64,000 nucleotides of DNA from an uncultured Chlorobiaceae bacterium (lineage in GTDB: Bacteria > Bacteroidota > Chlorobiia > Chlorobiales > Chlorobiaceae), in NCBI GenBank assembly GCA_903839405.1, contig CAIMCD010000018.1, forward strand, positions 1-64,000. The letters run 5' to 3'. Numbering within the stretch: position 1 is the first letter of the stretch; every line of letters starts with the position of its first letter. Both the position numbers and the translations under genes were made by a program. Below, piece after piece: positions 1 to 64,000 of the stretch. The notes under the pieces are model-generated. The model was given only the letters and a program-made list of their open reading frames with translations. It made no database searches and was not told where the DNA came from.

Positions 1-850
1 CTGCAGTGTCTTCGATGGTGACCATGCGTTCGTTGGTGGGAATAAAGCCCGAAAGAACGTTGAGCAGCGTGGTTTTACCCGAACCCGTGCCCCCGGAAAT
101 GATGATGTTGCACTTGACTTTAACCATAGCTGACAACAGTTCGGCCATGATGGATGTGAGTGTGTTTTTTTGAATGAGGTCCTCCATTTGCAGGGGCACA
201 ACCGCAAAGCGCCGAATGGTGAGGACTGGGCCGTCAAGAGCCACTGGCGGAATGATGGCGTTGACGCGCGACCCATCGGGCAGGCGGGCATCAGCCATCG
301 GGCTTGATTCATCGATGCGCCGCCCCACACGAGAGACGATTTTGTCGATGATTTTCATAAGATGTGCGTCATCGTTGAAGCGGATGTTGGTGGGCTGAAT
401 ACGTCCTCTTTTTTCGACATAGACGTTTTGGTAGCCGTTGACCATGATTTCAGAAATGGTGGGATCAGCCAGCAAGGGCTCCAAAGGGCCCAGACCCATG
501 ATTTCGTTTTTGAGGTCGGCCACCAAAGTGGTGCGCTCTTGATCATTGAGGGGAATGTCGTCTTCCAGAATAAGCGACACAAGCAAGGCTCCAAGCTCGT
601 TGCGCAGTTGCTCGGGGTTGAGGCTTTCAAGGGCGTTGAGGTCGATACGGGTGAGCAGCTTTTGGTGCAACTTCATTTTGATCGCGTAATAATCAACATC
701 TGGGGATACGTTGGGTTTTATCGCCGGTTCTGGTTCAGGCGAAGTTGGAGCCTCAACCGCGTGAAGTTGTGCCTGCGCTGATGCAGGAGGAGCTGCAACT
801 CGTTTGGGAGAGAGGCTCCAGCGAACTATTTGATCTTTAAGCGTTGCCAT
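1..850 (-). CDS. cpaF: CpaF/TadA pilus secretion ATPase, N-terminal part (cut by window edge)
   Basis: This encodes the first 283 residues of CpaF (TadA), the hexameric ATPase at the inner membrane that drives assembly of Tad/Flp type IVb pili; the remainder lies beyond the left edge. Reading back from the ATG at 850, a variable Pro/Ala-rich start of about 50 residues is followed by the conserved N-domain with DPTISEIMVNG, then ADARLPDGSRVNAIIPP, and a Walker A motif GGTGSGKTT near residue 255. The sequence reaches TIEDTA at the edge, where the Walker B region would follow. The start overlaps the end of cpaE by 25 bases, as expected in a translationally coupled Tad operon. The name TadA for this ATPase is unrelated to the tRNA deaminase at 20 kb. 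Confidence 0.93.
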   Translation of the reverse strand, partial: MATLKDQIVRWSLSPKRVAAPPASAQAQLHAVEAPTSPEPEPAIKPNVSPDVDYYAIKMKLHQKLLTRIDLNALESLNPEQLRNELGALLVSLILEDDIPLNDQERTTLVADLKNEIMGLGPLEPLLADPTISEIMVNGYQNVYVEKRGRIQPTNIRFNDDAHLMKIIDKIVSRVGRRIDESSPMADARLPDGSRVNAIIPPVALDGPVLTIRRFAVVPLQMEDLIQKNTLTSIMAELLSAMVKVKCNIIISGGTGSGKTTLLNVLSGFIPTNERMVTIEDTA

Positions 851-1971
851 AGCGAGAGTTTAGGATGACTGCTGCCGGTGATTTGCGCAGCCCAGTCAAT
901 GATGTTTTTGGAAAGTTTGGATTTGGGTGCCACTTGCACGAAGGGCTGACCTATCAAGAGGGATTCCTGCACAGCTTGGTAATCGGAGGGGAAACGCATG
1001 TTAATTGGCCTGCCGATGACTTTTTCGATTTCGCTACTGGAGATGGAAGCACTTATGTCAGCGCGGTTGAGGATGATTTCGATGCGCGACATAGGTTTTT
1101 CAAACTCTTTCCAGAGTTTGAGCAGTTGGCCCGCTCGGCGCAGCGATGGCAGCGATGGAGTGGATACGACGAAGAGTTCGTCAAGGTGATCAAGCACCCA
1201 GATACCGACTTGGTCTAAAGAGGTGCCGATGTCGACCAGAATGTAGTCGTAAAAGTTTGTGGCAATGCGAATGAGTTCGCTCACGCGCTCGGGTTCGATA
1301 AGAATGATTTTTTCGAACGTGTTGGGAGAGGGGATGAGGTCGAGCGTGGGGCTGAGGTGCTGCACCATGCTGTCGAGCAGCATCTGGTCAAGCCGCTCGG
1401 ATTGAGTGGAGATGTCAGCCAAATCATGAGAGTAGTTATCTCCGGTGAGGTACATGTCCAGGTCGCCAAAGGGTAAATAGACATCAACCGCCAGCACGCG
1501 GGTATCGGGCTCTTGAGAGAGCGCATAGGCCAAGTTGGCCGCTATGCAAGAGCTGCCATCCCCCCCCTTGGAGGAGACAAATCCAAAAACCCGACCCCGG
1601 CTAATGCTGACGCCTTTGGCACGAAGGTGAACGCGTGCGATAACTTGTTGTATGGTTTTGGATGCGCTGTCGACAATGACTTCACGCACCCCAGCGCGCA
1701 TAAGAGATAACAAAAGTTCGGGCTCTGTTTGTGGGTGCAGGGCCACAATGGCGGCTTGCGGCAGCGCGAGGCAGAGTTTCTCGACATCTTGAATGTAAAG
1801 GGGATCGGTCGGTTCAAAGCCCACTAAAAAGACGAGGTCGGGTTTTTGGGCTGTGATTTGGCGCACCATGCCCCCCTGCTCGCCCACCAGTCGAACCAGT
1901 TGGTCTTGACCCAGTTCAAGTTGTGTATCGGGAACCTCCCAGGGCTGGGGAGAGTAGGTAACAATGTTCAT
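826..1971 (-). CDS. cpaE: CpaE/TadZ pilus-localisation ATPase-like protein
   Basis: This 381-residue protein belongs to the CpaE/TadZ family, MinD/ParA-like proteins that place the Tad pilus machine in the cell. The first ~115 residues resemble the atypical receiver-like domain of the family. The ATPase part starts near residue 128 with a deviant Walker A, SKGGDGSS: the signature Lys before GG is kept but the usual P-loop GK(T/S) lysine is replaced by Ser, so ATP hydrolysis may be weak or absent, as known for several TadZ proteins. DILVDIGTSLDQV later matches the Walker B/A' region. It lies between tadG (6-base gap) and cpaF (overlap). Family assignment is firm; loss of hydrolysis is inference. 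Confidence 0.88.
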   Translation of the reverse strand: MNIVTYSPQPWEVPDTQLELGQDQLVRLVGEQGGMVRQITAQKPDLVFLVGFEPTDPLYIQDVEKLCLALPQAAIVALHPQTEPELLLSLMRAGVREVIVDSASKTIQQVIARVHLRAKGVSISRGRVFGFVSSKGGDGSSCIAANLAYALSQEPDTRVLAVDVYLPFGDLDMYLTGDNYSHDLADISTQSERLDQMLLDSMVQHLSPTLDLIPSPNTFEKIILIEPERVSELIRIATNFYDYILVDIGTSLDQVGIWVLDHLDELFVVSTPSLPSLRRAGQLLKLWKEFEKPMSRIEIILNRADISASISSSEIEKVIGRPINMRFPSDYQAVQESLLIGQPFVQVAPKSKLSKNIIDWAAQITGSSHPKLSLWQRLKIK

Positions 1972-1977
1972 GGGTAT

Positions 1978-3024
1978 TTATTGAACAAGTATGGGAGGAG
2001 TGTAGGCGCCGTATGGCACCCCGTTACCGGTGCCTGGGTTGGTGGTGCCGATGGAGACGTTGTCAATGAATTGCACTTCAATTTTGGTGTTGGCACCATT
2101 TCCGACGGTGCCAATAACATGAATACCGGCAATCGCAACGATGGGTTGCCAGGAGTTAGTCACCATGCTGTTGACCACGAAAACCGCTGTATCCAGGTTG
2201 GTGGGTATAGAGTTGTACACGTCGGTTTTGGTGCCCGATGGAAGCCAGGTGAGATTGCCGATAGCTAAATTGGTGGTGTTGCCTGTAGTGATGAGACTCC
2301 GAATGGTTGGAGAGTCGTTAACTTTACTATTAAAGGTGGTCCAGCCGCCCGACACGGCGCTGTGGTAGCTGGAGCCAATATCGATAATGTAGGGTCTGCC
2401 TGTGGCTGGATCCAGCTTGGGGGTGCGTGAAGCTGTATCCCAATAATAGGTGAACATGGCCATGTTGATGACCACAGGAAACATGCCCGTACCAGCCGCG
2501 GGTGGGGCTATCATGGCAATGGCACGGGCTTGAACGTTGCTTTCGGCAATACCCAGAATGGGGGCGAAAAAAAACTGCAAGGGACCGTTGTTTTGAGTAC
2601 TGGATATCGCAATCGTGGCGCGGATGGCGGGAACATCTCCGGCAACAGGTGTACTGGTGTGACGCAGACCGAGCGAGGGATTCTGGAGATTCCAGTAACC
2701 TGTTTCAATGGTCGCATCCTGAATCTGTCGGGCATTGGCGACATTGAGTCGTGCCACAGCGAGCGCAGTGGTCGTGGCCGCTGACCAGTTGTAAGGCTGG
2801 TCCGACGAACCGGGAGGTGGCTGCGTGTCGCTGAGTGAACGAGCGCCGGCCACAGCAGCAGCGTCGGCCGCGTTTTGAAGTTCGACCTTGGTCAGGTTGA
2901 GGCGGGCCAAGTCAACCGCCAAAGCGGTAAAGCCCAAGAGCGCCGGCAAGCACAGGACAAACAAAATGGCTGCACCGCCACGCTGGCCATCCAGCGGTTT
3001 GATGATGTGGTGTGAAGGTGCCAT
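1978..3024 (-). CDS. tadG: TadG-like pilus assembly protein
   Basis: This 348-residue protein has the TadE/TadG-type N-terminus: a short basic head, then one hydrophobic helix (AAILFVLCLPALLGFTALAV, about residues 17-36) followed by DLARLNLTKVELQNAADAAA, the hallmark of the Tad-like domain. The rest is an extracytoplasmic domain rich in Thr, Asn and Val with no catalytic motif I recognise. TadG-like minor pseudopilins are needed for Flp pilus assembly in other bacteria. The gene sits 2 bases after tadE, inside the Tad operon. Most TadG proteins carry a von Willebrand A domain further on; I cannot see a clear MIDAS motif here, so it may be a short variant. Confidence 0.8.
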   Translation of the reverse strand: MAPSHHIIKPLDGQRGGAAILFVLCLPALLGFTALAVDLARLNLTKVELQNAADAAAVAGARSLSDTQPPPGSSDQPYNWSAATTTALAVARLNVANARQIQDATIETGYWNLQNPSLGLRHTSTPVAGDVPAIRATIAISSTQNNGPLQFFFAPILGIAESNVQARAIAMIAPPAAGTGMFPVVINMAMFTYYWDTASRTPKLDPATGRPYIIDIGSSYHSAVSGGWTTFNSKVNDSPTIRSLITTGNTTNLAIGNLTWLPSGTKTDVYNSIPTNLDTAVFVVNSMVTNSWQPIVAIAGIHVIGTVGNGANTKIEVQFIDNVSIGTTNPGTGNGVPYGAYTPPILVQ

Positions 3025-3026
3025 GG

Positions 3027-3464
3027 TTATTCGAGCCTCATGCTGGTGTGGGCCGAGATGAGAATAATGTCCGAAAAAATGAAGAGTCCGGTGTAATCGC
3101 TTGTGATCGTGACCGTGAGGATGTTGCTCTGAACGCTGGTCGAGATCGTAAGGGTCATCTCTGGCCCAAAAGAGATGAGGTTGTTCTGACAGAGCTGCAA
3201 GGCTGCAGCCCTGGCGCTGTTATTGATGATGGTGTTGGTCCGGTTTGCAACGTACTTGACTCCGGCGCGCGCACCCTCCCGGGTGGCCATGGTGAGTACG
3301 GTTTTGTTGTACAGGGCTATAGAAAAAGTAACCATCCCAAAGAGAAGGAGCAGAAACACGGGCAGGATGAGCGCAAATTCGACCAACGCATTGCCCTTTT
3401 GGGATTGAGCGTGCTTCGTTGTTTGAGCCTGATGCACGGCAACATCTGTGCAGATGGGGGTCAT
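3027..3464 (-). CDS. tadE: TadE-like minor pseudopilin
   Basis: This 145-residue protein has the TadE signature: QKGNALVEFALILPVF with the Gly/Glu spacing of prepilin-like proteins around residue 22-37, leading into a hydrophobic helix (LLLLFGMVTFSIALYN). TadE and TadF are pseudopilins processed by the Tad prepilin peptidase in other systems; the peptidase gene itself is not in this window. The remaining ~95 residues form a small extracytoplasmic domain containing TREGARAG, also typical of the family. The start overlaps the end of the secretin gene by 4 bases and the stop is 2 bases from tadG, so it is clearly part of the operon. Confidence 0.85.
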   Translation of the reverse strand: MTPICTDVAVHQAQTTKHAQSQKGNALVEFALILPVFLLLLFGMVTFSIALYNKTVLTMATREGARAGVKYVANRTNTIINNSARAAALQLCQNNLISFGPEMTLTISTSVQSNILTVTITSDYTGLFIFSDIILISAHTSMRLE

Positions 3465-4905
3465 TTTACCGGTGAGCCTTGAAGTTTTCCGTCGAGGAAA
3501 AGCTCTTTTTGAGTAGGCGGAACAACCCTGTCGGTGGGGAGCTCTGGCGCGGAGGCACTGGCTTTGACCAAGGTGGGGCGAATAAAAACCATGAGTTCGG
3601 TCGTTTCAGCATTCTTCTCGGTGCGTCGGAAGAGCGCGCCAAGAAGAGGAATGTCACCCAGCAAGGGCACTCTGCGGATGACTTCGGTGAGTTTGTCGCG
3701 CAGAAGGCCGCCAATAACAAGGTTTTCACCCTCGTTCATTTGGACGGTGGTGGATGCGTAGCTGATTTTAAAGGCGGGCAGATTGAGTGTGGTTCCCGCA
3801 GTGACAGGTTCTGTGTTAGGCTCAGAGACCTCTGGTGCAACCTTGAGCGAAATACGACCAGCATTCAGGACGGTGGGTGTAAATCGCAAACCCACACCAT
3901 AGGTGCGTTCGACGTAGTCGACTGTACCGTTGGAGCCGACGGTGGGCGTATAAATTTTGCCGCCAACCAGGAAGTACCCTTCTTGACCACTCATGGTGAC
4001 AAGAGTAGGTTCAGCCAGAATTTTAATCAAACTGTTTTTGCGCTCGGCTTCCACTTGAAGCTGTTTACCAACTATGGTTTGCGTATTGGAGTCGAAGCGA
4101 GCATTCAATATGAGGTTGAGCGTGGCGTTGCTGACAAACCCTGTCATGAGGCCGCCTTGTGTCCATCCGAAGCCTGACGACAAATCAAGGCCCAACGTTT
4201 CGAGGTAGGACTTGGACACTTCAGCAATATGGACTTCGAGGCGGACTTGCTGCGGGTCGAGGACTTTGAGGAGGTTGACCACGCCAGGCATGCTGGAAGG
4301 TACCGCACTGCTAGGGGCAGAGGCAGGAGCAGAGACCCACTATTGGCCACGCCAGAAATGGTGGCAGGTGCCACAGAGCCAGAAGCAGAGGCACTATTGG
4401 CCAAGGTGGATTCGGGATTGACACCCGGAACCGTACCACCCAAATACGCTTTTACCAAGCGGTAGGCCGTTTCTGCAGCCAAAGCGTCAGAAACCGTCCC
4501 GGCAAGTACCAACGCTGGCCCCAATGAGTAGATATCAATGTTGCGCTCGTTCGGCAAGGCGGCTTTCAACAAGACTTTTATAGGTTTGATATTGCGGCTG
4601 ACATGCAGCGATGCAGTCGTGACGTTGCCTTTTTGGTCCCAGATAATAAGATTGGTTGCGCCTGGTTTTTTACCCAGCAGATAGAGGTCGGTGTGGTTAA
4701 AAATCATAAAGTCGGCCACGTCGGGGTTGCCTACAGCAACACGAGTAATGGGTCGCTGGAGCCGGTAGACCCTTGATTCGCCCTCCGGTACAAGGTAGGT
4801 CGAGGCAGAGGCCATTGCGACCACGGATACGGCGCTGGCAAGAAGCGCCACAAGAGCACTCATCCTGCAGGTCAAACGCATTAGGCATGTCAAATTCATG
4901 TGCAT
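3461..4905 (-). pseudogene. rcpA: RcpA/CpaC outer-membrane secretin, frameshifted in its linker
   Basis: This gene encodes the secretin through which the Flp pilus crosses the outer membrane, but it is split over two frames. Frame one (start near 4905) gives a signal peptide, the secretin N-domain (ITRVAVGNPDVADFMIF, LLGKKPGATNLIIWD) and a BON-like segment, then drifts into nonsense and stops at 4144. Frame two is open from just after a TAG at 4340-4342 and gives QVRLEVHIAEVSKSYLETLG, the secretin core and the hallmark VPLLGDIPLLGALFRR. A one-base slip between about 4340 and 4300, in an Ala/Ser/Pro-rich linker of CTCTGC-like hexamers, would restore one 480-residue protein. Either a true mutation, a phase-variable state or a sequencing error is possible. 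All other pilus genes are open. Confidence 0.8.
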
Positions 4906-4910
4906 GTTGG

Positions 4911-5726
4911 CTAGGGTGTGGCAACAGGTTGGCGGCTGGTGCCACGGATTTCTTCGGGTCCACGGCGTTGACGTGAAGGTGTCGCCACAGTGTGTTTAGC
5001 CGGTGCCGCTTCTGCAGCCGGCGAAGAGATGGTTGCACCGGTGGAGCGCGTATACACAATATCGGACAGATGTACACCTGCGGAGTTTATAACGCTGGTG
5101 TCGAATTCGTTGCGCAAGACGAGAGAAAGCTTCCCGATGTTGCGGGCAAGGTCAAGCTTTTCGGATTCAAGCGGCGTAAGCTCAAGGGTTACGGCATCAA
5201 CCACTTTTGGTTTATCAGGGTCTGTAGTTGTTTCCTGGGCTACGGCCAATACTTTGATGCGCGACAGCACTGTTCGCGCAAAAGGCTGATTGTCGGCGTC
5301 TTTGCCGCTAACCAAAACATCCACATAGCTGCCTGGCAAGGCAAATCCGGCAACCGCAATCACCTCGTTTACACGAACGGTAATGGCACGCTTGCCCTCT
5401 TGGATGATCGAGGATAAGCCGCCAGTCGCGGTTTTTGGGGCCAATTTACCAGGTAAAACAGGCTCACCCGGGATCATGGAGACGCGGGCAATTCGACCCA
5501 CCACGCTGCTGGTGCGAGTGGATGCATCTCGAGGAACGACCGAACCGGGCCAATCGATAGCCTTAATTTGTTCAGCCCTGATAGCTTTGCCAGCTTCGAT
5601 GGGCTGCTCAACGATAACGACCTTGATCCCTGAAGTTTGAGCGACGCTCATCCAGCGGGCGGCGATAAAAGCTGCCACCGCCCCCAGAGTGAGTGCGATG
5701 GCGAGAGCGACGACTGGTAGTTTCAC
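4911..5726 (-). CDS. cpaB: RcpC/CpaB pilus assembly protein with SAF domain
   Basis: This 271-residue protein matches CpaB/RcpC: one N-terminal membrane helix (VVALAIALTLGAVAAFIAAR), then a SAF domain (VVIVEQPIEAGKAIRAEQIK; GEPVLPGKLAP) and the RcpC domain containing RAITVRVNEVIAVAGFALPG and VDVLVSG, with a Pro/Arg-rich tail. Family members are periplasmic and help the secretin, possibly binding peptidoglycan or pilin. The gene is 19 bases downstream of flp and 5 bases upstream of the secretin gene, the usual order for rcpC-rcpA. Confidence 0.88.
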   Translation of the reverse strand: MKLPVVALAIALTLGAVAAFIAARWMSVAQTSGIKVVIVEQPIEAGKAIRAEQIKAIDWPGSVVPRDASTRTSSVVGRIARVSMIPGEPVLPGKLAPKTATGGLSSIIQEGKRAITVRVNEVIAVAGFALPGSYVDVLVSGKDADNQPFARTVLSRIKVLAVAQETTTDPDKPKVVDAVTLELTPLESEKLDLARNIGKLSLVLRNEFDTSVINSAGVHLSDIVYTRSTGATISSPAAEAAPAKHTVATPSRQRRGPEEIRGTSRQPVATP

Positions 5727-5745
5727 AGCTTCGATTGTAAAAAAG

Positions 5746-5982
5746 TTATTTCGGAGTAAGGGCGTCTACGACTGCTTGAAAAGCAGCTGTTATTTGAGTT
5801 CCAAGAGTCGTAAGAACGACAATCGCAGCAATAGCAACCAGAGAAGCAATCAAGGCGTACTCGATCATGGTTACGCCTTTTTGTGATTTGATGGAGAAGA
5901 ATTTGCTCAAAGCTGCAATCAAGGCGCACTCTGTCATAGTTAGGCCTTTTTGTGATTCGGTGGAGAAGAACTTGTTTAGCAT
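5746..5982 (-). CDS. flp: Flp/Fap type IVb pilin with duplicated leader region
   Basis: This 78-residue protein is the major Flp pilin: QKGVTMIEYALIASLVAIAA at residues 34-53 has the Gly cleavage site, Glu+5 and Tyr+6 of the mature pilin, followed by a short tail ending ALTPK. The start is an ATG at 5982 after a strong GGGAGGT ribosome-binding site. Unusually, residues 3-25 are a second, diverged copy of residues 26-48, so the precursor carries two prepilin-peptidase-like sites; in the first the Tyr is Cys (TMTECALI). Which site is cut cannot be told from sequence. The gene heads the Tad operon and should be its most abundant product. Confidence 0.9.
   Translation of the reverse strand: MLNKFFSTESQKGLTMTECALIAALSKFFSIKSQKGVTMIEYALIASLVAIAAIVVLTTLGTQITAAFQAVVDALTPK
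5839..5976 (-). repeat. 69-bp in-frame tandem duplication inside flp
   Basis: Two adjacent 69-base units (5908-5976 and 5839-5907) encode the leader and cleavage region of the pilin. By my hand count 57 of 69 bases and 16 of 23 residues agree. The first, upstream copy carries the changes at otherwise conserved positions (Tyr to Cys, Ile to Thr), which suggests it is the freer copy. Confidence 0.85.
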
Positions 5983-6426
5983 AGCGTTACCTCCCTGTGA
6001 AATTAGTTAATCGTGACTCCCACATAACCCCCCGCCTTGTGCGTGTAGCCTTATTCGTATCCACTTCTTGGGCAGGGAACCTATTAAAACTTATATCAAA
6101 AGATTTTGAGTGTTATTGATGTAATATACATATAAAAAAAACAGCAAAGCAACATCTGGAGTTGCAATACTTTTTATGGAGAGCGCTTGAATCCCTACCC
6201 TAACTTGAGAGATTTGCCATAACAAAATCCCTTAACAGATTTTATAAAGTTTTATTTTATAATGGTTAAACTCAAGAATTACCATTCAAGACAACACAAC
6301 CCTACAGCTAGAAGGCTCTATGCAGATTGATAAAATAAATATCACGTAAAATAAATAAGCAATAAACGCAATTACACCTATTAACGATCAGTTGGCCGCC
6401 AGGTCGGGATTGGGCGTCTTGGCCCT
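5983..6426. other. AT-rich spacer upstream of the pilus operon
   Basis: No gene is visible in these 444 bases. The stretch is AT-rich (for example around 6090-6150 and 6230-6360) and must hold the promoter and 5' leader of flp, which reads left from 5982. I could not pick a convincing -35/-10 pair or a sigma-54 site. The right end abuts the transposase remnant. Confidence 0.5.
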
Positions 6427-6690
6427 TTACCGGCGAAATATGACAACTCCTGCCCTGATGGGATTGAGATGGATGCAGGCTACCAGCTTACCGGAAGTAT
6501 ACCTCCACTTCGCAAATGATGGATTTGTACCGGTTCTGAAAGAGGTGCCGGACTCGTTTGTGACGCCGGTTGAAGCAGGGCGCGTAAGCCGAAAACCGGC
6601 GGCGCATGAAGAAGGAAAGAGCATCACTACCGCTTGACAGCAGGATGTGGTCGTGGTTGGTCATCAGGGCAAATACGCAGAGGCTTCTCC
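6427..6690 (-). pseudogene. Remnant of a REP-associated (Y1/IS200-like) transposase
   Basis: Reading left from about 6690, one frame gives CVFALMTNHDHILLSSG (the conserved catalytic HxH-type motif of Y1 transposases), then MRRRFSAYAPCFNRRHKRV and LFQNRYKSIICEVEVYF, and stops at 6488. The match continues in another frame as LVACIHLNPIRAGVV, ending at 6427. This order (NHxHxL, FNRRH, LFQNRYKS, YIHLNPxRAG) is diagnostic of RAYT/DUF1568 transposases. The N-terminal third and the C-terminus are missing and at least one frameshift is present, so it is dead. No terminal repeats are visible. Confidence 0.8.
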
Positions 6691-6788
6691 CCGATCCTTT
6701 TGCAAAATATTACACACCGAGATATTTCACTTATGGAATTGTGGCCCAAAGTCCAAAGCGAAGCCATCAATGGTCCTGAAATATTGTT

Positions 6789-7391
6789 TCATGTTTGATA
6801 CGGATTATCCCAGATTACCTTTCCGGGACCATTCGAACCAGGAAACTGCCAACCCATATGCGTAACAGTATTAACGACCTCACATATTAATTCAGCAGTA
6901 TGTTTCTGGACTTTGTCAATGAACTGGCAATCTATTGCGGTTTCAAAGACCTCCTTCTGTCGATTCACGAAAAACGGTATTGAGGCTCCGCTAGAGTCAG
7001 GTAGCCTCCATGAACCATGACAGAGAACGTTCCTTATTTTTGATGCCTCTTTTAGATACATTACAAGCTCATCTATATTTTCTATTGTGGCCATTGGATT
7101 ATCGCGCACAGACTTTTCATATGTAATAATCAAATGACCAAGCGTATCATTGAGGGCTCGTTCCAGTTTAGGAAGCCACTCGTCGTAGGCTTGCTGAATT
7201 TCAGAATCACTGTATAGCCGTGTTGCTGTAAACGAAAAAATAGCCCGAGATAATACTTCTTCCAGAAAACCGAACGTGGCAATGGCGCGACCTAAGCACT
7301 CCCAAAAAGCTGACTCGTGCTTGTGAGTAGGGTATTGTTTAGGCAAATCATCCTTGCTAACGATATACCAAACTTGTTTTTCATTATGCAT
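6789..7391 (-). CDS. HEPN-like protein of unknown function
   Basis: The protein is about 200 residues starting at the ATG at 7391, chosen because GGAG lies 6 bases upstream; a longer frame starts at 7442. It is mostly alpha-helical with no membrane segment. Near residue 123 it has RNVLCHGSW, an R-x4-H motif embedded in the kind of helical context seen in HEPN domains, which are often RNases in toxin-antitoxin and defence systems. The gene stands alone, 23 bases after an attC-like site, so it resembles an integron gene cassette. The HEPN call rests on this motif only; no antitoxin partner (for example MNT) is adjacent. Function unknown. Confidence 0.6.
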   Translation of the reverse strand: MHNEKQVWYIVSKDDLPKQYPTHKHESAFWECLGRAIATFGFLEEVLSRAIFSFTATRLYSDSEIQQAYDEWLPKLERALNDTLGHLIITYEKSVRDNPMATIENIDELVMYLKEASKIRNVLCHGSWRLPDSSGASIPFFVNRQKEVFETAIDCQFIDKVQKHTAELICEVVNTVTHMGWQFPGSNGPGKVIWDNPYQT

Positions 7392-7413
7392 TCGATGCTC
7401 CGTATGGACAGAC

Positions 7414-7479
7414 GCCAAACGTGGAGTTCTGGATTGCGCCACCTATATGCGGACCGTCCCCTGCAACGATTGGTTGGCT
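7414..7479 (-). other. Candidate integron attC recombination site
   Basis: Read on the minus strand this 66-base element starts with AGCCAAC (R''-like), an 8-base spacer, GCAGGGGACGG (L''-like), a central loop, then GAACTCC and ACGTTTGGC (R'-like). The spacing matches attC sites of gene cassettes; each core site deviates by one base from RYYYAAC / GTTRRRY and the L' arm pairs poorly. It lies between two small genes in the same orientation. No integrase gene is in the window. Confidence 0.4.
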
Positions 7480-7527
7480 ATCAGGCAATAACAAATTAGT
7501 GATAGAAGGCATTCTGAAAGTCATAAA

Positions 7528-7941
7528 CTATTCCGACTTCATGCTGCTACATATTTCGTCAAGCTGAGGGTTAATCCAACCCCGTTGATACTGATGTGTC
7601 ATGGTCATCTTCCAGCTTCTATTATACCCAAGACTTTGGAATAAGTCGGAACGACAACGCCCGTTTTCTACATCTTCTTCTGCGATGTCGCTAATTCCCA
7701 TAGCAAATCCCAATTGGTAAGTCTCCCGATAGCGTTCGAACAGAAATCCCCAGAATGTACGATATTCAGAAATTAGGAAACCCCGCTCTTCTGCCATCAC
7801 ATCATCATGTGTACGACAACAATGTTGCGACGAATCAATAAGCGCGGCAAATCGGTGAGCTGAATCTCTGCCGTTGTTGAAAATGAATTCAAAAAGCAAA
7901 GAGTGAAATAGGCTCTTATGCCTATCGAGGTGAACGTTCAC
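7528..7941 (-). CDS. Hypothetical protein, probable gene cassette
   Basis: This 137-residue protein starts at a GTG at 7941 with GAGGGAG about 9 bases upstream. It is rich in aromatic residues, Cys and His (QHCCRTHDD near residue 40), has no membrane segment or signal peptide, and matches no family I recognise. A GTTAGCC core-like sequence lies at 7968-7974 just upstream and the attC-like site lies 49 bases downstream, so the gene with its flanks has the shape of one integron cassette. Being a real gene is supported by the ribosome-binding site and the length; the function is unknown. Confidence 0.55.
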   Translation of the reverse strand: MNVHLDRHKSLFHSLLFEFIFNNGRDSAHRFAALIDSSQHCCRTHDDVMAEERGFLISEYRTFWGFLFERYRETYQLGFAMGISDIAEEDVENGRCRSDLFQSLGYNRSWKMTMTHQYQRGWINPQLDEICSSMKSE

Positions 7942-7979
7942 AAGATTTCTCCCTCAATTAGAGAGATGGCTAACAACAA

Positions 7980-8258
7980 TCAGATTGATCCACCAAAAAC
8001 GCAGATTATTGAATAATATACGTGATATTCAGCAATCTCATCTTCATAGGCTATGGTTTTCTGCTTCAGATCATCAATGAACCGGTGGCCGCCAGCCATC
8101 TGAGTTGCCACATACTGGGACTGATTCCAACCTGAATTTCCAGGAGATAGATAACCATCTTCCCAACCAGAAGCAGACCGGTAATGCAAAGCCCCTGCAT
8201 TGCACATTATCATCTCTTTCTGCCGAGCTGGGGCTCGGAGTTCCCGGGGTATTGGCAC
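7980..8258 (-). CDS. Small hypothetical protein, doubtful
   Basis: This open frame of up to 92 residues more likely starts at an internal Met (MCNAGALHYRSASGW, about residue 18), giving roughly 75 residues. It contains two copies of a Ser-Gly-Trp motif (SGWEDG, SGWNQS) and no recognised domain. The other frames here are also partly open, so it may be a remnant. It ends 6 bases before the GTTAGCC boundary of the next cassette-like gene. Confidence 0.3.
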   Translation of the reverse strand: MPIPRELRAPARQKEMIMCNAGALHYRSASGWEDGYLSPGNSGWNQSQYVATQMAGGHRFIDDLKQKTIAYEDEIAEYHVYYSIICVFGGSI

Positions 8259-8303
8259 AATGATGTTGGCACATCATCACCAAGCAAAGGGGCTGAAAGG
8301 GCG

Positions 8304-8340
8304 TAAAAAAAGCCTGCAAGTTGTTATTTTGCAGGCTTTT
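8304..8340 (-). terminator. Rho-independent terminator after tRNA-Val
   Basis: On the minus strand AGCCTGCAA and TTGCAGGCT form a 9-bp stem followed by a run of seven T. It lies 10 bases beyond the 3' end of the tRNA; the plus strand also ends in TTTT, so it could work in both directions. Confidence 0.85.
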
Positions 8341-8350
8341 AAGTGAGGTG

Positions 8351-8424
8351 TGGACGATAGAAGATTCGAACTTCTGACCTCTACAGTGTCAATGTAGCGC
8401 TCTAACCAACTGAGCTAATCGTCC
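8351..8424 (-). tRNA. tRNA-Val (GAC)
   Basis: The 74-base sequence folds as a full tRNA cloverleaf: acceptor GGACGAT/ATCGTCC, D-loop with AGCTCAGTTGGTTAGAGC, anticodon stem CTACA/TGTAG around loop TTGACAC (anticodon GAC, valine), and T-arm loop TTCGAAT. The discriminator base is A and CCA is not encoded. A terminator follows directly, so it is a single-gene transcript. The accessory genes to its left make it a plausible, but unproven, integration spot. Confidence 0.95.
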
Positions 8425-8494
8425 TCTCTGAAAGGCTGATAATATAGACTTTCATCCATGAAAAGCAAAGGGTAATCTCCCTCGGCCATGCATT

Positions 8495-9811
8495 TTATGC
8501 GATTTTTTTCTTTTTGCCGTCGCTGGAAGAGTATTCCGGTGCCGCCTTGTTCTCGATGGTGTCGGCCGTGATCACACACTTGTGCACGTTACTCATTGAG
8601 GGAAGCTCAAACATGATGTCGATCATCACATTTTCAAGCACGGAACGAAGCGCGCGTGCACCGGTGCCGCGTTCAATGGCGATGCTGACCACCTTGTCGA
8701 GCGCCTCTTCGGTAAACTCAAGCTCAACGCCGTCCATTTCAAACAACTTCTTGTACTGCTTGGTGATGGCGTTTTTCGGCTCTACCAGAATGTTGCGCAG
8801 CGCCTTTTCGTCCAGCATGTCGAGGGTTGAGATAACCGGCAGGCGGCCGATAAACTCGGGGATAAGGCCGTACTCGTGCAGGTCATCCTGGGTGACATAG
8901 CGCAAAATTTCCGGATCGTAGCCCGTCTGCGTGGTCTTGACCTTGGCACCAAATCCCATGGAGGATTTTGAAACCCTCTTGGCAATAAGCTTGTCAAGTC
9001 CCTCAAAGGCTCCGCCGCAGAGAAAGAGAATGTTCTTGGTGTTGATGTTGATCAACTGCTGCTCGGGATGTTTGCGTCCCCCTTTTGGTGGCACGCCAAC
9101 CACGGCCCCTTCAAGTATCTTCAAGAGAGCCTGCTGAACGCCCTCTCCCGATACATCGCGGGTAATGGAGACGTTGGCCGACTTGCGGGCAATTTTATCG
9201 ATCTCGTCAACATAGATAATGCCGCGCTCGGCACGCTCCAGATTAAAATCGGAGGCATGAAGCAGGCGGGCCAGAATGGTTTCAACGTCGTCACCAACAT
9301 ATCCCGCTTCGGTAAGCGAGGTGGCATCAACAATGGAAAAAGGGACTTCAAGCAGGTTGGCCAGCGTCTGGGCAAGCAGGGTCTTGCCGGTACCGGTTGG
9401 CCCGATCAAGAGGATGTTGCTCTTTTCAATCACCACTTCATCATCCTCATGCTTCCACTCCTGTGAATCAATCCGTTTGTAATGGTTGTAAACCGCTACA
9501 GAGAGGGACTTTTTGGCTAACTCCTGACCAACAACATACTGGTCAAGCGACTCCATGATCGCCTTCGGACTCACCAGTCGCGGCTGAAAGGGCTGCTCCT
9601 GAGTCCGCTCAGGCTGCTGTATGGCACTCAGCTCCTTGCGCAGAATTTCATAGGAGGTTTTAATACAGCGATCACAAATAAAGGCTCTCGGGCCGGCAAC
9701 CATGCTGTTTGCCTCCTGGGCGCTTCTGCCGCAAAACGAGCAGTAAACCTGCTCGCCCGTGCCGTTGCCGCTCTTTGGTTTAGCTCTTCCGGGTTCTCTC
9801 TCTCTTGTCAT
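8495..9811 (-). CDS. clpX: ATP-dependent Clp protease ATP-binding subunit ClpX
   Basis: ClpX unfolds tagged proteins and feeds them to the ClpP protease in the cytoplasm. The 438-residue protein has the N-terminal zinc finger (CSFC at about residue 24 and CDRC about 20 residues on), Walker A GPTGTGKT, Walker [10 protein letters not shown], the pore loop GYVG, the [12 protein letters not shown] sensor region and an arginine-finger region [10 protein letters not shown]. Length and order are those of a complete family member. clpP is not adjacent; the upstream DUF4404 gene is 44 bases away and probably cotranscribed. The C-terminal tail is lysine-rich. Confidence 0.98.
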
Positions 9812-9855
9812 GAAACTAGTATATTATGCCGTCAAAAAATGAATCGGGCAATTCG

Positions 9856-10125
9856 TTAAAACCCCATATTGGCAAGGCTGTCCAGCAGGTGCTGAATCGT
9901 CAGGCTGAGCTTGGGATGGCCAGCCTCGAAATGGTCAACCGCCTCACCGAGACGCTCCACAAGGGAGGCATCCTCTTCCGGCGTGCCGGTTTTTTCATCA
10001 ACCAGCTTGCGGATATCATCGCGAAGGGTGGTTAAAACCGCTTCCGTGCCCTCATCAACCGAATCGACCTGTTCAAGCTCACCGTGAAGGGTTTCGAGCA
10101 GTTCCCTGAGTTTTTGCTGTTCCAT
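9856..10125 (-). CDS. DUF4404 family protein
   Basis: This 89-residue acidic, helical protein starts at the ATG at 10125 (a GTG three codons earlier is possible). It reads as a member of the DUF4404 family: MEQQKLRELLETLHGELEQ, then a Leu-heptad helix and the family-typical FEAGHPKLSLTIQHLLDSLA near the C-terminus. No function is established for the family. It lies 44 bases upstream of clpX in the same direction and 53 bases after the gltD terminator-like hairpin, so it may be in a small operon with clpX. Confidence 0.75.
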   Translation of the reverse strand: MEQQKLRELLETLHGELEQVDSVDEGTEAVLTTLRDDIRKLVDEKTGTPEEDASLVERLGEAVDHFEAGHPKLSLTIQHLLDSLANMGF

Positions 10126-10187
10126 AATCCGCACTGATTAAAAATGCTTGCCAAGACTACATCTAACTGCTGAAAAGCCTTAATCGT

Positions 10188-11663
10188 TTAGGGAAGGCTT
10201 GTGGCGCCCATCAGAAAACGATCACACTCACGTGCCGCTCCCCTGCCCTCATGAATAGCCCAAACCACAAGGCTCTGACCACGACGTGCATCACCGGCGG
10301 CAAAAATCTTTTCACGGTTGGTGAGATAGGTTTTTTCCGTTGCCCGGATATTGGAACGCTCGTCCTGAACCACCTGAAGCTGCTGCAAGAGATGCTCCTC
10401 CGGCCCGATAAATCCCATGGCAAGCAGCACCAGATCAGCCTCAAGAATCTGTTCGGTACCCGGAACCGGCATTGGCGCAAAGCGTCCCTCATTTTTCACC
10501 CACTCAACCCTTGAAACTTCAACCGCCTTCAGCGCGCCTTTTTCATCCGAAAGAAACTTCTTGGTCATCATCGAGTAGTGGCGTGGATCCTCTCCCTGCA
10601 GCTCGGCGGCTTCCTCCTGGCCGTAATCGACCTTGAAGGTTTTTGGCCATTCGGGCCAGGGGTTGGAGGCTTCGCGCTCCAAAGGCGGCTTCGGCATAAT
10701 CTCAAGCTGCAGCACACTCTTGCACCCCTGACGCAGCGAAGAGGCTACGCAGTCGGTACCGGTATCACCGCCACCAATCACCACAACATTTTTTCCGGCG
10801 GCTGAAAGTACCGGAGCTGTACCGTCAAGCAAGGCTTTGGTGCTTGAACGCAGGAAATCCATAGCGAAGTGGATGCCTGTAAATTCACGCCCCTCGGCCG
10901 CAAGGTCACGGGGCTTTGTGGCGCCCGTACAGAGCACCACGGCATCGAACTCTTCAAGCAGCTTGTCCGAAGGATAGTCCACACCCACGGTGGTGCTTTC
11001 GGTAAAGGTCACGCCCTCAGCCTTCATCAGGTTGATGCGGCGCTCGACCACCTGCAATTTGTCGAGCTTCATGTTCGGAATACCGTACATCATGAGGCCA
11101 CCAAACCGATCATCCCGCTCAAAAACCGTAACGCTGTGACCGGCCTTGTTCAACTGGTCGGCACAGGCAAGTCCTGCCGGACCTGATCCCACAACGGCCA
11201 CCCGTTTGAGGGTTCGTTTGGCAATTTTTTTGGGCTCAACCCACCCTTCGGCAAAGGCATGTTCTATAATCGAATACTCGATATTCTTGATCGTCACCGC
11301 GGGTTCAATAATGCCGAGCACACAGGAGCCCTCACACGGTGCAGGGCAGACCCTTCCGGTAAACTCCGGGAAGTTGTTGGTTTTCATCAACCGGTCATAC
11401 GCCTCGTGCCAGAACCCTTTATAGATATAATCATTCCACTCGGGAATAAGATTATGGATCGGGCATCCGCTCGTCATACCGCTGAGCATAAAGCCGGTGT
11501 GGCAGTAAGGAGTGCCGCAATCCATACAACGGGCACCCTGCTTCTGCAGCTCCCCGGCCGGCATCTCCAGGTGAAACTCCTGCCAATCCTGTATTCTTTC
11601 CAGAGGCTCCCTGTCAGCAGGCAACGCTCTCTGGTACTCCATAAATCCTTTAACTTTACCCAT
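10188..11663 (-). CDS. gltD: Glutamate synthase (NADPH) small subunit
   Basis: GltD passes electrons from NADPH through FAD and two [4Fe-4S] clusters to GltB for glutamate synthesis from glutamine and 2-oxoglutarate. The 491-residue protein carries the N-terminal cysteine motifs ([26 protein letters not shown]), an FAD-binding [12 protein letters not shown] and an NADPH-binding [12 protein letters not shown], ending in the [17 protein letters not shown] motif. The length is normal. It follows gltB by 50 bases in one operon. A short hairpin (AAGCCTT/AAGGCTTTT) overlaps its stop and may terminate the transcript. Confidence 0.97.
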
Positions 11664-11713
11664 ATCAATGATTTAATCTTTTCCAGACCGGGCTTTGCTG
11701 CCCGGTGCCGGTG

Positions 11714-14700
11714 TTAATTCCCTGAAACACGTGCAGGGTCATGAATATTTTTAAGGAACGCGGCCATCACGGCTTCATCACCACTGAGCCCTGCGGCCTC
11801 GACCTCTTGCATCGCTTCAAGAGCCCGGCGGTAATCGTGCGGCATCACCTTGACAAAACGCTGGCGAAGAGCATCCCGGTCATCAAGAATGGACTGGCCA
11901 AGATCACTACCGGTATACTCGACATGGCGCTCAATCATCGTCTGAAGCGTTGCAAGCTCCAGCGGATCATCAACCAGGGAGAGTCCGACCATATCATGGT
12001 TGCAGTTATCAGCAAAGGTGCCGTCCACATCATAAACATAGGCCACACCGCCCGACATTCCGGCCGCGAAGTTCCGTCCGGTTTTACCGAGAATGATCAC
12101 GGTGCCGCCGGTCATGTATTCGCAACCATGATCGCCGATCGCCTCCACAACGGCACTGAGGCCGCTGTTGCGCACACAGAAACGCTCTCCGGCCATTCCC
12201 CTGATGAAAGCCTCTCCGGAGGTTGCGCCGTAAAAGCCGACGTTGCCGATAATGATATTCTCTTCCGGCAGGAATGAGGAGCCTTTTGAGGGGTAGACAA
12301 TAATGCGTCCGCCCGAAAGGCCCTTTCCGACATAGTCGTTGGCATCGCCTTCAAGCTCAAGGGTTATGCCATTTGGAATAAAGGCACCCAGACTCTGGCC
12401 AGCCGAACCGGTAAATTTCAAATGAATCGTGTCGTCCGGAAGTCCTTCGGCTCCATAGGCTTTGGTCACCTCATAGCCGACAATCGTGCCGACCACCCGG
12501 TTGGTATTGCGGATCGGCAGGGTGCTCGAAACCTTTTCCTTGCGTTTAATTGCAGGCTCACAAATGGCAAGCAGTGTGGTACAGTCGAGACTCTCTTCAA
12601 GGCCGTGCTCCTGCTCAATGGTACAGTAGCGGCTCTCATGCTCACCAAGCTCCGGATGGTGGAGAATCTTGGAAAGATCAATCCCTTGCGCTTTCCAGTG
12701 ATCAACCGACTTTTTCATGCTGAGCAGTTCGGTACGTCCCACAAGCTCGTTGAGGGTGCGCACACCAAGGCGCGCCATATACTCCCGAACACCTTCGGCA
12801 AGGAAACGCATGAAGTTTTCCACATGCTCCGGCTTGCCCTTGAAATGCTTGCGCAGTTCCGGGTTCTGGGTAGCAACACCGACCGCACAGGAGTCATCCT
12901 GGCAGCAGCGCAGCATCACACACCCCATCACCACAAGCGTGGTGGTGGCAAAACCAAACTCCTCGGCGCCAAGCATAGCGGCAATAACGATATCCCTTGC
13001 GGTTTTCAACTGGCCGTCGGTCTCGACAACAATACGGCTGCGAAGATTATTGAGCATCAGGGTCTGGTGCGCTTCGGCAAGGCCAAGCTCCCACGGCATA
13101 CCGGCATGCATAATGCTTGAAACAGGCGAAGCACCCGTTCCGCCGTCATGACCGCTGATCAGCACCACATCGGCGTGCGCCTTGGCAACACCGGCCGCAA
13201 TCGTACCGACGCCCACCGAGGAGACCAGCTTGACGTTGATACGTGCTGAAGGGTTGGCATTTTTAAGATCGTGGATCAACTGGGAGAGATCCTCGATTGA
13301 GTAGATATCATGATGGGGCGGAGGCGAAATAAGGCCTACACCAGGCGTCGAGTGACGAACCTTGGCTACCCACGGATAGACTTTGGAACCCGGAAGCTGG
13401 CCGCCTTCACCCGGTTTTGCGCCCTGGGCCATCTTGATCTGCAGCTCATTGGCATTGGCCAGGTACTCGCTCGTCACGCCAAAGCGTCCGGAAGCGACCT
13501 GCTTGATGGCCGACATTCTTGAGTCACCGTTGGCATCCTTGTGAAAACGTGCCGGATCCTCTCCACCCTCACCGGTATTGCTCCGGCCTCCGAGGCGGTT
13601 CATGGCTATGGCCAGGGTTTCGTGAGCCTCCTGGCTGATGGAGCCGTAGGACATCGCTCCGGTCTTGAACCGTTTCAGAATGGCTTCAACCGGTTCAACC
13701 TCTTCAAGCGGCACACCGTGCTTGCTGAAGCGGATATCCATCAAACCACGGATGGTGCAGAGATGCTCGCTCTGGTCATCGATAAGAGTCTCGTACTGCT
13801 TGAACAGCTCATAGTTCTGCGTCCGGCAGGAGTGCTGCAGAAAATGGATCGCCTGGGGACTGAAGAGATGGAACTCCCCGTTATAACGCCACTTTCTCTC
13901 GCCGCCAGCTTCCAGACCGCGGTCAACCTTGTTGCCCGAAGGCGGGAATACGGTTTCGTGCCGCTTGCGAACCTCTTCGGCCACCGTATCAAGACCGATG
14001 CCCTCAATACGGGTCGGTGTACGGGTGAAGTAGGCATCCACGAGCTGGGTATTGAGACCAACCGCCTCAAAAATCTGTGAACCACGATAGCTCTGGATGG
14101 TGGAAATACCCATCTTGGCCATGGTCTTCACCACGCCCTTGACGGCGGCCTTGACATAGTTCTTGACGGCCGTCTTCTCATCCAAAGTGATATGGCCAGC
14201 GGAGATCATGGAGCGGATGGTTTCAATCGCCATGTAGGGATTGACGGCACCGGCACCATAACTGATGAGCATGGCAAAGTGATGCACCGCTCTCGGTTCG
14301 GCCGACTCAAGCACAAGACCAACCTTGGTTCTCAGACCGGCATTGATCAAAAAGTTGTGCAGGCCGGAAACTGCAAGAAGAGCCGGAATCGGTGCACGGT
14401 CACTCTCTATCTCTCCCTTGTCGGAGAGAATAATAATATTGACCCCCTTGCTGACAGCCTGTTCCGACTGGCGATAGAGATCCTGCATGGCCGCCTCAAT
14501 ACCCTTGCCGCCACGAGCTACATCGTAAAAAATCGGCAAGGTGACAGCCCGAAAACCGGGTTTATCAATGCCACGGATCTTTTCTAGTACCTGATTGTTC
14601 AGAATCGGATGTGGTAAGCGGATGCGGCGACAGTTCACCTCGGTCGGCTCAAGCAGGTCGCCTTCGGTGCCGAGCATAACCGTTGTGGAGGTGATAAGCT

Positions 14701-16315
14701 CCTCGCGGAGTGAATCAATCGGAGGATTGGTCACCTGGGCGAAAAGCTGCTTGAAATAATCGTAGAGCAACTTTGGCTTGTTGGAGAGCACGGCCAGCGG
14801 AGTATCGTTGCCCATGGAACCGACCAGCTCCACCCCTTTTTCGCTCATCGTCTTGATCTGCAGGGAGATATCTTCCTGCGTATAGCCAAAGACCTTCTGA
14901 CGGGCAGTAAGGCTGTACTTGTCCTCATCGGGATTTTTCAGTTGCGGATGATCCTCAAGATCCTCAAGTTCAATCACGTTCCGCTCAATCCACTCGCCGT
15001 AAGGCTGTTCATCGGCAATGGTTTTCTTGATCTCTTCGTCGGAGATAATGCGGCCCTGGGCCGTATCGACCAGAAACATGCGGCCCGGCTGCAGACGATC
15101 TTTTTTCAGAATTCGTTCCGGAGCAATATCAAGCACCCCAACCTCGGAGGCCATAATGATCAGGTCATCCTTGGTGATGTAGTAGCGTGAAGGACGAAGG
15201 CCGTTGCGATCAAGCACCGCGCCGATCTGCACGCCATCGGTAAAGGTGACCGATGCAGGGCCGTCCCAAGGCTCCATCAGGCAGCTATGATACTCGTAAA
15301 AGGCTTTTTTCTCAGGGGAAATGGCATTGTTTCCAGCCCACGGCTCAGGGATGATCATCATGGCGGCATGAGCCAGCGAACGGCCTGAAAGCACCAAAAA
15401 CTCGAATGCGTTGTCAAGAATGGCCGAATCGCTGCCATCCTCCAGAATAACCGGCTTGATATCCTCAAGCGCGTCACCGAAGACCTTCGACTGGATATTT
15501 TTCTCTCTCGCCTTCATCCAGTTGACATTGCCCTTGAGGGTGTTGATTTCGCCGTTATGGCTCAAGTAGCGGTATGGGTGCGCCCGATCCCAGCTCGGGA
15601 AGGTATTGGTGCTGAAACGGGAGTGCACCATGGCAATCGCGCTCTCCATCTCGGGGTCGTGCAGTTCAGGATAAAAATCCCCGACCTGCTCGGGAAGAAG
15701 CATCCCTTTATAGACAATGGTGCGACCGGAAAGACTTGAGATATAAAAATAACTGCTGCCGAGAAGACCGGCGGTATATTTCACCCGTTTGGTGATACGA
15801 CGGCGGATGATATAGAGCTTCCGCTCAAATTCAAGTTCGCTTTCAATATCCTTGCCCCAGCCGACAAACAACTGCTTGACTACCGGCTCTTCAGAGCGGG
15901 CGGTAGCGCCAAGACTATCGTTGCAGGTCGGTACTTTTCGGAAACCAAGAAATTTCTGGCCCTCGGCCTGAATCATCTGGCGGCAGATATCCTCAATGGC
16001 ACGCCGCTGGGAGATATCCGGCGGCAGAAAAATCATCCCGACGCCGTACTGTTTTTCAGGCGGAAGTTCAATATTTCGTTCAGCACAAACCCTTCGCAGG
16101 AACTTGTCGGGCACCTGAAGAAGAATTCCTGCCCCGTCGCCGGTATTTTTTTCACATCCGCATGCTCCGCGATGCTTCAGGTTTTCGTTGATTTGCAAAC
16201 CCTGTTCGACAATTTCATGGGACTTGACACCTTTGATATGGGCAACAAACCCTACACCGCAGGCATCATGCTCAAACTGAGGATCATAAAGCCCCGTATT
16301 TAACGTAACGTTCAT
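11714..16315 (-). CDS. gltB: Glutamate synthase (NADPH) large subunit
   Basis: GltB makes glutamate from glutamine and 2-oxoglutarate, the main ammonia-assimilation step with glutamine synthetase. I start it at the ATG at 16315 (a GTG lies four codons upstream at 16327), giving 1533 residues. It has the class II glutaminase domain with the nucleophile Cys in HDACGVGF near residue 19 after a short propeptide, the FMN-binding synthase domain ([30 protein letters not shown]), the [3Fe-4S] cysteines in [13 protein letters not shown], and the C-terminal beta-helix with repeated G-x3-G turns. It is the first gene of gltBD. Confidence 0.97.
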
Positions 16316-16425
16316 ATTTTCAGGCACTACTTTTCATAATAGTTTCAAAAAAAGGCGACCCGGAGATCGGAGTGCAGAATATAATTGTTTTTTTAACAAT
16401 CTATTCTTTACGCTCCTCATGAGGG

Positions 16426-17175
16426 TCAGGCTGAGGCTTTTGCTTGGCTGAGAACCGCTTCGACAGCCTTTTTCAAAGCCTCCTGATCGCCGAGATAATA
16501 GTGTTTCAGGGCCTTGAGGTCATCATCCAGCTCATAAACCAGGGGAATTCCTGTAGGAATATTAAGGCCGACAATATCCTCCTCGGAAATATTGTCGAGA
16601 TATTTGACCAAAGCACGCAAAGAGTTGCCGTGGGCCACAATAAGAACATTTTTGCCACTACGGATTTGGGGCACAATCGTTTCATGCCAGAAGGGCAGGA
16701 AGCGATCCACCGTATCCTTCAAACACTCGGAGAGCGGAATTTCCTCCGGCTTCAGACTGGCATACCGGGGATCGGAACCCGGATAACGCTCATCGTCCAA
16801 CTCAAGCGCCGGCGGAGGGGTATCGTAGCTGCGGCGCCAGACCAGCACCTGCTCCTCGCCATACTTCTGGGAGGTTTCCGACTTGTTGAGGCCCTGCAAA
16901 GCTCCATAATGGCGTTCGTTAAGGCGCCAGCTCTTGAAAACCGGCAGCCACATCAAGTCCATTTGATCAAGCACGCTCCAGAGCGTTCGGATCGCACGCT
17001 TCAAAACCGAGGTATAGGCGACATCAAACAGAAACCCGCCCTCACGGAGCAGTTTTCCGGCCTCAGCCGCCTCTTTGCGACCCTGATCGGAAAGATCGAT
17101 ATCATACCATCCTGTAAAGCGGTTTTCAAGGTTCCACTGACTCTCCCCATGCCGCAACAAAACCAGTTTAATCAT
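16426..17175 (-). CDS. gpmA: 2,3-bisphosphoglycerate-dependent phosphoglycerate mutase
   Basis: GpmA interconverts 3- and 2-phosphoglycerate in glycolysis and gluconeogenesis. The 249-residue protein has the phosphohistidine motif [10 protein letters not shown] at residues 6-15, the substrate loop [18 protein letters not shown] and the second catalytic His in [14 protein letters not shown], as in the dPGM family of about 250 residues. It stands alone, 110 bases downstream of the gltB start region and convergent with nothing; the gene to its right is divergent, so the 17.2-17.5 kb spacer should hold its promoter. Confidence 0.97.
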
Positions 17176-17489
17176 AATGCTCCCCTTTTTCAGGATGGTT
17201 ATCGGTTTGCGGGAAATTTACCTATTTCCCCTTCATTGGCCTGCAATTTAATATTCTCTCTACCTTTTCTCAAACTTCATCCACCGCCGGGAGTGCAAAG
17301 TTTATTTCAGAATGCACAGGATAGTTACAAAAGCGGCGCTATTTCGGAGAATTGTCTGTAGATTTATAAATTGAAATATGATATCTTAAGTAATTTTTGG
17401 CGCGCCGTACCTTGCCGTCGCACGGCTTCGGGCCCTGTGCTCTAGGGAAATGAGGATCTGTAAATGCTTTTATACTGATAAAAAAGACA
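17176..17489. other. Divergent spacer with a GC-rich block
   Basis: These 314 bases separate gpmA (leftward) from the nitronate-monooxygenase-like gene (rightward) and should hold both promoters. Within AT-rich DNA, about 17399-17457 is a sharply GC-rich block containing the small hairpin GCCGTCGCACGGC. It matches no RNA family I can recognise and has no open frame of its own worth calling. Confidence 0.4.
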
Positions 17490-18749
17490 ATGAACGTAGA
17501 CAATTTCAGGTTACAACTGGGCGGAAAAGAGTATGTACCCATCATTATCGGCGGCATGGGAGTCAATATTTCAACGACCGAACTTGCTCTTGCGGCTGAA
17601 AAACTGGGCGGAATAGGCCATATTTCTGACGCCGAAACCGGATATGTCTGCGACAGGATATTCAATACCTCGTTTGTCAGCCGGAAAAGAAAAAAGTACA
17701 TCCAGTACAGCAACAATCCCGACAAATCCGCCGTACTCTTTGACCTGGAAGAGGTTGCCGAAGCACAGAAAAAATATATCGACTACACCGTCTCCCAAAA
17801 ATCCGGTAAGGGAGCGATTTTTCTCAACTGCATGGAGAAGCTGACCATGAACAGCGGCAATGAAACGCTGAAGGTACGGCTTGCGGCCGCCATGGATGCA
17901 GGCATTGACGGCCTGACCCTTGCGGCAGGTCTCAATCTCCGTACACTCGACCTGATCCAGGATCACCCGCGCTTTCGCGATGTCCAGATTGGCATTATCA
18001 TCTCTTCCGTCAGGGCGCTCTCCATCTTTCTGAAACGTGCCGTGCGCCTGAACCGCCTGCCGGACTACATTATTGTTGAAGGACCGCTTGCCGGTGGCCA
18101 TCTTGGCTTCGGGCCGGATGACTGGCAGGCCCTTGACCTCAAGACCATCTTTTCGGAGGTGCTTGCCTTCCTGAAAAAAGAGGGACTGAACATTCCGCTT
18201 ATTCCTGCCGGAGGAATCTTTACCGGTACCGACGCGGTTGACTACCTCAAGGCGGGAGCGGCGGCCGTACAGGTGGCAACCCGCTTTACCATCAGCAAAG
18301 AGGCCGGTCTGCCAGACGATGTGAAGCAGCACTATATCAATGCCCGTGAGGAGGATATTGTCATCAATATGGCTTCAACCACCGGCTACCCCATGCGGAT
18401 GCTTCTCCAGTCGCCAACCTTGCGCTATGCGATAAAGCCCAATTGCGAGGGGCTTGGCTACCTGCTTGAAAACGGCGGGAAGTGCAGCTATATCGATGCC
18501 TATTACAACGCCATTGCCGACAGAAAACCGGGCGAGCCGATTAAGGTCAAGGAGAAGACCTGCCTCTGTACCGGCATGGCCAATTACGACTGCTGGACCT
18601 GCGGTCACACAGCCTACCGGCTCAAGGAGACCACCAACCTTCTTCCGAACGGCAAATGGCAGCTTCCGAAAGCCGAGGAGATCTTTCTTGACTATCAGTT
18701 CAGCCGCGACCACTCCATCAAGCTCCCGGAACCGGAATTGGGGAGTTAA
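17490..18749 (+). CDS. Nitronate monooxygenase-like flavoprotein with Cys-rich tail
   Basis: This 419-residue protein is a TIM-barrel FMN enzyme of the nitronate monooxygenase/2-nitropropane dioxygenase superfamily: PIIIGGMGVNISTTELA at the N-terminus, VEGPLAGGHLGFG (the family GGH motif) and IPAGGIFTGTDAVDYLKAGAAAVQVATRF at the phosphate-binding end. Classical enzymes are about 320-350 residues; here a C-terminal extension carries Cys358, Cys360, Cys368 and Cys371 (CLC and CWTC), which could bind metal or an iron-sulfur cluster. The true substrate is unknown; related proteins include enoyl reductases of lipid synthesis. The next gene starts 54 bases on in the same direction. Confidence 0.75.
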   Translation: MNVDNFRLQLGGKEYVPIIIGGMGVNISTTELALAAEKLGGIGHISDAETGYVCDRIFNTSFVSRKRKKYIQYSNNPDKSAVLFDLEEVAEAQKKYIDYTVSQKSGKGAIFLNCMEKLTMNSGNETLKVRLAAAMDAGIDGLTLAAGLNLRTLDLIQDHPRFRDVQIGIIISSVRALSIFLKRAVRLNRLPDYIIVEGPLAGGHLGFGPDDWQALDLKTIFSEVLAFLKKEGLNIPLIPAGGIFTGTDAVDYLKAGAAAVQVATRFTISKEAGLPDDVKQHYINAREEDIVINMASTTGYPMRMLLQSPTLRYAIKPNCEGLGYLLENGGKCSYIDAYYNAIADRKPGEPIKVKEKTCLCTGMANYDCWTCGHTAYRLKETTNLLPNGKWQLPKAEEIFLDYQFSRDHSIKLPEPELGS

Positions 18750-18802
18750 GAGAACCTGACCTCTTTTCTGATGGCTAAACCCTTTTTAAACTAGCTGTTG
18801 AT

Positions 18803-19825
18803 ATGAAAAGAAAAGCCATCTTGTTCCTCTATGCCGCGCTTTTTGTGGCCATCTTGCTTGCGGTTACCGTTCTGGTCAACCAGTTGCATGCCCTCGCCCT
18901 GCTGCTCGGTTCGCTTCACCCTGTTGCTGGCGCGCTCTTCCTGCTGCTCAGTGCCGCACTGCTCCTCTCGGCGCTTTACCATGGAGTCCGTCTTTTTGCC
19001 CTGCCGAAAAAGCCTGAGCTGCCGGCAGATGAAAAGTCAAAAGAGATGGCCGCCTATATCACCTCCCTCGAAAAAGAGATGCCGGTTCACCCCCGCCACC
19101 CGGAAGCGGCTATAAAAGAGCGGGATATCCGCTGGGTACGCACCAATCTCAAGTTTTTGGAAGTGGACTCGCTCAACACCACCAAGCAGATCGCCACAAA
19201 AAACTTTTTTGTCGGGGCCTTTGCGCAGAACACCTCCTACGGCACCACCACCTCGCTCGCCAATATCCTCAAGGTGGTCTGGAATATTTATACCATTCAC
19301 CACCGGGAGCAGCATTTGCGGGAGTTCCTCAAGCTGCTGCGATCGGTCTACGGCTGCCTGCCGCTTTCCGACTTTAAAAAAGAGGATATCCCGGCCCATA
19401 TCAAGCCGATTATCCAGTCCTCGTTCAGCAATACCCTCTCTTCGCTCCTGCCGGGCGGAAACCTGCTGACCCCGTTTTTTATGAACCTCTTTCTGGCAGG
19501 ATCAACCAACACCTATCTCACCTGCCTGGCCGGTATTATCACGACCCGCCACTGCCAGATGATGACCAGGGAGGATGAAAAGGAGATTATTCAGCAAAGC
19601 ATGTTTGAGGCCTCCTTCATGCTCAAGGAGATTGTCCGGGAGTGCAACCCGGTGCTCTCGGTCACCATCAGCCAGTCCGTAAAAAAAGCCGGCATCGAAA
19701 GCCTCGACACCGTCCAGCCCCCTTCAGCCGGGAGCGGTTTAGCACAGGAGATTGTATCCCACCTGGCAAGCTCCCTGAAAAATATTATCCGCGAAAATAT
19801 CTCGACCGAAAAGCACGAGGAGTAA
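18803..19825 (+). CDS. Conserved membrane protein of unknown function
   Basis: The 340-residue protein has two N-terminal membrane helices (about residues 5-25 and 36-66, very Leu/Ala-rich), a soluble helical middle part (residues 75-200) and a weakly hydrophobic segment around residues 215-250 (LLPGGNLLTPFFMNLFLAG). It vaguely recalls DUF697-type proteins but I cannot confirm this. It may be cotranscribed with the flavoprotein gene 54 bases upstream. Its stop is only 7 bases from the end of the convergent tRNA deaminase gene, leaving no room for a separate terminator. Confidence 0.7.
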   Translation: MKRKAILFLYAALFVAILLAVTVLVNQLHALALLLGSLHPVAGALFLLLSAALLLSALYHGVRLFALPKKPELPADEKSKEMAAYITSLEKEMPVHPRHPEAAIKERDIRWVRTNLKFLEVDSLNTTKQIATKNFFVGAFAQNTSYGTTTSLANILKVVWNIYTIHHREQHLREFLKLLRSVYGCLPLSDFKKEDIPAHIKPIIQSSFSNTLSSLLPGGNLLTPFFMNLFLAGSTNTYLTCLAGIITTRHCQMMTREDEKEIIQQSMFEASFMLKEIVRECNPVLSVTISQSVKKAGIESLDTVQPPSAGSGLAQEIVSHLASSLKNIIRENISTEKHEE

Positions 19826-19832
19826 GTAGAGT

Positions 19833-20291
19833 TCAGGATTTCTGGCGCAGCTCCCTGAAAAAATCCTGGAGGAGGTTCCGGCACTTCAGCTCCATGATGC
19901 CGCCGAACACCTCCGGCTGATGGTTGAGCTGCTTGCATCCGGTTATGTTCAAGACCGTGCCCATTGCGCCCATTTTGGGATCATAGGCGCCGAAAATCAC
20001 CCGGCCAACCTTGGCATTGACAATCGCTCCAGCACACATCGGGCAAGGCTCCATGGTAACGGCAAGCGTACAATCAGTGAGGTACTTGCTGCCGAGCGTC
20101 GCCATGGCTGCAGTCAGCGCAATCATCTCGGCATGGGCCGTAGCATCACAGAGCGCTTCCACCTGGTTATACCCCCGGCCAACAAGGTGACCGTTGCTGT
20201 CAAACACAACGGCCCCGACCGGAACCTCCTTGCGTTCAAAAGCCTTCAAGGCCTCCCGGAAAGCACTTTCCATGCAATAATTAAAATCCAT
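19833..20291 (-). CDS. tadA: tRNA-specific adenosine deaminase
   Basis: The enzyme converts A34 to inosine in the anticodon of tRNA-Arg(ACG). The 152-residue protein has both zinc motifs of the deaminase fold: TAHAEMIAL (His ligand and catalytic Glu, about residue 51-59) and PCPMCAGAI (two Cys ligands, about residue 82-90), plus VPVGAVVF near the N-terminus and VIFGAYDPKMGAMG, typical of TadA. Length is normal. It is transcribed alone, divergently from sucC. Confidence 0.93.
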   Translation of the reverse strand: MDFNYCMESAFREALKAFERKEVPVGAVVFDSNGHLVGRGYNQVEALCDATAHAEMIALTAAMATLGSKYLTDCTLAVTMEPCPMCAGAIVNAKVGRVIFGAYDPKMGAMGTVLNITGCKQLNHQPEVFGGIMELKCRNLLQDFFRELRQKS

Positions 20292-20439
20292 AACGCTTTT
20301 TATATAAAAATTGTTGAGTTAACCCTCCGGGGTTTTATCATCATCCTATTTTTTACTATACTTAAATTCTTTGCGCACGCCTTTTTTTCCGTCACTCACA
20401 TCTGAACAAATTGTCGTCAGTAACCCAAGACCCAACAAT

Positions 20440-21618
20440 ATGAACATTCATGAATATCAAGGCAAGGATATCCTGAGAAAATTCGGGGTTGCAGTGCCAA
20501 AAGGAATTGTGGCCTATTCGCCTGAAGAGGCCAGAGCCGCGGCAGAGCAGCTCTTTGCGGAACAGAGCAGTCCGGTAGTGGTTGTAAAAGCGCAGATTCA
20601 TGCCGGTGGCCGAGGCAAAGCCGGTGGAGTGAAGCTGGCAAAATCGCCCGAAGAGGCGGCGCAAATTGCCCATGAGTTGATCGGCCTGACGCTGGTCACC
20701 CATCAGACCGGCCCGGAAGGCAAGGAGATCAAACGACTTCTGGTTGAAGAGGGCATGAATATCGAAAAAGAGTTCTATGTCGGCATTACCCTTGACCGCT
20801 CAACCTCACGCAATGTGCTGATGGTCTCTACTGAAGGTGGCATGGAGATTGAAACCGTGGCCGAAGAGACACCGGAAAAACTTTTGAAAATCCAGATTGA
20901 CCCGCTCTACGGCATGCAGGGCTTCCAGGCACGCGAAGCGGCATTCTTCCTCGGTCTTCAGGGCGAGCAGTTCCGCAACGCCGTCACCTTTATCACCGCA
21001 CTTTACAACGCCTATGTCTCGATTGATGCGGCAATAGCGGAAATCAACCCGCTGGTGGTCACCAAAGAGGGCAAGGTGCTGGCACTTGATGCCAAAATCA
21101 ATTTTGACGACAACGCTCTCTACCGCCACAAGGAGTTCATTGAACTGCGCGATATCAGCGAAGAGGATCCGCTCGAAGTTGAGGCCTCAAAATCCAACCT
21201 CAACTATGTCCGTCTTGACGGCAACGTAGGGTGTATGGTCAACGGTGCCGGACTTGCCATGGGTACCATGGACATGATCCAGCTTGCCGGCGGAAAACCG
21301 GCCAACTTCCTCGATGTCGGCGGTACAGCAAGCCCGCAGACGGTTGAAGAGGGTTTCAAAATCATTCTCGGCGACAAAAACGTCAAGGCAATTCTTGTCA
21401 ACATCTTCGGCGGCATTGTCCGCTGCGACCGTGTTGCTGGCGGCATTATTGAGGCTGCCACCAAGATCGGGTTGCACCTGCCGGTCATTGTGCGCCTTGA
21501 AGGCACCAATGCACCTATCGCGCAGAAAATGCTTGATGAGTCCGGCCTGAACCTTATTTCAGCCAAAGGGTTGCGCGATGCCGCACAAAAAGTGCACGAT
21601 GCACTGGCAGCATCCTGA
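20440..21618 (+). CDS. sucC: Succinyl-CoA ligase (ADP-forming) beta subunit
   Basis: SucC carries the nucleotide-binding ATP-grasp domain of succinyl-CoA synthetase, which in green sulfur bacteria would run in the reductive TCA cycle. The 392-residue protein starts at the ATG at 20440 ([12 protein letters not shown]), the normal family start; the frame is open a little further upstream. It shows [12 protein letters not shown] in the ATP-grasp part, [22 protein letters not shown] and the C-terminal [10 protein letters not shown] and RLEGTNA motifs of the ligase domain. sucD is not adjacent, so the two subunits are encoded apart. A strong terminator follows. Confidence 0.97.
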
Positions 21619-21650
21619 GATAACCGTTTTTTAAGCTCGACCTAGCCATT

Positions 21651-21682
21651 CACCCCGCACGAAACTGCGGGGTGTTTTTTTT
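21651..21682 (+). terminator. Rho-independent terminator of sucC
   Basis: CACCCCGCA and TGCGGGGTG form a 9-bp GC-rich stem with a 6-base loop, followed by eight T. It lies 33 bases after the sucC stop. Confidence 0.92.
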
Positions 21683-21701
21683 GCCGAAAAAAAGAAGAAA
21701 C

Positions 21702-21740
21702 AAAAAAAGAGCGAAGAGGATATCAACTCCCCTTCGCTCT
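21702..21740 (-). terminator. Rho-independent terminator for the macB operon
   Basis: On the minus strand AGAGCGAAGGGG pairs with CCTCTTCGCTCT over about 12 bp and is followed by seven T. It lies about 250 bases beyond the macB stop. The DNA between (21741-21988) holds no gene I can support, only CAT-rich low-complexity sequence. Confidence 0.8.
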
Positions 21741-21988
21741 CACAATCAACAACATGACGGTTCTCTGCCTATCAATCATCCATTCATCTTTGCGGGTACT
21801 CTTTATATCATCATCTTCTCATCAAGAACTAGAGCCGACCTGTTGCTGAAACCCTTCTCTATACATCATCACCATTACAATCCATCATCTTATCGTTCAA
21901 TAGTATGACGAGCTTTCCACCATAATCCTGCGCAATAAAACTTTTTTTAAAAAAAAATTCTTCCAGAAACAACTCAACCTCTCCGCTG

Positions 21989-23962
21989 CTACTCATAGCG
22001 CAAAGCCTCAACCGGCTTGAGGGCTGCGGCTTTGCGGGCTGGCCAGAGGCCGAAAAAAATGCCGATAAGCGCTGAAAAAGCCGTTGCAAGCACCACCGAT
22101 ACCAGGGAGGTTTTGACGGCCCATCCGGCAAAATAAGCCAGCATCAGGGAGACCCCGATACCGGCAATGACGCCGATAAGCCCTCCACTGATGGTCATGC
22201 CAACCGATTCGACCAGAAACTGCAGCATGATATCGCTTCTTCTGGCGCCAATGGCCTTGCGCAATCCAATCTCGCGGGTTCGCTCAGTAACCGAGACCAG
22301 CATGATATTCATAATGCCGATCCCTCCAACCACAAGCGAGATGGCGGCAATGGAGCCGAGCAGAAGGCTCATGGTCTGGGTGGTACTGCTGAGCATCTGC
22401 TGAATTTCAGTCATGTCCCGGATATTGAAGGAGTCGTCATCCGCTTTCAGATGGTGCCGTTTGCGGATCAGCTCGCTGATTGCACTTTTGGCCTGCTCAA
22501 TCAGGGTGGGCGAGGTGACCTCAACAAAGATGCCGCTGAGATAATCCTTGCCAAGCACACGGTACATGGCGGTCGTAACCGGAATAATCACCACATCATC
22601 CTCATCCTGCGGCCCGGAGAACCCTTTTGCCGGAGCAATGCCGATAACCTTGAAATTAATCCGGTTGATCTTGACGGTTTTTCCGATCGGGTTGCTGTTG
22701 GCGAACAACTCCTTGACCACCGTGACGCCGATGATGGCCACCTTTTCGCGCGCCTGAATCTCCTCATTGGTAAACCACCTCCCGACCGTCGGGACGGATG
22801 AACGCATGGTACCGTAATCAAACCCCACCCCGGTAAGGGTCGAACTCCAGTTTTTGTTGCCATAGACAATTCGCCCTGCGCCATTAACCACCCCGCTGGC
22901 ATTTTTCACCACCGTACGGAGTGAGGCAATATCGGTCACATCAATAAAGGTAAAGCGGGCAACTGCTCCGGCTCCCTGGGAGGCTCCCCGGATTTTGGCC
23001 GATCCGCCCCTGATGGAGAGCATGTTCGAGCCCATGGATTTCAACTGCTCCTGCATGGCGGCTTTAGCGCCCTCACCAAGCGCCATCATGGCGATGACCG
23101 ACGCGACCCCGACAAAAATGCCAAGCACGGAGAGAAAGGTGCGCATCTTGTTGGCAAGAATGGACTGAAAGGCCTGCGCCAAAAATCCCCGAAACCGCCC
23201 ATCCTGCCAGAGGGAAACTTTGCGCGACATATGTGTTTCAAAAGCAATCTCCCCTGCTGCTGATACAGGTTCCACGCCCGGCTTGCGCTCGTCGGAAATG
23301 ATGACCCCGTCGCGCATGGTAAGTATGCGATCGGCATAGGCTGCAATATCATGCTCATGGGTAACCATGATGACGGTTTTGCCCTTCTCATGCAGACCTT
23401 GAAGGATCTTCATGATCTCCAGGGAGTTTTTCGTATCAAGATTTCCCGTAGGCTCGTCGGCAAAAATAATGAGCGGATCACGGATCAAGGCTCTCGCTAT
23501 AGCCACCCGCTGCTGCTCGCCCCCGGAGAGCTGGTTGGGGGTGTGATCCATTCGCTGGTCAAGACCAACCATCTTCAAACACGCAATGGCCTCCTTGCGA
23601 AAATCCCCTTTCAGGCCGCTGTAGATATGGGGAAGGCGGACATTATCGACAATGGTCATGCGCTTGAGCAGGTGAAACTGCTGAAAAACAAAGCCGGCAA
23701 CATTATTGCGCAGCCCGGCCTGCTCATCTTCGCTCAACGTGTTGACATTATTGCCAAGGATCAGGTACTCTCCCTTGTCGGGCGTGTCGAGCAGGCCAAG
23801 AATCTGCATCAGGGAGGATTTCCCCGAGCCCGAAGCCCCCATGATTGCCACAAACTCACCCCTCTCGATGGTTAGCGAAACCCCGCGCAACGCATTCACG
23901 GTGCTTTCACCAATCTGGTATGAGCGGTGGACATCAACAAGTTCAAGCAGCATGGGTCTCAT
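21989..23962 (-). CDS. macB: MacB-type ABC transporter, ATPase-permease fusion
   Basis: MacB proteins work with a MacA adaptor and a TolC channel to expel macrolides, peptides or lipids from the periplasm by mechanotransmission. The 657-residue protein has an N-terminal ATPase domain (Walker [10 protein letters not shown] near residue 41, signature [12 protein letters not shown], Walker [10 protein letters not shown]), then a membrane helix ([20 protein letters not shown]), a large periplasmic MacB_PCD domain and three C-terminal helices, with the coupling motif [15 protein letters not shown]. It overlaps macA by 4 bases (ATGA) and ends the operon tolC-macA-macB. The substrate is unknown. Confidence 0.93.
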
Positions 23963-24930
23963 TTTTTCGTTTTGTTCCGCTGGGGCATAAAGGGGTTTGT
24001 ACCGCCATTTTTGCCGGGAAGAACAAAGGAGGTATCCGGAAGCAGCACAACCGAGCTATCGGTCAACCCCGAAAGAATCTCGACGTTGCTCTCATCCTGC
24101 AGCCCAATCTCTACCGGCTTGAAGCGTGTGGGTTTTGCCGCATCCCCACTTTTCTGCAACACCGCCGTCTTGCCGTTGCGGCTCAAAACCGCACTGACGG
24201 GCAACAGGAGTGCATTGTTTTTTTCCTGAACAATAATTTTAATGTTGGCACTCATCCCGGAGCGGAAAACATCCGGAATCCGTTCAGGCAGAACATCGAC
24301 ATTGTAAATATTGACGTTATTCTGGAGATGTGACTCATAGTAGATATGGTGCACCACGCCGTTAACCTTGATTGCCGGATAGGCATCAAGCCCGATCTCG
24401 GCCTTCTGGCCAACTTTGACCTTTCCGATATCGGTTTCATCGACGAAAGCCTTGACCAGCAGATGATCGGAGAGCACAAAGAGCGAGTCACTCGTGGTGA
24501 CGGTCTTGCCCGGATCAACGCTCCGCACAATCACCTGACCGGTCATCGGAGAGATCACGGCAGTCTCCTTGTAGACCTTCTGCCAGTAGCTCTGCTCACT
24601 TTTCCCCTGCAACTTGGCCGCATCAAGCAGGGCCGCCCGCTCGGTTGAGCTGAGCATGGCAAGCACCTCTCCCTTCTTGACAAGCTGCCCCTCTTCGACC
24701 AGAATCTCCTCAATCCGGCCGCCAACCGAAGACTGGATTTTAACCCTGGTCTGTGGTTCAACCGCCCCGGTGGTCGACACAACGGAGGTGATGGTGCCGC
24801 GTGACGGGCGGATTTCTTGAAGTTGCTTCTGTGCCGTGCGACTTCTCGTGAAATAAAAGAAGCCCGCAACCCCCGCTAAAACAAGCGCCGCCGCAATGCC
24901 CCATACCAGTTTTTTCCTGCTAGCCATCAA
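23959..24930 (-). CDS. macA: MacA/HlyD-type periplasmic adaptor protein
   Basis: This membrane-fusion protein links the MacB transporter to the outer-membrane channel. The 323-residue sequence has an N-terminal anchor helix ([19 protein letters not shown]), the lipoyl halves ([27 protein letters not shown] and later [20 protein letters not shown]), beta-barrel domain ([20 protein letters not shown]), and a membrane-proximal domain. The alpha-hairpin between the lipoyl halves is very short (about 25 residues), shorter than in E. coli MacA, so docking to TolC may differ. It overlaps the neighbouring genes by 11 and 4 bases. Confidence 0.9.
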
Positions 24931-26185
24931 CTCCTCCTCCTTTTGCCTGGATCCATTGAGCCTCGGCAGTCAAGAGCGCTGCTTCAGCATTAAGAAAATC
25001 TTTTTTTGCACTGACAAGATTGTTTTCAATAATCACCCAGTCGTTGAATAAAATCAGACCGTTCGAGTATTGCGCATTGGCAATGGAGGAGCGCTCGGTG
25101 GCGGCATCAAGAAATTTTTTCTTGACCAGAACCATCTGGCGGGCATCCTGAAAAGTTTTCCAGCTCTCTTCCAGAGTATTGAGAAGCTGGAGGTAACCGC
25201 TTTTTTCCTGGGCATTCTGCTGGCTCAGAACCGCCATGGCTTTGGAGACCTTTGCATGGCCAATGGAGCCTTCATAAATCGGCACAGAGAGCGTTACCCC
25301 TGCGCTCCAGTCCACCGAATGGAAGGGCCAGCTCACCACCATGCTCTTTCCAACCGATGAGTTCAGGTAAAGATCCGGGGAAAAGGCATTTTTGGCCGCC
25401 TGAAGATTATAGCGTGCGGCTTTGCTCTGGGCATCAAGCTGCTGAAAGAGGGGATTGTATTTTACCAGTTGAGCCAGGTCAGGCTTGTTGGTCGAAAGAT
25501 CGGAAGCCGTGAATGCTCCCTGCACCCTGATCGGCTTATGGGCATCGCGTCCGAGGGCTGAGGCAAGTTTGGTCTGGGCCAGCACAAGGCCCCGTTCGGC
25601 CTGAGAGACTTCAAAAGCCGCCTGGGCCATATCAGCCTCGGCCTGGCGAAGTGCACCAACATGCTCCCGTCCGCCCTGATAGCGAAGATTGATAAGCCGA
25701 AGATTATTCTTCCGCCTGTCGGCAATTTCACGGGTAAGTCCAACCAGTTCCTGCGCTTTAAGCAGTTCCGTAAATGCCGAACGGAGAGCAAAACGAACCG
25801 CAGCGGAAACCGCAAAATAGTTGTACTGAGCCGCTTTGATCGACTCAGCATTACCCGAAACAAGGCTTGAAGTTTTATGTCCGTCAAAGAGAAGCTGCTT
25901 TGCCGAGAGCGAATAGGAGAGTATGGAAGAGGGTTCGATACCTTTCGATGTTGTACCGCTCTCCTGGGTGCTCACGCCGAAACTGAGCGAGGGAAGAAGC
26001 GCTCCGGCCGTTATCTGCTTGTCGGCCTCAGCCTGCTGGAGGGTGGCAAGTGCAGAAAAAAGATCGGGATGAGCCTGGCGTGCCTCACTGATACACTGCT
26101 GCCAGCTCAACAGCTCTTCAGCCTGCAGCAGCGGGGAGGCAAAAAGCAGCAGCACGACCAGAAGCGGATAGATTCTTGCTCTCAT
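24920..26185 (-). CDS. tolC: TolC-like outer-membrane efflux protein
   Basis: The protein is an outer-membrane factor that would form the exit duct of the MacAB pump. I start it at the ATG at 26185, where a signal peptide begins (ARIYPLLVVLLLFASPLLQA); the open frame extends upstream to a GTG at 26284. The ~421-residue mature region has the internal two-fold repeat of long amphipathic helices typical of TolC (for example RQAEADMAQAAFEVSQAERG and the matching C-terminal half). It heads the operon, overlapping macA by 11 bases. The 26.2-26.5 kb region is a divergent promoter region shared with the ABC-F gene. Confidence 0.88.
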   Translation of the reverse strand: MRARIYPLLVVLLLFASPLLQAEELLSWQQCISEARQAHPDLFSALATLQQAEADKQITAGALLPSLSFGVSTQESGTTSKGIEPSSILSYSLSAKQLLFDGHKTSSLVSGNAESIKAAQYNYFAVSAAVRFALRSAFTELLKAQELVGLTREIADRRKNNLRLINLRYQGGREHVGALRQAEADMAQAAFEVSQAERGLVLAQTKLASALGRDAHKPIRVQGAFTASDLSTNKPDLAQLVKYNPLFQQLDAQSKAARYNLQAAKNAFSPDLYLNSSVGKSMVVSWPFHSVDWSAGVTLSVPIYEGSIGHAKVSKAMAVLSQQNAQEKSGYLQLLNTLEESWKTFQDARQMVLVKKKFLDAATERSSIANAQYSNGLILFNDWVIIENNLVSAKKDFLNAEAALLTAEAQWIQAKGGGVDG

Positions 26186-26476
26186 TGAGGAAATATTCAG
26201 GTAAAAAGAGTGAAATAATGCACAACCAACTCTTGAACAACACCGTTTAAATCTTTGACGTTCATTGCATTTAAAACCTTGCACATAAAGAGCATAATAT
26301 TTTTAAAAAAATGGCTGGGAGGGTAGCAGTGAACCATTCGGCGAAGAGAAAAAAAGTGAAACCGGAGGCTTTGGGGCATTCGGGTTCATGAAGCTTTGCT
26401 GAAATAGTGTATCTTTTCCCCGTTATTAAAGAATACTATCAATGATCCCGATTATTTTCACCAGTTCTCTCTTATC

Positions 26477-28438
26477 ATGCTTGAAGCCCGTAATCTCTCC
26501 CTCAGCGTCGGAACCAAAGAACTCATCACCGATACCTCGTTCCGCATAGGAGACAAAGACCATGTCAGTCTTGTCGGCCTGAACGGTACGGGAAAAACAA
26601 CCCTGCTCCGCCTTATCAGCGGCCCATCCGCTGAATCGGCCCTCATTACCACCGGACAGTTCCTTAAATCGGCCGACACCACCATCGGCTACCTCCCGCA
26701 GGAGATCTCCTTTGACGCCGATCTGGAAAAAACCGCCCTGCAATATGCCCTTCAGGCAAACGTCAGGCTTTTTGAACTCGCGGATAAAATAACCCGAATG
26801 GAGCACGAGCTCGCCCTGCCTGAACAGGATTACGAGAGCGAAGCCTACCATCAACTGATTGAACGCTTTTCCGATGCCATGCACGAGTTCGACCATCTGG
26901 GCGGCTACACCATGCAGTCCAATGCTGAAAAGGTGCTCAGCGGACTCGGATTCAGCGAAATAGATTTCCATAAAAAGGTCAAGGCCTTCTCCGGCGGATG
27001 GCAGATGCGCCTCCACCTGACCAAGCTTCTCTTGCAGAACCCTACCCTGCTGCTGCTTGATGAGCCGACCAACCACCTTGATATCGACTCGCTCCGCTGG
27101 CTGGAGAACTATCTTTTCAACTATGAGCACAGCTATATCATTGTATCGCACGACCGCTTCTTCCTCGACAAGCTCACCACCAAAACCCTTGAAATTGCCT
27201 TCCAGCGCATCAATGAGTACAAGGGCAACTACTCCTATTATGAAAAGGAGAAGGCTGAGCGCTATGAATTGATGATGGGCAAGTATGCCAACGATGTTAA
27301 AAAAGTGGAGGAGCTGAAAGCCTTTGTTGACCGCTTCCGCTACAAGGCCACCAAGGCGCGCCAGGCACAGAGCCGGCTCAAGCAGATGGAAAAAATGGAG
27401 AAGAACATGCTCTCCCCCGAAGAGGATACCTCCCGCATCTCCTTCCGTTTTCCCAAGGCCAACCCATCCGGACGTGAGGTCATGCGGCTTGACGGCGTTA
27501 AAAAAGCCTACACCCTGCCCGACGGATCAAAAAAACAGGTGCTCAAAGGGATCGACCTTGAGGTGATGCGCGGCGACCGTATTGCCATTGTCGGCTCCAA
27601 CGGTGCCGGAAAAACCACCTTCTGCAAAATTCTGGCGGGCGAGATTGACTTTGATGGCAAGCTCACCATGGGCCACAATGTCACGATGAACTACTTTGCC
27701 CAGCACCAGACGGAAAACCTCTCGCAGGATAAGAGCATCTATATGGAGATGATGGATTCAGCCCCATCGTCCGAAGCCCAGAAAAAGGTGCGCGACATTC
27801 TCGGCTGTTTTCTCTTCAGCGGTGACGCGGTCAATAAAAAGATCGGGGTGCTCTCGGGCGGAGAGAAGTCGAGGGTGGCGCTGGCTAAAATCCTCCTGCA
27901 GGCATCGAACCTGCTCATCATGGATGAACCGACCAACCATTTGGACATGCGTTCAAAAGAGATGCTGATCGACTCGCTTGAGTACTATGACGGCACCCTG
28001 CTTATCGTCAGCCACGACCGTTACTTTCTCGACAGCCTGGTCAACAAGGTGGTGGAAATCAAGGATGGCTCCCTGAAGCTCTATCTGGATTCTTACGCCG
28101 AGTATCTTGAAAAGGCTGAAAAAGCCATTGAAGCCGAGCGCAAGCAGGATGCGGCGGAGAAGCAGAAAAAACAGAGCGCTCCGCCGAAAACTACCGAGAA
28201 GGAGAAAGTTCAGCAGCAGGATAGTGCCGCCGCTAAAAAAGAGAAAAAGAGAGTTGAGGAGATCGAGCAAAAGATCAACAAGCTTGAGCAGAAGAAAGAG
28301 TCCATGGAAACCATGATGGCCACTGAGGATTTCTACAAAAAAAGCCAGGAAGAGACCAACAAAACCCTCGACACCTACCACGCACTCTGCAACGAACTGA
28401 CCGCACTCTTCGCCGAATGGGAGAAAATCAGCGCATAA
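26477..28438 (+). CDS. ABC-F family ATPase (ribosome-associated type)
   Basis: ABC-F proteins have two ATPase domains and no membrane part; they bind the ribosomal E site and help stalled translation or confer antibiotic protection. In these 653 residues the first domain has GLNGTGKTT and FSGGWQMRL, the second GSNGAGKTT and [13 protein letters not shown], each with a [10 protein letters not shown]-like Walker B. Between them lies the basic, helical linker ([18 protein letters not shown]), and the last ~110 residues form a charged coiled coil (Lys/Glu/Gln-rich), as in Uup or YheS. The exact subfamily cannot be decided by eye. It is transcribed alone. Confidence 0.93.
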
Positions 28439-28458
28439 CTTTTGAACGGGGGATCTGA

Positions 28459-28485
28459 GAGCAGCGGCGGAATAACCCGCTGCTC
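28459..28485 (+). terminator. Strong hairpin after the ABC-F gene, possible terminator
   Basis: GAGCAGCGG and CCGCTGCTC form a 9-bp perfect stem with a 9-base loop 20 bases after the stop codon. No T-run follows, so intrinsic termination is uncertain; it could also stabilise the 3' end. Confidence 0.5.
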
Positions 28486-28695
28486 ATTCAGGGCTATACT
28501 GAACACAAGAACATACTGCACACCGTCATTTATACGGCAGCAAATCCGGCAATGTTTGAGATTTCGTGGCGGTAGAGTATATTTTTGCTCTGGTAATCTT
28601 ATATGGGTTATTTATCAAGAATGCGCGGTTTAGGCGGATCAGTCTAATTATTTTAGACGGTACCCACTTCGACCAAAATCCACCATGCAACGTTG

Positions 28696-29331
28696 ATGAA
28701 GCCAAGTGAATTCTTCGTAGGGGTCATCGACTTCTTCGCCATCCTGCTGCCGGGCGCTATAGCGACCGCAATTCTTGCTCCACACCTCGGTCCGCTTATC
28801 TTCGGGACACTGCTTACCAGCCCAACAACGGAAGCCGGTGGTTGGGCAACTTTCCTGACGTCCGCATACTTTCTCGGGCATCTCATCTTCTTGATGGGCT
28901 CCTACATTGACCCGATCTATAACGTCCTTCGCCGGCGCCTAAATCCCTATGACAACGAAAGTGCCTTTCAGGGTGCATCGCGAATTCGAAACGCACTTGT
29001 GGAGCCCGACGAGGTGCCGGCGCTGAACACCTTCCAGTGGTCAAGATCGGTGCTGATCGCAATCAGTCCGGCTGCAGCCGAAGATGTTCACCGTCTTGAA
29101 GCCGACTCCAAGTTCTTCAGAAGCATTCTTGTCGTTTGCGTTCTAAGTGCCATCGTATTCGCAAAATCCGGCAATACAAATGCAGGACTATACGCACTCG
29201 CGTTAGTGGTACCATGCTTTTTCCGCTACTACGAACGGCGGTTAAAGGGCACCACTCAGGCATACATTCATATCATCACCCTGCATAGGCTCGGCAAACT
29301 TAAGACTACCCCCACGCAAAGTGTCGCCTAA
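28696..29331 (+). CDS. Membrane protein of unknown function, probable gene cassette
   Basis: This 211-residue protein has two hydrophobic segments near the N-terminus (about residues 8-35 and 50-70), a soluble part with PYDNESAFQGASRIRNAL, and two hydrophobic stretches near residues 145-175, followed by a basic tail. I recognise no family. The ATG at 28696 is preceded in frame by a TTG. The stop codon TAA lies inside GCCTAAC, the first core of an attC-like site, which is a classic arrangement for integron cassettes. It is flanked by an inverted repeat GTCTAA/TTAGAC at about 28642 upstream. Function unknown; the cassette origin is inference. Confidence 0.65.
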   Translation: MKPSEFFVGVIDFFAILLPGAIATAILAPHLGPLIFGTLLTSPTTEAGGWATFLTSAYFLGHLIFLMGSYIDPIYNVLRRRLNPYDNESAFQGASRIRNALVEPDEVPALNTFQWSRSVLIAISPAAAEDVHRLEADSKFFRSILVVCVLSAIVFAKSGNTNAGLYALALVVPCFFRYYERRLKGTTQAYIHIITLHRLGKLKTTPTQSVA

Positions 29332-29403
29332 CCAGCGGCCCAACCGGACGCGCTCCATTCGGCTTCGCCTCCTTGCCCTCACCGAATAGCCGAACCGTTG
29401 CTT
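29326..29403 (+). other. Candidate integron attC site, right half degenerate
   Basis: GCCTAAC (R'') is followed by an 8-base spacer and CAACCGGACGCGC (L''), the exact spacing and wording of common attC left halves. A central segment follows, then CCGAATAGCCGAACCGTTG, which only loosely matches the expected L'/R' arm and ends in GTTGCTT instead of GTTRRRY. The site contains the stop codon of the upstream gene. I read it as a decayed attC. Confidence 0.45.
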
Positions 29404-29524
29404 GAAAAGCAATAAATCGTGCGTTCTTGTTATCTGCATTTTCTTTTGTATGGGAATTTTTGTGTGATCCCTCCCCTGCCCTGCCGTCCAAAAGTAATTG
29501 CGTTTTGTTCTTTATTGTGCTACG

Positions 29525-29536
29525 TTGTAGCTACAA
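29525..29536. promoter_or_regulatory. Perfect 12-bp palindrome, likely RelB operator
   Basis: TTGTAGCTACAA is a perfect palindrome directly abutting the ribosome-binding site AAAAGGAG of the antitoxin gene, 16 bases before its ATG. Antitoxins of the RelB/DinJ family repress their own operon through such palindromes, so this is a likely operator; the inference rests on position. Confidence 0.5.
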
Positions 29537-29551
29537 AAGGAGAATATTGAT

Positions 29552-29815
29552 ATGATTGAAAATTCAGTGGTCAGGGCAAGGATTGATGCCGCAACAAAGG
29601 CCGAGGCTTCCGCTGTACTGGCTTCCATAGGGCTTTCCCTGTCCGACGCCGTAAGGCTTATGTTGAAACGGGTTGTTGCTGAAAAGGCACTGCCTTTTGA
29701 TCTGCTCATTCCCAATGCAGAAACAATTGAGGCCATTAAAGCCGCACGCCGTGGAGAACTCACAACAGCCGCATCTTTGGATGGGTTGTTTAAAGACTTG
29801 AATGCGGACGATTAA
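29552..29815 (+). CDS. RelB/DinJ family antitoxin
   Basis: The 87-residue protein is a RelB/DinJ-type antitoxin: a ribbon-helix-helix N-terminus (NSVVRARIDAATKAEASAVL, then GLSLSDAVRLMLKRVV) followed by the conserved hinge ALPFDLLIPN and an acidic C-terminal tail that would wrap the toxin. It has a strong ribosome-binding site and a palindromic operator just upstream. Its last codons overlap the start of the toxin gene by 14 bases, the usual coupling. Because the toxin frame is broken, it may now act as an orphan antitoxin or repressor. Confidence 0.88.
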   Translation: MIENSVVRARIDAATKAEASAVLASIGLSLSDAVRLMLKRVVAEKALPFDLLIPNAETIEAIKAARRGELTTAASLDGLFKDLNADD

Positions 29816-30093
29816 GTACACCAGTCGATTCAAGCGTAACTATCGCCCTTGAGAAATCAGGAATACACGGCAAAAAGCTGGACGGGCTTTTGATGGCAAT
29901 CCTCACTCTTCTGATGGAGGACAAGGCTTTGCCCCCTAATGCCGTCGATCATGCGCTGATCGGGACGTTGAATGATTGCCGTGATTGCCGTGATTGCCAC
30001 ATCAAGCCTGATCTTATTTTGATCTACCGCAAAACCAACGACGCCATTCTTGAACTGGTGCGCCTTGGTTCGCATAGCGAGTTGGGGTTATAA
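29802..30093 (+). pseudogene. YafQ/RelE-type toxin gene, frameshifted
   Basis: The ATG at 29802 begins MRTIKYTSRFKRNYRP and meets TGA at 29850-29852. The match continues in the next frame from GAG AAA TCA (about 29851) as EKSGIHGKKLDGLLMAILTL, NAVDHALIG, RDCHIKPDLILIYRK and LVRLGSHSELGL, the complete YafQ mRNA-interferase body with its catalytic-type His and Asp residues. One extra base in CCCTTGAG explains the break. A 9-base unit (GATTGCCGT) is also repeated before RDCHI, adding residues. The toxin is therefore probably not made. Confidence 0.82.
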
Positions 30094-30112
30094 AGCCGCT
30101 CTCTTTTCCCTC

Positions 30113-31129
<1,017 letters not shown>

Positions 31130-31278
31130 TCAGTTAACTCATCTCTTCCCTGCTTCCGTCATCAAGGCAACTTGCGAACACTCTCCTTTGCTTTGCACAT
31201 AAGTTATGATCCGTAAATTTTTTCTCAAAAAGCTAGCACTCTTTTCCAGATCGAAGAGGATCATGGATACAGAACTCC

Positions 31279-31608
31279 CTACGGCTGGCTTCCACCAGAA
31301 AAGAGCCTGAGACCGATAACGCCTGAGAGGATCAGCACAATACAGAGAATGCGGGCAATGTCGCGGGATTCGCCGAAGAGGAGCATCCCAAACAGGGCAA
31401 CTCCGGCCGCACCGATTCCGGTCCAGACACCGTAAGCTGTACCAACCGGAATGGTTTTCATGGCAAGGGAGAGGAGCCAGAAACTGGCAATCATCATAAG
31501 TGCAGTCAGGAGTGAGGGCCAGAGCCGGGTAAAACCTGCGGTATTTTTAAGACTCAGGGCCCATCCGCACTCCAGAAAACCGGCAACCACCAGATAGATC
31601 CACGCCAT
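31279..31608 (-). CDS. sugE: SMR-family exporter, SugE/Gdx type
   Basis: The 109-residue protein is a four-helix small multidrug resistance transporter. The essential Glu is in [15 protein letters not shown] (Glu13), and [14 protein letters not shown] is the pattern typical of the SugE/Gdx branch, whose studied members export guanidinium. I see no guanidine riboswitch upstream. It lies 34 bases downstream of the oxidoreductase gene and is probably cotranscribed, which is not an obvious functional pairing. Confidence 0.88.
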
Positions 31609-31642
31609 GATTCATTGTTGGTTAAGTGGACGAAAAGAAGGG

Positions 31643-32776
31643 TTAAATTTTAACCCAGCTCCGAAGCCGGTCGGACTCGCTGCCAGCATGGAGCACCTTC
31701 TGGATCATCAGACCATCCGAAAAACCGGCAGCATCATGAAATACCTTGTGCTTGTTGCGCAGCGCCTTCACAATCCGGTGAGCGAGAAAGGCAAACCCCA
31801 CGGCAAAAATGCCATGCACGGCCAGCGAGGAGTGGCGGATTTTCTCCTGTAACACCAGCTCGTCCCACGGCAAAATCGGCTCAATCAGCTTCCAGCGAGG
31901 CGCATCAATCAGGCTCCTGCCCCCTTTTGCGAGCGTATTGTCAACCTCCCACAACCGTCCGGCTCCGTCAAGCCTTATGGTTTTCAGGCTCCCGACCACC
32001 TCGAACGAAAACCAGGTATAGGCTCCAACGGTGGTGACATGCATAAGCGAAGAGCTGCCGAGAGCAACCGATGAGGGGCCGAACTTCATCATCATGGCAA
32101 AGCTGTCGTCCGAGGTCACGGCACACGGCTTGCCCTCCCAGTCAGGGCGGTAGGGAATACTTGTGGCCAGATTGCAGGAGACTTCCGAGATTTCACCAAC
32201 CAGATAACGGTTCAAATCAATCAGATGAGAGCCAATTGCACCAAGTGCCCCGCCCCCTCTGGTTTCATCACACCACCACGACCACGACTGATCGGGCCGG
32301 TTACGGCTGGCCAGATTGACAACGGCACGAACCTCATAGATTTTGCCGAGATCACCGCCATCAATCATCTGTTTCATGCTGCGAACCGCCGGATGAAAGC
32401 GCAGTTGATGATCCAGCAGCGCCAAACCGGGTGACCTTTCGGCCAAGTCAACCATTGCGGCCGCATCCGCGACCGTGAGCACAAAGGGCTTTTCACAGAG
32501 CACACTTTTACCGCTCTCAAGCACCCCGGTCACCATCTCCGCATGGAGAAAGGGCGGTGTGGTCACGCAAATCAGGTCAAGATCACACTTCAGCATATCG
32601 CGCCAGTCAGCAAACCCTTGCGGGATATCGAACATCTTCATGAACTTCAGGCGACGCTCCTCCGTCGGGCTTGCCACGGCCGACAACTCAACATTATCCA
32701 TCAACGAAAAAGCCGGAGCCTGTGCAATTTTAGCCCAGCCACTGCCCAAAAAACCTATTTTTATTTTTTTTTTCAC
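31643..32776 (-). CDS. Gfo/Idh/MocA family oxidoreductase
   Basis: This 377-residue protein has the N-terminal Rossmann fold ([17 protein letters not shown]), the family motif [13 protein letters not shown] near residue 95, and a C-terminal alpha/beta domain with [21 protein letters not shown], where the His is the usual catalytic residue. Family members oxidise or reduce sugars, inositols and biliverdin using NAD(P). The substrate cannot be told. It is upstream of the SMR exporter gene. Confidence 0.88.
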
Positions 32777-33200
32777 CTTCCGTTCCCGCTATATCTATAT
32801 ATTTTAATCTTTTGCAAAGAAAACAAGCAACTGAAAAGATAAATTACTTCACAATGGCGTCACCATATCAAAGTAAGCAATCATTTTTTCAGGATAAAGA
32901 GGTCTCACTGATTCCAACTTCTGAACGCCTTTGCCACTCCGGGAATGTACTAAAAAATTAAGGAAAAGGAACTATATCGCATCAATAAAATAAGGCAAAT
33001 GTTTTAGTTCCTCTGAAAAAGCGCGCTCTTGCATCTTGAACTTTGATTCAAGGAGAGGGCGGAGAATGTGTGGTGATTGAACGATAGCAGACAAAAGGAA
33101 TGAAGGAAGAAAGATTCCTCACCCCGAGAGGTACCTCTATCGAACGATCGATATCGGGATGCATTCTGCAATGAGATGAGAAGAGGAGGCGTACATAAAA
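32777..33200. other. AT-rich spacer without a supported gene
   Basis: Between the oxidoreductase start and the hemN terminator I see no gene. A 73-codon frame at 33004-33225 on the minus strand runs through the terminator and has no ribosome-binding site. The region should hold the promoter of the oxidoreductase-sugE pair near 32780-32850, which is very AT-rich. Confidence 0.5.
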
Positions 33201-33232
33201 AAGGGTGACCAACGTCACCCTTCAATTTTTTT
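33201..33232 (-). terminator. Bidirectional terminator after hemN
   Basis: AAGGGTGAC and GTCACCCTT form a 9-bp stem with a 4-base loop. T-runs flank it on both strands (TTTTTTATG on the minus strand side, AATTTTTTT on the plus). It lies 15 to 46 bases beyond the hemN stop. Confidence 0.88.
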
Positions 33233-33246
33233 CTAACCGATACCGC

Positions 33247-34665
33247 TCAGTCCTGCGACTGAAGTTTGGCCAGACGAGCTTTTTCGATGTAGGTTTTCTG
33301 GATATCGCGTGAAACATTGTAGGCCTTTGAGAGGCTGTCGGAGCTCCACAGCCTTGCGTCGAACGCCATGCAGATATTTCTCAGGAAGGGTATACCGACC
33401 TCGGTCACCCGCACCTTTTTGTCGCCCAGCACAACAAGACCATCATTCTGCATATCCTCAAGCCGGTAGAGCGCAATGTCAAGCTCTTCGGTATAGAGTT
33501 TCGGGTCTTCCCATGAGGTCTCCTGCTTGCACATCAGGTTCAGGATGTGACGGCGCAGCACCAAATCTTCGTCGGTAAGCAGATGGCCACGGTGGAGCGG
33601 GAAACGCCCTTCGTTGACAACACGGATATAGTCGATATCGTCACGCTCATTCTGAGCAAAAGCGTACCAGGTGTCGCTGATGGAGGAGGAACCGAGAGCC
33701 AGCATCATCTGGGTGGTGTTTTCCGTATAGCCCATGAAGTTACGGTGCAGGGTGCCGTTTTTTGCGGCAATATAGAGCGCGTCCCCTTCAATGGCGAAGT
33801 GGTCCATGCCGATCTCATGATAGCCAATAGACTCAAGCATGGCGCTGCCTTTATCGTAGAGTTCCTGCTTGACGTCACCGACCGGCAGATCCTCCTCCTT
33901 GAATTTGCGCTGCCCTTCGTACATGTGAGGGTTGTGGCCGTAGGCATAAAAAGCGAGGCGATCAGGCTTCAGCTCCATAACCTTCTGGATGGTATCGGTA
34001 ATGGTAGCGAGTGTCTGCTTCGGCAGGCCGTAAACAAGATCAAAATTCACCGAGGTAAAACCAATTTCGCGGGCAAGATCGACCTTCTCCTTGACCAGCT
34101 CGAATGACTGGGGGCGGTTGATCTCCTGCTGCACGATAGGATCAAAATCCTGGATACCAAAACTCATGCGGCGGAAGCCGACGCTGTAGAGCGCTTCAAG
34201 GTGCTCCCTTGAAGTTGATTTTGGATTGGTCTCAAAGCTGAACATGTAGTTGTCCATCTTGTTGACGTTCTTGCAGATACCCTCAATAAGTCGGACAAGG
34301 TTTTCCGGACTGAAAAAGGTTGGGGTACCGCCGCCGATGTGCAGCTCCTTGACGTTAAGTCTGCCGGGAAAAACATCGGTGTACATCTGCCACTCCTTGA
34401 GCAGTGCCTCCAGATAGGGAGTCTCATAGGAGTGATCCTGGGTACGATGAGCGTTACAGCCACAGAAGTAACAGTGATTCTCACAGTAGGGAATGTGGAT
34501 ATACAGGCTGATTCCCGTGGTCTCATTGCTGTCGTTAAACCCTTTGACCATCGCCTCTTTCCACTGCTCCTGCGTCACACCATCGGTGCTCCAGGAAGGA
34601 ATGGTGGGGTAGCTGGTGTAACGAGGGCCGGGATTGCTGTACTTTACTGCGAGATTAGTTGCCAT
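33247..34665 (-). CDS. hemN: Oxygen-independent coproporphyrinogen III oxidase
   Basis: HemN is a radical SAM enzyme that decarboxylates coproporphyrinogen III for heme and (bacterio)chlorophyll synthesis without oxygen, fitting an anaerobic phototroph. The cluster motif is [12 protein letters not shown] (C-x3-C-x2-C plus the extra Cys of true HemN), followed by [15 protein letters not shown] and [16 protein letters not shown] start it at the ATG at 34665, which has GAGGAAG upstream; the frame opens 6 codons earlier with TTG. At 472 residues it has the full length of the bacterial HemN type. It is divergent from purE. Confidence 0.95.
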
Positions 34666-34794
34666 TGTTATCTTCCTCAACAAGTATTATTTTTTTAAAT
34701 TCGCTTTCGTGAAAATACATAAAACTCGGCAATTTCATAAATCATTAGCCTATAAACCGGCTTCGCATCCGAGAGGGAGAACCCTTCTTTTTTT

Positions 34795-35322
34795 ATGATC
34801 AAAAAAAACAGCGAGAAAACAGCCCCGGCGGTCGGGATCATCATGGGTTCAGACTCCGATTTCGACATCATGAAAGAGGCTTCCCTCATCCTTGACGGAT
34901 TTGGCATTTGCTCGGAGATCTCGGTTATCTCGGCGCATAGAACTCCCCATGACCTTGAAGTTTATGCCTCTTCAGCCATCGAGCGCGGCCTTAAAATTAT
35001 TATCGCCGGAGCCGGCGGAGCGGCCCACCTTCCCGGCGTTACCGCAGCATTGACGGTGCTGCCGGTCATCGGAGTGCCGATTTTCAGCAAGAAGCTGAGC
35101 GGCGAGGATGCGCTTTACTCTATTGTTCAAATGCCTGCGGGCATTCCGGTGGCAACCGTCGGCATTGACAACGCCCGGAATGCGGCGCTGCTGGCCGTGC
35201 AGATCCTTGCCCTTTCCGATGCACCCCTGATGGAGGCCCTCGTTGCATACCGCAAAAAACTGGCCGAAGAGTCCCGTCAGAAAACCGGAAAAATCCGGGA
35301 AAAACTCCATGCAAAAAGCTGA
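34795..35322 (+). CDS. purE: N5-carboxyaminoimidazole ribonucleotide mutase
   Basis: PurE moves the carboxylate of N5-CAIR to give CAIR in purine synthesis. The 175-residue protein has [12 protein letters not shown] (phosphate-binding loop with the catalytic Ser/Asp), SAHRTPHDL with the catalytic His, and [15 protein letters not shown] with GVPI, all typical of class I PurE. The C-terminal ~20 residues are Lys/Arg-rich. purK is not adjacent. The downstream cupin gene overlaps its stop by 14 bases. Confidence 0.95.
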
Positions 35323-35809
35323 GTTCTGGATAGAGCGCCTGCGGCTGGAGCCGCATCCTGAAGGGGGTTACTACCGCGAAAGCTACCGAAGCCGTGGCGC
35401 TTATCCCTTCGGGAGCGATACGCTCTTCCGTAGCCCCCGCTCATGGGCCACGGCGATCTACTATCTGCTCAAGGGGTCACAGCTCTCAAAGCTCCACCGG
35501 ATTCACTCGGATGAGCTCTGGTTCTTCCACGCCGGAAATCCTCTCACGGTTTATCTTTTTCCGCCAGAGGGCGAGCCATCAAGCTTCACCCTCGGCCCCT
35601 CGCCCGATCAAGGCCAGACCCTCCAGGAGTGTGTTGCGGCCGGATGCTGGTTCGGCGCCTCTCTCGAAGAGCCGGAAGAGGAGAACTTTGCACTGGTAAG
35701 CTGCGTTGTTGCGCCAGGTTTTGACTTCAGGGACTTTATCTTTGCAGAACAAGAGGAACTGCTCCGCCAATTTCCCCTCCACTCCCGACTCATTGAGCGT
35801 CTCACCTGA
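35309..35809 (+). CDS. Cupin family protein (DUF985)
   Basis: The 166-residue protein starts at the ATG at 35309 ([20 protein letters not shown]); it matches the DUF985 cupin group: [43 protein letters not shown] with the metal-type His residues, and [13 protein letters not shown] near the end. Such proteins form small beta-barrels; some act as sugar epimerase-like enzymes but most have no known role. It is translationally coupled to purE by a 14-base overlap, but I see no functional reason for that pairing. Confidence 0.87.
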
Positions 35810-36226
35810 ATAAAAAGCGATGCACTCCAGCATAGCGGCATCATGCCAGCATGTTAATAATCAGTTAAAAAAGCAGCTTTTTGCATAAAAAGAGTGATTT
35901 CCGGTTTTTTTTTACTTTAAGGCGTTTCAACCTTTACAGAAAAGCCCTTTATTAAGAACAGGCAGAATCAACATGAGCAAGCGGTGCGCCGCCATGATGG
36001 TAACCATCACCGCGGCACACCCGGGAAAAATGATGCATCATAAATTTACTAAGGCAGCTCTATTTATTGCCAGTGAGAAGCCCGAAAACAAGGAGGACGG
36101 AGCAGAGAAACCGGAGTGTACACCTAAGTACATGAGGATTTCGAGCACCGCCCAACGCAGTGATTGGGTTTCGGAACAAATAAATAGAGGTGCCTATCAG
36201 AGAACCGATTATTTGAAATTAAGGCA
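35810..36226. other. Spacer upstream of ndh; one doubtful small frame
   Basis: No gene can be supported. An 85-codon frame (35973-36230) overlaps the ndh start as ATGA, which would suggest coupling, but its protein is unusually rich in Met, Lys and Thr, resembles nothing, and lacks a ribosome-binding site. The DNA around 35850-35950 is AT-rich and may contain the ndh promoter. Confidence 0.35.
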
Positions 36227-37528
36227 ATGAAAAAACGAGTTGTTATAGTAGGTGGAGGATTTGCAGGACTTAATGCCGCCAGAGTACTGGGCAATAAAGT
36301 GGATATTGAAGTTACCCTGATCGACCGGAAGAACTACCACCTTTTCCAGCCACTCCTCTATCAGGTTGCCATGGCGGCACTTGGCGAGGGCGACATTGCT
36401 GCGCCTCTCCGAAACATGCTGGCGAACTACCAGAACATCACGGTATTCAAGGGAATAGTCGAGCAAATCGACATGAAAAGGAAAACCGTCACAACCGATT
36501 TCGGCGATATTGAGTATGACTACCTGATCCTTGCCTGTGGTGTGCAGCACCACTATTTCGGCCACAACGAGTGGGAGGAGTTTGCACCCGGACTGAAAAC
36601 CCTTGCGCAGGCAAAAGAGATCCGGCGGCGAGTGATGGAGGCATATGAGTGTGCCGAAAGAACCAAGGATCCGGTGGAACGCAAAAAACTCTTGACCTTT
36701 GTGATTGTGGGAGGCGGCCCGACCGGCGTGGAGCTTGCCGGTTCAATCGGCGAAATGAGCCGCTACACCCTCTCAAAATTTTACCGGAACATCGACCCCA
36801 AACTCACCCGAATCTTCATTGTTGAGGCGGCGCCGCGCATTCTTGGCTCTTTTGACCCTGAGCTGGCCAGCAAGGCAACCCGTTCTTTGGAGAAACTCGG
36901 CGTACAGGTCTGGGCAAGCAGCATGGTGACTGACGTTGATGCGGACGGTGTACAGATCGGCAATGAACGCATTGAGGCCGCAACCGTACTATGGGCCGCT
37001 GGTGTAACGGCCATCACCATCGGCAAAAAAATGGGGCTTGATACCGACCGGATCGGGCGGATTGTGGTTGATAAAGACCTCAGCATAGCTCCTCATCCGG
37101 AGATCTTTGTGGGCGGTGACCTTGCATACTTTGTACCGGAAAACGGCATCCCGCTGCCGGGGCTTGCGCCTGTAGCCCTGCAGCAGGGACGGGCTATCGG
37201 CAGGAACATTCTGCTCGACAGCAAACAAAAGCCGCGGAAAGCCTTCCGCTACCGCGACAAGGGCCAGATGGCCACCATCGGAAAAAACAAGGCCATCGTA
37301 GAGTTCGGCAAAATAAAGTTTGATGGTATTTTTGCCTGGTTCACCTGGCTCTTGGTGCACATCTATTTTCTCACCAGCTTCCGTCACCGGGTCTTTGTGC
37401 TACTCCAATGGGGATGGTCATACTTCACCTTCAGCTATGGTGCCCGCCTGATTGTCAATCGCGAATGGCGCTTCTATCCAAACGCTAAGGAGCCGGCAAA
37501 AAGCACTACAACAACCGACAAAAGCTGA
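36227..37528 (+). CDS. ndh: Type II NADH:quinone oxidoreductase-like flavoprotein
   Basis: NDH-2 enzymes are membrane-bound flavoproteins that pass electrons from NADH to quinone without pumping protons. The 433-residue protein has the FAD motif VVIVGGGFAGLNAARVL at residues 4-20, the NDH-2 pattern HLFQPLLYQVAMAALGEGDIA, a second nucleotide motif VIVGGGPTGVELAGSI and the FAD-ribityl motif VGGDLAYF, then AVALQQGR-like quinone-site sequence (PVALQQGRAIG) and C-terminal hydrophobic helices (FAWFTWLLVHIYFL). The following small membrane-protein gene overlaps its stop (TGATG). It could also be another quinone reductase of this superfamily, but it lacks the cysteines of sulfide:quinone reductase. 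Confidence 0.88.
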   Translation: MKKRVVIVGGGFAGLNAARVLGNKVDIEVTLIDRKNYHLFQPLLYQVAMAALGEGDIAAPLRNMLANYQNITVFKGIVEQIDMKRKTVTTDFGDIEYDYLILACGVQHHYFGHNEWEEFAPGLKTLAQAKEIRRRVMEAYECAERTKDPVERKKLLTFVIVGGGPTGVELAGSIGEMSRYTLSKFYRNIDPKLTRIFIVEAAPRILGSFDPELASKATRSLEKLGVQVWASSMVTDVDADGVQIGNERIEAATVLWAAGVTAITIGKKMGLDTDRIGRIVVDKDLSIAPHPEIFVGGDLAYFVPENGIPLPGLAPVALQQGRAIGRNILLDSKQKPRKAFRYRDKGQMATIGKNKAIVEFGKIKFDGIFAWFTWLLVHIYFLTSFRHRVFVLLQWGWSYFTFSYGARLIVNREWRFYPNAKEPAKSTTTTDKS

Positions 37529-37737
37529 TGAAAGGGATCTCGGCGGCAATGGTAACCGGTATGCTTTTGGCCTTGACGTTTCTCGCCATTGCGCTCTCTA
37601 TCCTCCTGTTTCCCGCAAGTGTGCCTGCTGTAGCCCGCCATGACCTCCAGCTCTACGCCCTCCTCACCGGGGCGTACGGCATCTGGCGCCTTATTCGCGT
37701 CTGGATGCTCTGGAGAGAAGCGCAGGAAAATGGATGA
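37528..37737 (+). CDS. Small two-helix membrane protein coupled to ndh
   Basis: The 69-residue protein has two hydrophobic helices (about residues 5-28 and 40-55) joined by a short loop, with a basic/acidic end. Its ATG overlaps the ndh stop codon (TGATG), so it is translated from the same message. No family is recognised; it may help anchor or regulate the oxidoreductase, but that is only suggested by position. Confidence 0.65.
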   Translation: MKGISAAMVTGMLLALTFLAIALSILLFPASVPAVARHDLQLYALLTGAYGIWRLIRVWMLWREAQENG

Positions 37738-37973
37738 ATACAACCATATCAGATAGCGTGATAGAGTTCACTCTCCCACCCTAAAATTTACGTATTTTGA
37801 TCTTGATCTTAATATCATACGCTGTAAAGCAACAGTCTTTCGACACATTTATTTTGTACTACCGTATTTTCTATGCAGCGACTTAAGTTCTTACTCCAAT
37901 AATCACATCAATACGCAAGCAAAGAATCTGGTTTAAAAAATCTACCGGTCAACCATTTGATTCCGTTGTTCCA

Positions 37974-38363
37974 CTAAATTATTCGAAAACCCGTAATTAT
38001 TATAAGCCAAGAAATTACAAATACAAAAGGAATCCCAATATTACATGTCCACCCTAACATGGTTGAGATATAAGAGACAAAATAAGTGCTAAGGCCATAC
38101 TCATTTTTAAGACGATGCATCGCTATAATTGCACCAATCACTCCCATAAAAATAAAAACACTTGTCAATAGTCCTATTATTGGGACGAGGCAAATTAACA
38201 AATAAATTTTTGGCGACTGACAGGTTGCTGAGGTAATGGAGATACCATAAGCTGTAAAAAGTAATGATTGTGTAACACCAAGCCATGACAATCTATTGTT
38301 GACAAAATCTTCTTCTAATTTCCATCGAGCCCTTCCTTCTGATAAATTATCATTGTCATCCAT
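37974..38363 (-). CDS. Small membrane protein of the AT-rich operon
   Basis: The 129-residue protein has an amphipathic N-terminus (ARWKLEEDFVNNRLSWLGVTQ) followed by three hydrophobic segments (about residues 33-50, 53-78 and 103-127). I know similar small membrane proteins in other bacteria only as hypotheticals. It is 74 bases downstream of deoC in the same direction, in AT-rich DNA, so it may belong to the deoC-SDR-radical SAM transcript or be an independent newcomer. Confidence 0.65.
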   Translation of the reverse strand: MDDNDNLSEGRARWKLEEDFVNNRLSWLGVTQSLLFTAYGISITSATCQSPKIYLLICLVPIIGLLTSVFIFMGVIGAIIAMHRLKNEYGLSTYFVSYISTMLGWTCNIGIPFVFVISWLIIITGFRII

Positions 38364-38437
38364 ATTCTTTCACTGAAATATTAACATCTCGCTTATAAAA
38401 TATTTTTTGATTTTGGAGGGAAAAATAGAAAAGGACA

Positions 38438-39121
38438 TTATTTTGAAATTATTTCATATTCTTTTATTATATCAACACTTTTGGAGCAACCAAGTCTTGT
38501 TGCACCAGCTTGCAATAACAATAATGCATCCTGAAGTGTCTTTATTCCTCCTGATGCTTTGACTCCAGTTTCATTACCAACAACGCCTCGCATCGTCTCA
38601 ATATCTTTAATAGTAGCAGATCCTCCAAATAAGCCTGTATTTGATTTAACCAAATGAGCGCCAGCTTCTTTAGCTAACAGACATGCTTTTTTAATTTCCC
38701 ATTCTGTCAGAAGCTGTGTCTCAATTATTACTTTACAGATTTTTCCAGAAATTGCATTTATCACCATTTCTATATCATTTCTTACAAAAGCATAATTACC
38801 ATCCTTAAAAGCCCCAATATTTAAAACCATATCAAACTCTTCTGCGCCATTCATTAACCCCTCTTGGGCTTCAAATACTTTCGTACTTGTAGTATTTGCA
38901 CCCGTAGGAAAACCAATCGGAACACCAACCTTAATCGAAGTGCCATGCAAAAGAGTCGCTGCATATTTGACTCGGCAAGGATTGACAAATACCGCTGAAA
39001 AGCCATATTGCACTGCATCTTGACAAGCTTGAGCTATCTCAATCTGTGTTGCATCTGATTTTATAATAGTATGATCAATGATGTTGGCGAGTTTACTTAC
39101 ATATAGTTTACTCATACTCAA
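38438..39121 (-). CDS. deoC: Deoxyribose-phosphate aldolase
   Basis: DeoC splits 2-deoxyribose 5-phosphate into acetaldehyde and glyceraldehyde 3-phosphate, or makes it in reverse. The 227-residue protein has the class I aldolase residues in place: IDHTIIKSDAT, EFDMVLNIGAFKDG with the catalytic Asp, the Schiff-base Lys in LVKSNTGLFGGSATI and the second Lys in VKASGGIKT. No other deo gene is nearby. Instead it sits in an AT-rich group behind an SDR and a radical SAM gene, so a biosynthetic use in a sugar pathway is plausible. Codon use is clearly more AT-rich than in the core genes. Confidence 0.92.
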   Translation of the reverse strand: MSMSKLYVSKLANIIDHTIIKSDATQIEIAQACQDAVQYGFSAVFVNPCRVKYAATLLHGTSIKVGVPIGFPTGANTTSTKVFEAQEGLMNGAEEFDMVLNIGAFKDGNYAFVRNDIEMVINAISGKICKVIIETQLLTEWEIKKACLLAKEAGAHLVKSNTGLFGGSATIKDIETMRGVVGNETGVKASGGIKTLQDALLLLQAGATRLGCSKSVDIIKEYEIISK

Positions 39122-39252
39122 ATATAAATATTAAAAAAACAGCGCTTTAATAATATTCAAAATAAACATTAAGCAAAGATTTCAGGCAAAAGCTTAAAAT
39201 ACCTTAGAATATATTACAGCATTATTTAACAATACAAATACAGATCAATTAG

Positions 39253-40152
39253 TTATTGATCATATTCTTCACTCAGAACTTTCATGTGAAGCAACCCTTC
39301 ATCTAGACTCCATATCCTAGTTTTTAGCAATTTTGACACTTTCAGATTTATCATAGAACAATCAGCCGGCCTATAATACCTAAAATCTACTTCACTGATC
39401 GATATCGGCACAATAAGTTCATTACTAAAATGAAATATTTCAGCCATTTTCAAACCAAACTCATAGCGACTTACTCGTTTTGATCCACATATATGATATA
39501 ACCCCTGAAATTCTTTACACAAAGCCAATTCCATCAATATATCACATAAATTATTTAAATATATAGGTGACCTGTATTCATCAATAAACAACTCAACCTC
39601 TTTATTATTCATTAAATCTATCATTATTTTTTCCGCAAAACACTTTGACAAATTTGCACTAATTCCATAAACAAGTGAAATTCGTGCAATACAATAATCA
39701 GAGCACACAGAAATAACTATATTTTCGCCGTCTAATTTTGTCCTTCCATAAAAGCATGATGGTTCAGCACCATCTTCCTCCGCATAAAATTTTTTATTAC
39801 CAGAAAAAACATTATCTGTCGATATATATATTAATCTTGCATTAACTTTTTCTGCTGCTATTGCGATATTTTCCACACCACAAACATTAACACTGCAAGC
39901 ATATTGCTTATTATTCTCACAAATAGCTGCATTTGCTATTGCAGCAGTATGAATTATAACATCTGGTCTATATCGGCAGAACAAATCCTCCACTTTTTTC
40001 TTATCAGTAATATCCAAATGCAATAAAATAAAATGACCATTTTGATTAACTGGTGATGTACTGTATGTAATAATTGTTTTTATCTGCAGCGATAGTATAG
40101 ATGCTAATGATCCTCCCAAAAACCCAGCCCCACCAGTTATCAAGATAATCAT
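39253..40152 (-). CDS. NAD-dependent sugar epimerase/dehydratase family protein (RmlD-like)
   Basis: The 299-residue protein is an extended short-chain dehydrogenase: the NAD(P)-binding ILITGGAGFLGGSLASIL at the N-terminus, HTAAIANAAICENN, a Ser/Thr-Asp in YISTDNVFSG and the catalytic Tyr-x3-Lys in CFYGRTKLDGE. Features such as DNVFSG and the C-terminal RPADCSMINLKVSKLL resemble dTDP-4-dehydrorhamnose reductases, which act on sugar nucleotides. It starts 10 bases after the radical SAM gene ends, so the two are surely cotranscribed, and 131 bases precede deoC. The real substrate is unknown. Confidence 0.85.
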   Translation of the reverse strand: MIILITGGAGFLGGSLASILSLQIKTIITYSTSPVNQNGHFILLHLDITDKKKVEDLFCRYRPDVIIHTAAIANAAICENNKQYACSVNVCGVENIAIAAEKVNARLIYISTDNVFSGNKKFYAEEDGAEPSCFYGRTKLDGENIVISVCSDYCIARISLVYGISANLSKCFAEKIMIDLMNNKEVELFIDEYRSPIYLNNLCDILMELALCKEFQGLYHICGSKRVSRYEFGLKMAEIFHFSNELIVPISISEVDFRYYRPADCSMINLKVSKLLKTRIWSLDEGLLHMKVLSEEYDQ

Positions 40153-40162
40153 CTATATTAAA

Positions 40163-41764
40163 TCAAAACTTTTTAGCTTCATCTATCAGGGCATAGATAT
40201 CGCTTTCACTTTTCTTACCCAATTCATCTATTACTTCATTTACTTGAATTACACTAAAACCATCTTTAACAACGAGTTCATTTATCGCATGAAGGAACTT
40301 ATTCGTAGCGTTTCCAAATGGCGGACAAACTTCACATGTGCATGTATATGGCATTCCATTTGTTAAGTACTCCCGTCTCTTGCCATTCCATACATCTTCA
40401 AACTTATTATTAATGATATTACCAAAAGTAATTGAAGCCGGGGAAGTATTATGATCACACAAATACAAGTTACCATCAGAGCCAACAGTAGAAAGAAAAT
40501 TATGATAATAACACCCATCCTCACAACTCCAATTTCTGAAAGACTTACTCTTTATATTTTCTACAGAATGTATAGCCGACACCTTAAACGAATAATCCTC
40601 AAGTTTTTTTGCATTAATTATTTGATTTCTTACAATCTTAAGTTGTTCTTTGTTTAATAAATTTTTATCTCCAATATCGCATTTAAAACGTATTGAGTCA
40701 CATCCGATTTCTTTAACTTTTTTTGATACTGTGTATATTTCTTTATGATTATCCGGGCAAATAACATAACCAATATTAACCTTGAGCGGCCTGTTATGTT
40801 CTTTCTTTTTGGCAATTAAATTACTAATATTATTTATGATTTTTTCATATGTACCTTTATTTCGATTCCGTATTTTCTTACTCTCTTTCAACCAATAAAA
40901 TGATTCTGGTCCACCATCCAGACTAACATGAACATAAGTAATTCGTGATAAAAGATCCCAAGTCTCCTCATCATCCATCTTAACTCCATTAGTAAATAAT
41001 CCAATTTTTCGACCCGAACCTAAGCATCGTCGAATTGCTTTATGCGTTACCTCTTTAGTTTTGGCACTCACAAGAGGTTCACCAATATAGCCGGAAAACT
41101 TAATCATTTCTACACGCAGACCATCATCAGTCTTATAGTCCAATATGGTTCCGAGCAATTTTTCGACATTACTTTCATTGATATTATTAGGTAAGCATTT
41201 AACATTATTCTTTTCTTCAATTTCCTGCCCTATACACCACAAACAGTATAAGTTGCACAAACTGCTAATCTGAATTTCGATTTCAAATGGAGGAAATTTT
41301 TTATCTTTCTTTTTAATACTTTCAACAAAAGCCTTTAAATATTTAGTCTTTTCTTTCAGAAGAATAATAATGTAATACAAATCATCTTTGTTAATAGATA
41401 AAAGAAGCTTCTTTTTTATTCCTTCTTTTTGCATTGTTGCGGAGGCTGTGAAAGCACCACTTGCCATAAATCTTAGAATACGATTATCAGTGGCGGCCTT
41501 TTTTTTAATCTCTTCAGGATCAGGATTATCAACAACAGCAATCACAATATATGGAGGAGAAAGATCCTTGGCAGGCATATTCACATCAATTTGTGTCAAA
41601 CCTGAAAATGAGAAATATTTCAGATTGAGATGATTACTGTACCAACCTTGCAAGTGCAATACTTCGTTGATGGGGCGATTTGCATCAGTAATGTCAACTT
41701 CTGTGACAGAAATATCATTTCCGATAGAAGATGTGGCGAGTAGAAGTATCATATTCGGACACAT
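40163..41764 (-). CDS. Radical SAM/SPASM domain enzyme of unknown substrate
   Basis: This 533-residue protein starts at the ATG at 41764 (a second Met lies at codon 5). Residues 1-165 form an N-terminal domain I do not recognise. The radical SAM core follows: CNLYCLWC (C-x3-C-x2-C) near residue 172, FSGYIGEPLV, and VHVSLDGG. The C-terminal SPASM-type region holds at least six further Cys (CEDGCYYH, YLCDH, CTCEVCPPFG), enough for auxiliary iron-sulfur clusters. SPASM enzymes modify peptides or act as sugar/aminocyclitol dehydrogenases; with an SDR and an aldolase next to it, a sugar-like substrate is more likely. The gene is strongly AT-rich and leads its operon. Confidence 0.87.
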   Translation of the reverse strand: MCPNMILLLATSSIGNDISVTEVDITDANRPINEVLHLQGWYSNHLNLKYFSFSGLTQIDVNMPAKDLSPPYIVIAVVDNPDPEEIKKKAATDNRILRFMASGAFTASATMQKEGIKKKLLLSINKDDLYYIIILLKEKTKYLKAFVESIKKKDKKFPPFEIEIQISSLCNLYCLWCIGQEIEEKNNVKCLPNNINESNVEKLLGTILDYKTDDGLRVEMIKFSGYIGEPLVSAKTKEVTHKAIRRCLGSGRKIGLFTNGVKMDDEETWDLLSRITYVHVSLDGGPESFYWLKESKKIRNRNKGTYEKIINNISNLIAKKKEHNRPLKVNIGYVICPDNHKEIYTVSKKVKEIGCDSIRFKCDIGDKNLLNKEQLKIVRNQIINAKKLEDYSFKVSAIHSVENIKSKSFRNWSCEDGCYYHNFLSTVGSDGNLYLCDHNTSPASITFGNIINNKFEDVWNGKRREYLTNGMPYTCTCEVCPPFGNATNKFLHAINELVVKDGFSVIQVNEVIDELGKKSESDIYALIDEAKKF

Positions 41765-42574
41765 AGACTAAATGAATTAAAGGTTGATCGCCAGTTTTGT
41801 CAAAAAAAGAAGGCCAACTAAAATTCCGGAACTCATTGAGTTAGTTTTAGAACAGATATAGGCACAAATTGAACAATCTTTTGTAATCTGTTAGAGCTAT
41901 TTAAGACTCATGGGACAGTCCTGCACAGAGTGAACGGTACTTCTGGCTACGTACTATTTATGCGACTTGGGTGTGGCAAAGCAAATCAGCTACGTCTATC
42001 GTACATCACTATATAAGTCGTGGAACGTTGTATGACTTCATTTGAAATATGCAAAAAATAAATACTTCAAACAAGATAATTATTACAAAATTACGTACTA
42101 TTATCAGCCAAAAACCGTATAAATAGCAAAGAGCAAAAAATTATCAAGCACTCAAAGCGCCAGCAAATTGAAAGTATTTTTACTGTATTTTTTTGAGGAA
42201 TTGACAAAAACGAGTTAGAGCGCTTTACATTGTTGTTATAAATCAACCATTCCGATCAATACCGGCAACGGCATTTACCGGCAGAGAGCGTGCACGGACG
42301 AGGGAGATTTCTCCTTGCAGTCGAAATGACACCGGGGTGTGCCTCCTCGGAACACAGGCGGCATCAATCCATCAGCCTTTTTCCGATAAAAAATCAGGGC
42401 AAAACGTTTCCCATCCCTTGGAAATTGATTTTTTCCGTAGATTCACCCTTGTATCAATCTCTCCTGCTTTATTATGATGGTGGTTACGCTTGACTCTCTG
42501 TAGCCAACCAGTTACAGGCAAACAAGCGCAGGAAGAGAGTCCCGAAGAATGTTATTAAGCATAGAGAACAGAGC
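41765..42574. other. Long AT-rich gene-free region between the island and argD
   Basis: These 810 bases hold no gene I can support; a 67-codon frame at 42290-42493 lacks a ribosome-binding site. The left part should contain the promoter of the radical SAM operon, which reads left from 41764. The right part holds a promoter-like TTGACA site at 42201 and a GGAGATTTCTCC inverted repeat at 42303-42314 followed by GTCGAAATGACA, a wording I associate with dispersed palindromic repeats. The change from AT-rich to normal composition near 42240 looks like the edge of acquired DNA. Confidence 0.5.
42201..42230 (+). promoter_or_regulatory. Candidate promoter upstream of argD
   Basis: TTGACA at 42201-42206 and TTACAT at 42225-42230 are spaced by 18 bases, a fair sigma-70-type pair directed at argD. 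It would give a leader of about 340 bases, so a nearer promoter for argD may exist. Confidence 0.3.
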
Positions 42575-43786
42575 ATGAAACCATTGGCCGTAAACCCGGA
42601 AACCGAAAAGAAACTTTTTTTCCATAATTATGCCCGGCTTCCCATCGCTGTAACGCATGGCGAAGGGGTGTGGCTGGTCGGTGATGACGGCACCCGTTAT
42701 TTGGACATGATTGCTGGCATCGGCGTCAATGCCCTCGGCTATGGCGACCGGCGTCTTGTTGAGGCAATCAGCACGCAGGCGGCAAAACTGATCCATGCAT
42801 CAAACCTCTTCATGATGCAGCCGCAGTTTGAGCTGGCTGAAAAGCTGCTCGCTCTCTCCGGGCTCTCGAAGGTCTTTTTTGCCAACAGCGGCACCGAAGC
42901 CATTGAGGCGGCCATCAAGATGGCCAGAAAATGGGCCGGTCGCTTGGGCGACACGAATAAAAATGAGGTGCTCTCCTTGAGCAACTGTTTCCACGGCAGA
43001 ACTTACGGCGCCATGTCGCTCACAGCCAAACCGAAATATTCCGGCGGCTTCGAACCGCTCCTGACCGGCACCGGCATGATTGCCTTCAACGATATTACAG
43101 ATCTTGAGGAGAAGGTTTCCGAGAAAACTGCTGCTGTTTTTATTGAGGTAATCCAGGGCGAGGGCGGTATCCATAAAATTTCACAACCCTTTATTGACCG
43201 ACTGAAAGAGCTGCGCGAGCAGTATAACTTCCTTATTGTGGCTGATGAAATCCAGGCTGGCTGCGGAAGGAGCGGAAAGTTTTTCAGTTATAGCCTGCTT
43301 CAGGCTGACCCCGATATGGTCTGCCTTGCCAAGCCGCTTGGTGGCGGGCTCCCCCTCTCGGCCGTGATCGGCAACGAAAAGGTGGCTGATGTACTTGAGT
43401 ATGGCAACCACGGCACTACCTTCGGAGGCAACCCGGTAGCCTGTGCTGCGGGCATTGCCATGATCCAAGCCATTGAGGAGGACAAGCTCACCGAACATGC
43501 GGAGGAGATCGGTCGGTTTATGCATGAGGAGTTGCAGAAACTGGCAGAGAAACATCCGCAAATCCTTGAAATCCGCCAGTATGGACTGATGATCGGCATC
43601 ACGGTCGACAAGGAGGCAAAAGGGTATGTCGTCAAAGCACTCCAGAAGCAGTTACTTATAAACGCTACCAGCATTAACGTTATCCGCCTACTCCCCCCGC
43701 TCGTCATCAGCCGGGAGGAAGCTCAACTCTGTATCACGCTGCTTGATGAGATCCTTACCGAAGAAAGAGCCGAAAAAAACGGTTGA
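42575..43786 (+). CDS. argD: Acetylornithine aminotransferase
   Basis: ArgD transfers an amino group from glutamate to N-acetylglutamate semialdehyde in arginine synthesis (and often serves lysine synthesis). The 403-residue protein is a class III PLP aminotransferase: [45 protein letters not shown], and the PLP Lys in [17 protein letters not shown], with [17 protein letters not shown] typical of ArgD. Related 4-aminobutyrate or ornithine aminotransferases cannot be wholly excluded. No other arg gene is adjacent. The downstream DUF3098 gene overlaps its end. Confidence 0.93.
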
Positions 43787-44006
43787 GAAACCGGCCGCAA
43801 TAATGCCCCTTGGAGCAATCAACTATCTGATGATTGCCCTCGGGGCGGTTGTGATTGCCGCAAGCTACTGGGGAATGTACCTCGAACATGAGGTTGACGG
43901 GGTTTTTGCGCTCGTTGTCTCGCCCTTCACCCTGATCGGCTCCTATGTGTGGATTATTTTCGCCATCCTCTACCGCCCGAAAGCCGCAAAAAAGCAAGCA
44001 GCTTAA
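43746..44006 (+). CDS. DUF3098-like small membrane protein
   Basis: The 86-residue protein has a charged head ([13 protein letters not shown]), two hydrophobic helices separated by an acidic loop ([20 protein letters not shown] and [17 protein letters not shown]), and a basic tail. This layout fits the DUF3098 family of Bacteroidetes/Chlorobi membrane proteins, which has no known function. The ATG at 43746 lies inside argD (41-base overlap). Its stop overlaps that of the convergent tonB gene by sharing TTAA. Confidence 0.72.
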
Positions 44007-44809
44007 TCAAGCTGAAAGCGGATCGGAACGGTGAACCAGACCTTGATCGGGCTGCCGTTCTGGATGCCGGGATAGTATTTCGACTCCATCAGGGACTTTA
44101 TGGCCACCGCATCGAAGACGTCACAATCGGCCGGAATGCGCTTCATCACCTTTGCCTTGATTGGCCGGCCATCTTCACCAATCAGCACACTCACAAAAAC
44201 CTTGCCTGTAATACCGGCAATTCTGGCCATTTCAGGGTAGGCCGGTTTTTTCTGGTCGAGAAAGCCCGGCGTCTTTTCACACGCTACAAACATCGGCACC
44301 TCATCACCCGACGAGGCTGATCCGGATCCTGACCCCTGAGTCTGCAGGGCCTGTTTCAGCTCCTTCTGCGTGGCCACGGTCTGCTGCACAGGCACCTCCT
44401 CCTCGCTGACCTTTTTGATTTTTCCGACATTCGGCGGCGCAGGCACGGCCGGGGAGGTTGGAGTAACCGGAACCGGCTCCGGGGTATCGAGCGGCGGCGG
44501 GGGCGGAAGCTGCGTCACACTGGTAACCACCTCATAGCACTCCACCATCGGCTTATCGCTCTTGCCGAACAAACCGGTGAGTGACATTATGCGCTGCCAG
44601 TTAGCCGTTACACCCCAGAACAGCCCGAGAAGCACAATTGCAACAATAACGCCGTGCGTAAGAAAGAGATGGCCCTGACGGCGAAGGGCAAGATTGCCGT
44701 ACGGCAACTGCCGCAACCGATCGGTATCGAGAAACTCTTCACCGAACGACCACGAAAGGGCTTTGCGGCGAAAGGTCTCCTGATGGATTTTATTAAATTC
44801 TGAAGGCAC
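44003..44809 (-). CDS. tonB: TonB-family energy transducer
   Basis: TonB passes proton-motive force energy from ExbB-ExbD to outer-membrane receptors. The 268-residue protein has an N-terminal soluble piece of ~45 residues, one membrane helix ([17 protein letters not shown]), a Pro-rich spanning segment ([19 protein letters not shown]) and the C-terminal TonB domain ([20 protein letters not shown], then [20 protein letters not shown]). It follows exbD by 33 bases. The receptor it serves is not encoded here. Confidence 0.92.
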
Positions 44810-44842
44810 CTGAACTGAACTCCTTTGCTCGGGTTAGAACGC

Positions 44843-45367
44843 TTAACCTGCTCTTTTTATTTCCTCTGCATCCTGCTCGGTATAGTCATCAAGGCTGAAG
44901 CGGTCGATTTTCATGAGATTCAGCTCATCAATAATATCGACAAGATGTTTATATCGCGCCTTTTCACTGATTTTAACCACAATCACCAGCTTCTCATTCG
45001 CCGCCGTCTGCTGCTTGAGCAACTGGCGCAAGGGCGCACTCAAGGCCATCTGGCGGGAATCACCGGGATCGTAGAGGGGAACTCTGCGTGGAGCCTTGTC
45101 GCCCAGGGAGCAGTAGGCCATGGCGTCATCCGAAATCCTCAGCGTCATGACATTGGTTTCAGCAACCTTCACCTCCGCCTTTTCCGGAGGCATATTGATC
45201 TCCATCGTGTTGGATTTGGAGAAGGTGGTGGTGAGCATGAAAAAGGTCAAGAGCAGAAAGGCCACATCAACCATCGGGGTCATATCAAGATGAAAGCCGA
45301 TCCTTTTCGAGCGGCGTCTCCCTTTTTTATTGGAGCGATGTCCGTTTGGCGAATCAACAATACCCAT
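44843..45367 (-). CDS. exbD: ExbD/TolR-type biopolymer transport protein (second copy)
   Basis: The 174-residue protein has a basic head ([20 protein letters not shown]), then the ExbD helix with the proton-channel Asp in [22 protein letters not shown], and a periplasmic domain. It is one of two adjacent exbD genes, sharing the wording of the first around the helix, and its ATG overlaps the stop of the first by 1 base. In Bacteroidetes/Chlorobi-type ExbBDD operons the two ExbD proteins may form mixed complexes. Confidence 0.92.
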
Positions 45368-45900
45368 CAGCGAACCTCCCTTTCAAGCACGGTAATGAGG
45401 TTGAAGGTCAGCAGGTTGGCTTTTTTGTAGACCTTGATCACATGATTGACCGCTTCAAAGCCGGCAGTGGCGTCGGCCTTGATGACCGGACGAAGCTTCT
45501 GGTCGGCAAAGCGGGCCATCACCACAAATTTGTCAAGCTCATCGCGGTCAACCTTGAAGCTTTCAGCCAGTTTGAATTTTTTCAGCGAATCAGCTACCGC
45601 TACCGGAGAGAGCCCTCTGGCCTGCAGTTTTGGTTTGACCACCGAATTGAAAATCCGCACCCGCGACTGCTGCGACGATACCCCCATAAAAAAGGTGTTG
45701 TCGCCGCTCACGGTTACCGTCAGCACATCGGACTCCGGCAGCTTGCGCTCGGAGTGAGAGGAGGGCAAGTCAATTTTAACAACCTCCGGCGGGCGAAACT
45801 TGGTGGTCAGCATGAAAAACGTCAAAAGAAGAAACGCAACATCGACCATCGGCGTCATATCGATCCTAAAACCGACTCTTTTAACCTTGATTCTCGACAT
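45367..45900 (-). CDS. exbD: ExbD/TolR-type biopolymer transport protein (first copy)
   Basis: The 177-residue protein starts [20 protein letters not shown] and continues [14 protein letters not shown], the ExbD membrane helix with its essential Asp. The periplasmic domain ([20 protein letters not shown]) is typical of the family. It lies 6 bases after exbB and directly before the second exbD gene. The two copies are clearly paralogous but diverged outside the helix. Confidence 0.92.
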
Positions 45901-45906
45901 GTGCGA

Positions 45907-46653
45907 TTATTCCGGTTTACCGGTTCCAAGGGTCTGGATAATGTAAAACGCCGCCTCATCAATCATGTAGCTGAAGTGATCAACCCGGCTGGTGAAGATG
46001 TTATAGGTCACAATACCCATAATACCGCCGCAAATACCAAGCGCGGTATTGAAGAGCGCTTCCGAAATGCCAAGCGAGAGCTGCACCGCATCAGGTGAAC
46101 CGCTGGTCGCCATGGCCGCAAAAGCACGAATCATACCGAGCGTTGTGCCAAGCAGGCCGACCATGGTGGAGATTGAGGCAATGGTGGAAATTGCCACCAG
46201 GTTTTTTTCAAGCAGCGGCATCTCCATGGTGGTCGCCTCTTCAACCGCCTTCTCCATCTCGCTGATCTTTTTTTCGCGATCAGTCACGTTATAGAGCACC
46301 AGCTTGTTATAGCGCTCAAGCACGGTACGCAGCACAGCGGAGAGAGAGCTCTGGTGGTCATTGCACTTCGCAATGGCCTGGTCAATCTGCCCGTTGTCGA
46401 TATCCTGCTTGAGGCTTCGGACAAATTCGGGAATATTCCCCTTGCCCGATGCCTTGTTGAGGGCAATAATACGCTCAACAATGTAGGCAATAACCATCAA
46501 AATAAGCGCCATAAGCACCGACACCACCGGTCCTCCTTTCCAGATGGCATGGTAGATGGATTCCGGAGGGGTCGTACCCATCCAGAGATAGAAGCCGAAA
46601 GCAACCGCGTAGGTCACCACAATAAGCAGCCCCGTAAAAAAGCCCTGTTTCAT
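45907..46653 (-). CDS. exbB: ExbB/TolQ/MotA proton-channel protein
   Basis: ExbB forms the pentameric inner-membrane channel that powers TonB. The 248-residue protein has three membrane helices: TGLLIVVTYAVAFGFYLWMG, GPVVSVLMALILMVIAYIVE and, after a cytoplasmic part, LVAISTIASISTMVGLLGTTLGMIRAFAAMA with the TolQ/ExbB-typical GLLGTTLGMI. The C-terminal GISEALFNTALGICGGIMGIV is also conserved. It is the first gene of exbB-exbD-exbD-tonB. The 46.65-46.95 kb stretch to its right should carry its promoter and the divergent dnaG promoter. Confidence 0.93.
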   Translation of the reverse strand: MKQGFFTGLLIVVTYAVAFGFYLWMGTTPPESIYHAIWKGGPVVSVLMALILMVIAYIVERIIALNKASGKGNIPEFVRSLKQDIDNGQIDQAIAKCNDHQSSLSAVLRTVLERYNKLVLYNVTDREKKISEMEKAVEEATTMEMPLLEKNLVAISTIASISTMVGLLGTTLGMIRAFAAMATSGSPDAVQLSLGISEALFNTALGICGGIMGIVTYNIFTSRVDHFSYMIDEAAFYIIQTLGTGKPE

Positions 46654-46947
46654 AAACTGTTATTTATTTTAACCACTGCAGAAGATAGACGAATACGTTA
46701 TGAAGCGCACTGTAATTTACTATACTGAAGGTGCTCCTTGCCATGCAAAAACGCGATGCTTTTCCACTCCGCAAACGGCTCTGAAAAATCGGAAGTGCCA
46801 GAGAATTGGCGTAAAAAAAAAGAGTAAAAAGAAGCCCCGTATATGCCAAGAATTTAATAAATAAGCTTGTGATTATTCAACAGCAAACCATAATGAAGAA
46901 GAATAGATGTGTTCCGGAAAGCTATCTCACGCCAAAACCAGAGTCCG

Positions 46948-48843
46948 ATGATCCCGCATTCGGTTATTGATGATGTCCGCCAGTCAGCCGATATCGTTGC
47001 CATTATCTCGGATTACCTGACGCTTCAGCCGGCCGGACGCAGCTACAAGGCACTCTCGCCCTTTACCAGGGAGAAAACCCCCTCGTTTGTGGTTTCGCCC
47101 GACAAGCAGATCTTCAAATGCTTTTCAACCGGCAAGGGTGGCAACGTCTTCTCCTTTGTCATGGAGATGGAAAAGGTCTCCTTCCCCGAAGCGGTTGAAC
47201 TGGTAGCAAAGCGCTCGGGGATCGATATCAGCCGATATACTGAAAAAAAAGAGCATGAAGCGCCCCGTGAAGAGAGCCGGAGCGAAACCCTGCGCTGGGC
47301 GGCCAAGTTCTTTCACTCCACCCTGCAAGGCAAGGATGGTCAGGAGGGGCTTGCCTATCTGGCGGCAACGCGCGGTTTGACAGAACAAACCATCCGAACC
47401 TTCGGACTCGGTTATGCGCCCGACCGATGGGATCACCTGCTTCTTGCGGCAAAAAAAGCCGCCCTGCCGGAGGAGCACATCCGCTCTCTGGGGCTGATCA
47501 CCCATAACCAGCAGAAAAACTCCTGGTACGACACCTTCCGCCAGCGGGTGATCTTCCCGGTTTTTTCGGTTGGAGGCCAGGTGGTTGGTTTCGGCGGAAG
47601 AACCCTGAAAAGTGACCCGCAAACACCAAAATACCTGAACTCGCCGGAAAGCTCCCTTTTTGAAAAATCCAAACTGCTCTACGGGCTTCATGCCGCCAAA
47701 AACGAGATCCGGCGGATGGAGAGCGCCATACTGGTTGAAGGCTACATGGATGTGCTTGCCCTGCACCAGGCCGGCATTACCAATACGGTTGCCTCATGCG
47801 GCACCTCACTGACACGCTTTCAGGCAAAGATCCTCAAGCACTACTCGAGTAAGGTACTCTTTATCTATGATGCCGATCCGGCCGGCAAGAAATCGATGTT
47901 GACCGGTATCGACACCCTCCTCTCGGAAGGGGTAACCCCCTTTGTGGTCATGCTGCCACCGGGTGACGATCCCGACAGCTTTGTGCGCCGTGAAGGGAGG
48001 GAGAACTTTCTGCACTTCACCGAAACAGAGAAACTCCCCTTCCAGGAGTTTCAACTCCGTTTTTTCAAGGAAGCAGGAGAGTTCGATCAACCCGAAGTAA
48101 AGGCAAAAGCGATTCGAGCGATGGTGCACACGGTTGCCCTCATCCCCGACCGGATTGAGCAGGAGCTCTATCTGCAGGGGCTGTCGGAAAAACTTGGCGT
48201 CACCCTGCCGGCGCTCCATGAACTGCTCAACCAGGAACGGGGTGTGCAGGAGAAAAGAGGCGCTTCGCAGGAACCACGCTCCCCGGCTCCTCAAGCGCAG
48301 CCTCAGCCGGCAAACCTCTCGGTGCTTGAAAAAACCTTTTTAAAGGCCCTCCTGGAAAGCACCACCTATGGCAATGGAGTACTGGAATTTGCCGCCTCGC
48401 ACGAGGAGATGCTGGAGCTGCCGCACCCGGAAGCGCAGGAGATCTTTACCCATATGATCCGCCGCTACCATGAGATTGAGAACACTCCCGATGAGCGGAT
48501 TGATATAGCCACGGAGATCAGTCTCTTCAGTAATTCCCAGTCGCGCGATCTTGCCTCTGGCCTCCTCATGGAGCAGCCGGTCAGCCATAAATGGCTGGAA
48601 CAAAACGATCAACACACCCAAAACGCAAAGCGCTGCTTGGCCCTGTTCCTCGATGCCTTCAAAAACCTGATTCTTGACCCCCTGATCCACCAGAAAGAGC
48701 GGCTCACTGAAGCGATCCGGGTTGAAACCGAGACGGAGCGGGAGATTGGGCTCTTGCAGGAAAAAATTGTGCTCGATAAAAAAATCAGAACAACCACGCT
48801 TGAGCTGAACAGCATGATTAAAACCATTCTTGACAAAAGCTGA
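46948..48843 (+). CDS. dnaG: DNA primase DnaG with altered zinc-ribbon
   Basis: DnaG makes RNA primers for replication. I start it at the ATG at 46948 (MIPHSVIDDVRQSADIV), the normal family start; a GTG in frame lies 13 codons upstream. The 631-residue protein has the TOPRIM core (SAILVEGYMDVLALHQAGI, VLFIYDADPAGKKS) and an acidic helicase-binding-type C-terminus. In the zinc region, positions that are Cys, His, Cys, Cys in E. coli read Ser, Thr, Cys, Thr here (ALSPFTREK and KCFSTGKGG), so zinc cannot be bound as usual. I recall the same change in Bacteroidetes primases. It is a single gene with a terminator. Confidence 0.95.
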   Translation: MIPHSVIDDVRQSADIVAIISDYLTLQPAGRSYKALSPFTREKTPSFVVSPDKQIFKCFSTGKGGNVFSFVMEMEKVSFPEAVELVAKRSGIDISRYTEKKEHEAPREESRSETLRWAAKFFHSTLQGKDGQEGLAYLAATRGLTEQTIRTFGLGYAPDRWDHLLLAAKKAALPEEHIRSLGLITHNQQKNSWYDTFRQRVIFPVFSVGGQVVGFGGRTLKSDPQTPKYLNSPESSLFEKSKLLYGLHAAKNEIRRMESAILVEGYMDVLALHQAGITNTVASCGTSLTRFQAKILKHYSSKVLFIYDADPAGKKSMLTGIDTLLSEGVTPFVVMLPPGDDPDSFVRREGRENFLHFTETEKLPFQEFQLRFFKEAGEFDQPEVKAKAIRAMVHTVALIPDRIEQELYLQGLSEKLGVTLPALHELLNQERGVQEKRGASQEPRSPAPQAQPQPANLSVLEKTFLKALLESTTYGNGVLEFAASHEEMLELPHPEAQEIFTHMIRRYHEIENTPDERIDIATEISLFSNSQSRDLASGLLMEQPVSHKWLEQNDQHTQNAKRCLALFLDAFKNLILDPLIHQKERLTEAIRVETETEREIGLLQEKIVLDKKIRTTTLELNSMIKTILDKS

Positions 48844-48871
48844 AGAAATAGATGGTGCTTGGCTGAACAAA

Positions 48872-48909
48872 AAAAGCCTCCCTGTGCGAATTGCTGCAGG
48901 GAGGCTTTT
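48872..48909. terminator. Bidirectional terminator between dnaG and glyA
   Basis: AAAAGCCTCCCTG and CAGGGAGGCTTTT form a 13-bp stem. It serves dnaG on the plus strand and, because the A-rich left arm is a T-run on the other strand, also glyA coming from the right. Confidence 0.9.
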
Positions 48910-48956
48910 CAAGTAACAGGTGAGAAGATAGAGTCAGTACAAACCCGACTAAAATC

Positions 48957-50273
48957 TCATACCGCGTACCCTTCAATCGGATTACGAAGACAGAGCTGCT
49001 TGATCTCCTCTTTGACCGTCTGGCAGATAGCGGCACTGTCAGGCTTTTCGGCCGATAAGATGACCCGGTCGATCAGCTCGGCGATCTGCTCACAGTCAGC
49101 CTCCTTCATCCCCCTTGTGGTCATGGCCGGAGTACCGATACGAATACCGCTCGTCACAAAAGGAGATTTATCGTCAAAAGGCACCATATTCTTGTTGACC
49201 GTAATGCCTGCCGCGTGCAGAAGATTTTCAGCCACCTTGCCGGTAACATTTTTGTTGCGCAAATCCAGCAGCATCAGGTGATTTTTGGTGCCGCCGCTGA
49301 CAATATTGTAGCCAAGAGCAAGAAACTTTTCGGCCATGGTTGCGGCATTTTTTCTGACCTGAATGGCATACTCCTTGAACTCGGGACGGAGAGCCTCACC
49401 AAAAGCCACGGCCTTGCCAGCAATAATATGCATCAACGGGCCGCCCTGGATACCCGGCATCACCTCAGCATCCATCACCTCGGACATCATTTTCAGGCGT
49501 GAACCGGTTTTGGTTTTGATGGTAATGCCCAGTGGATTTTCGAAATCGCTGCCCATCATGATCATGCCGCCGCGTGGGCCGCGCAGGGTTTTGTGGGTTG
49601 TGGTGGTTACAAAATGGCAGTGCGGCATGGGATCACCCAAAATACCGGCCGCAATAAGACCGGCAGGATGAGCAATATCGGCCATTAAAAAAGCTCCGAC
49701 CTTGTCGGCAATCGCCCTGAAAGCCTTCAAGTCAAACCCCTGCGAGTAGGCACTGGCACCGGCAATGATCAATTTGGGACGAACCTGCAGGGCAAGCTCT
49801 TCAACCTTGTTCATGTCGATAATACCGGTCTCGCGGTCAACCCCGTAGGAGTGGGCCTCATACATCTGACCGGAAAAATTGACTGAGCTGCCATGGGTCA
49901 GATGGCCGCCGTGGGAGAGGTCAAGGCCCATGATCCGGTCGCCGGGTTTCAGGACTGAAAAGAGCACGGCCATGTTGGCGCTTGAACCGGAGTGGGGCTG
50001 CACATTGACATACTCGCATCCGAAAAGCTTTTTGGCACGATCGCGGGCAAGGTTTTCAGCTACATCGACAAATTCGCAGCCGCCGTAGTAGCGCTTGCCG
50101 GGATACCCTTCGGCATATTTATTGGTCATCACCGATCCGCAGGCCTGCATGACCGCCCGGCTGGTGAAGTTTTCCGAAGCAATAAGCTCAAGCGTTTCGG
50201 TCTGGCGCCGGGTCTCTTGCAAAATAGAGTCAAAGACCTCTTTATCCTGCAGTTGAAGGATGTCGGTATCCAT
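48957..50273 (-). CDS. glyA: Serine hydroxymethyltransferase
   Basis: GlyA converts serine and tetrahydrofolate to glycine and methylene-tetrahydrofolate. The 438-residue protein has [28 protein letters not shown], the PLP Lys in [15 protein letters not shown] and [18 protein letters not shown], all standard. The length is slightly above the E. coli enzyme because of a longer C-terminal end. It lies 39 bases after ribBA and probably shares its transcript. Confidence 0.97.
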
Positions 50274-50312
50274 CGTTGTATTGATCCTTTTCCTTACGGA
50301 AGTTTAATGGTG

Positions 50313-51590
50313 TTATGATTTATTTACGAGCACATCTTTTTCCTCCGCACCGCCATCCTCACCGCTGCCGGGGGTGCAGGAACAGCCAATCATATGACCA
50401 AGCTTATCACGCTTGGTGTCGAGATAGTTTTGATTCATCGGGTTGGGCGCAATTTCAAGCGGAATGCGCTCAACAATTTCAAGCCCATACCCTTCAAGGC
50501 CAACCACTTTTTTCGGGTTGTTGGTCATGAGTCGCATTTTGCGCACACCAAGATCCTCAAGGATCTGGGCACCAATGCCGTAGTCGCGCAGATCGGCCTT
50601 GAAACCAAGCTTCTCGTTGGCCTCGACGGTATCAAACCCCTGATCCTGAAAGTTATATGCTTTAAGTTTATTGATCAGCCCGATCCCCCGCCCTTCCTGC
50701 ATCAGATAGATCAACACACCGCGCCCCTCTTTTTCAATCATGGCGAGGGCTGAAGCAAGCTGGTTGCCGCAGTCACAGCGGAGCGAGGCAAAGGTGTCGC
50801 CGGTAGCGCACTGGGAGTGCACCCTGACCAGCACCGGCTCGTCGGAGGTAACATCCCCCTTGACAAAAGCCATGTGGTTCTGCTGATCGGTATAGGATTC
50901 ATAGGCAATCAGGCGGAACTCGCCGTGCACGGTCGGAAGACGCGTTTCCACCGCCCGGTGCACCAGCTTGTTGCGCTGCATCTGGTAAGCCACAAGCGAC
51001 TTGATGGTAATCAGCTTGAGCTTGAACTTTTTCTTCAGCTTGATCAGATCGGGAAGACGAGCCATACTGCCGTCATCATGCAGGATTTCGCAGAGGAGAC
51101 CAACCGGACTGCAACCGGCAAGGCGGGCAAGATCGACCGCCGCTTCGGTATGGCCTACACGGCGAAGCACCCCGCCATCCATGGCGCGGAGTGGAAAGAT
51201 ATGGCCGGGACGGGAAAAGTCGTCCGCTTTTGAAGCGGGGTTGCCGAGCATCTTGATGGTGGTTGCCCGGTCAAAGACGGAAATACCGGTCGTTACGCCC
51301 TCGGCAAGAGCGTCAACCGAAACGGTAAAGTTGGTTTCATGCTGGGAGGTGTTGCGCTGCACCATCGGATCGAGCTGCAACTCTTTTGCCCGACCCATGG
51401 TAATGGCTACGCAGAGCAGGCCGCGAGCCTCGCGGGTGATAAAATTGACCATCTCGGTGGTCACATGGTCGGCGGCGGCAATAAAATCGCCCTCATCTTC
51501 ACGATCCTCGTCATCAATGACAATGACCATTTTTCCCAGCCGGATATCTTCAAGAGCCTCTTCAATCGTGTCAAAAATCTTTTTATCCAT
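50313..51590 (-). CDS. ribBA: Bifunctional 3,4-dihydroxybutanone-4-phosphate synthase / GTP cyclohydrolase II
   Basis: RibBA supplies both precursors of riboflavin. I start it at the ATG at 51590 ([13 protein letters not shown]), which has AGAGG 4 bases upstream; an in-frame start 8 codons earlier is less likely. The 425 residues hold an N-terminal DHBP synthase domain ([29 protein letters not shown]) and a C-terminal GTP cyclohydrolase II domain with the zinc Cys pattern [18 protein letters not shown] and [11 protein letters not shown]. It precedes glyA. No FMN riboswitch is visible upstream. Confidence 0.96.
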
Positions 51591-51824
51591 ATGCCTCTTT
51601 ACACCTTTTTTCAAAAGCTGATTTTAGCTGAAAAACATTGTAATGTAAAAAAAATCCCGTTCCATTTTCAGGCGCCAGAAAAAGAAGCCTCCCGGAAGCC
51701 GAAGAGTCAGCTTTGAGAAGCAGGGGCATTTTTGTATAATGACTCCGATTTCACTATAACAAGGTGAATTGTTACCTTTAAAAACAGTTCTATCCTGAAG
51801 CTTTTTTTAAACTATCGAGATTGC

Positions 51825-53681
<1,857 letters not shown>

Positions 53682-53702
53682 GAGCCACCAAGAGTCACCT
53701 TG

Positions 53703-53733
53703 CAAGCCCGCCACAAGCGGGCTTGTTTGTTTT
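53703..53733 (+). terminator. Rho-independent terminator of carB
   Basis: CAAGCCCGC and GCGGGCTTG form a 9-bp stem with a 5-base loop followed by TTTGTTTT, 21 bases after the carB stop. It also overlaps the end of the convergent gene. Confidence 0.85.
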
Positions 53734-55471
53734 ATGGTTGCTGTTTCAACGCCTTAAACCCGGCTACCGCAAACTCACCATTATAGTTGATGACCGCCCA
53801 AGCCGTTCCGGTTTTGAGGTCGATACCGTAACTGCCGAGCCCGTACTCTTTTTTCCATGGGCCCGCAATAAACTTCCCGGTGCCACCGATATTTTTATTG
53901 ACCGCATTGACCCAGTTGCCATCAGCGTCTGTCGCTGCCAAACCGAAAAACATTTTCTCGGAAGAAAGGGATGGAGTGGTTGCGGGAAAATAACTCATCG
54001 AAAGCACATAGCGATCCGTTACGGCGCTGCCCAACTCTCCGAGACCGCTAAGCATAAAAACAGGGCTTACGAGAGCAAGGCTGTGATTTCTTTGCAGTGC
54101 AGGGTGCTCCCTCTGCCAACGCTTTTGGTCAATCCAGCCGGTTGCAACCACCTTGCCGAGCCGCCGTCCGATGCCGCCTCTGCGGTCAAGCGTGCCATCT
54201 CTTGCTGTACTCTGATTGCTTCCGTCAACAATGCGGGCAACGGTGCCCTTAAAACTCTCCGATACAACGGTATAGCTCGCTCCTTGAGGTATCAGATACT
54301 CCTTGCCGTTCAGATAGTAACCCCAGCTCTCTTTTTCGACAAAGTTGAAGTTTGGGGTTAAACCGTTATCCGCTCGCCCCTTCCCGTTCGGGAAATGACC
54401 ATCAGAGTGCCAGTTGCCGTGATCATCGGCGTAGTAATCAACCCTCACAGAGGGGCCGTCAATCGTATAAATGTAGTAGCCAATTGAGTTCCGCTCCTGG
54501 GAGATCGATGTTTCACGAATCTTCTGGCCGAACCAGAGGGAGTCATCAAGCGGTTTCGGGGCATAGAACTTGGTGCTGTTGGAGGCTGAGATGATCTCCT
54601 CAATGCGGGAGCTGCCATCCGGGCTGGCAATAATCGAGCGCTGGTGAATATGGTCATGGCCACAGATAACGTATTTCACGCCATGACGCTGCAAGCTGGC
54701 AAAAAAGGTGTTTTGCCAGTCGGGATGAGCATTGGTGTAACCGCTGAACAGGCCGTCCTGATGGTTCTCGGCAATAATCGGCTGGTGGGAAAAAACAAAA
54801 GCATGGAGGGTGCCGCGCCGGTTTTTATCAAGCCGGTCGCTGATCCACGCCTGCTGCTCATGGATCGTATAACCATAAGGCTTGTTTTCGTGATTGGCGG
54901 GAGTAACCCAAGGGTCGATGAGCACAAAGCGGGCGCGGCTCTCAGGGTCACCGTAGTCAAAAGCGTAGCTCAGGCCATCAAGCTCCATACTGACCATGGT
55001 CGGGCTGCTGAATTGCGTGCCAAGCTGGAAGTGCTCGCCGCTACTTTTTGTAAACCAGCCGGTACGGGTTTGCGGATAGTTGGAGCGAAAGCCCGTCGTA
55101 CCATAATTGTTGTTTTTATCAGTGCATTCATGGTTGCCTCGAACGGCGAAAAAACCGATGCCGGCATCAATGAGCGGTTGGGCGGCCGCTGCGCGGGTGC
55201 GTTCAGAACCATCACGACCATCATCGCTCAGGTCACCGACCTGAATGACAAACTTCACCCCTTCACGGATAAACTGCCGGTTAACCTGATTGATAATCGT
55301 GAGCGGTACCGTCGATGGATTGGCATGGGCCGGATCGGAGGTCGTCCACTGGCTGTCACCCATCACGCCGAACTTCCAGGGCTCTGCCGAGAGTCGCTCG
55401 GCACGGCTGGACAGGAGAAGAATAAAGAGCAGCAGCGTAAAAGCTTTGTTCAGCAAGGAGAGGTGTCGCAT
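53732..55471 (-). CDS. Secreted calcineurin-like metallophosphoesterase
   Basis: The 579-residue protein starts with a signal peptide (AFTLLLFILLLSSRA). The metallophosphoesterase core has the metal motifs GDSQW, GDLSDDGR, GNHEC, SHQP and GHDHIHQR, so it should bind two metals and cleave phosphate esters in the periplasm. The C-terminal ~200 residues form a separate beta-rich part with GRRLGKVVATGW and repeated aromatic strands; I do not recognise it. It stands alone, with a 99-base gap to ynfA upstream. Confidence 0.85.
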   Translation of the reverse strand: MRHLSLLNKAFTLLLFILLLSSRAERLSAEPWKFGVMGDSQWTTSDPAHANPSTVPLTIINQVNRQFIREGVKFVIQVGDLSDDGRDGSERTRAAAAQPLIDAGIGFFAVRGNHECTDKNNNYGTTGFRSNYPQTRTGWFTKSSGEHFQLGTQFSSPTMVSMELDGLSYAFDYGDPESRARFVLIDPWVTPANHENKPYGYTIHEQQAWISDRLDKNRRGTLHAFVFSHQPIIAENHQDGLFSGYTNAHPDWQNTFFASLQRHGVKYVICGHDHIHQRSIIASPDGSSRIEEIISASNSTKFYAPKPLDDSLWFGQKIRETSISQERNSIGYYIYTIDGPSVRVDYYADDHGNWHSDGHFPNGKGRADNGLTPNFNFVEKESWGYYLNGKEYLIPQGASYTVVSESFKGTVARIVDGSNQSTARDGTLDRRGGIGRRLGKVVATGWIDQKRWQREHPALQRNHSLALVSPVFMLSGLGELGSAVTDRYVLSMSYFPATTPSLSSEKMFFGLAATDADGNWVNAVNKNIGGTGKFIAGPWKKEYGLGSYGIDLKTGTAWAVINYNGEFAVAGFKALKQQP

Positions 55472-55570
55472 TGGAATGATACTCCCTTAAAAGCATTCGA
55501 ACATGGCTTATCGTATAAAAACAAATATAGCCAAATCTGACTTCCAGCTCCCGGCTGGCAAGCAGGCCGC

Positions 55571-55903
55571 CTACGGCCGGGCTTGCCAGCCGAGCACAAT
55601 GATCGTCATGCCGCAGAGGGCGATAGCGGCTCCCGTCCAGTCGAAGAGCGATAACTCCACCCCGTCCACAATTTTGAGCCAGAGAAGGGCCGTAACCACG
55701 TAAACACCGCCGTAAGCCGCATAAACCCTTCCACTTGCCGCCGGATGGAGCGTCAGGAGCCAGACGAAAAGCGCAAGGCTTGCCGCCGCCGGAATCAGCA
55801 GCCAGACCGAACCGCTTTTGCGCAGCCAGAGATAGGGCAAAAAGCACCCCGTGATTTCAGCGAGGGCCGTCACAAAAAAAAGCCCGATGGTTTTCAGCAG
55901 CAA
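55571..55903 (-). CDS. YnfA family small membrane protein (UPF0060)
   Basis: The 110-residue protein has four hydrophobic helices and the YnfA family wording: [50 protein letters not shown] and LWLKIVDG. The family resembles SMR transporters in shape; some members are reported to export drugs. It is 77 bases downstream of the restriction-modification gene and may be read through from it, but I see no functional link. Confidence 0.9.
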
Positions 55904-55980
55904 ATCAGCTTCCTTTATTGTGTTGTAGAATCAAGACGAGCGGTAGATAACCTTTTTTCAGAAGCTCCGGCAAAAGTGGC

Positions 55981-58782
55981 TCAGGTTGTTTTTTTCCGTG
56001 CAGAGTTCGGCTTTTTGTGCATGGCGTGGGTAAGTGGTTCTGCGTATTTGCCATAGAGTTCAAAAAGATATTCAAGGCGTTCGAGTTCGGTTTTAAAGGG
56101 TGAGCGGCGGTAACAGGCATCGACCGCTTCATCCAGCTCCCGGTGTGCCTTGAGCAGCTCTTTTGGCATGGCAAGCGGGTCGTAGAGATCGGCAAGGGTT
56201 GAACCGGCAAAGAGTTCACGAGCTGCAAGCACGACCTGAGCCTTCTCCTCAACTTTTGCCTCTTGCTTTTCGCTGACGGCTTCAGGGAAGGGAAAATTGT
56301 TGTAAACCAGATTATTGGAGTACCGGTAATCGCTTTTAAGCCTGCCGCATACCGCCCGCATCCATGCCATGTGCATGGTGCTTGTTAAAATTCCAAAATG
56401 ATAAAGAGTTGCGTTGGGTAGTGCCGAGCAAGAGTTATGAAGTATGTTTTCCTTTGTAAAATACCCCATAGGCACAAACCTGCGGTGTTCGGAGGAATGG
56501 AGAGGAATCACAACATAGTCAGTTGTCGGCTGACGAATTTCTCCAAAAAGATAGGGCGTTTCGGCTAATGTAATCGTTGCATTTTTTATGCTTTTCAATC
56601 TAAAATCTCTCACGGCTTCTACCCGTTTTACAATTTCAGACAGACCTCTCCATTCTCTCGGCGGTAAATCTTTTAGCCAAAGACACCAGCGATTTTTGCT
56701 GTTGATAAATTCAAGAGCACTAATCAACGGCCGGATAAATATAGAAGCCTTGGGCTCTTTCGTCAGGAATTCCTCTTTTTCCTCGTCAGTCAAAAAAAGG
56801 TTTCCATCATCAACAGGTTTACTTCCATAAATCATTTCCGGCACATTGCAAAGTGGCTTGTTGCGCGAAGGTATAACAATATCGGGAGCATCGACAAGGT
56901 AGGGGTTAATATTCTTGGCGATAATTTCGTGTGCTTCGCTTTGCGGGGTTTCGTAGTCGAACAGCCGTTTGGTTTCGTTACGGCCATCGTATGAAAAACC
57001 GATAATAACGCAAAAGACCTGTGCTTTGCCTCGGGCTTCGTTGCTCCATTTGAAGGTGCGGTGTGCAAAGCTGATTTTGATGCCTTTTGCGAGCAGGAAT
57101 TGCCAGAGCACAGCAACCTGTTCACCCTGGGTAATGCTGTTGGTGGAGACGAATGCAACTTTAACGGTGCTGTTTTCGATAAATAGCGCTGCCTTGATAT
57201 ACCAGAGCGTTACATAGTCGAGAATGCCATAGTTGGGCAACCCTTTGGTTTTGAGTGGCTGGCAAACAACATCCATATCGTCCATTTGAGCCGCATTGCG
57301 GTTTTGCTTGCCAATAAAGGGCGGATTGCCAAGAATCAGAAGGTTCTCTTTTGACGGAACAAGCGTTTCCCAGTCGAGACGGATGGCGTTGTCGCAAAAA
57401 ATATTCGGAGAGTGAACCAGCGGCAGGCGGGCGTAGGTTTGACCGAACTCATCGGAGAGGCGCATGTTCATCTGGTGGTCGGTCAGCCAAAGGGCAATCT
57501 GGGCGATGCGCACAGGAAACTCTTCTATTTCAATGCCATAGAACTTGTCAACATCAATGTTTGAAATAACGCTGACGTCGGTTTCGAGCTGGGTTTTGCC
57601 TGCCCGGTAGAGTACCGATGTCAGCGTCAGGTATTGGCGCAACACGTCGATTTCGAGCAGGCGCATTTCACGGTAGGTAATCACCAGAAAGTTGCCACAC
57701 CCACAGGCCGGATCGAAAAAGCGCATGGAGGCAATTTTATCGTGAAAGGCCCGCAGCTTTATGGCGCTGGTTTTGCTTGATGCAAATTCGAGATAAAGAT
57801 CGTCAAGAAAGAGGCCGCGAATGACCTTGAGAATATTTTTCTCCGAGGTGTAATGGGCTCCAAGGTTGCGGCGGCGGTTTTTATCCATGACGCTCTGAAA
57901 CAGCGAACCGAAAATAGCGGGTGAAACCTTACCCCAATCAAAGATGCAGCACTCCAGAAGCAGCTCGCGCATGGCAGCGTCGAAACTCGCAATCCGCAAC
58001 GGTTCACGAAAGAGCGCGCCGTTAACGTAGGGAAAACGGGAAAGCTCTTCATCAAGGGTTTTCTGGCGTTTGTCGGAGGGCGTGTCGAGCACCTGAAAGA
58101 GATCGGCTATGGCTCTGCCAGTGTCGGAGCCATCCTCTTTGGTCTTTTCGCGAAGGTAGTACTCAAAGTCATCTTTGGTGTTGAAGATACCGGTATCGTC
58201 GGCAAAGAGGCAATAGACCAGACGAACAAGCAAGAGTTCAAGGTTGTGGCCGTCGTACCCTGAGTCAAGCAGGGCATCGTGGAGATGGCCCATTTTTTCG
58301 GCTACCTTTATGTTAACCGGGTCTTCGTCCTTGTAAATTCGTTTCTGGTAGCCGGAGATGAAACCAAAGCGACCTATGTTTTTGGGAAGCTCTGCAAGTG
58401 AGAACTCCTTGTCGGTGCCTTTGTCGAGATCGTAGAGACGGAAACGGGCGAAGTCGGACACGAGGACATATTTCGGAAGCTCTTCCTCTTTGAGATGAAC
58501 AAAATAGTCGAGCGCCTGCGTGTAGGCTTTATCGAGATCCTGCCCTTTGGACTTGTGTTCAACAACAAGCGTACCTTTCCAGAAGAGGTCAATGGAGCCT
58601 CGTTTTTCAGCCAGTTTTTTAACCGGTTCTTCAAAGGTTGCAACACGACGGCGCCGGATGCCGAAGATCATGAAAAATTCGTTCCAGAAGGTCTGCGATT
58701 CAGCTCGTTCGCGTGAGCCGTCACTCCACTCGTGAGCGAATTGCACTGCGTTATCGCGGATTTCCTTTTGATTCAGGGGCAT
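55981..58782 (-). CDS. MmeI-like (type IIL) restriction-modification enzyme
   Basis: This 933-residue single-chain protein combines endonuclease, adenine methyltransferase and DNA recognition. Near residue 68 it has a PD-ExK-type motif, Asp in IDLFWK and EHK nine residues later, the same D-x9-ExK spacing as MmeI. The methyltransferase part has motif I FFDPACGCGNFLV and motif IV LGNPPFIGK; the last ~300 residues contain the likely target-recognition domain and a helical tail. Length matches MmeI (about 920). One such gene can both protect and restrict DNA. The recognition sequence cannot be read by eye. It lies beside a RhuM-Fic gene. Confidence 0.88.
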   Translation of the reverse strand: MPLNQKEIRDNAVQFAHEWSDGSRERAESQTFWNEFFMIFGIRRRRVATFEEPVKKLAEKRGSIDLFWKGTLVVEHKSKGQDLDKAYTQALDYFVHLKEEELPKYVLVSDFARFRLYDLDKGTDKEFSLAELPKNIGRFGFISGYQKRIYKDEDPVNIKVAEKMGHLHDALLDSGYDGHNLELLLVRLVYCLFADDTGIFNTKDDFEYYLREKTKEDGSDTGRAIADLFQVLDTPSDKRQKTLDEELSRFPYVNGALFREPLRIASFDAAMRELLLECCIFDWGKVSPAIFGSLFQSVMDKNRRRNLGAHYTSEKNILKVIRGLFLDDLYLEFASSKTSAIKLRAFHDKIASMRFFDPACGCGNFLVITYREMRLLEIDVLRQYLTLTSVLYRAGKTQLETDVSVISNIDVDKFYGIEIEEFPVRIAQIALWLTDHQMNMRLSDEFGQTYARLPLVHSPNIFCDNAIRLDWETLVPSKENLLILGNPPFIGKQNRNAAQMDDMDVVCQPLKTKGLPNYGILDYVTLWYIKAALFIENSTVKVAFVSTNSITQGEQVAVLWQFLLAKGIKISFAHRTFKWSNEARGKAQVFCVIIGFSYDGRNETKRLFDYETPQSEAHEIIAKNINPYLVDAPDIVIPSRNKPLCNVPEMIYGSKPVDDGNLFLTDEEKEEFLTKEPKASIFIRPLISALEFINSKNRWCLWLKDLPPREWRGLSEIVKRVEAVRDFRLKSIKNATITLAETPYLFGEIRQPTTDYVVIPLHSSEHRRFVPMGYFTKENILHNSCSALPNATLYHFGILTSTMHMAWMRAVCGRLKSDYRYSNNLVYNNFPFPEAVSEKQEAKVEEKAQVVLAARELFAGSTLADLYDPLAMPKELLKAHRELDEAVDACYRRSPFKTELERLEYLFELYGKYAEPLTHAMHKKPNSARKKTT

Positions 58783-58988
58783 GAAGTGAACTCAATTTTA
58801 ACGGGAAAAAGCGAAGGCACAAAACATCATTCCGCAATCCAATAGTGAAGTGAAATGTACGATAAAATAAGCATAAAGGAGTTCCTTCGGATTTCTCATC
58901 CAAACAGCGGCGGCCAACTTACCTTTGATCACGGGAATTTGTACCTTTCAACGATTACCCTGATGAGTGTCAATCCAGTCAATGATGC

Positions 58989-59993
58989 ATGATGAAACCG
59001 GTAACATCTCCAGAAAACAACGAGTCCGACAGAGGTGAAATTGTCATTTACCAAACCGGAAATACCAGCCCTGAACTTGAAGTTCGCCTTGAACAGGAAA
59101 GTTTGTGGCTGAATCAGAAACAACTATCTGTACTTTTTTCAACAGAACGAAGTGTTATCACAAAACACCTTCGAAATATTTTCAAAGAAGGTGAGCTTGA
59201 ACAGGAATCAGTATGTGCAAAATTTGCACATACTGCGCAGGATGGAAAACATTATCAAACAACGTTTTATAATCTCGACGCGATCATTTCAGTTGGATAC
59301 CGTGTAAACTCAAAGCAAGGTACCCGCTTCCGTATCTGGGCAACCGGTGTGTTGCGTAACCACATTATCAGGGGGTATACCGCTAATGAAAAACGGTTAA
59401 CGGAATTACAACAATCTTTTACAATTGCCCGAAATATTCTGGAACGCTATGACGTCACTTCCGATGAAGCCGCGGGTCTGCTGCAGGTTGTCACCAACTA
59501 TGCTTATGCCCTTGAACTGCTGGATGATTACGATCATCAACGCTTATCAGCCGGCAATGGCACTGAAAAACCTGCAACTGGAATCGATTATGATGAAGCT
59601 CTCGGTATTATTGCACGGCTGAAGGAAAAATTCGGTGCCGCAGAACTGTTCGGAAAAGAAAAGGACAACAGTCTTCAGGGCTCTCTTGCAGCAGTCATGC
59701 AAACCTTTGAAGGTCATGACCTCTACCCTGCACTTGAAGAAAAAGCCACTCATCTGCTTTATTTTCTTGTCAAAAACCACAGCTTCGTCGATGGCAATAA
59801 ACGCATTGCTGCAGCTCTCTTTCTCTGGTTCATGGAGAAAAATGGATTGCTTTATGAGCATACTGGAGCAAAAAGAGTAGCCGACAGTACGCTTGTGGCG
59901 ATGACACTCTTGATTGCAGAAAGTAATCCTAAAGAGAAGGAGATGATTGTTGCCATGAGCCGAAATCTCATCACTGATGTCGGCATCAGGTGA
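58989..59993 (+). CDS. RhuM-Fic/Doc fusion protein
   Basis: The 334-residue protein joins an N-terminal RhuM-type domain (ESLWLNQKQLSVLFSTERSV, FRIWATGVLRNHIIRGY, residues ~30-140) to a C-terminal Fic/Doc domain with HSFVDGNKRIAAALFLWFM. The Fic motif is HxFxDGNKR: it keeps the catalytic His, the acidic residue and the Gly-Asn, but has Lys-Arg where canonical AMP-transferring Fic has Gly-Arg, as in Doc-type enzymes. Fic proteins modify proteins with AMP or phosphate; this architecture is known from virulence-associated genes but its target is not. No antitoxin-like inhibitory gene is adjacent. It is divergent from the restriction-modification gene. Confidence 0.87.
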   Translation: MMKPVTSPENNESDRGEIVIYQTGNTSPELEVRLEQESLWLNQKQLSVLFSTERSVITKHLRNIFKEGELEQESVCAKFAHTAQDGKHYQTTFYNLDAIISVGYRVNSKQGTRFRIWATGVLRNHIIRGYTANEKRLTELQQSFTIARNILERYDVTSDEAAGLLQVVTNYAYALELLDDYDHQRLSAGNGTEKPATGIDYDEALGIIARLKEKFGAAELFGKEKDNSLQGSLAAVMQTFEGHDLYPALEEKATHLLYFLVKNHSFVDGNKRIAAALFLWFMEKNGLLYEHTGAKRVADSTLVAMTLLIAESNPKEKEMIVAMSRNLITDVGIR

Positions 59994-60036
59994 ACTTGAT
60001 AAGCTACCGAATAGCATTTATGACGCAGTAGATTCT

Positions 60037-60501
60037 TCAAGAGGGCAAAACCTCAAGCAGGGCTTCAAGAAAACGGCGGGTGTCGGCGTAGATGCCGGGT
60101 GCGGAGCTGGCTCTCGGGCCGGCAATGTTGAGGGTTTCGATCGAGTGCTCTTCTATCCAGAGGCGAACCGAGGCTATAGCTTGCTCATCATCAAGGCTGG
60201 CAACAAGAAAGGGGCGCTTTTGCAAGAGAGCGCACTGGCGGGTGTAGCGGCTGCCGCCCTGCAGCCGCCGGCGCACAAGGATCAGGGTGCCATCGGAGTC
60301 GCGGACATTCCAGGCGGTTCTCTTTTGGTAACCAACCCTCGGCGTTTCATCAAGATGGTAGCACTCCGCAATACGGCCATCCTCCGCCCGCCGCCCCTTG
60401 GGGCACCAGCCGCCGTGCTCAAGCCCGGATGCTATAGCCGCATCAAGCGCGGCCCGGTCAACGCCGCTTTGGCCGCCCGAAACAATTTTTTTAAGCTTCA
60501 T
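60037..60501 (-). CDS. Putative molybdenum carrier/SLOG-fold protein
   Basis: The 154-residue protein has the Rossmann-like SLOG fold pattern: KIVSGGQSGVDRAALDAAI at the N-terminus, GGWCPKGRRAEDG, and LNIAGPRASSAPGIY near the C-terminus. This is the 'putative molybdenum carrier' family, which structures place near lysine-decarboxylase-like nucleotide-binding proteins. The carrier role is not established. It is divergent from the ferritin-like gene with a 118-base spacer. Confidence 0.8.
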   Translation of the reverse strand: MKLKKIVSGGQSGVDRAALDAAIASGLEHGGWCPKGRRAEDGRIAECYHLDETPRVGYQKRTAWNVRDSDGTLILVRRRLQGGSRYTRQCALLQKRPFLVASLDDEQAIASVRLWIEEHSIETLNIAGPRASSAPGIYADTRRFLEALLEVLPS

Positions 60502-60619
60502 AACCCCGGCAAAAGAAAAAATGATCTGCAGGAAAAAGATAACTCGGTTATATTTGAGTTCAACGTAATGATACCCGATCGATTGAAACGCTCACAAGCA
60601 AATCCAAACCTTTTGACAC

Positions 60620-61087
60620 ATGTCGGTAACACTCCATGAACATCTTGACGAGTCGATAAAACTTGAACTGAACCTTGCCAAACTCTATACCCTGCTTCAC
60701 GACGCCTGTTCGGAAGATGAGGAGTTCTGGTGGGAGCTGGCCATGGAGGAGCGCGCCCACGCATCCCTCTTGCAGCAGGAGAAAAAACAACCGCAGCCGG
60801 AAACCTTCTTTCCGGACAACCTGCTTGCCAAAGATCTGCAGGCCCTGATTGATACCAACACCAGAATCACCGGGCTGATCGCCGAATACAGTGCTACGCC
60901 GCCCTCAAGAACCGAGGCTTTGCAACGTGCGCATGAGTTGGAGCTGGCCGCAGGAGAGTCGCACTTTCAGCAATTTCTGGACAGCCCAACACACACCCTG
61001 GCGGCAAATATTTTCAAACAACTGAACCAGGAAGATTGCGATCACGCCAAAAGAATCCTGGAGTACATGCAGAGTATCAAGGAATAA
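60620..61087 (+). CDS. Ferritin-like/rubrerythrin-type protein
   Basis: The 155-residue, all-helical protein has the spacing of a ferritin-like di-iron site: Glu in SIKLELNLAKLY, ELAMEERAHASLL (E-x2-H), ELELAAGESHFQQ and NQEDCDHAKRI in the last helix. It lacks the C-terminal rubredoxin domain of rubrerythrin. Such proteins may scavenge peroxide in anaerobes or store iron. The last site reads Asp-x-x-His or Glu-x3-His, so a full di-iron centre is likely but not certain. It stands alone. Confidence 0.75.
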   Translation: MSVTLHEHLDESIKLELNLAKLYTLLHDACSEDEEFWWELAMEERAHASLLQQEKKQPQPETFFPDNLLAKDLQALIDTNTRITGLIAEYSATPPSRTEALQRAHELELAAGESHFQQFLDSPTHTLAANIFKQLNQEDCDHAKRILEYMQSIKE

Positions 61088-61119
61088 AACGAGATAAGAA
61101 CGAGATCCGTAACTGCCGG

Positions 61120-62034
61120 TCAGGAGAGTGTGATAAACTTTTGCGTGAATCCACCCTCTTGGTCAATCAGCAGTTCGCTGTAGCGCTGGGGCGAAAAACG
61201 GAAACTCCCTCCATTGATAAACGCCAATGCATCAACCGCGTAGGCCTGAAAGCGGTGAAAATGGCCGTGGAGCACCACCCGTGCTTGAATGGCCTGCATT
61301 GCCCGCAAAAACTCCTCGCGGTTTTTAAGCTCCATAGTCCAGTCGAAGGCCTGGTCGATCAGGGAGTCGGTGCCGTAAACCTTGTAGGCATGATGGCAAA
61401 GCCCGATCACAAAAGAGTCTTTCAGGGAGTCGACTACCCCCTTTTGGGCAAGCGCCCGTAACTGGTTGGCAGAAATAACCCCCCTCGCCCCGAGCGGGTT
61501 GTCGGCAGGGTACCACGGATAGACCGAGTTCAGTGCAACAATGGCAACTCTCTGTGAGGGGTAGTTGATGACCTTGACAAACGGGAAGAGGTTACTACCC
61601 TCCTCTTCACCGGTAATCAACTCATAAAAAAAGCGGCAAAACTCCCCAAGCTTGCGATCAAAGGATTTTTTGCGGGCCCAGAGCAAGGGATTGAGGGCGT
61701 TGTAAAAGCGCATCTCCTCTTCAAGATTGATCAGGTCATGATTGCCAGCAATAATGGTACATTTCTGCCAATGGTAGAGACCGTGCTCTTCCAGCTTTTC
61801 GCGCACAATACGCCAGTCATCCGGGTTGGCGCTGTTGCTGAGATCTCCAGAAATAACCAGATGATCGAACCCTACACTGTTGAAGTGCGCAAAGAGGCGA
61901 TCGAGATATCCGAGCTGGCGTCGATCCTGTTTACCGGAAAGATGGAGGTCGGATATATGCGCTATTTTTACTTTATTCGTATTCAATTCCTTAAGATTTT
62001 CGATTTTCCAATCTAAAGCAGTAACTTGCGTCAT
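61120..62034 (-). CDS. Cytosolic calcineurin-like metallophosphoesterase
   Basis: The 304-residue protein has no signal peptide. The metallophosphoesterase motifs are in order: HISDLHLSG, VISGDLSNS, IIAGNHDLI, GLCHHAYKVY and LHGHFHRFQAY. The closest well-known relatives are cyclic-AMP phosphodiesterase-like proteins (CpdA group), but UDP-diacylglucosamine hydrolase-like enzymes share the motifs. It ends 32 bases from the ferritin-like gene stop, convergent, and is divergent from the glucan phosphorylase gene. Confidence 0.87.
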   Translation of the reverse strand: MTQVTALDWKIENLKELNTNKVKIAHISDLHLSGKQDRRQLGYLDRLFAHFNSVGFDHLVISGDLSNSANPDDWRIVREKLEEHGLYHWQKCTIIAGNHDLINLEEEMRFYNALNPLLWARKKSFDRKLGEFCRFFYELITGEEEGSNLFPFVKVINYPSQRVAIVALNSVYPWYPADNPLGARGVISANQLRALAQKGVVDSLKDSFVIGLCHHAYKVYGTDSLIDQAFDWTMELKNREEFLRAMQAIQARVVLHGHFHRFQAYAVDALAFINGGSFRFSPQRYSELLIDQEGGFTQKFITLS

Positions 62035-62082
62035 ATTTACCCGGTTGCAGAACTCAGCACAACCAAAAAATACGTTAACGCT

Positions 62083-62094
62083 GTAACATGTTAC
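62083..62094. promoter_or_regulatory. Perfect 12-bp palindrome in a divergent promoter region
   Basis: GTAACATGTTAC lies 49 bases left of the metallophosphoesterase start and 54 bases before glgP, in the only spacer between the two divergent genes. It could be an operator for one or both; no regulator is known. Confidence 0.3.
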
Positions 62095-62147
62095 CTTTCT
62101 TCAACCTGCAGTAGCACAATCAATCTTTATCCACAGCTAAATCTATT

Positions 62148-64000
62148 ATGCAAAAAAATATAATCGCTCTCAAAAAACTGACAAGAAATCTCTGGTGGTC
62201 ATGGGATACGGAAGCTAAACACATTTTTGAGGAACTCTCTCCCCTGCTCTGGGAAAGAAACAATCACAATCCGGTTGAGCTCCTCCGCCACCTCTCCAAT
62301 GAAGAGCTGGTTGCCCGATGTCACTGCGAATATGGTGAAAAAATAGAGCGGGTCTATAACCGCTTTACCGCCTACCTCAACGATAAGGAGACCTGGGCAG
62401 CCAAAAACGCCCCTGAACTTGTCAAAAATCCCGTTGCCTATTTCAGTGCCGAGTTCGGTATTCATGAAAGCGTCAGAATTTATTCCGGAGGTCTTGGTGT
62501 GCTTGCCGGAGACCATCTGAAATCAGCCAGCGATCTGGGCATCAACTTCATCGGCATCTCCCTGTTTTACAAAGAGGGTTACTTCAGCCAGTACCTCAAT
62601 CACGACGGCTGGCAGATGGAAGACTACCCTTTGCAATACCCTGAAAGCCTTCCCCTTGAAAAAGTGACCGGCCCGGACGGCAAAGATTTGATCATCTCCG
62701 TCACCATTGCACAAAGCGAAGTCTTTGCACAGGCCTGGAGCCTCAAGGTAGGGCGCTCAACCCTCTATCTGCTCGACACCAATATTCCGGCAAACGAGTC
62801 CCACTACCGCGACATCTGCTGCCGGGTCTATGGCGGCGACCAGAACATGCGCATCAACCAGGAGATTATCCTCGGTATCGGCGGTGTCAAGCTGCTTGAA
62901 AAGCTCGGTGTAAAACCTGCCGTCTATCACATGAACGAAGGCCACTCGGCATTTCTGACCCTTGAGTTGCTGGCAATGGAGCTTGCCGCCGGAGTCGAGA
63001 AAAAAGAGGCAATAGAGAGCGTTACATCCCGCTGCGTTTTCACGACCCACACCCCGGTGCCGGCCGGTCATGACCGCTTCTCAAGAGATATGATGCACTA
63101 TACCTTCAACAAATACCTCTCCCAGATCGGAGTGGAGTTTGATGATCTCATGCTGCTTGGTTCTGAAGACCGGAACAATATCCATGGACTCTTCACCATG
63201 ACCGTGCTTGCGCTCAACCTCTCGCGGGCGGCAAACGGTGTTTCAAAACTCCACGGCGAGGTTTCACGCTCCATGTGGCAGATTCTCTATCCCGGCAAAA
63301 GCGTTTCGGAAGTACCGATCGGCCATATCACCAACGGTGTCCATGCCAGCAGCTGGAGTTGCGGTTATACCGAGAGCTTCTGGAGAAACTTCACGGATAG
63401 CATTGACAACATGACCCTTTCGCGCGAAGCCGCTGAAGCGGTTCTTGCCAAGGTCTCGGATGAGGAGCTCTGGTCGTTGCGCTACAGTTTGAAACGCCAC
63501 CTGATCGACTTTATCGACCGCTATCTGGCCAACCAGCTCTTTCACCAGCACTCCAGCGCGATCTATAATGAGTATGATGCTTTGCGGGCCGCAAAAAACA
63601 CCCTCTCGCCTGACCTTCTGACCATCGGGTTTGCCCGTCGGTTTGCCACCTACAAACGCGCACCGCTGATTTTCAGGGATCTGGAACGCCTCAACAGGAT
63701 CATCAATCACCCGACTATGCCGTTGCAGATTGTCTTTGCCGGAAAGGCACATCCGCATGATGATGCAGGAAAAGATTATATCCGCCAGATCGTTGAGCAC
63801 TCCCGCCGCCCGCAGTTCAGCGGCAAGGTTATTTTCCTTGAGAACTATAATCTTGGTGTTGCAAAACGGATGGTTGCCGGTGTTGACGTCTGGCTGAACA
63901 CCCCGGTACGACCAATGGAGGCAAGCGGCACATCGGGCGAAAAAACCGTTCTGCACGGCGGCCTGAATTTCAGTGTGCTCGACGGCTGGTGGCCCGAAGC
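62148..64000 (+). CDS. glgP: Alpha-glucan (glycogen) phosphorylase, cut by window edge
   Basis: The enzyme releases glucose 1-phosphate from glycogen. The window holds the first 617 residues from the ATG at 62148. It belongs to the shorter bacterial/archaeal alpha-glucan phosphorylase type: NLWWSWDTEAKHIFEEL at the start, VAYFSAEFGIHESVRIYSGG, GIGGVKLLEKLGVKPAVYHM, TTHTPVPAGHDRF, FARRFATYKRAPLIF, and near the edge EASGTSGEK, which holds the PLP lysine. Its regulatory N-terminus differs from muscle-type enzymes. The promoter lies in the 113-base spacer shared with the metallophosphoesterase gene. Confidence 0.95.
   Translation, partial: MQKNIIALKKLTRNLWWSWDTEAKHIFEELSPLLWERNNHNPVELLRHLSNEELVARCHCEYGEKIERVYNRFTAYLNDKETWAAKNAPELVKNPVAYFSAEFGIHESVRIYSGGLGVLAGDHLKSASDLGINFIGISLFYKEGYFSQYLNHDGWQMEDYPLQYPESLPLEKVTGPDGKDLIISVTIAQSEVFAQAWSLKVGRSTLYLLDTNIPANESHYRDICCRVYGGDQNMRINQEIILGIGGVKLLEKLGVKPAVYHMNEGHSAFLTLELLAMELAAGVEKKEAIESVTSRCVFTTHTPVPAGHDRFSRDMMHYTFNKYLSQIGVEFDDLMLLGSEDRNNIHGLFTMTVLALNLSRAANGVSKLHGEVSRSMWQILYPGKSVSEVPIGHITNGVHASSWSCGYTESFWRNFTDSIDNMTLSREAAEAVLAKVSDEELWSLRYSLKRHLIDFIDRYLANQLFHQHSSAIYNEYDALRAAKNTLSPDLLTIGFARRFATYKRAPLIFRDLERLNRIINHPTMPLQIVFAGKAHPHDDAGKDYIRQIVEHSRRPQFSGKVIFLENYNLGVAKRMVAGVDVWLNTPVRPMEASGTSGEKTVLHGGLNFSVLDGWWPE

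Follow-up and report, generated by a model that had tools for sequence, protein, structure and literature searches.

Radical SAM/SPASM (rSAM) proteins encoded in sugar and polysaccharide clusters are the closest described counterparts of the locus analysed here; the nearest relatives of its own rSAM protein, 22-27% identical over the core, are found in such clusters together with SDR, SIS, transketolase halves, DegT, and either NTP-transferase/PfkB or UDP-galactopyranose mutase. One example from the same genome (G000:C46, L041 9078-16520) comprises genes for SIS, an rSAM/SPASM protein, an SDR, a further rSAM, an APH-family protein, two transketolase halves, and a methyltransferase, and a similar set in another genome of the genus (G073, L042) combines paired rSAMs with transketolase halves, an NTP-transferase, and a PfkB gene. 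The pSVL1 cluster of Streptomyces vietnamensis and the pDCAR1 cluster of Solidesulfovibrio contain UDP-galactopyranose mutase, DegT, transketolase halves, and cytidylyltransferases. Like the protein studied here, the rSAMs of C46, pSVL1, and pDCAR1 possess a Radical_SAM core and, mostly, a SPASM tail, and TIGR04317 is the top model both for it and for five of the five context rSAM/SPASM proteins, with scores that in every case fall far short of the cut-off. At 20-27% identity to it, they differ in lacking an N-terminal region and in residing in large clusters with transferases. The arrangement in C46, where the SDR gene directly follows the rSAM gene at a distance of 13 bp, compares with the 10 bp spacing observed here, whereas the carbon-carbon enzymes located near the rSAM in C46 and pDCAR1 are transketolase halves and the present locus has DeoC instead. 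To our knowledge, no described pathway uses the set of rSAM, SDR, and DeoC, and literature searches pairing radical SAM with DeoC, and on the gene set itself, returned no described pathway of such kind.

The locus lies in a 64,000-nucleotide stretch of DNA from an uncultured Chlorobiaceae bacterium, hereafter the window, whose gene content suggests a green sulfur bacterium of the Chlorobium type. It has the following features:

36227..37528, plus strand: native left flank, NDH-2-type NADH dehydrogenase gene, syntenic in relatives
37739..42400 (approximate extent), no strand: acquired AT-rich islet, lying between argD on the right and, on the left, the NDH-2 gene and the small ORF that follows it
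37974..38363, minus strand: small membrane protein, 129 aa, two or three hydrophobic segments
38438..39121, minus strand: DeoC (TIGR00126), 227 aa if started at TTG, 225 aa if started at the ATG two codons further on
39253..40152, minus strand: extended SDR of the RmlD_sub_bind family, 299 aa, GGAGFLGG at 7 and YGRTK at 135
40163..41764, minus strand: rSAM/SPASM protein, 533 aa, CNLYCLWC at 170-177, GEPL at 228, SPASM at 418-481
42575..43786, plus strand: native right flank, class-III aminotransferase gene, argD-like, syntenic in relatives

The initial annotation, made from the sequence of the window, had described an AT-rich operon of four leftward genes at 37974-41764, and the four ORFs, with the SDR gene 10 bp after the rSAM gene, were recovered at these positions. 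The lower GC content relative to both flanks was also borne out: the rSAM, SDR, DeoC, and membrane protein genes have GC values of 0.33, 0.32, 0.36, and 0.34 (32-36%) and GC3 values of 0.23-0.28, against 0.50-0.57 and 0.62-0.66, respectively, in the measured host genes. The AT-rich segment is larger than had been proposed, extending from approximately 37739 to a right edge somewhere in ~42200-42400. The rSAM and SDR genes are the only tight pair in the islet, with DeoC located 131 bp after the SDR gene and the membrane protein gene 74 bp after DeoC.

It is well supported that this four-gene islet of ~4.5 kb is foreign and was inserted between the NDH-2 gene and argD. The order hemN, purE, cupin-like gene, NDH-2, argD is kept across the genus, and the gap between NDH-2 and argD measures 240-547 bp in 29 of the 30 same-genus loci in which both genes were found (the contigs of L112 and L121 stop before NDH-2 is reached), compared with 5,046 bp in the window. 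Homology to relatives ends at 37738, just past the conserved small ORF that follows NDH-2, and is restored on the right by ~42400, possibly from ~42200. In one relative (G033), the corresponding gap of 3,140 bp holds other genes, including one for an AAA-type ATPase, and the presence of different cargo at the same position indicates that the site has been reused. The G033 locus (L113, G033:C99, 3098-5602) encodes a 302-aa protein without a Pfam match and an AAA-type ATPase whose gene is split over two ORFs. Inspection of the islet edges revealed no integrase, transposase, or clear direct repeats. A contaminant contig was considered and ruled out by the syntenic native flanks on both sides within an 80-kb contig, misassembly being formally possible. 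DeoC was detected in one of the 65 genomes of the genus, namely that of the window, and the rSAM protein found no match at E<=1e-15 in 60 relatives and none at 1e-18 in a 395-genome sample of the phylum outside its own genome. Close to the islet site, the cupin-like/NDH-2 interval represents another insertion point, with a gap of ~4.8-5.0 kb in three loci; in some relatives an autotransporter-like ORF of ~1500 aa lies between the two genes (L013 5231-9781, L125 1703-6220).

The most notable item of the locus is the orphan rSAM with an unrecognised N-terminal region. Pfam assigns Radical_SAM (PF04055, 42 bits) to residues 165-342 and SPASM (PF13186, 33 bits) to residues 418-481, both above cut-off, and the protein carries the CxxxCxxC core (CNLYCLWC) and the SPASM Cys cluster that characterise the Radical SAM/SPASM superfamily. 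It belongs to no named subfamily represented in NCBIfam (TIGR04317, PapB, viperin, etc.), the best score being 53.6 bits against a cut-off of 380. That the first ~165 residues would be unrecognised also held, as nothing in Pfam or NCBIfam scored above cut-off over this region. The relatives align only from approximately residue 135-160 onward, and the first ~135 residues have no homologue beyond noise in 395 genomes and none in plasmids. The N-terminal and core halves of the gene are alike in codon-position composition, so the N-terminus is no obvious recent fusion or annotation error. AlphaFold prediction without an alignment gave uninformative models, with a pLDDT of 35 for the whole protein and 33 for the N-terminus.

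The SDR had been interpreted as sugar-type, which its RmlD_sub_bind score (PF04321, 185 bits) supports. It shares the fold family and the NAD(P)-binding and YxxxK motifs with the dTDP-4-dehydrorhamnose reductase RmlD, but falls below the cut-off of the RmlD equivalog model (TIGR01214, 178 versus 224 bits) and has no adjoining rmlABC; the genome has its own RmlD elsewhere (310 bits). The membrane protein, initially described as three-helical, has two unambiguous hydrophobic stretches and possibly one more. Its weak similarity over residues 17-75 to the 8xMP/RipA-type octameric membrane proteins (PF24838, 17.5 bits against a gathering cut-off of 30) does not make it a member on this evidence, and it has no match in plasmids or phages.

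DeoC was correctly described as canonical, passing TIGR00126 with 230.1 bits against a cut-off of 117.3. It retains EFDMV (motif at 95), KVIIET at 130, K159, and K188; from established DeoC enzymology, we take the Asp of EFDMV to be catalytic and K159 and K188 to be the Schiff-base and activating lysines. Compared with 38 homologues, it deviates at 7 of the 56 columns that are well conserved, and most of these changes are conservative. Relative to known DeoC proteins, its phosphate loop carries K at a position that is variable, and its KSNTG motif carries N, which unrelated DeoCs also have there. Two residues were considered as signs of specialisation. K214 in the phosphate loop, as a mark of a new substrate, is weakened by the occurrence of S, A, H, or N at this position in the 38 homologues, and KSNTG as a cluster-specific mark was rejected after 52 DeoCs with N there, of ordinary sequence and with no rSAM or SDR relative nearby, were found in the genome collection. 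The protein thus appears to have no clear specialisation, its altered residues varying in ordinary DeoCs too. The KTNTG variant of the DeoC motif KTSTG recurs in Bacilli MAGs, Desulfurococcales/Sulfolobales, and Actinomycetota (L046-L097). The isolation of DeoC from other deo genes, as first noted, was confirmed in the 95%-complete genome, in which neither deoB (phosphopentomutase, TIGR01696) nor PYNP_C (pyrimidine nucleoside phosphorylase) is detectable, the search having covered these two enzymes. Because both are missing, classical deo nucleoside breakdown is unlikely, and the host would probably not operate the textbook deo route.

The reading favoured here, held tentatively, is that the islet may be a small accessory sugar-modification cassette. 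Under this model, the rSAM/SPASM protein would use its CxxxCxxC cluster to form a 5'-deoxyadenosyl radical and would oxidise or rearrange a sugar or nucleotide sugar, which the N-terminal region might bind; the RmlD-type SDR, using NAD(P)(H), would act on a keto group of the rSAM product, either reducing or oxidising it; and DeoC might, via a lysine Schiff base, form or cleave the bond between a two-carbon unit (acetaldehyde) and a phosphorylated aldehyde. The reading is suggested by the genomic setting of the rSAM relatives, which are encoded in sugar clusters next to NDP-sugar SDRs and enzymes acting on carbon-carbon bonds. It is consistent with the apparent integrity of the enzymes, whose motifs and catalytic residues are kept, and with the lack of deoB and PYNP_C, which argues against nucleoside breakdown. 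Against it stand the ordinary appearance of DeoC, the absence of a glycosyltransferase, nucleotidyltransferase, or kinase from the islet, and the lack of a second genome with the set. Without these three enzyme types, "building" a sugar would depend on host genes. In addition, since the rSAM relatives are just 22-27% identical and have no N-terminal region, their substrate class may not transfer, and the 131-bp gap upstream of DeoC allows independent transcription. The deoxysugar-type role originally proposed in place of nucleoside breakdown therefore stands in part: the isolated DeoC and the sugar-cluster relatives agree with it, whereas the joint action of the genes is unproven and DeoC has no clear specialisation.

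Searches for the same neighbourhood in other genomes, suggested with the first description, did not find it. No second genome with the four genes was recovered by the close-relative and one-motif scans, and a close-relative scan with the rSAM protein across a species-representative genome collection and viral contigs yielded no relative. A DeoC scan of viral contigs likewise gave no relative, and two DeoC-motif patterns searched in the same contigs produced chance matches only. Since the gene-set scans cover close relatives or one motif, and the alignment of the rSAM family is too divergent for use as a search profile, absence elsewhere constitutes weak evidence. The failure to find the set in any other place is nevertheless the reason why joint action of the operon genes is unproven.

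The chief rival, a possible but somewhat doubtful explanation, is mixed cargo at an insertion hot spot, in which the acquired genes would be unrelated: an rSAM-SDR pair, a DeoC serving the clearance or use of deoxyribose-5-phosphate, and an independent membrane protein. The AAA-type ATPase and 302-aa protein at the same site in a relative fit this explanation, as do the gaps of 131 and 74 bp that set off DeoC and the membrane protein gene, the near-canonical sequence of DeoC, and the lack of a conserved neighbourhood, which extends to the 52 DeoCs sharing one rare motif, none of which adjoins an rSAM or SDR relative. However, the four genes share strand and composition within 3.8 kb, and there is no deoB or PYNP_C to feed a DeoC route. 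More specific than the sugar-modification cassette favoured above, and unlikely, is a new pathway in which three enzymes, an rSAM whose N-terminus forms a new substrate-binding domain, an RmlD-like reductase, and a DeoC put to a new use, would produce or attach a deoxysugar that is branched or extended by two carbons.

Peptide (RiPP) or protein maturation, in which the substrate modified by the SPASM protein would be a peptide and the remaining enzymes would attach or process a small group, is distinctly unlikely. Among the best NCBIfam matches of the rSAM protein are maturases of peptides and cofactors, PapB and YhhB for example, but all of these score far below cut-off and the sugar-cluster rSAMs share the top model; moreover, the islet and the sequence next to it yielded neither a convincing precursor ORF nor a recognised RRE (peptide-binding) domain. 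Finally, an anti-phage or stress defence cassette that would resemble prokaryotic viperins in altering or depleting nucleotides or sugars appears very improbable: the islet is small, foreign, and located at a reused site, a MmeI-type restriction gene is also present in the window, and PADLOC reports a weak viperin match (29 bits, E 1.4e-7), but this match reflects similarity common to radical SAM proteins in general (NCBIfam gives 36 bits, the cut-off being 180) and no other defence model was matched.

If the genes of the islet cooperate, as in the favoured sugar-modification reading, DeoC would have a biosynthetic role outside nucleoside breakdown, beside an rSAM of an unrecognised subfamily. 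Even if they act independently, the locus provides evidence of a reused insertion site in the genus and an orphan rSAM for whose first ~135 residues no relatives were detected. Further along the window, the restriction gene mentioned above (55981-58782, minus strand) encodes a MmeI-type restriction-modification enzyme of 933 aa with all five MmeI Pfam domains, and adjoins a gene for a RhuM-family/Fic-domain protein (58989-59993, plus strand).
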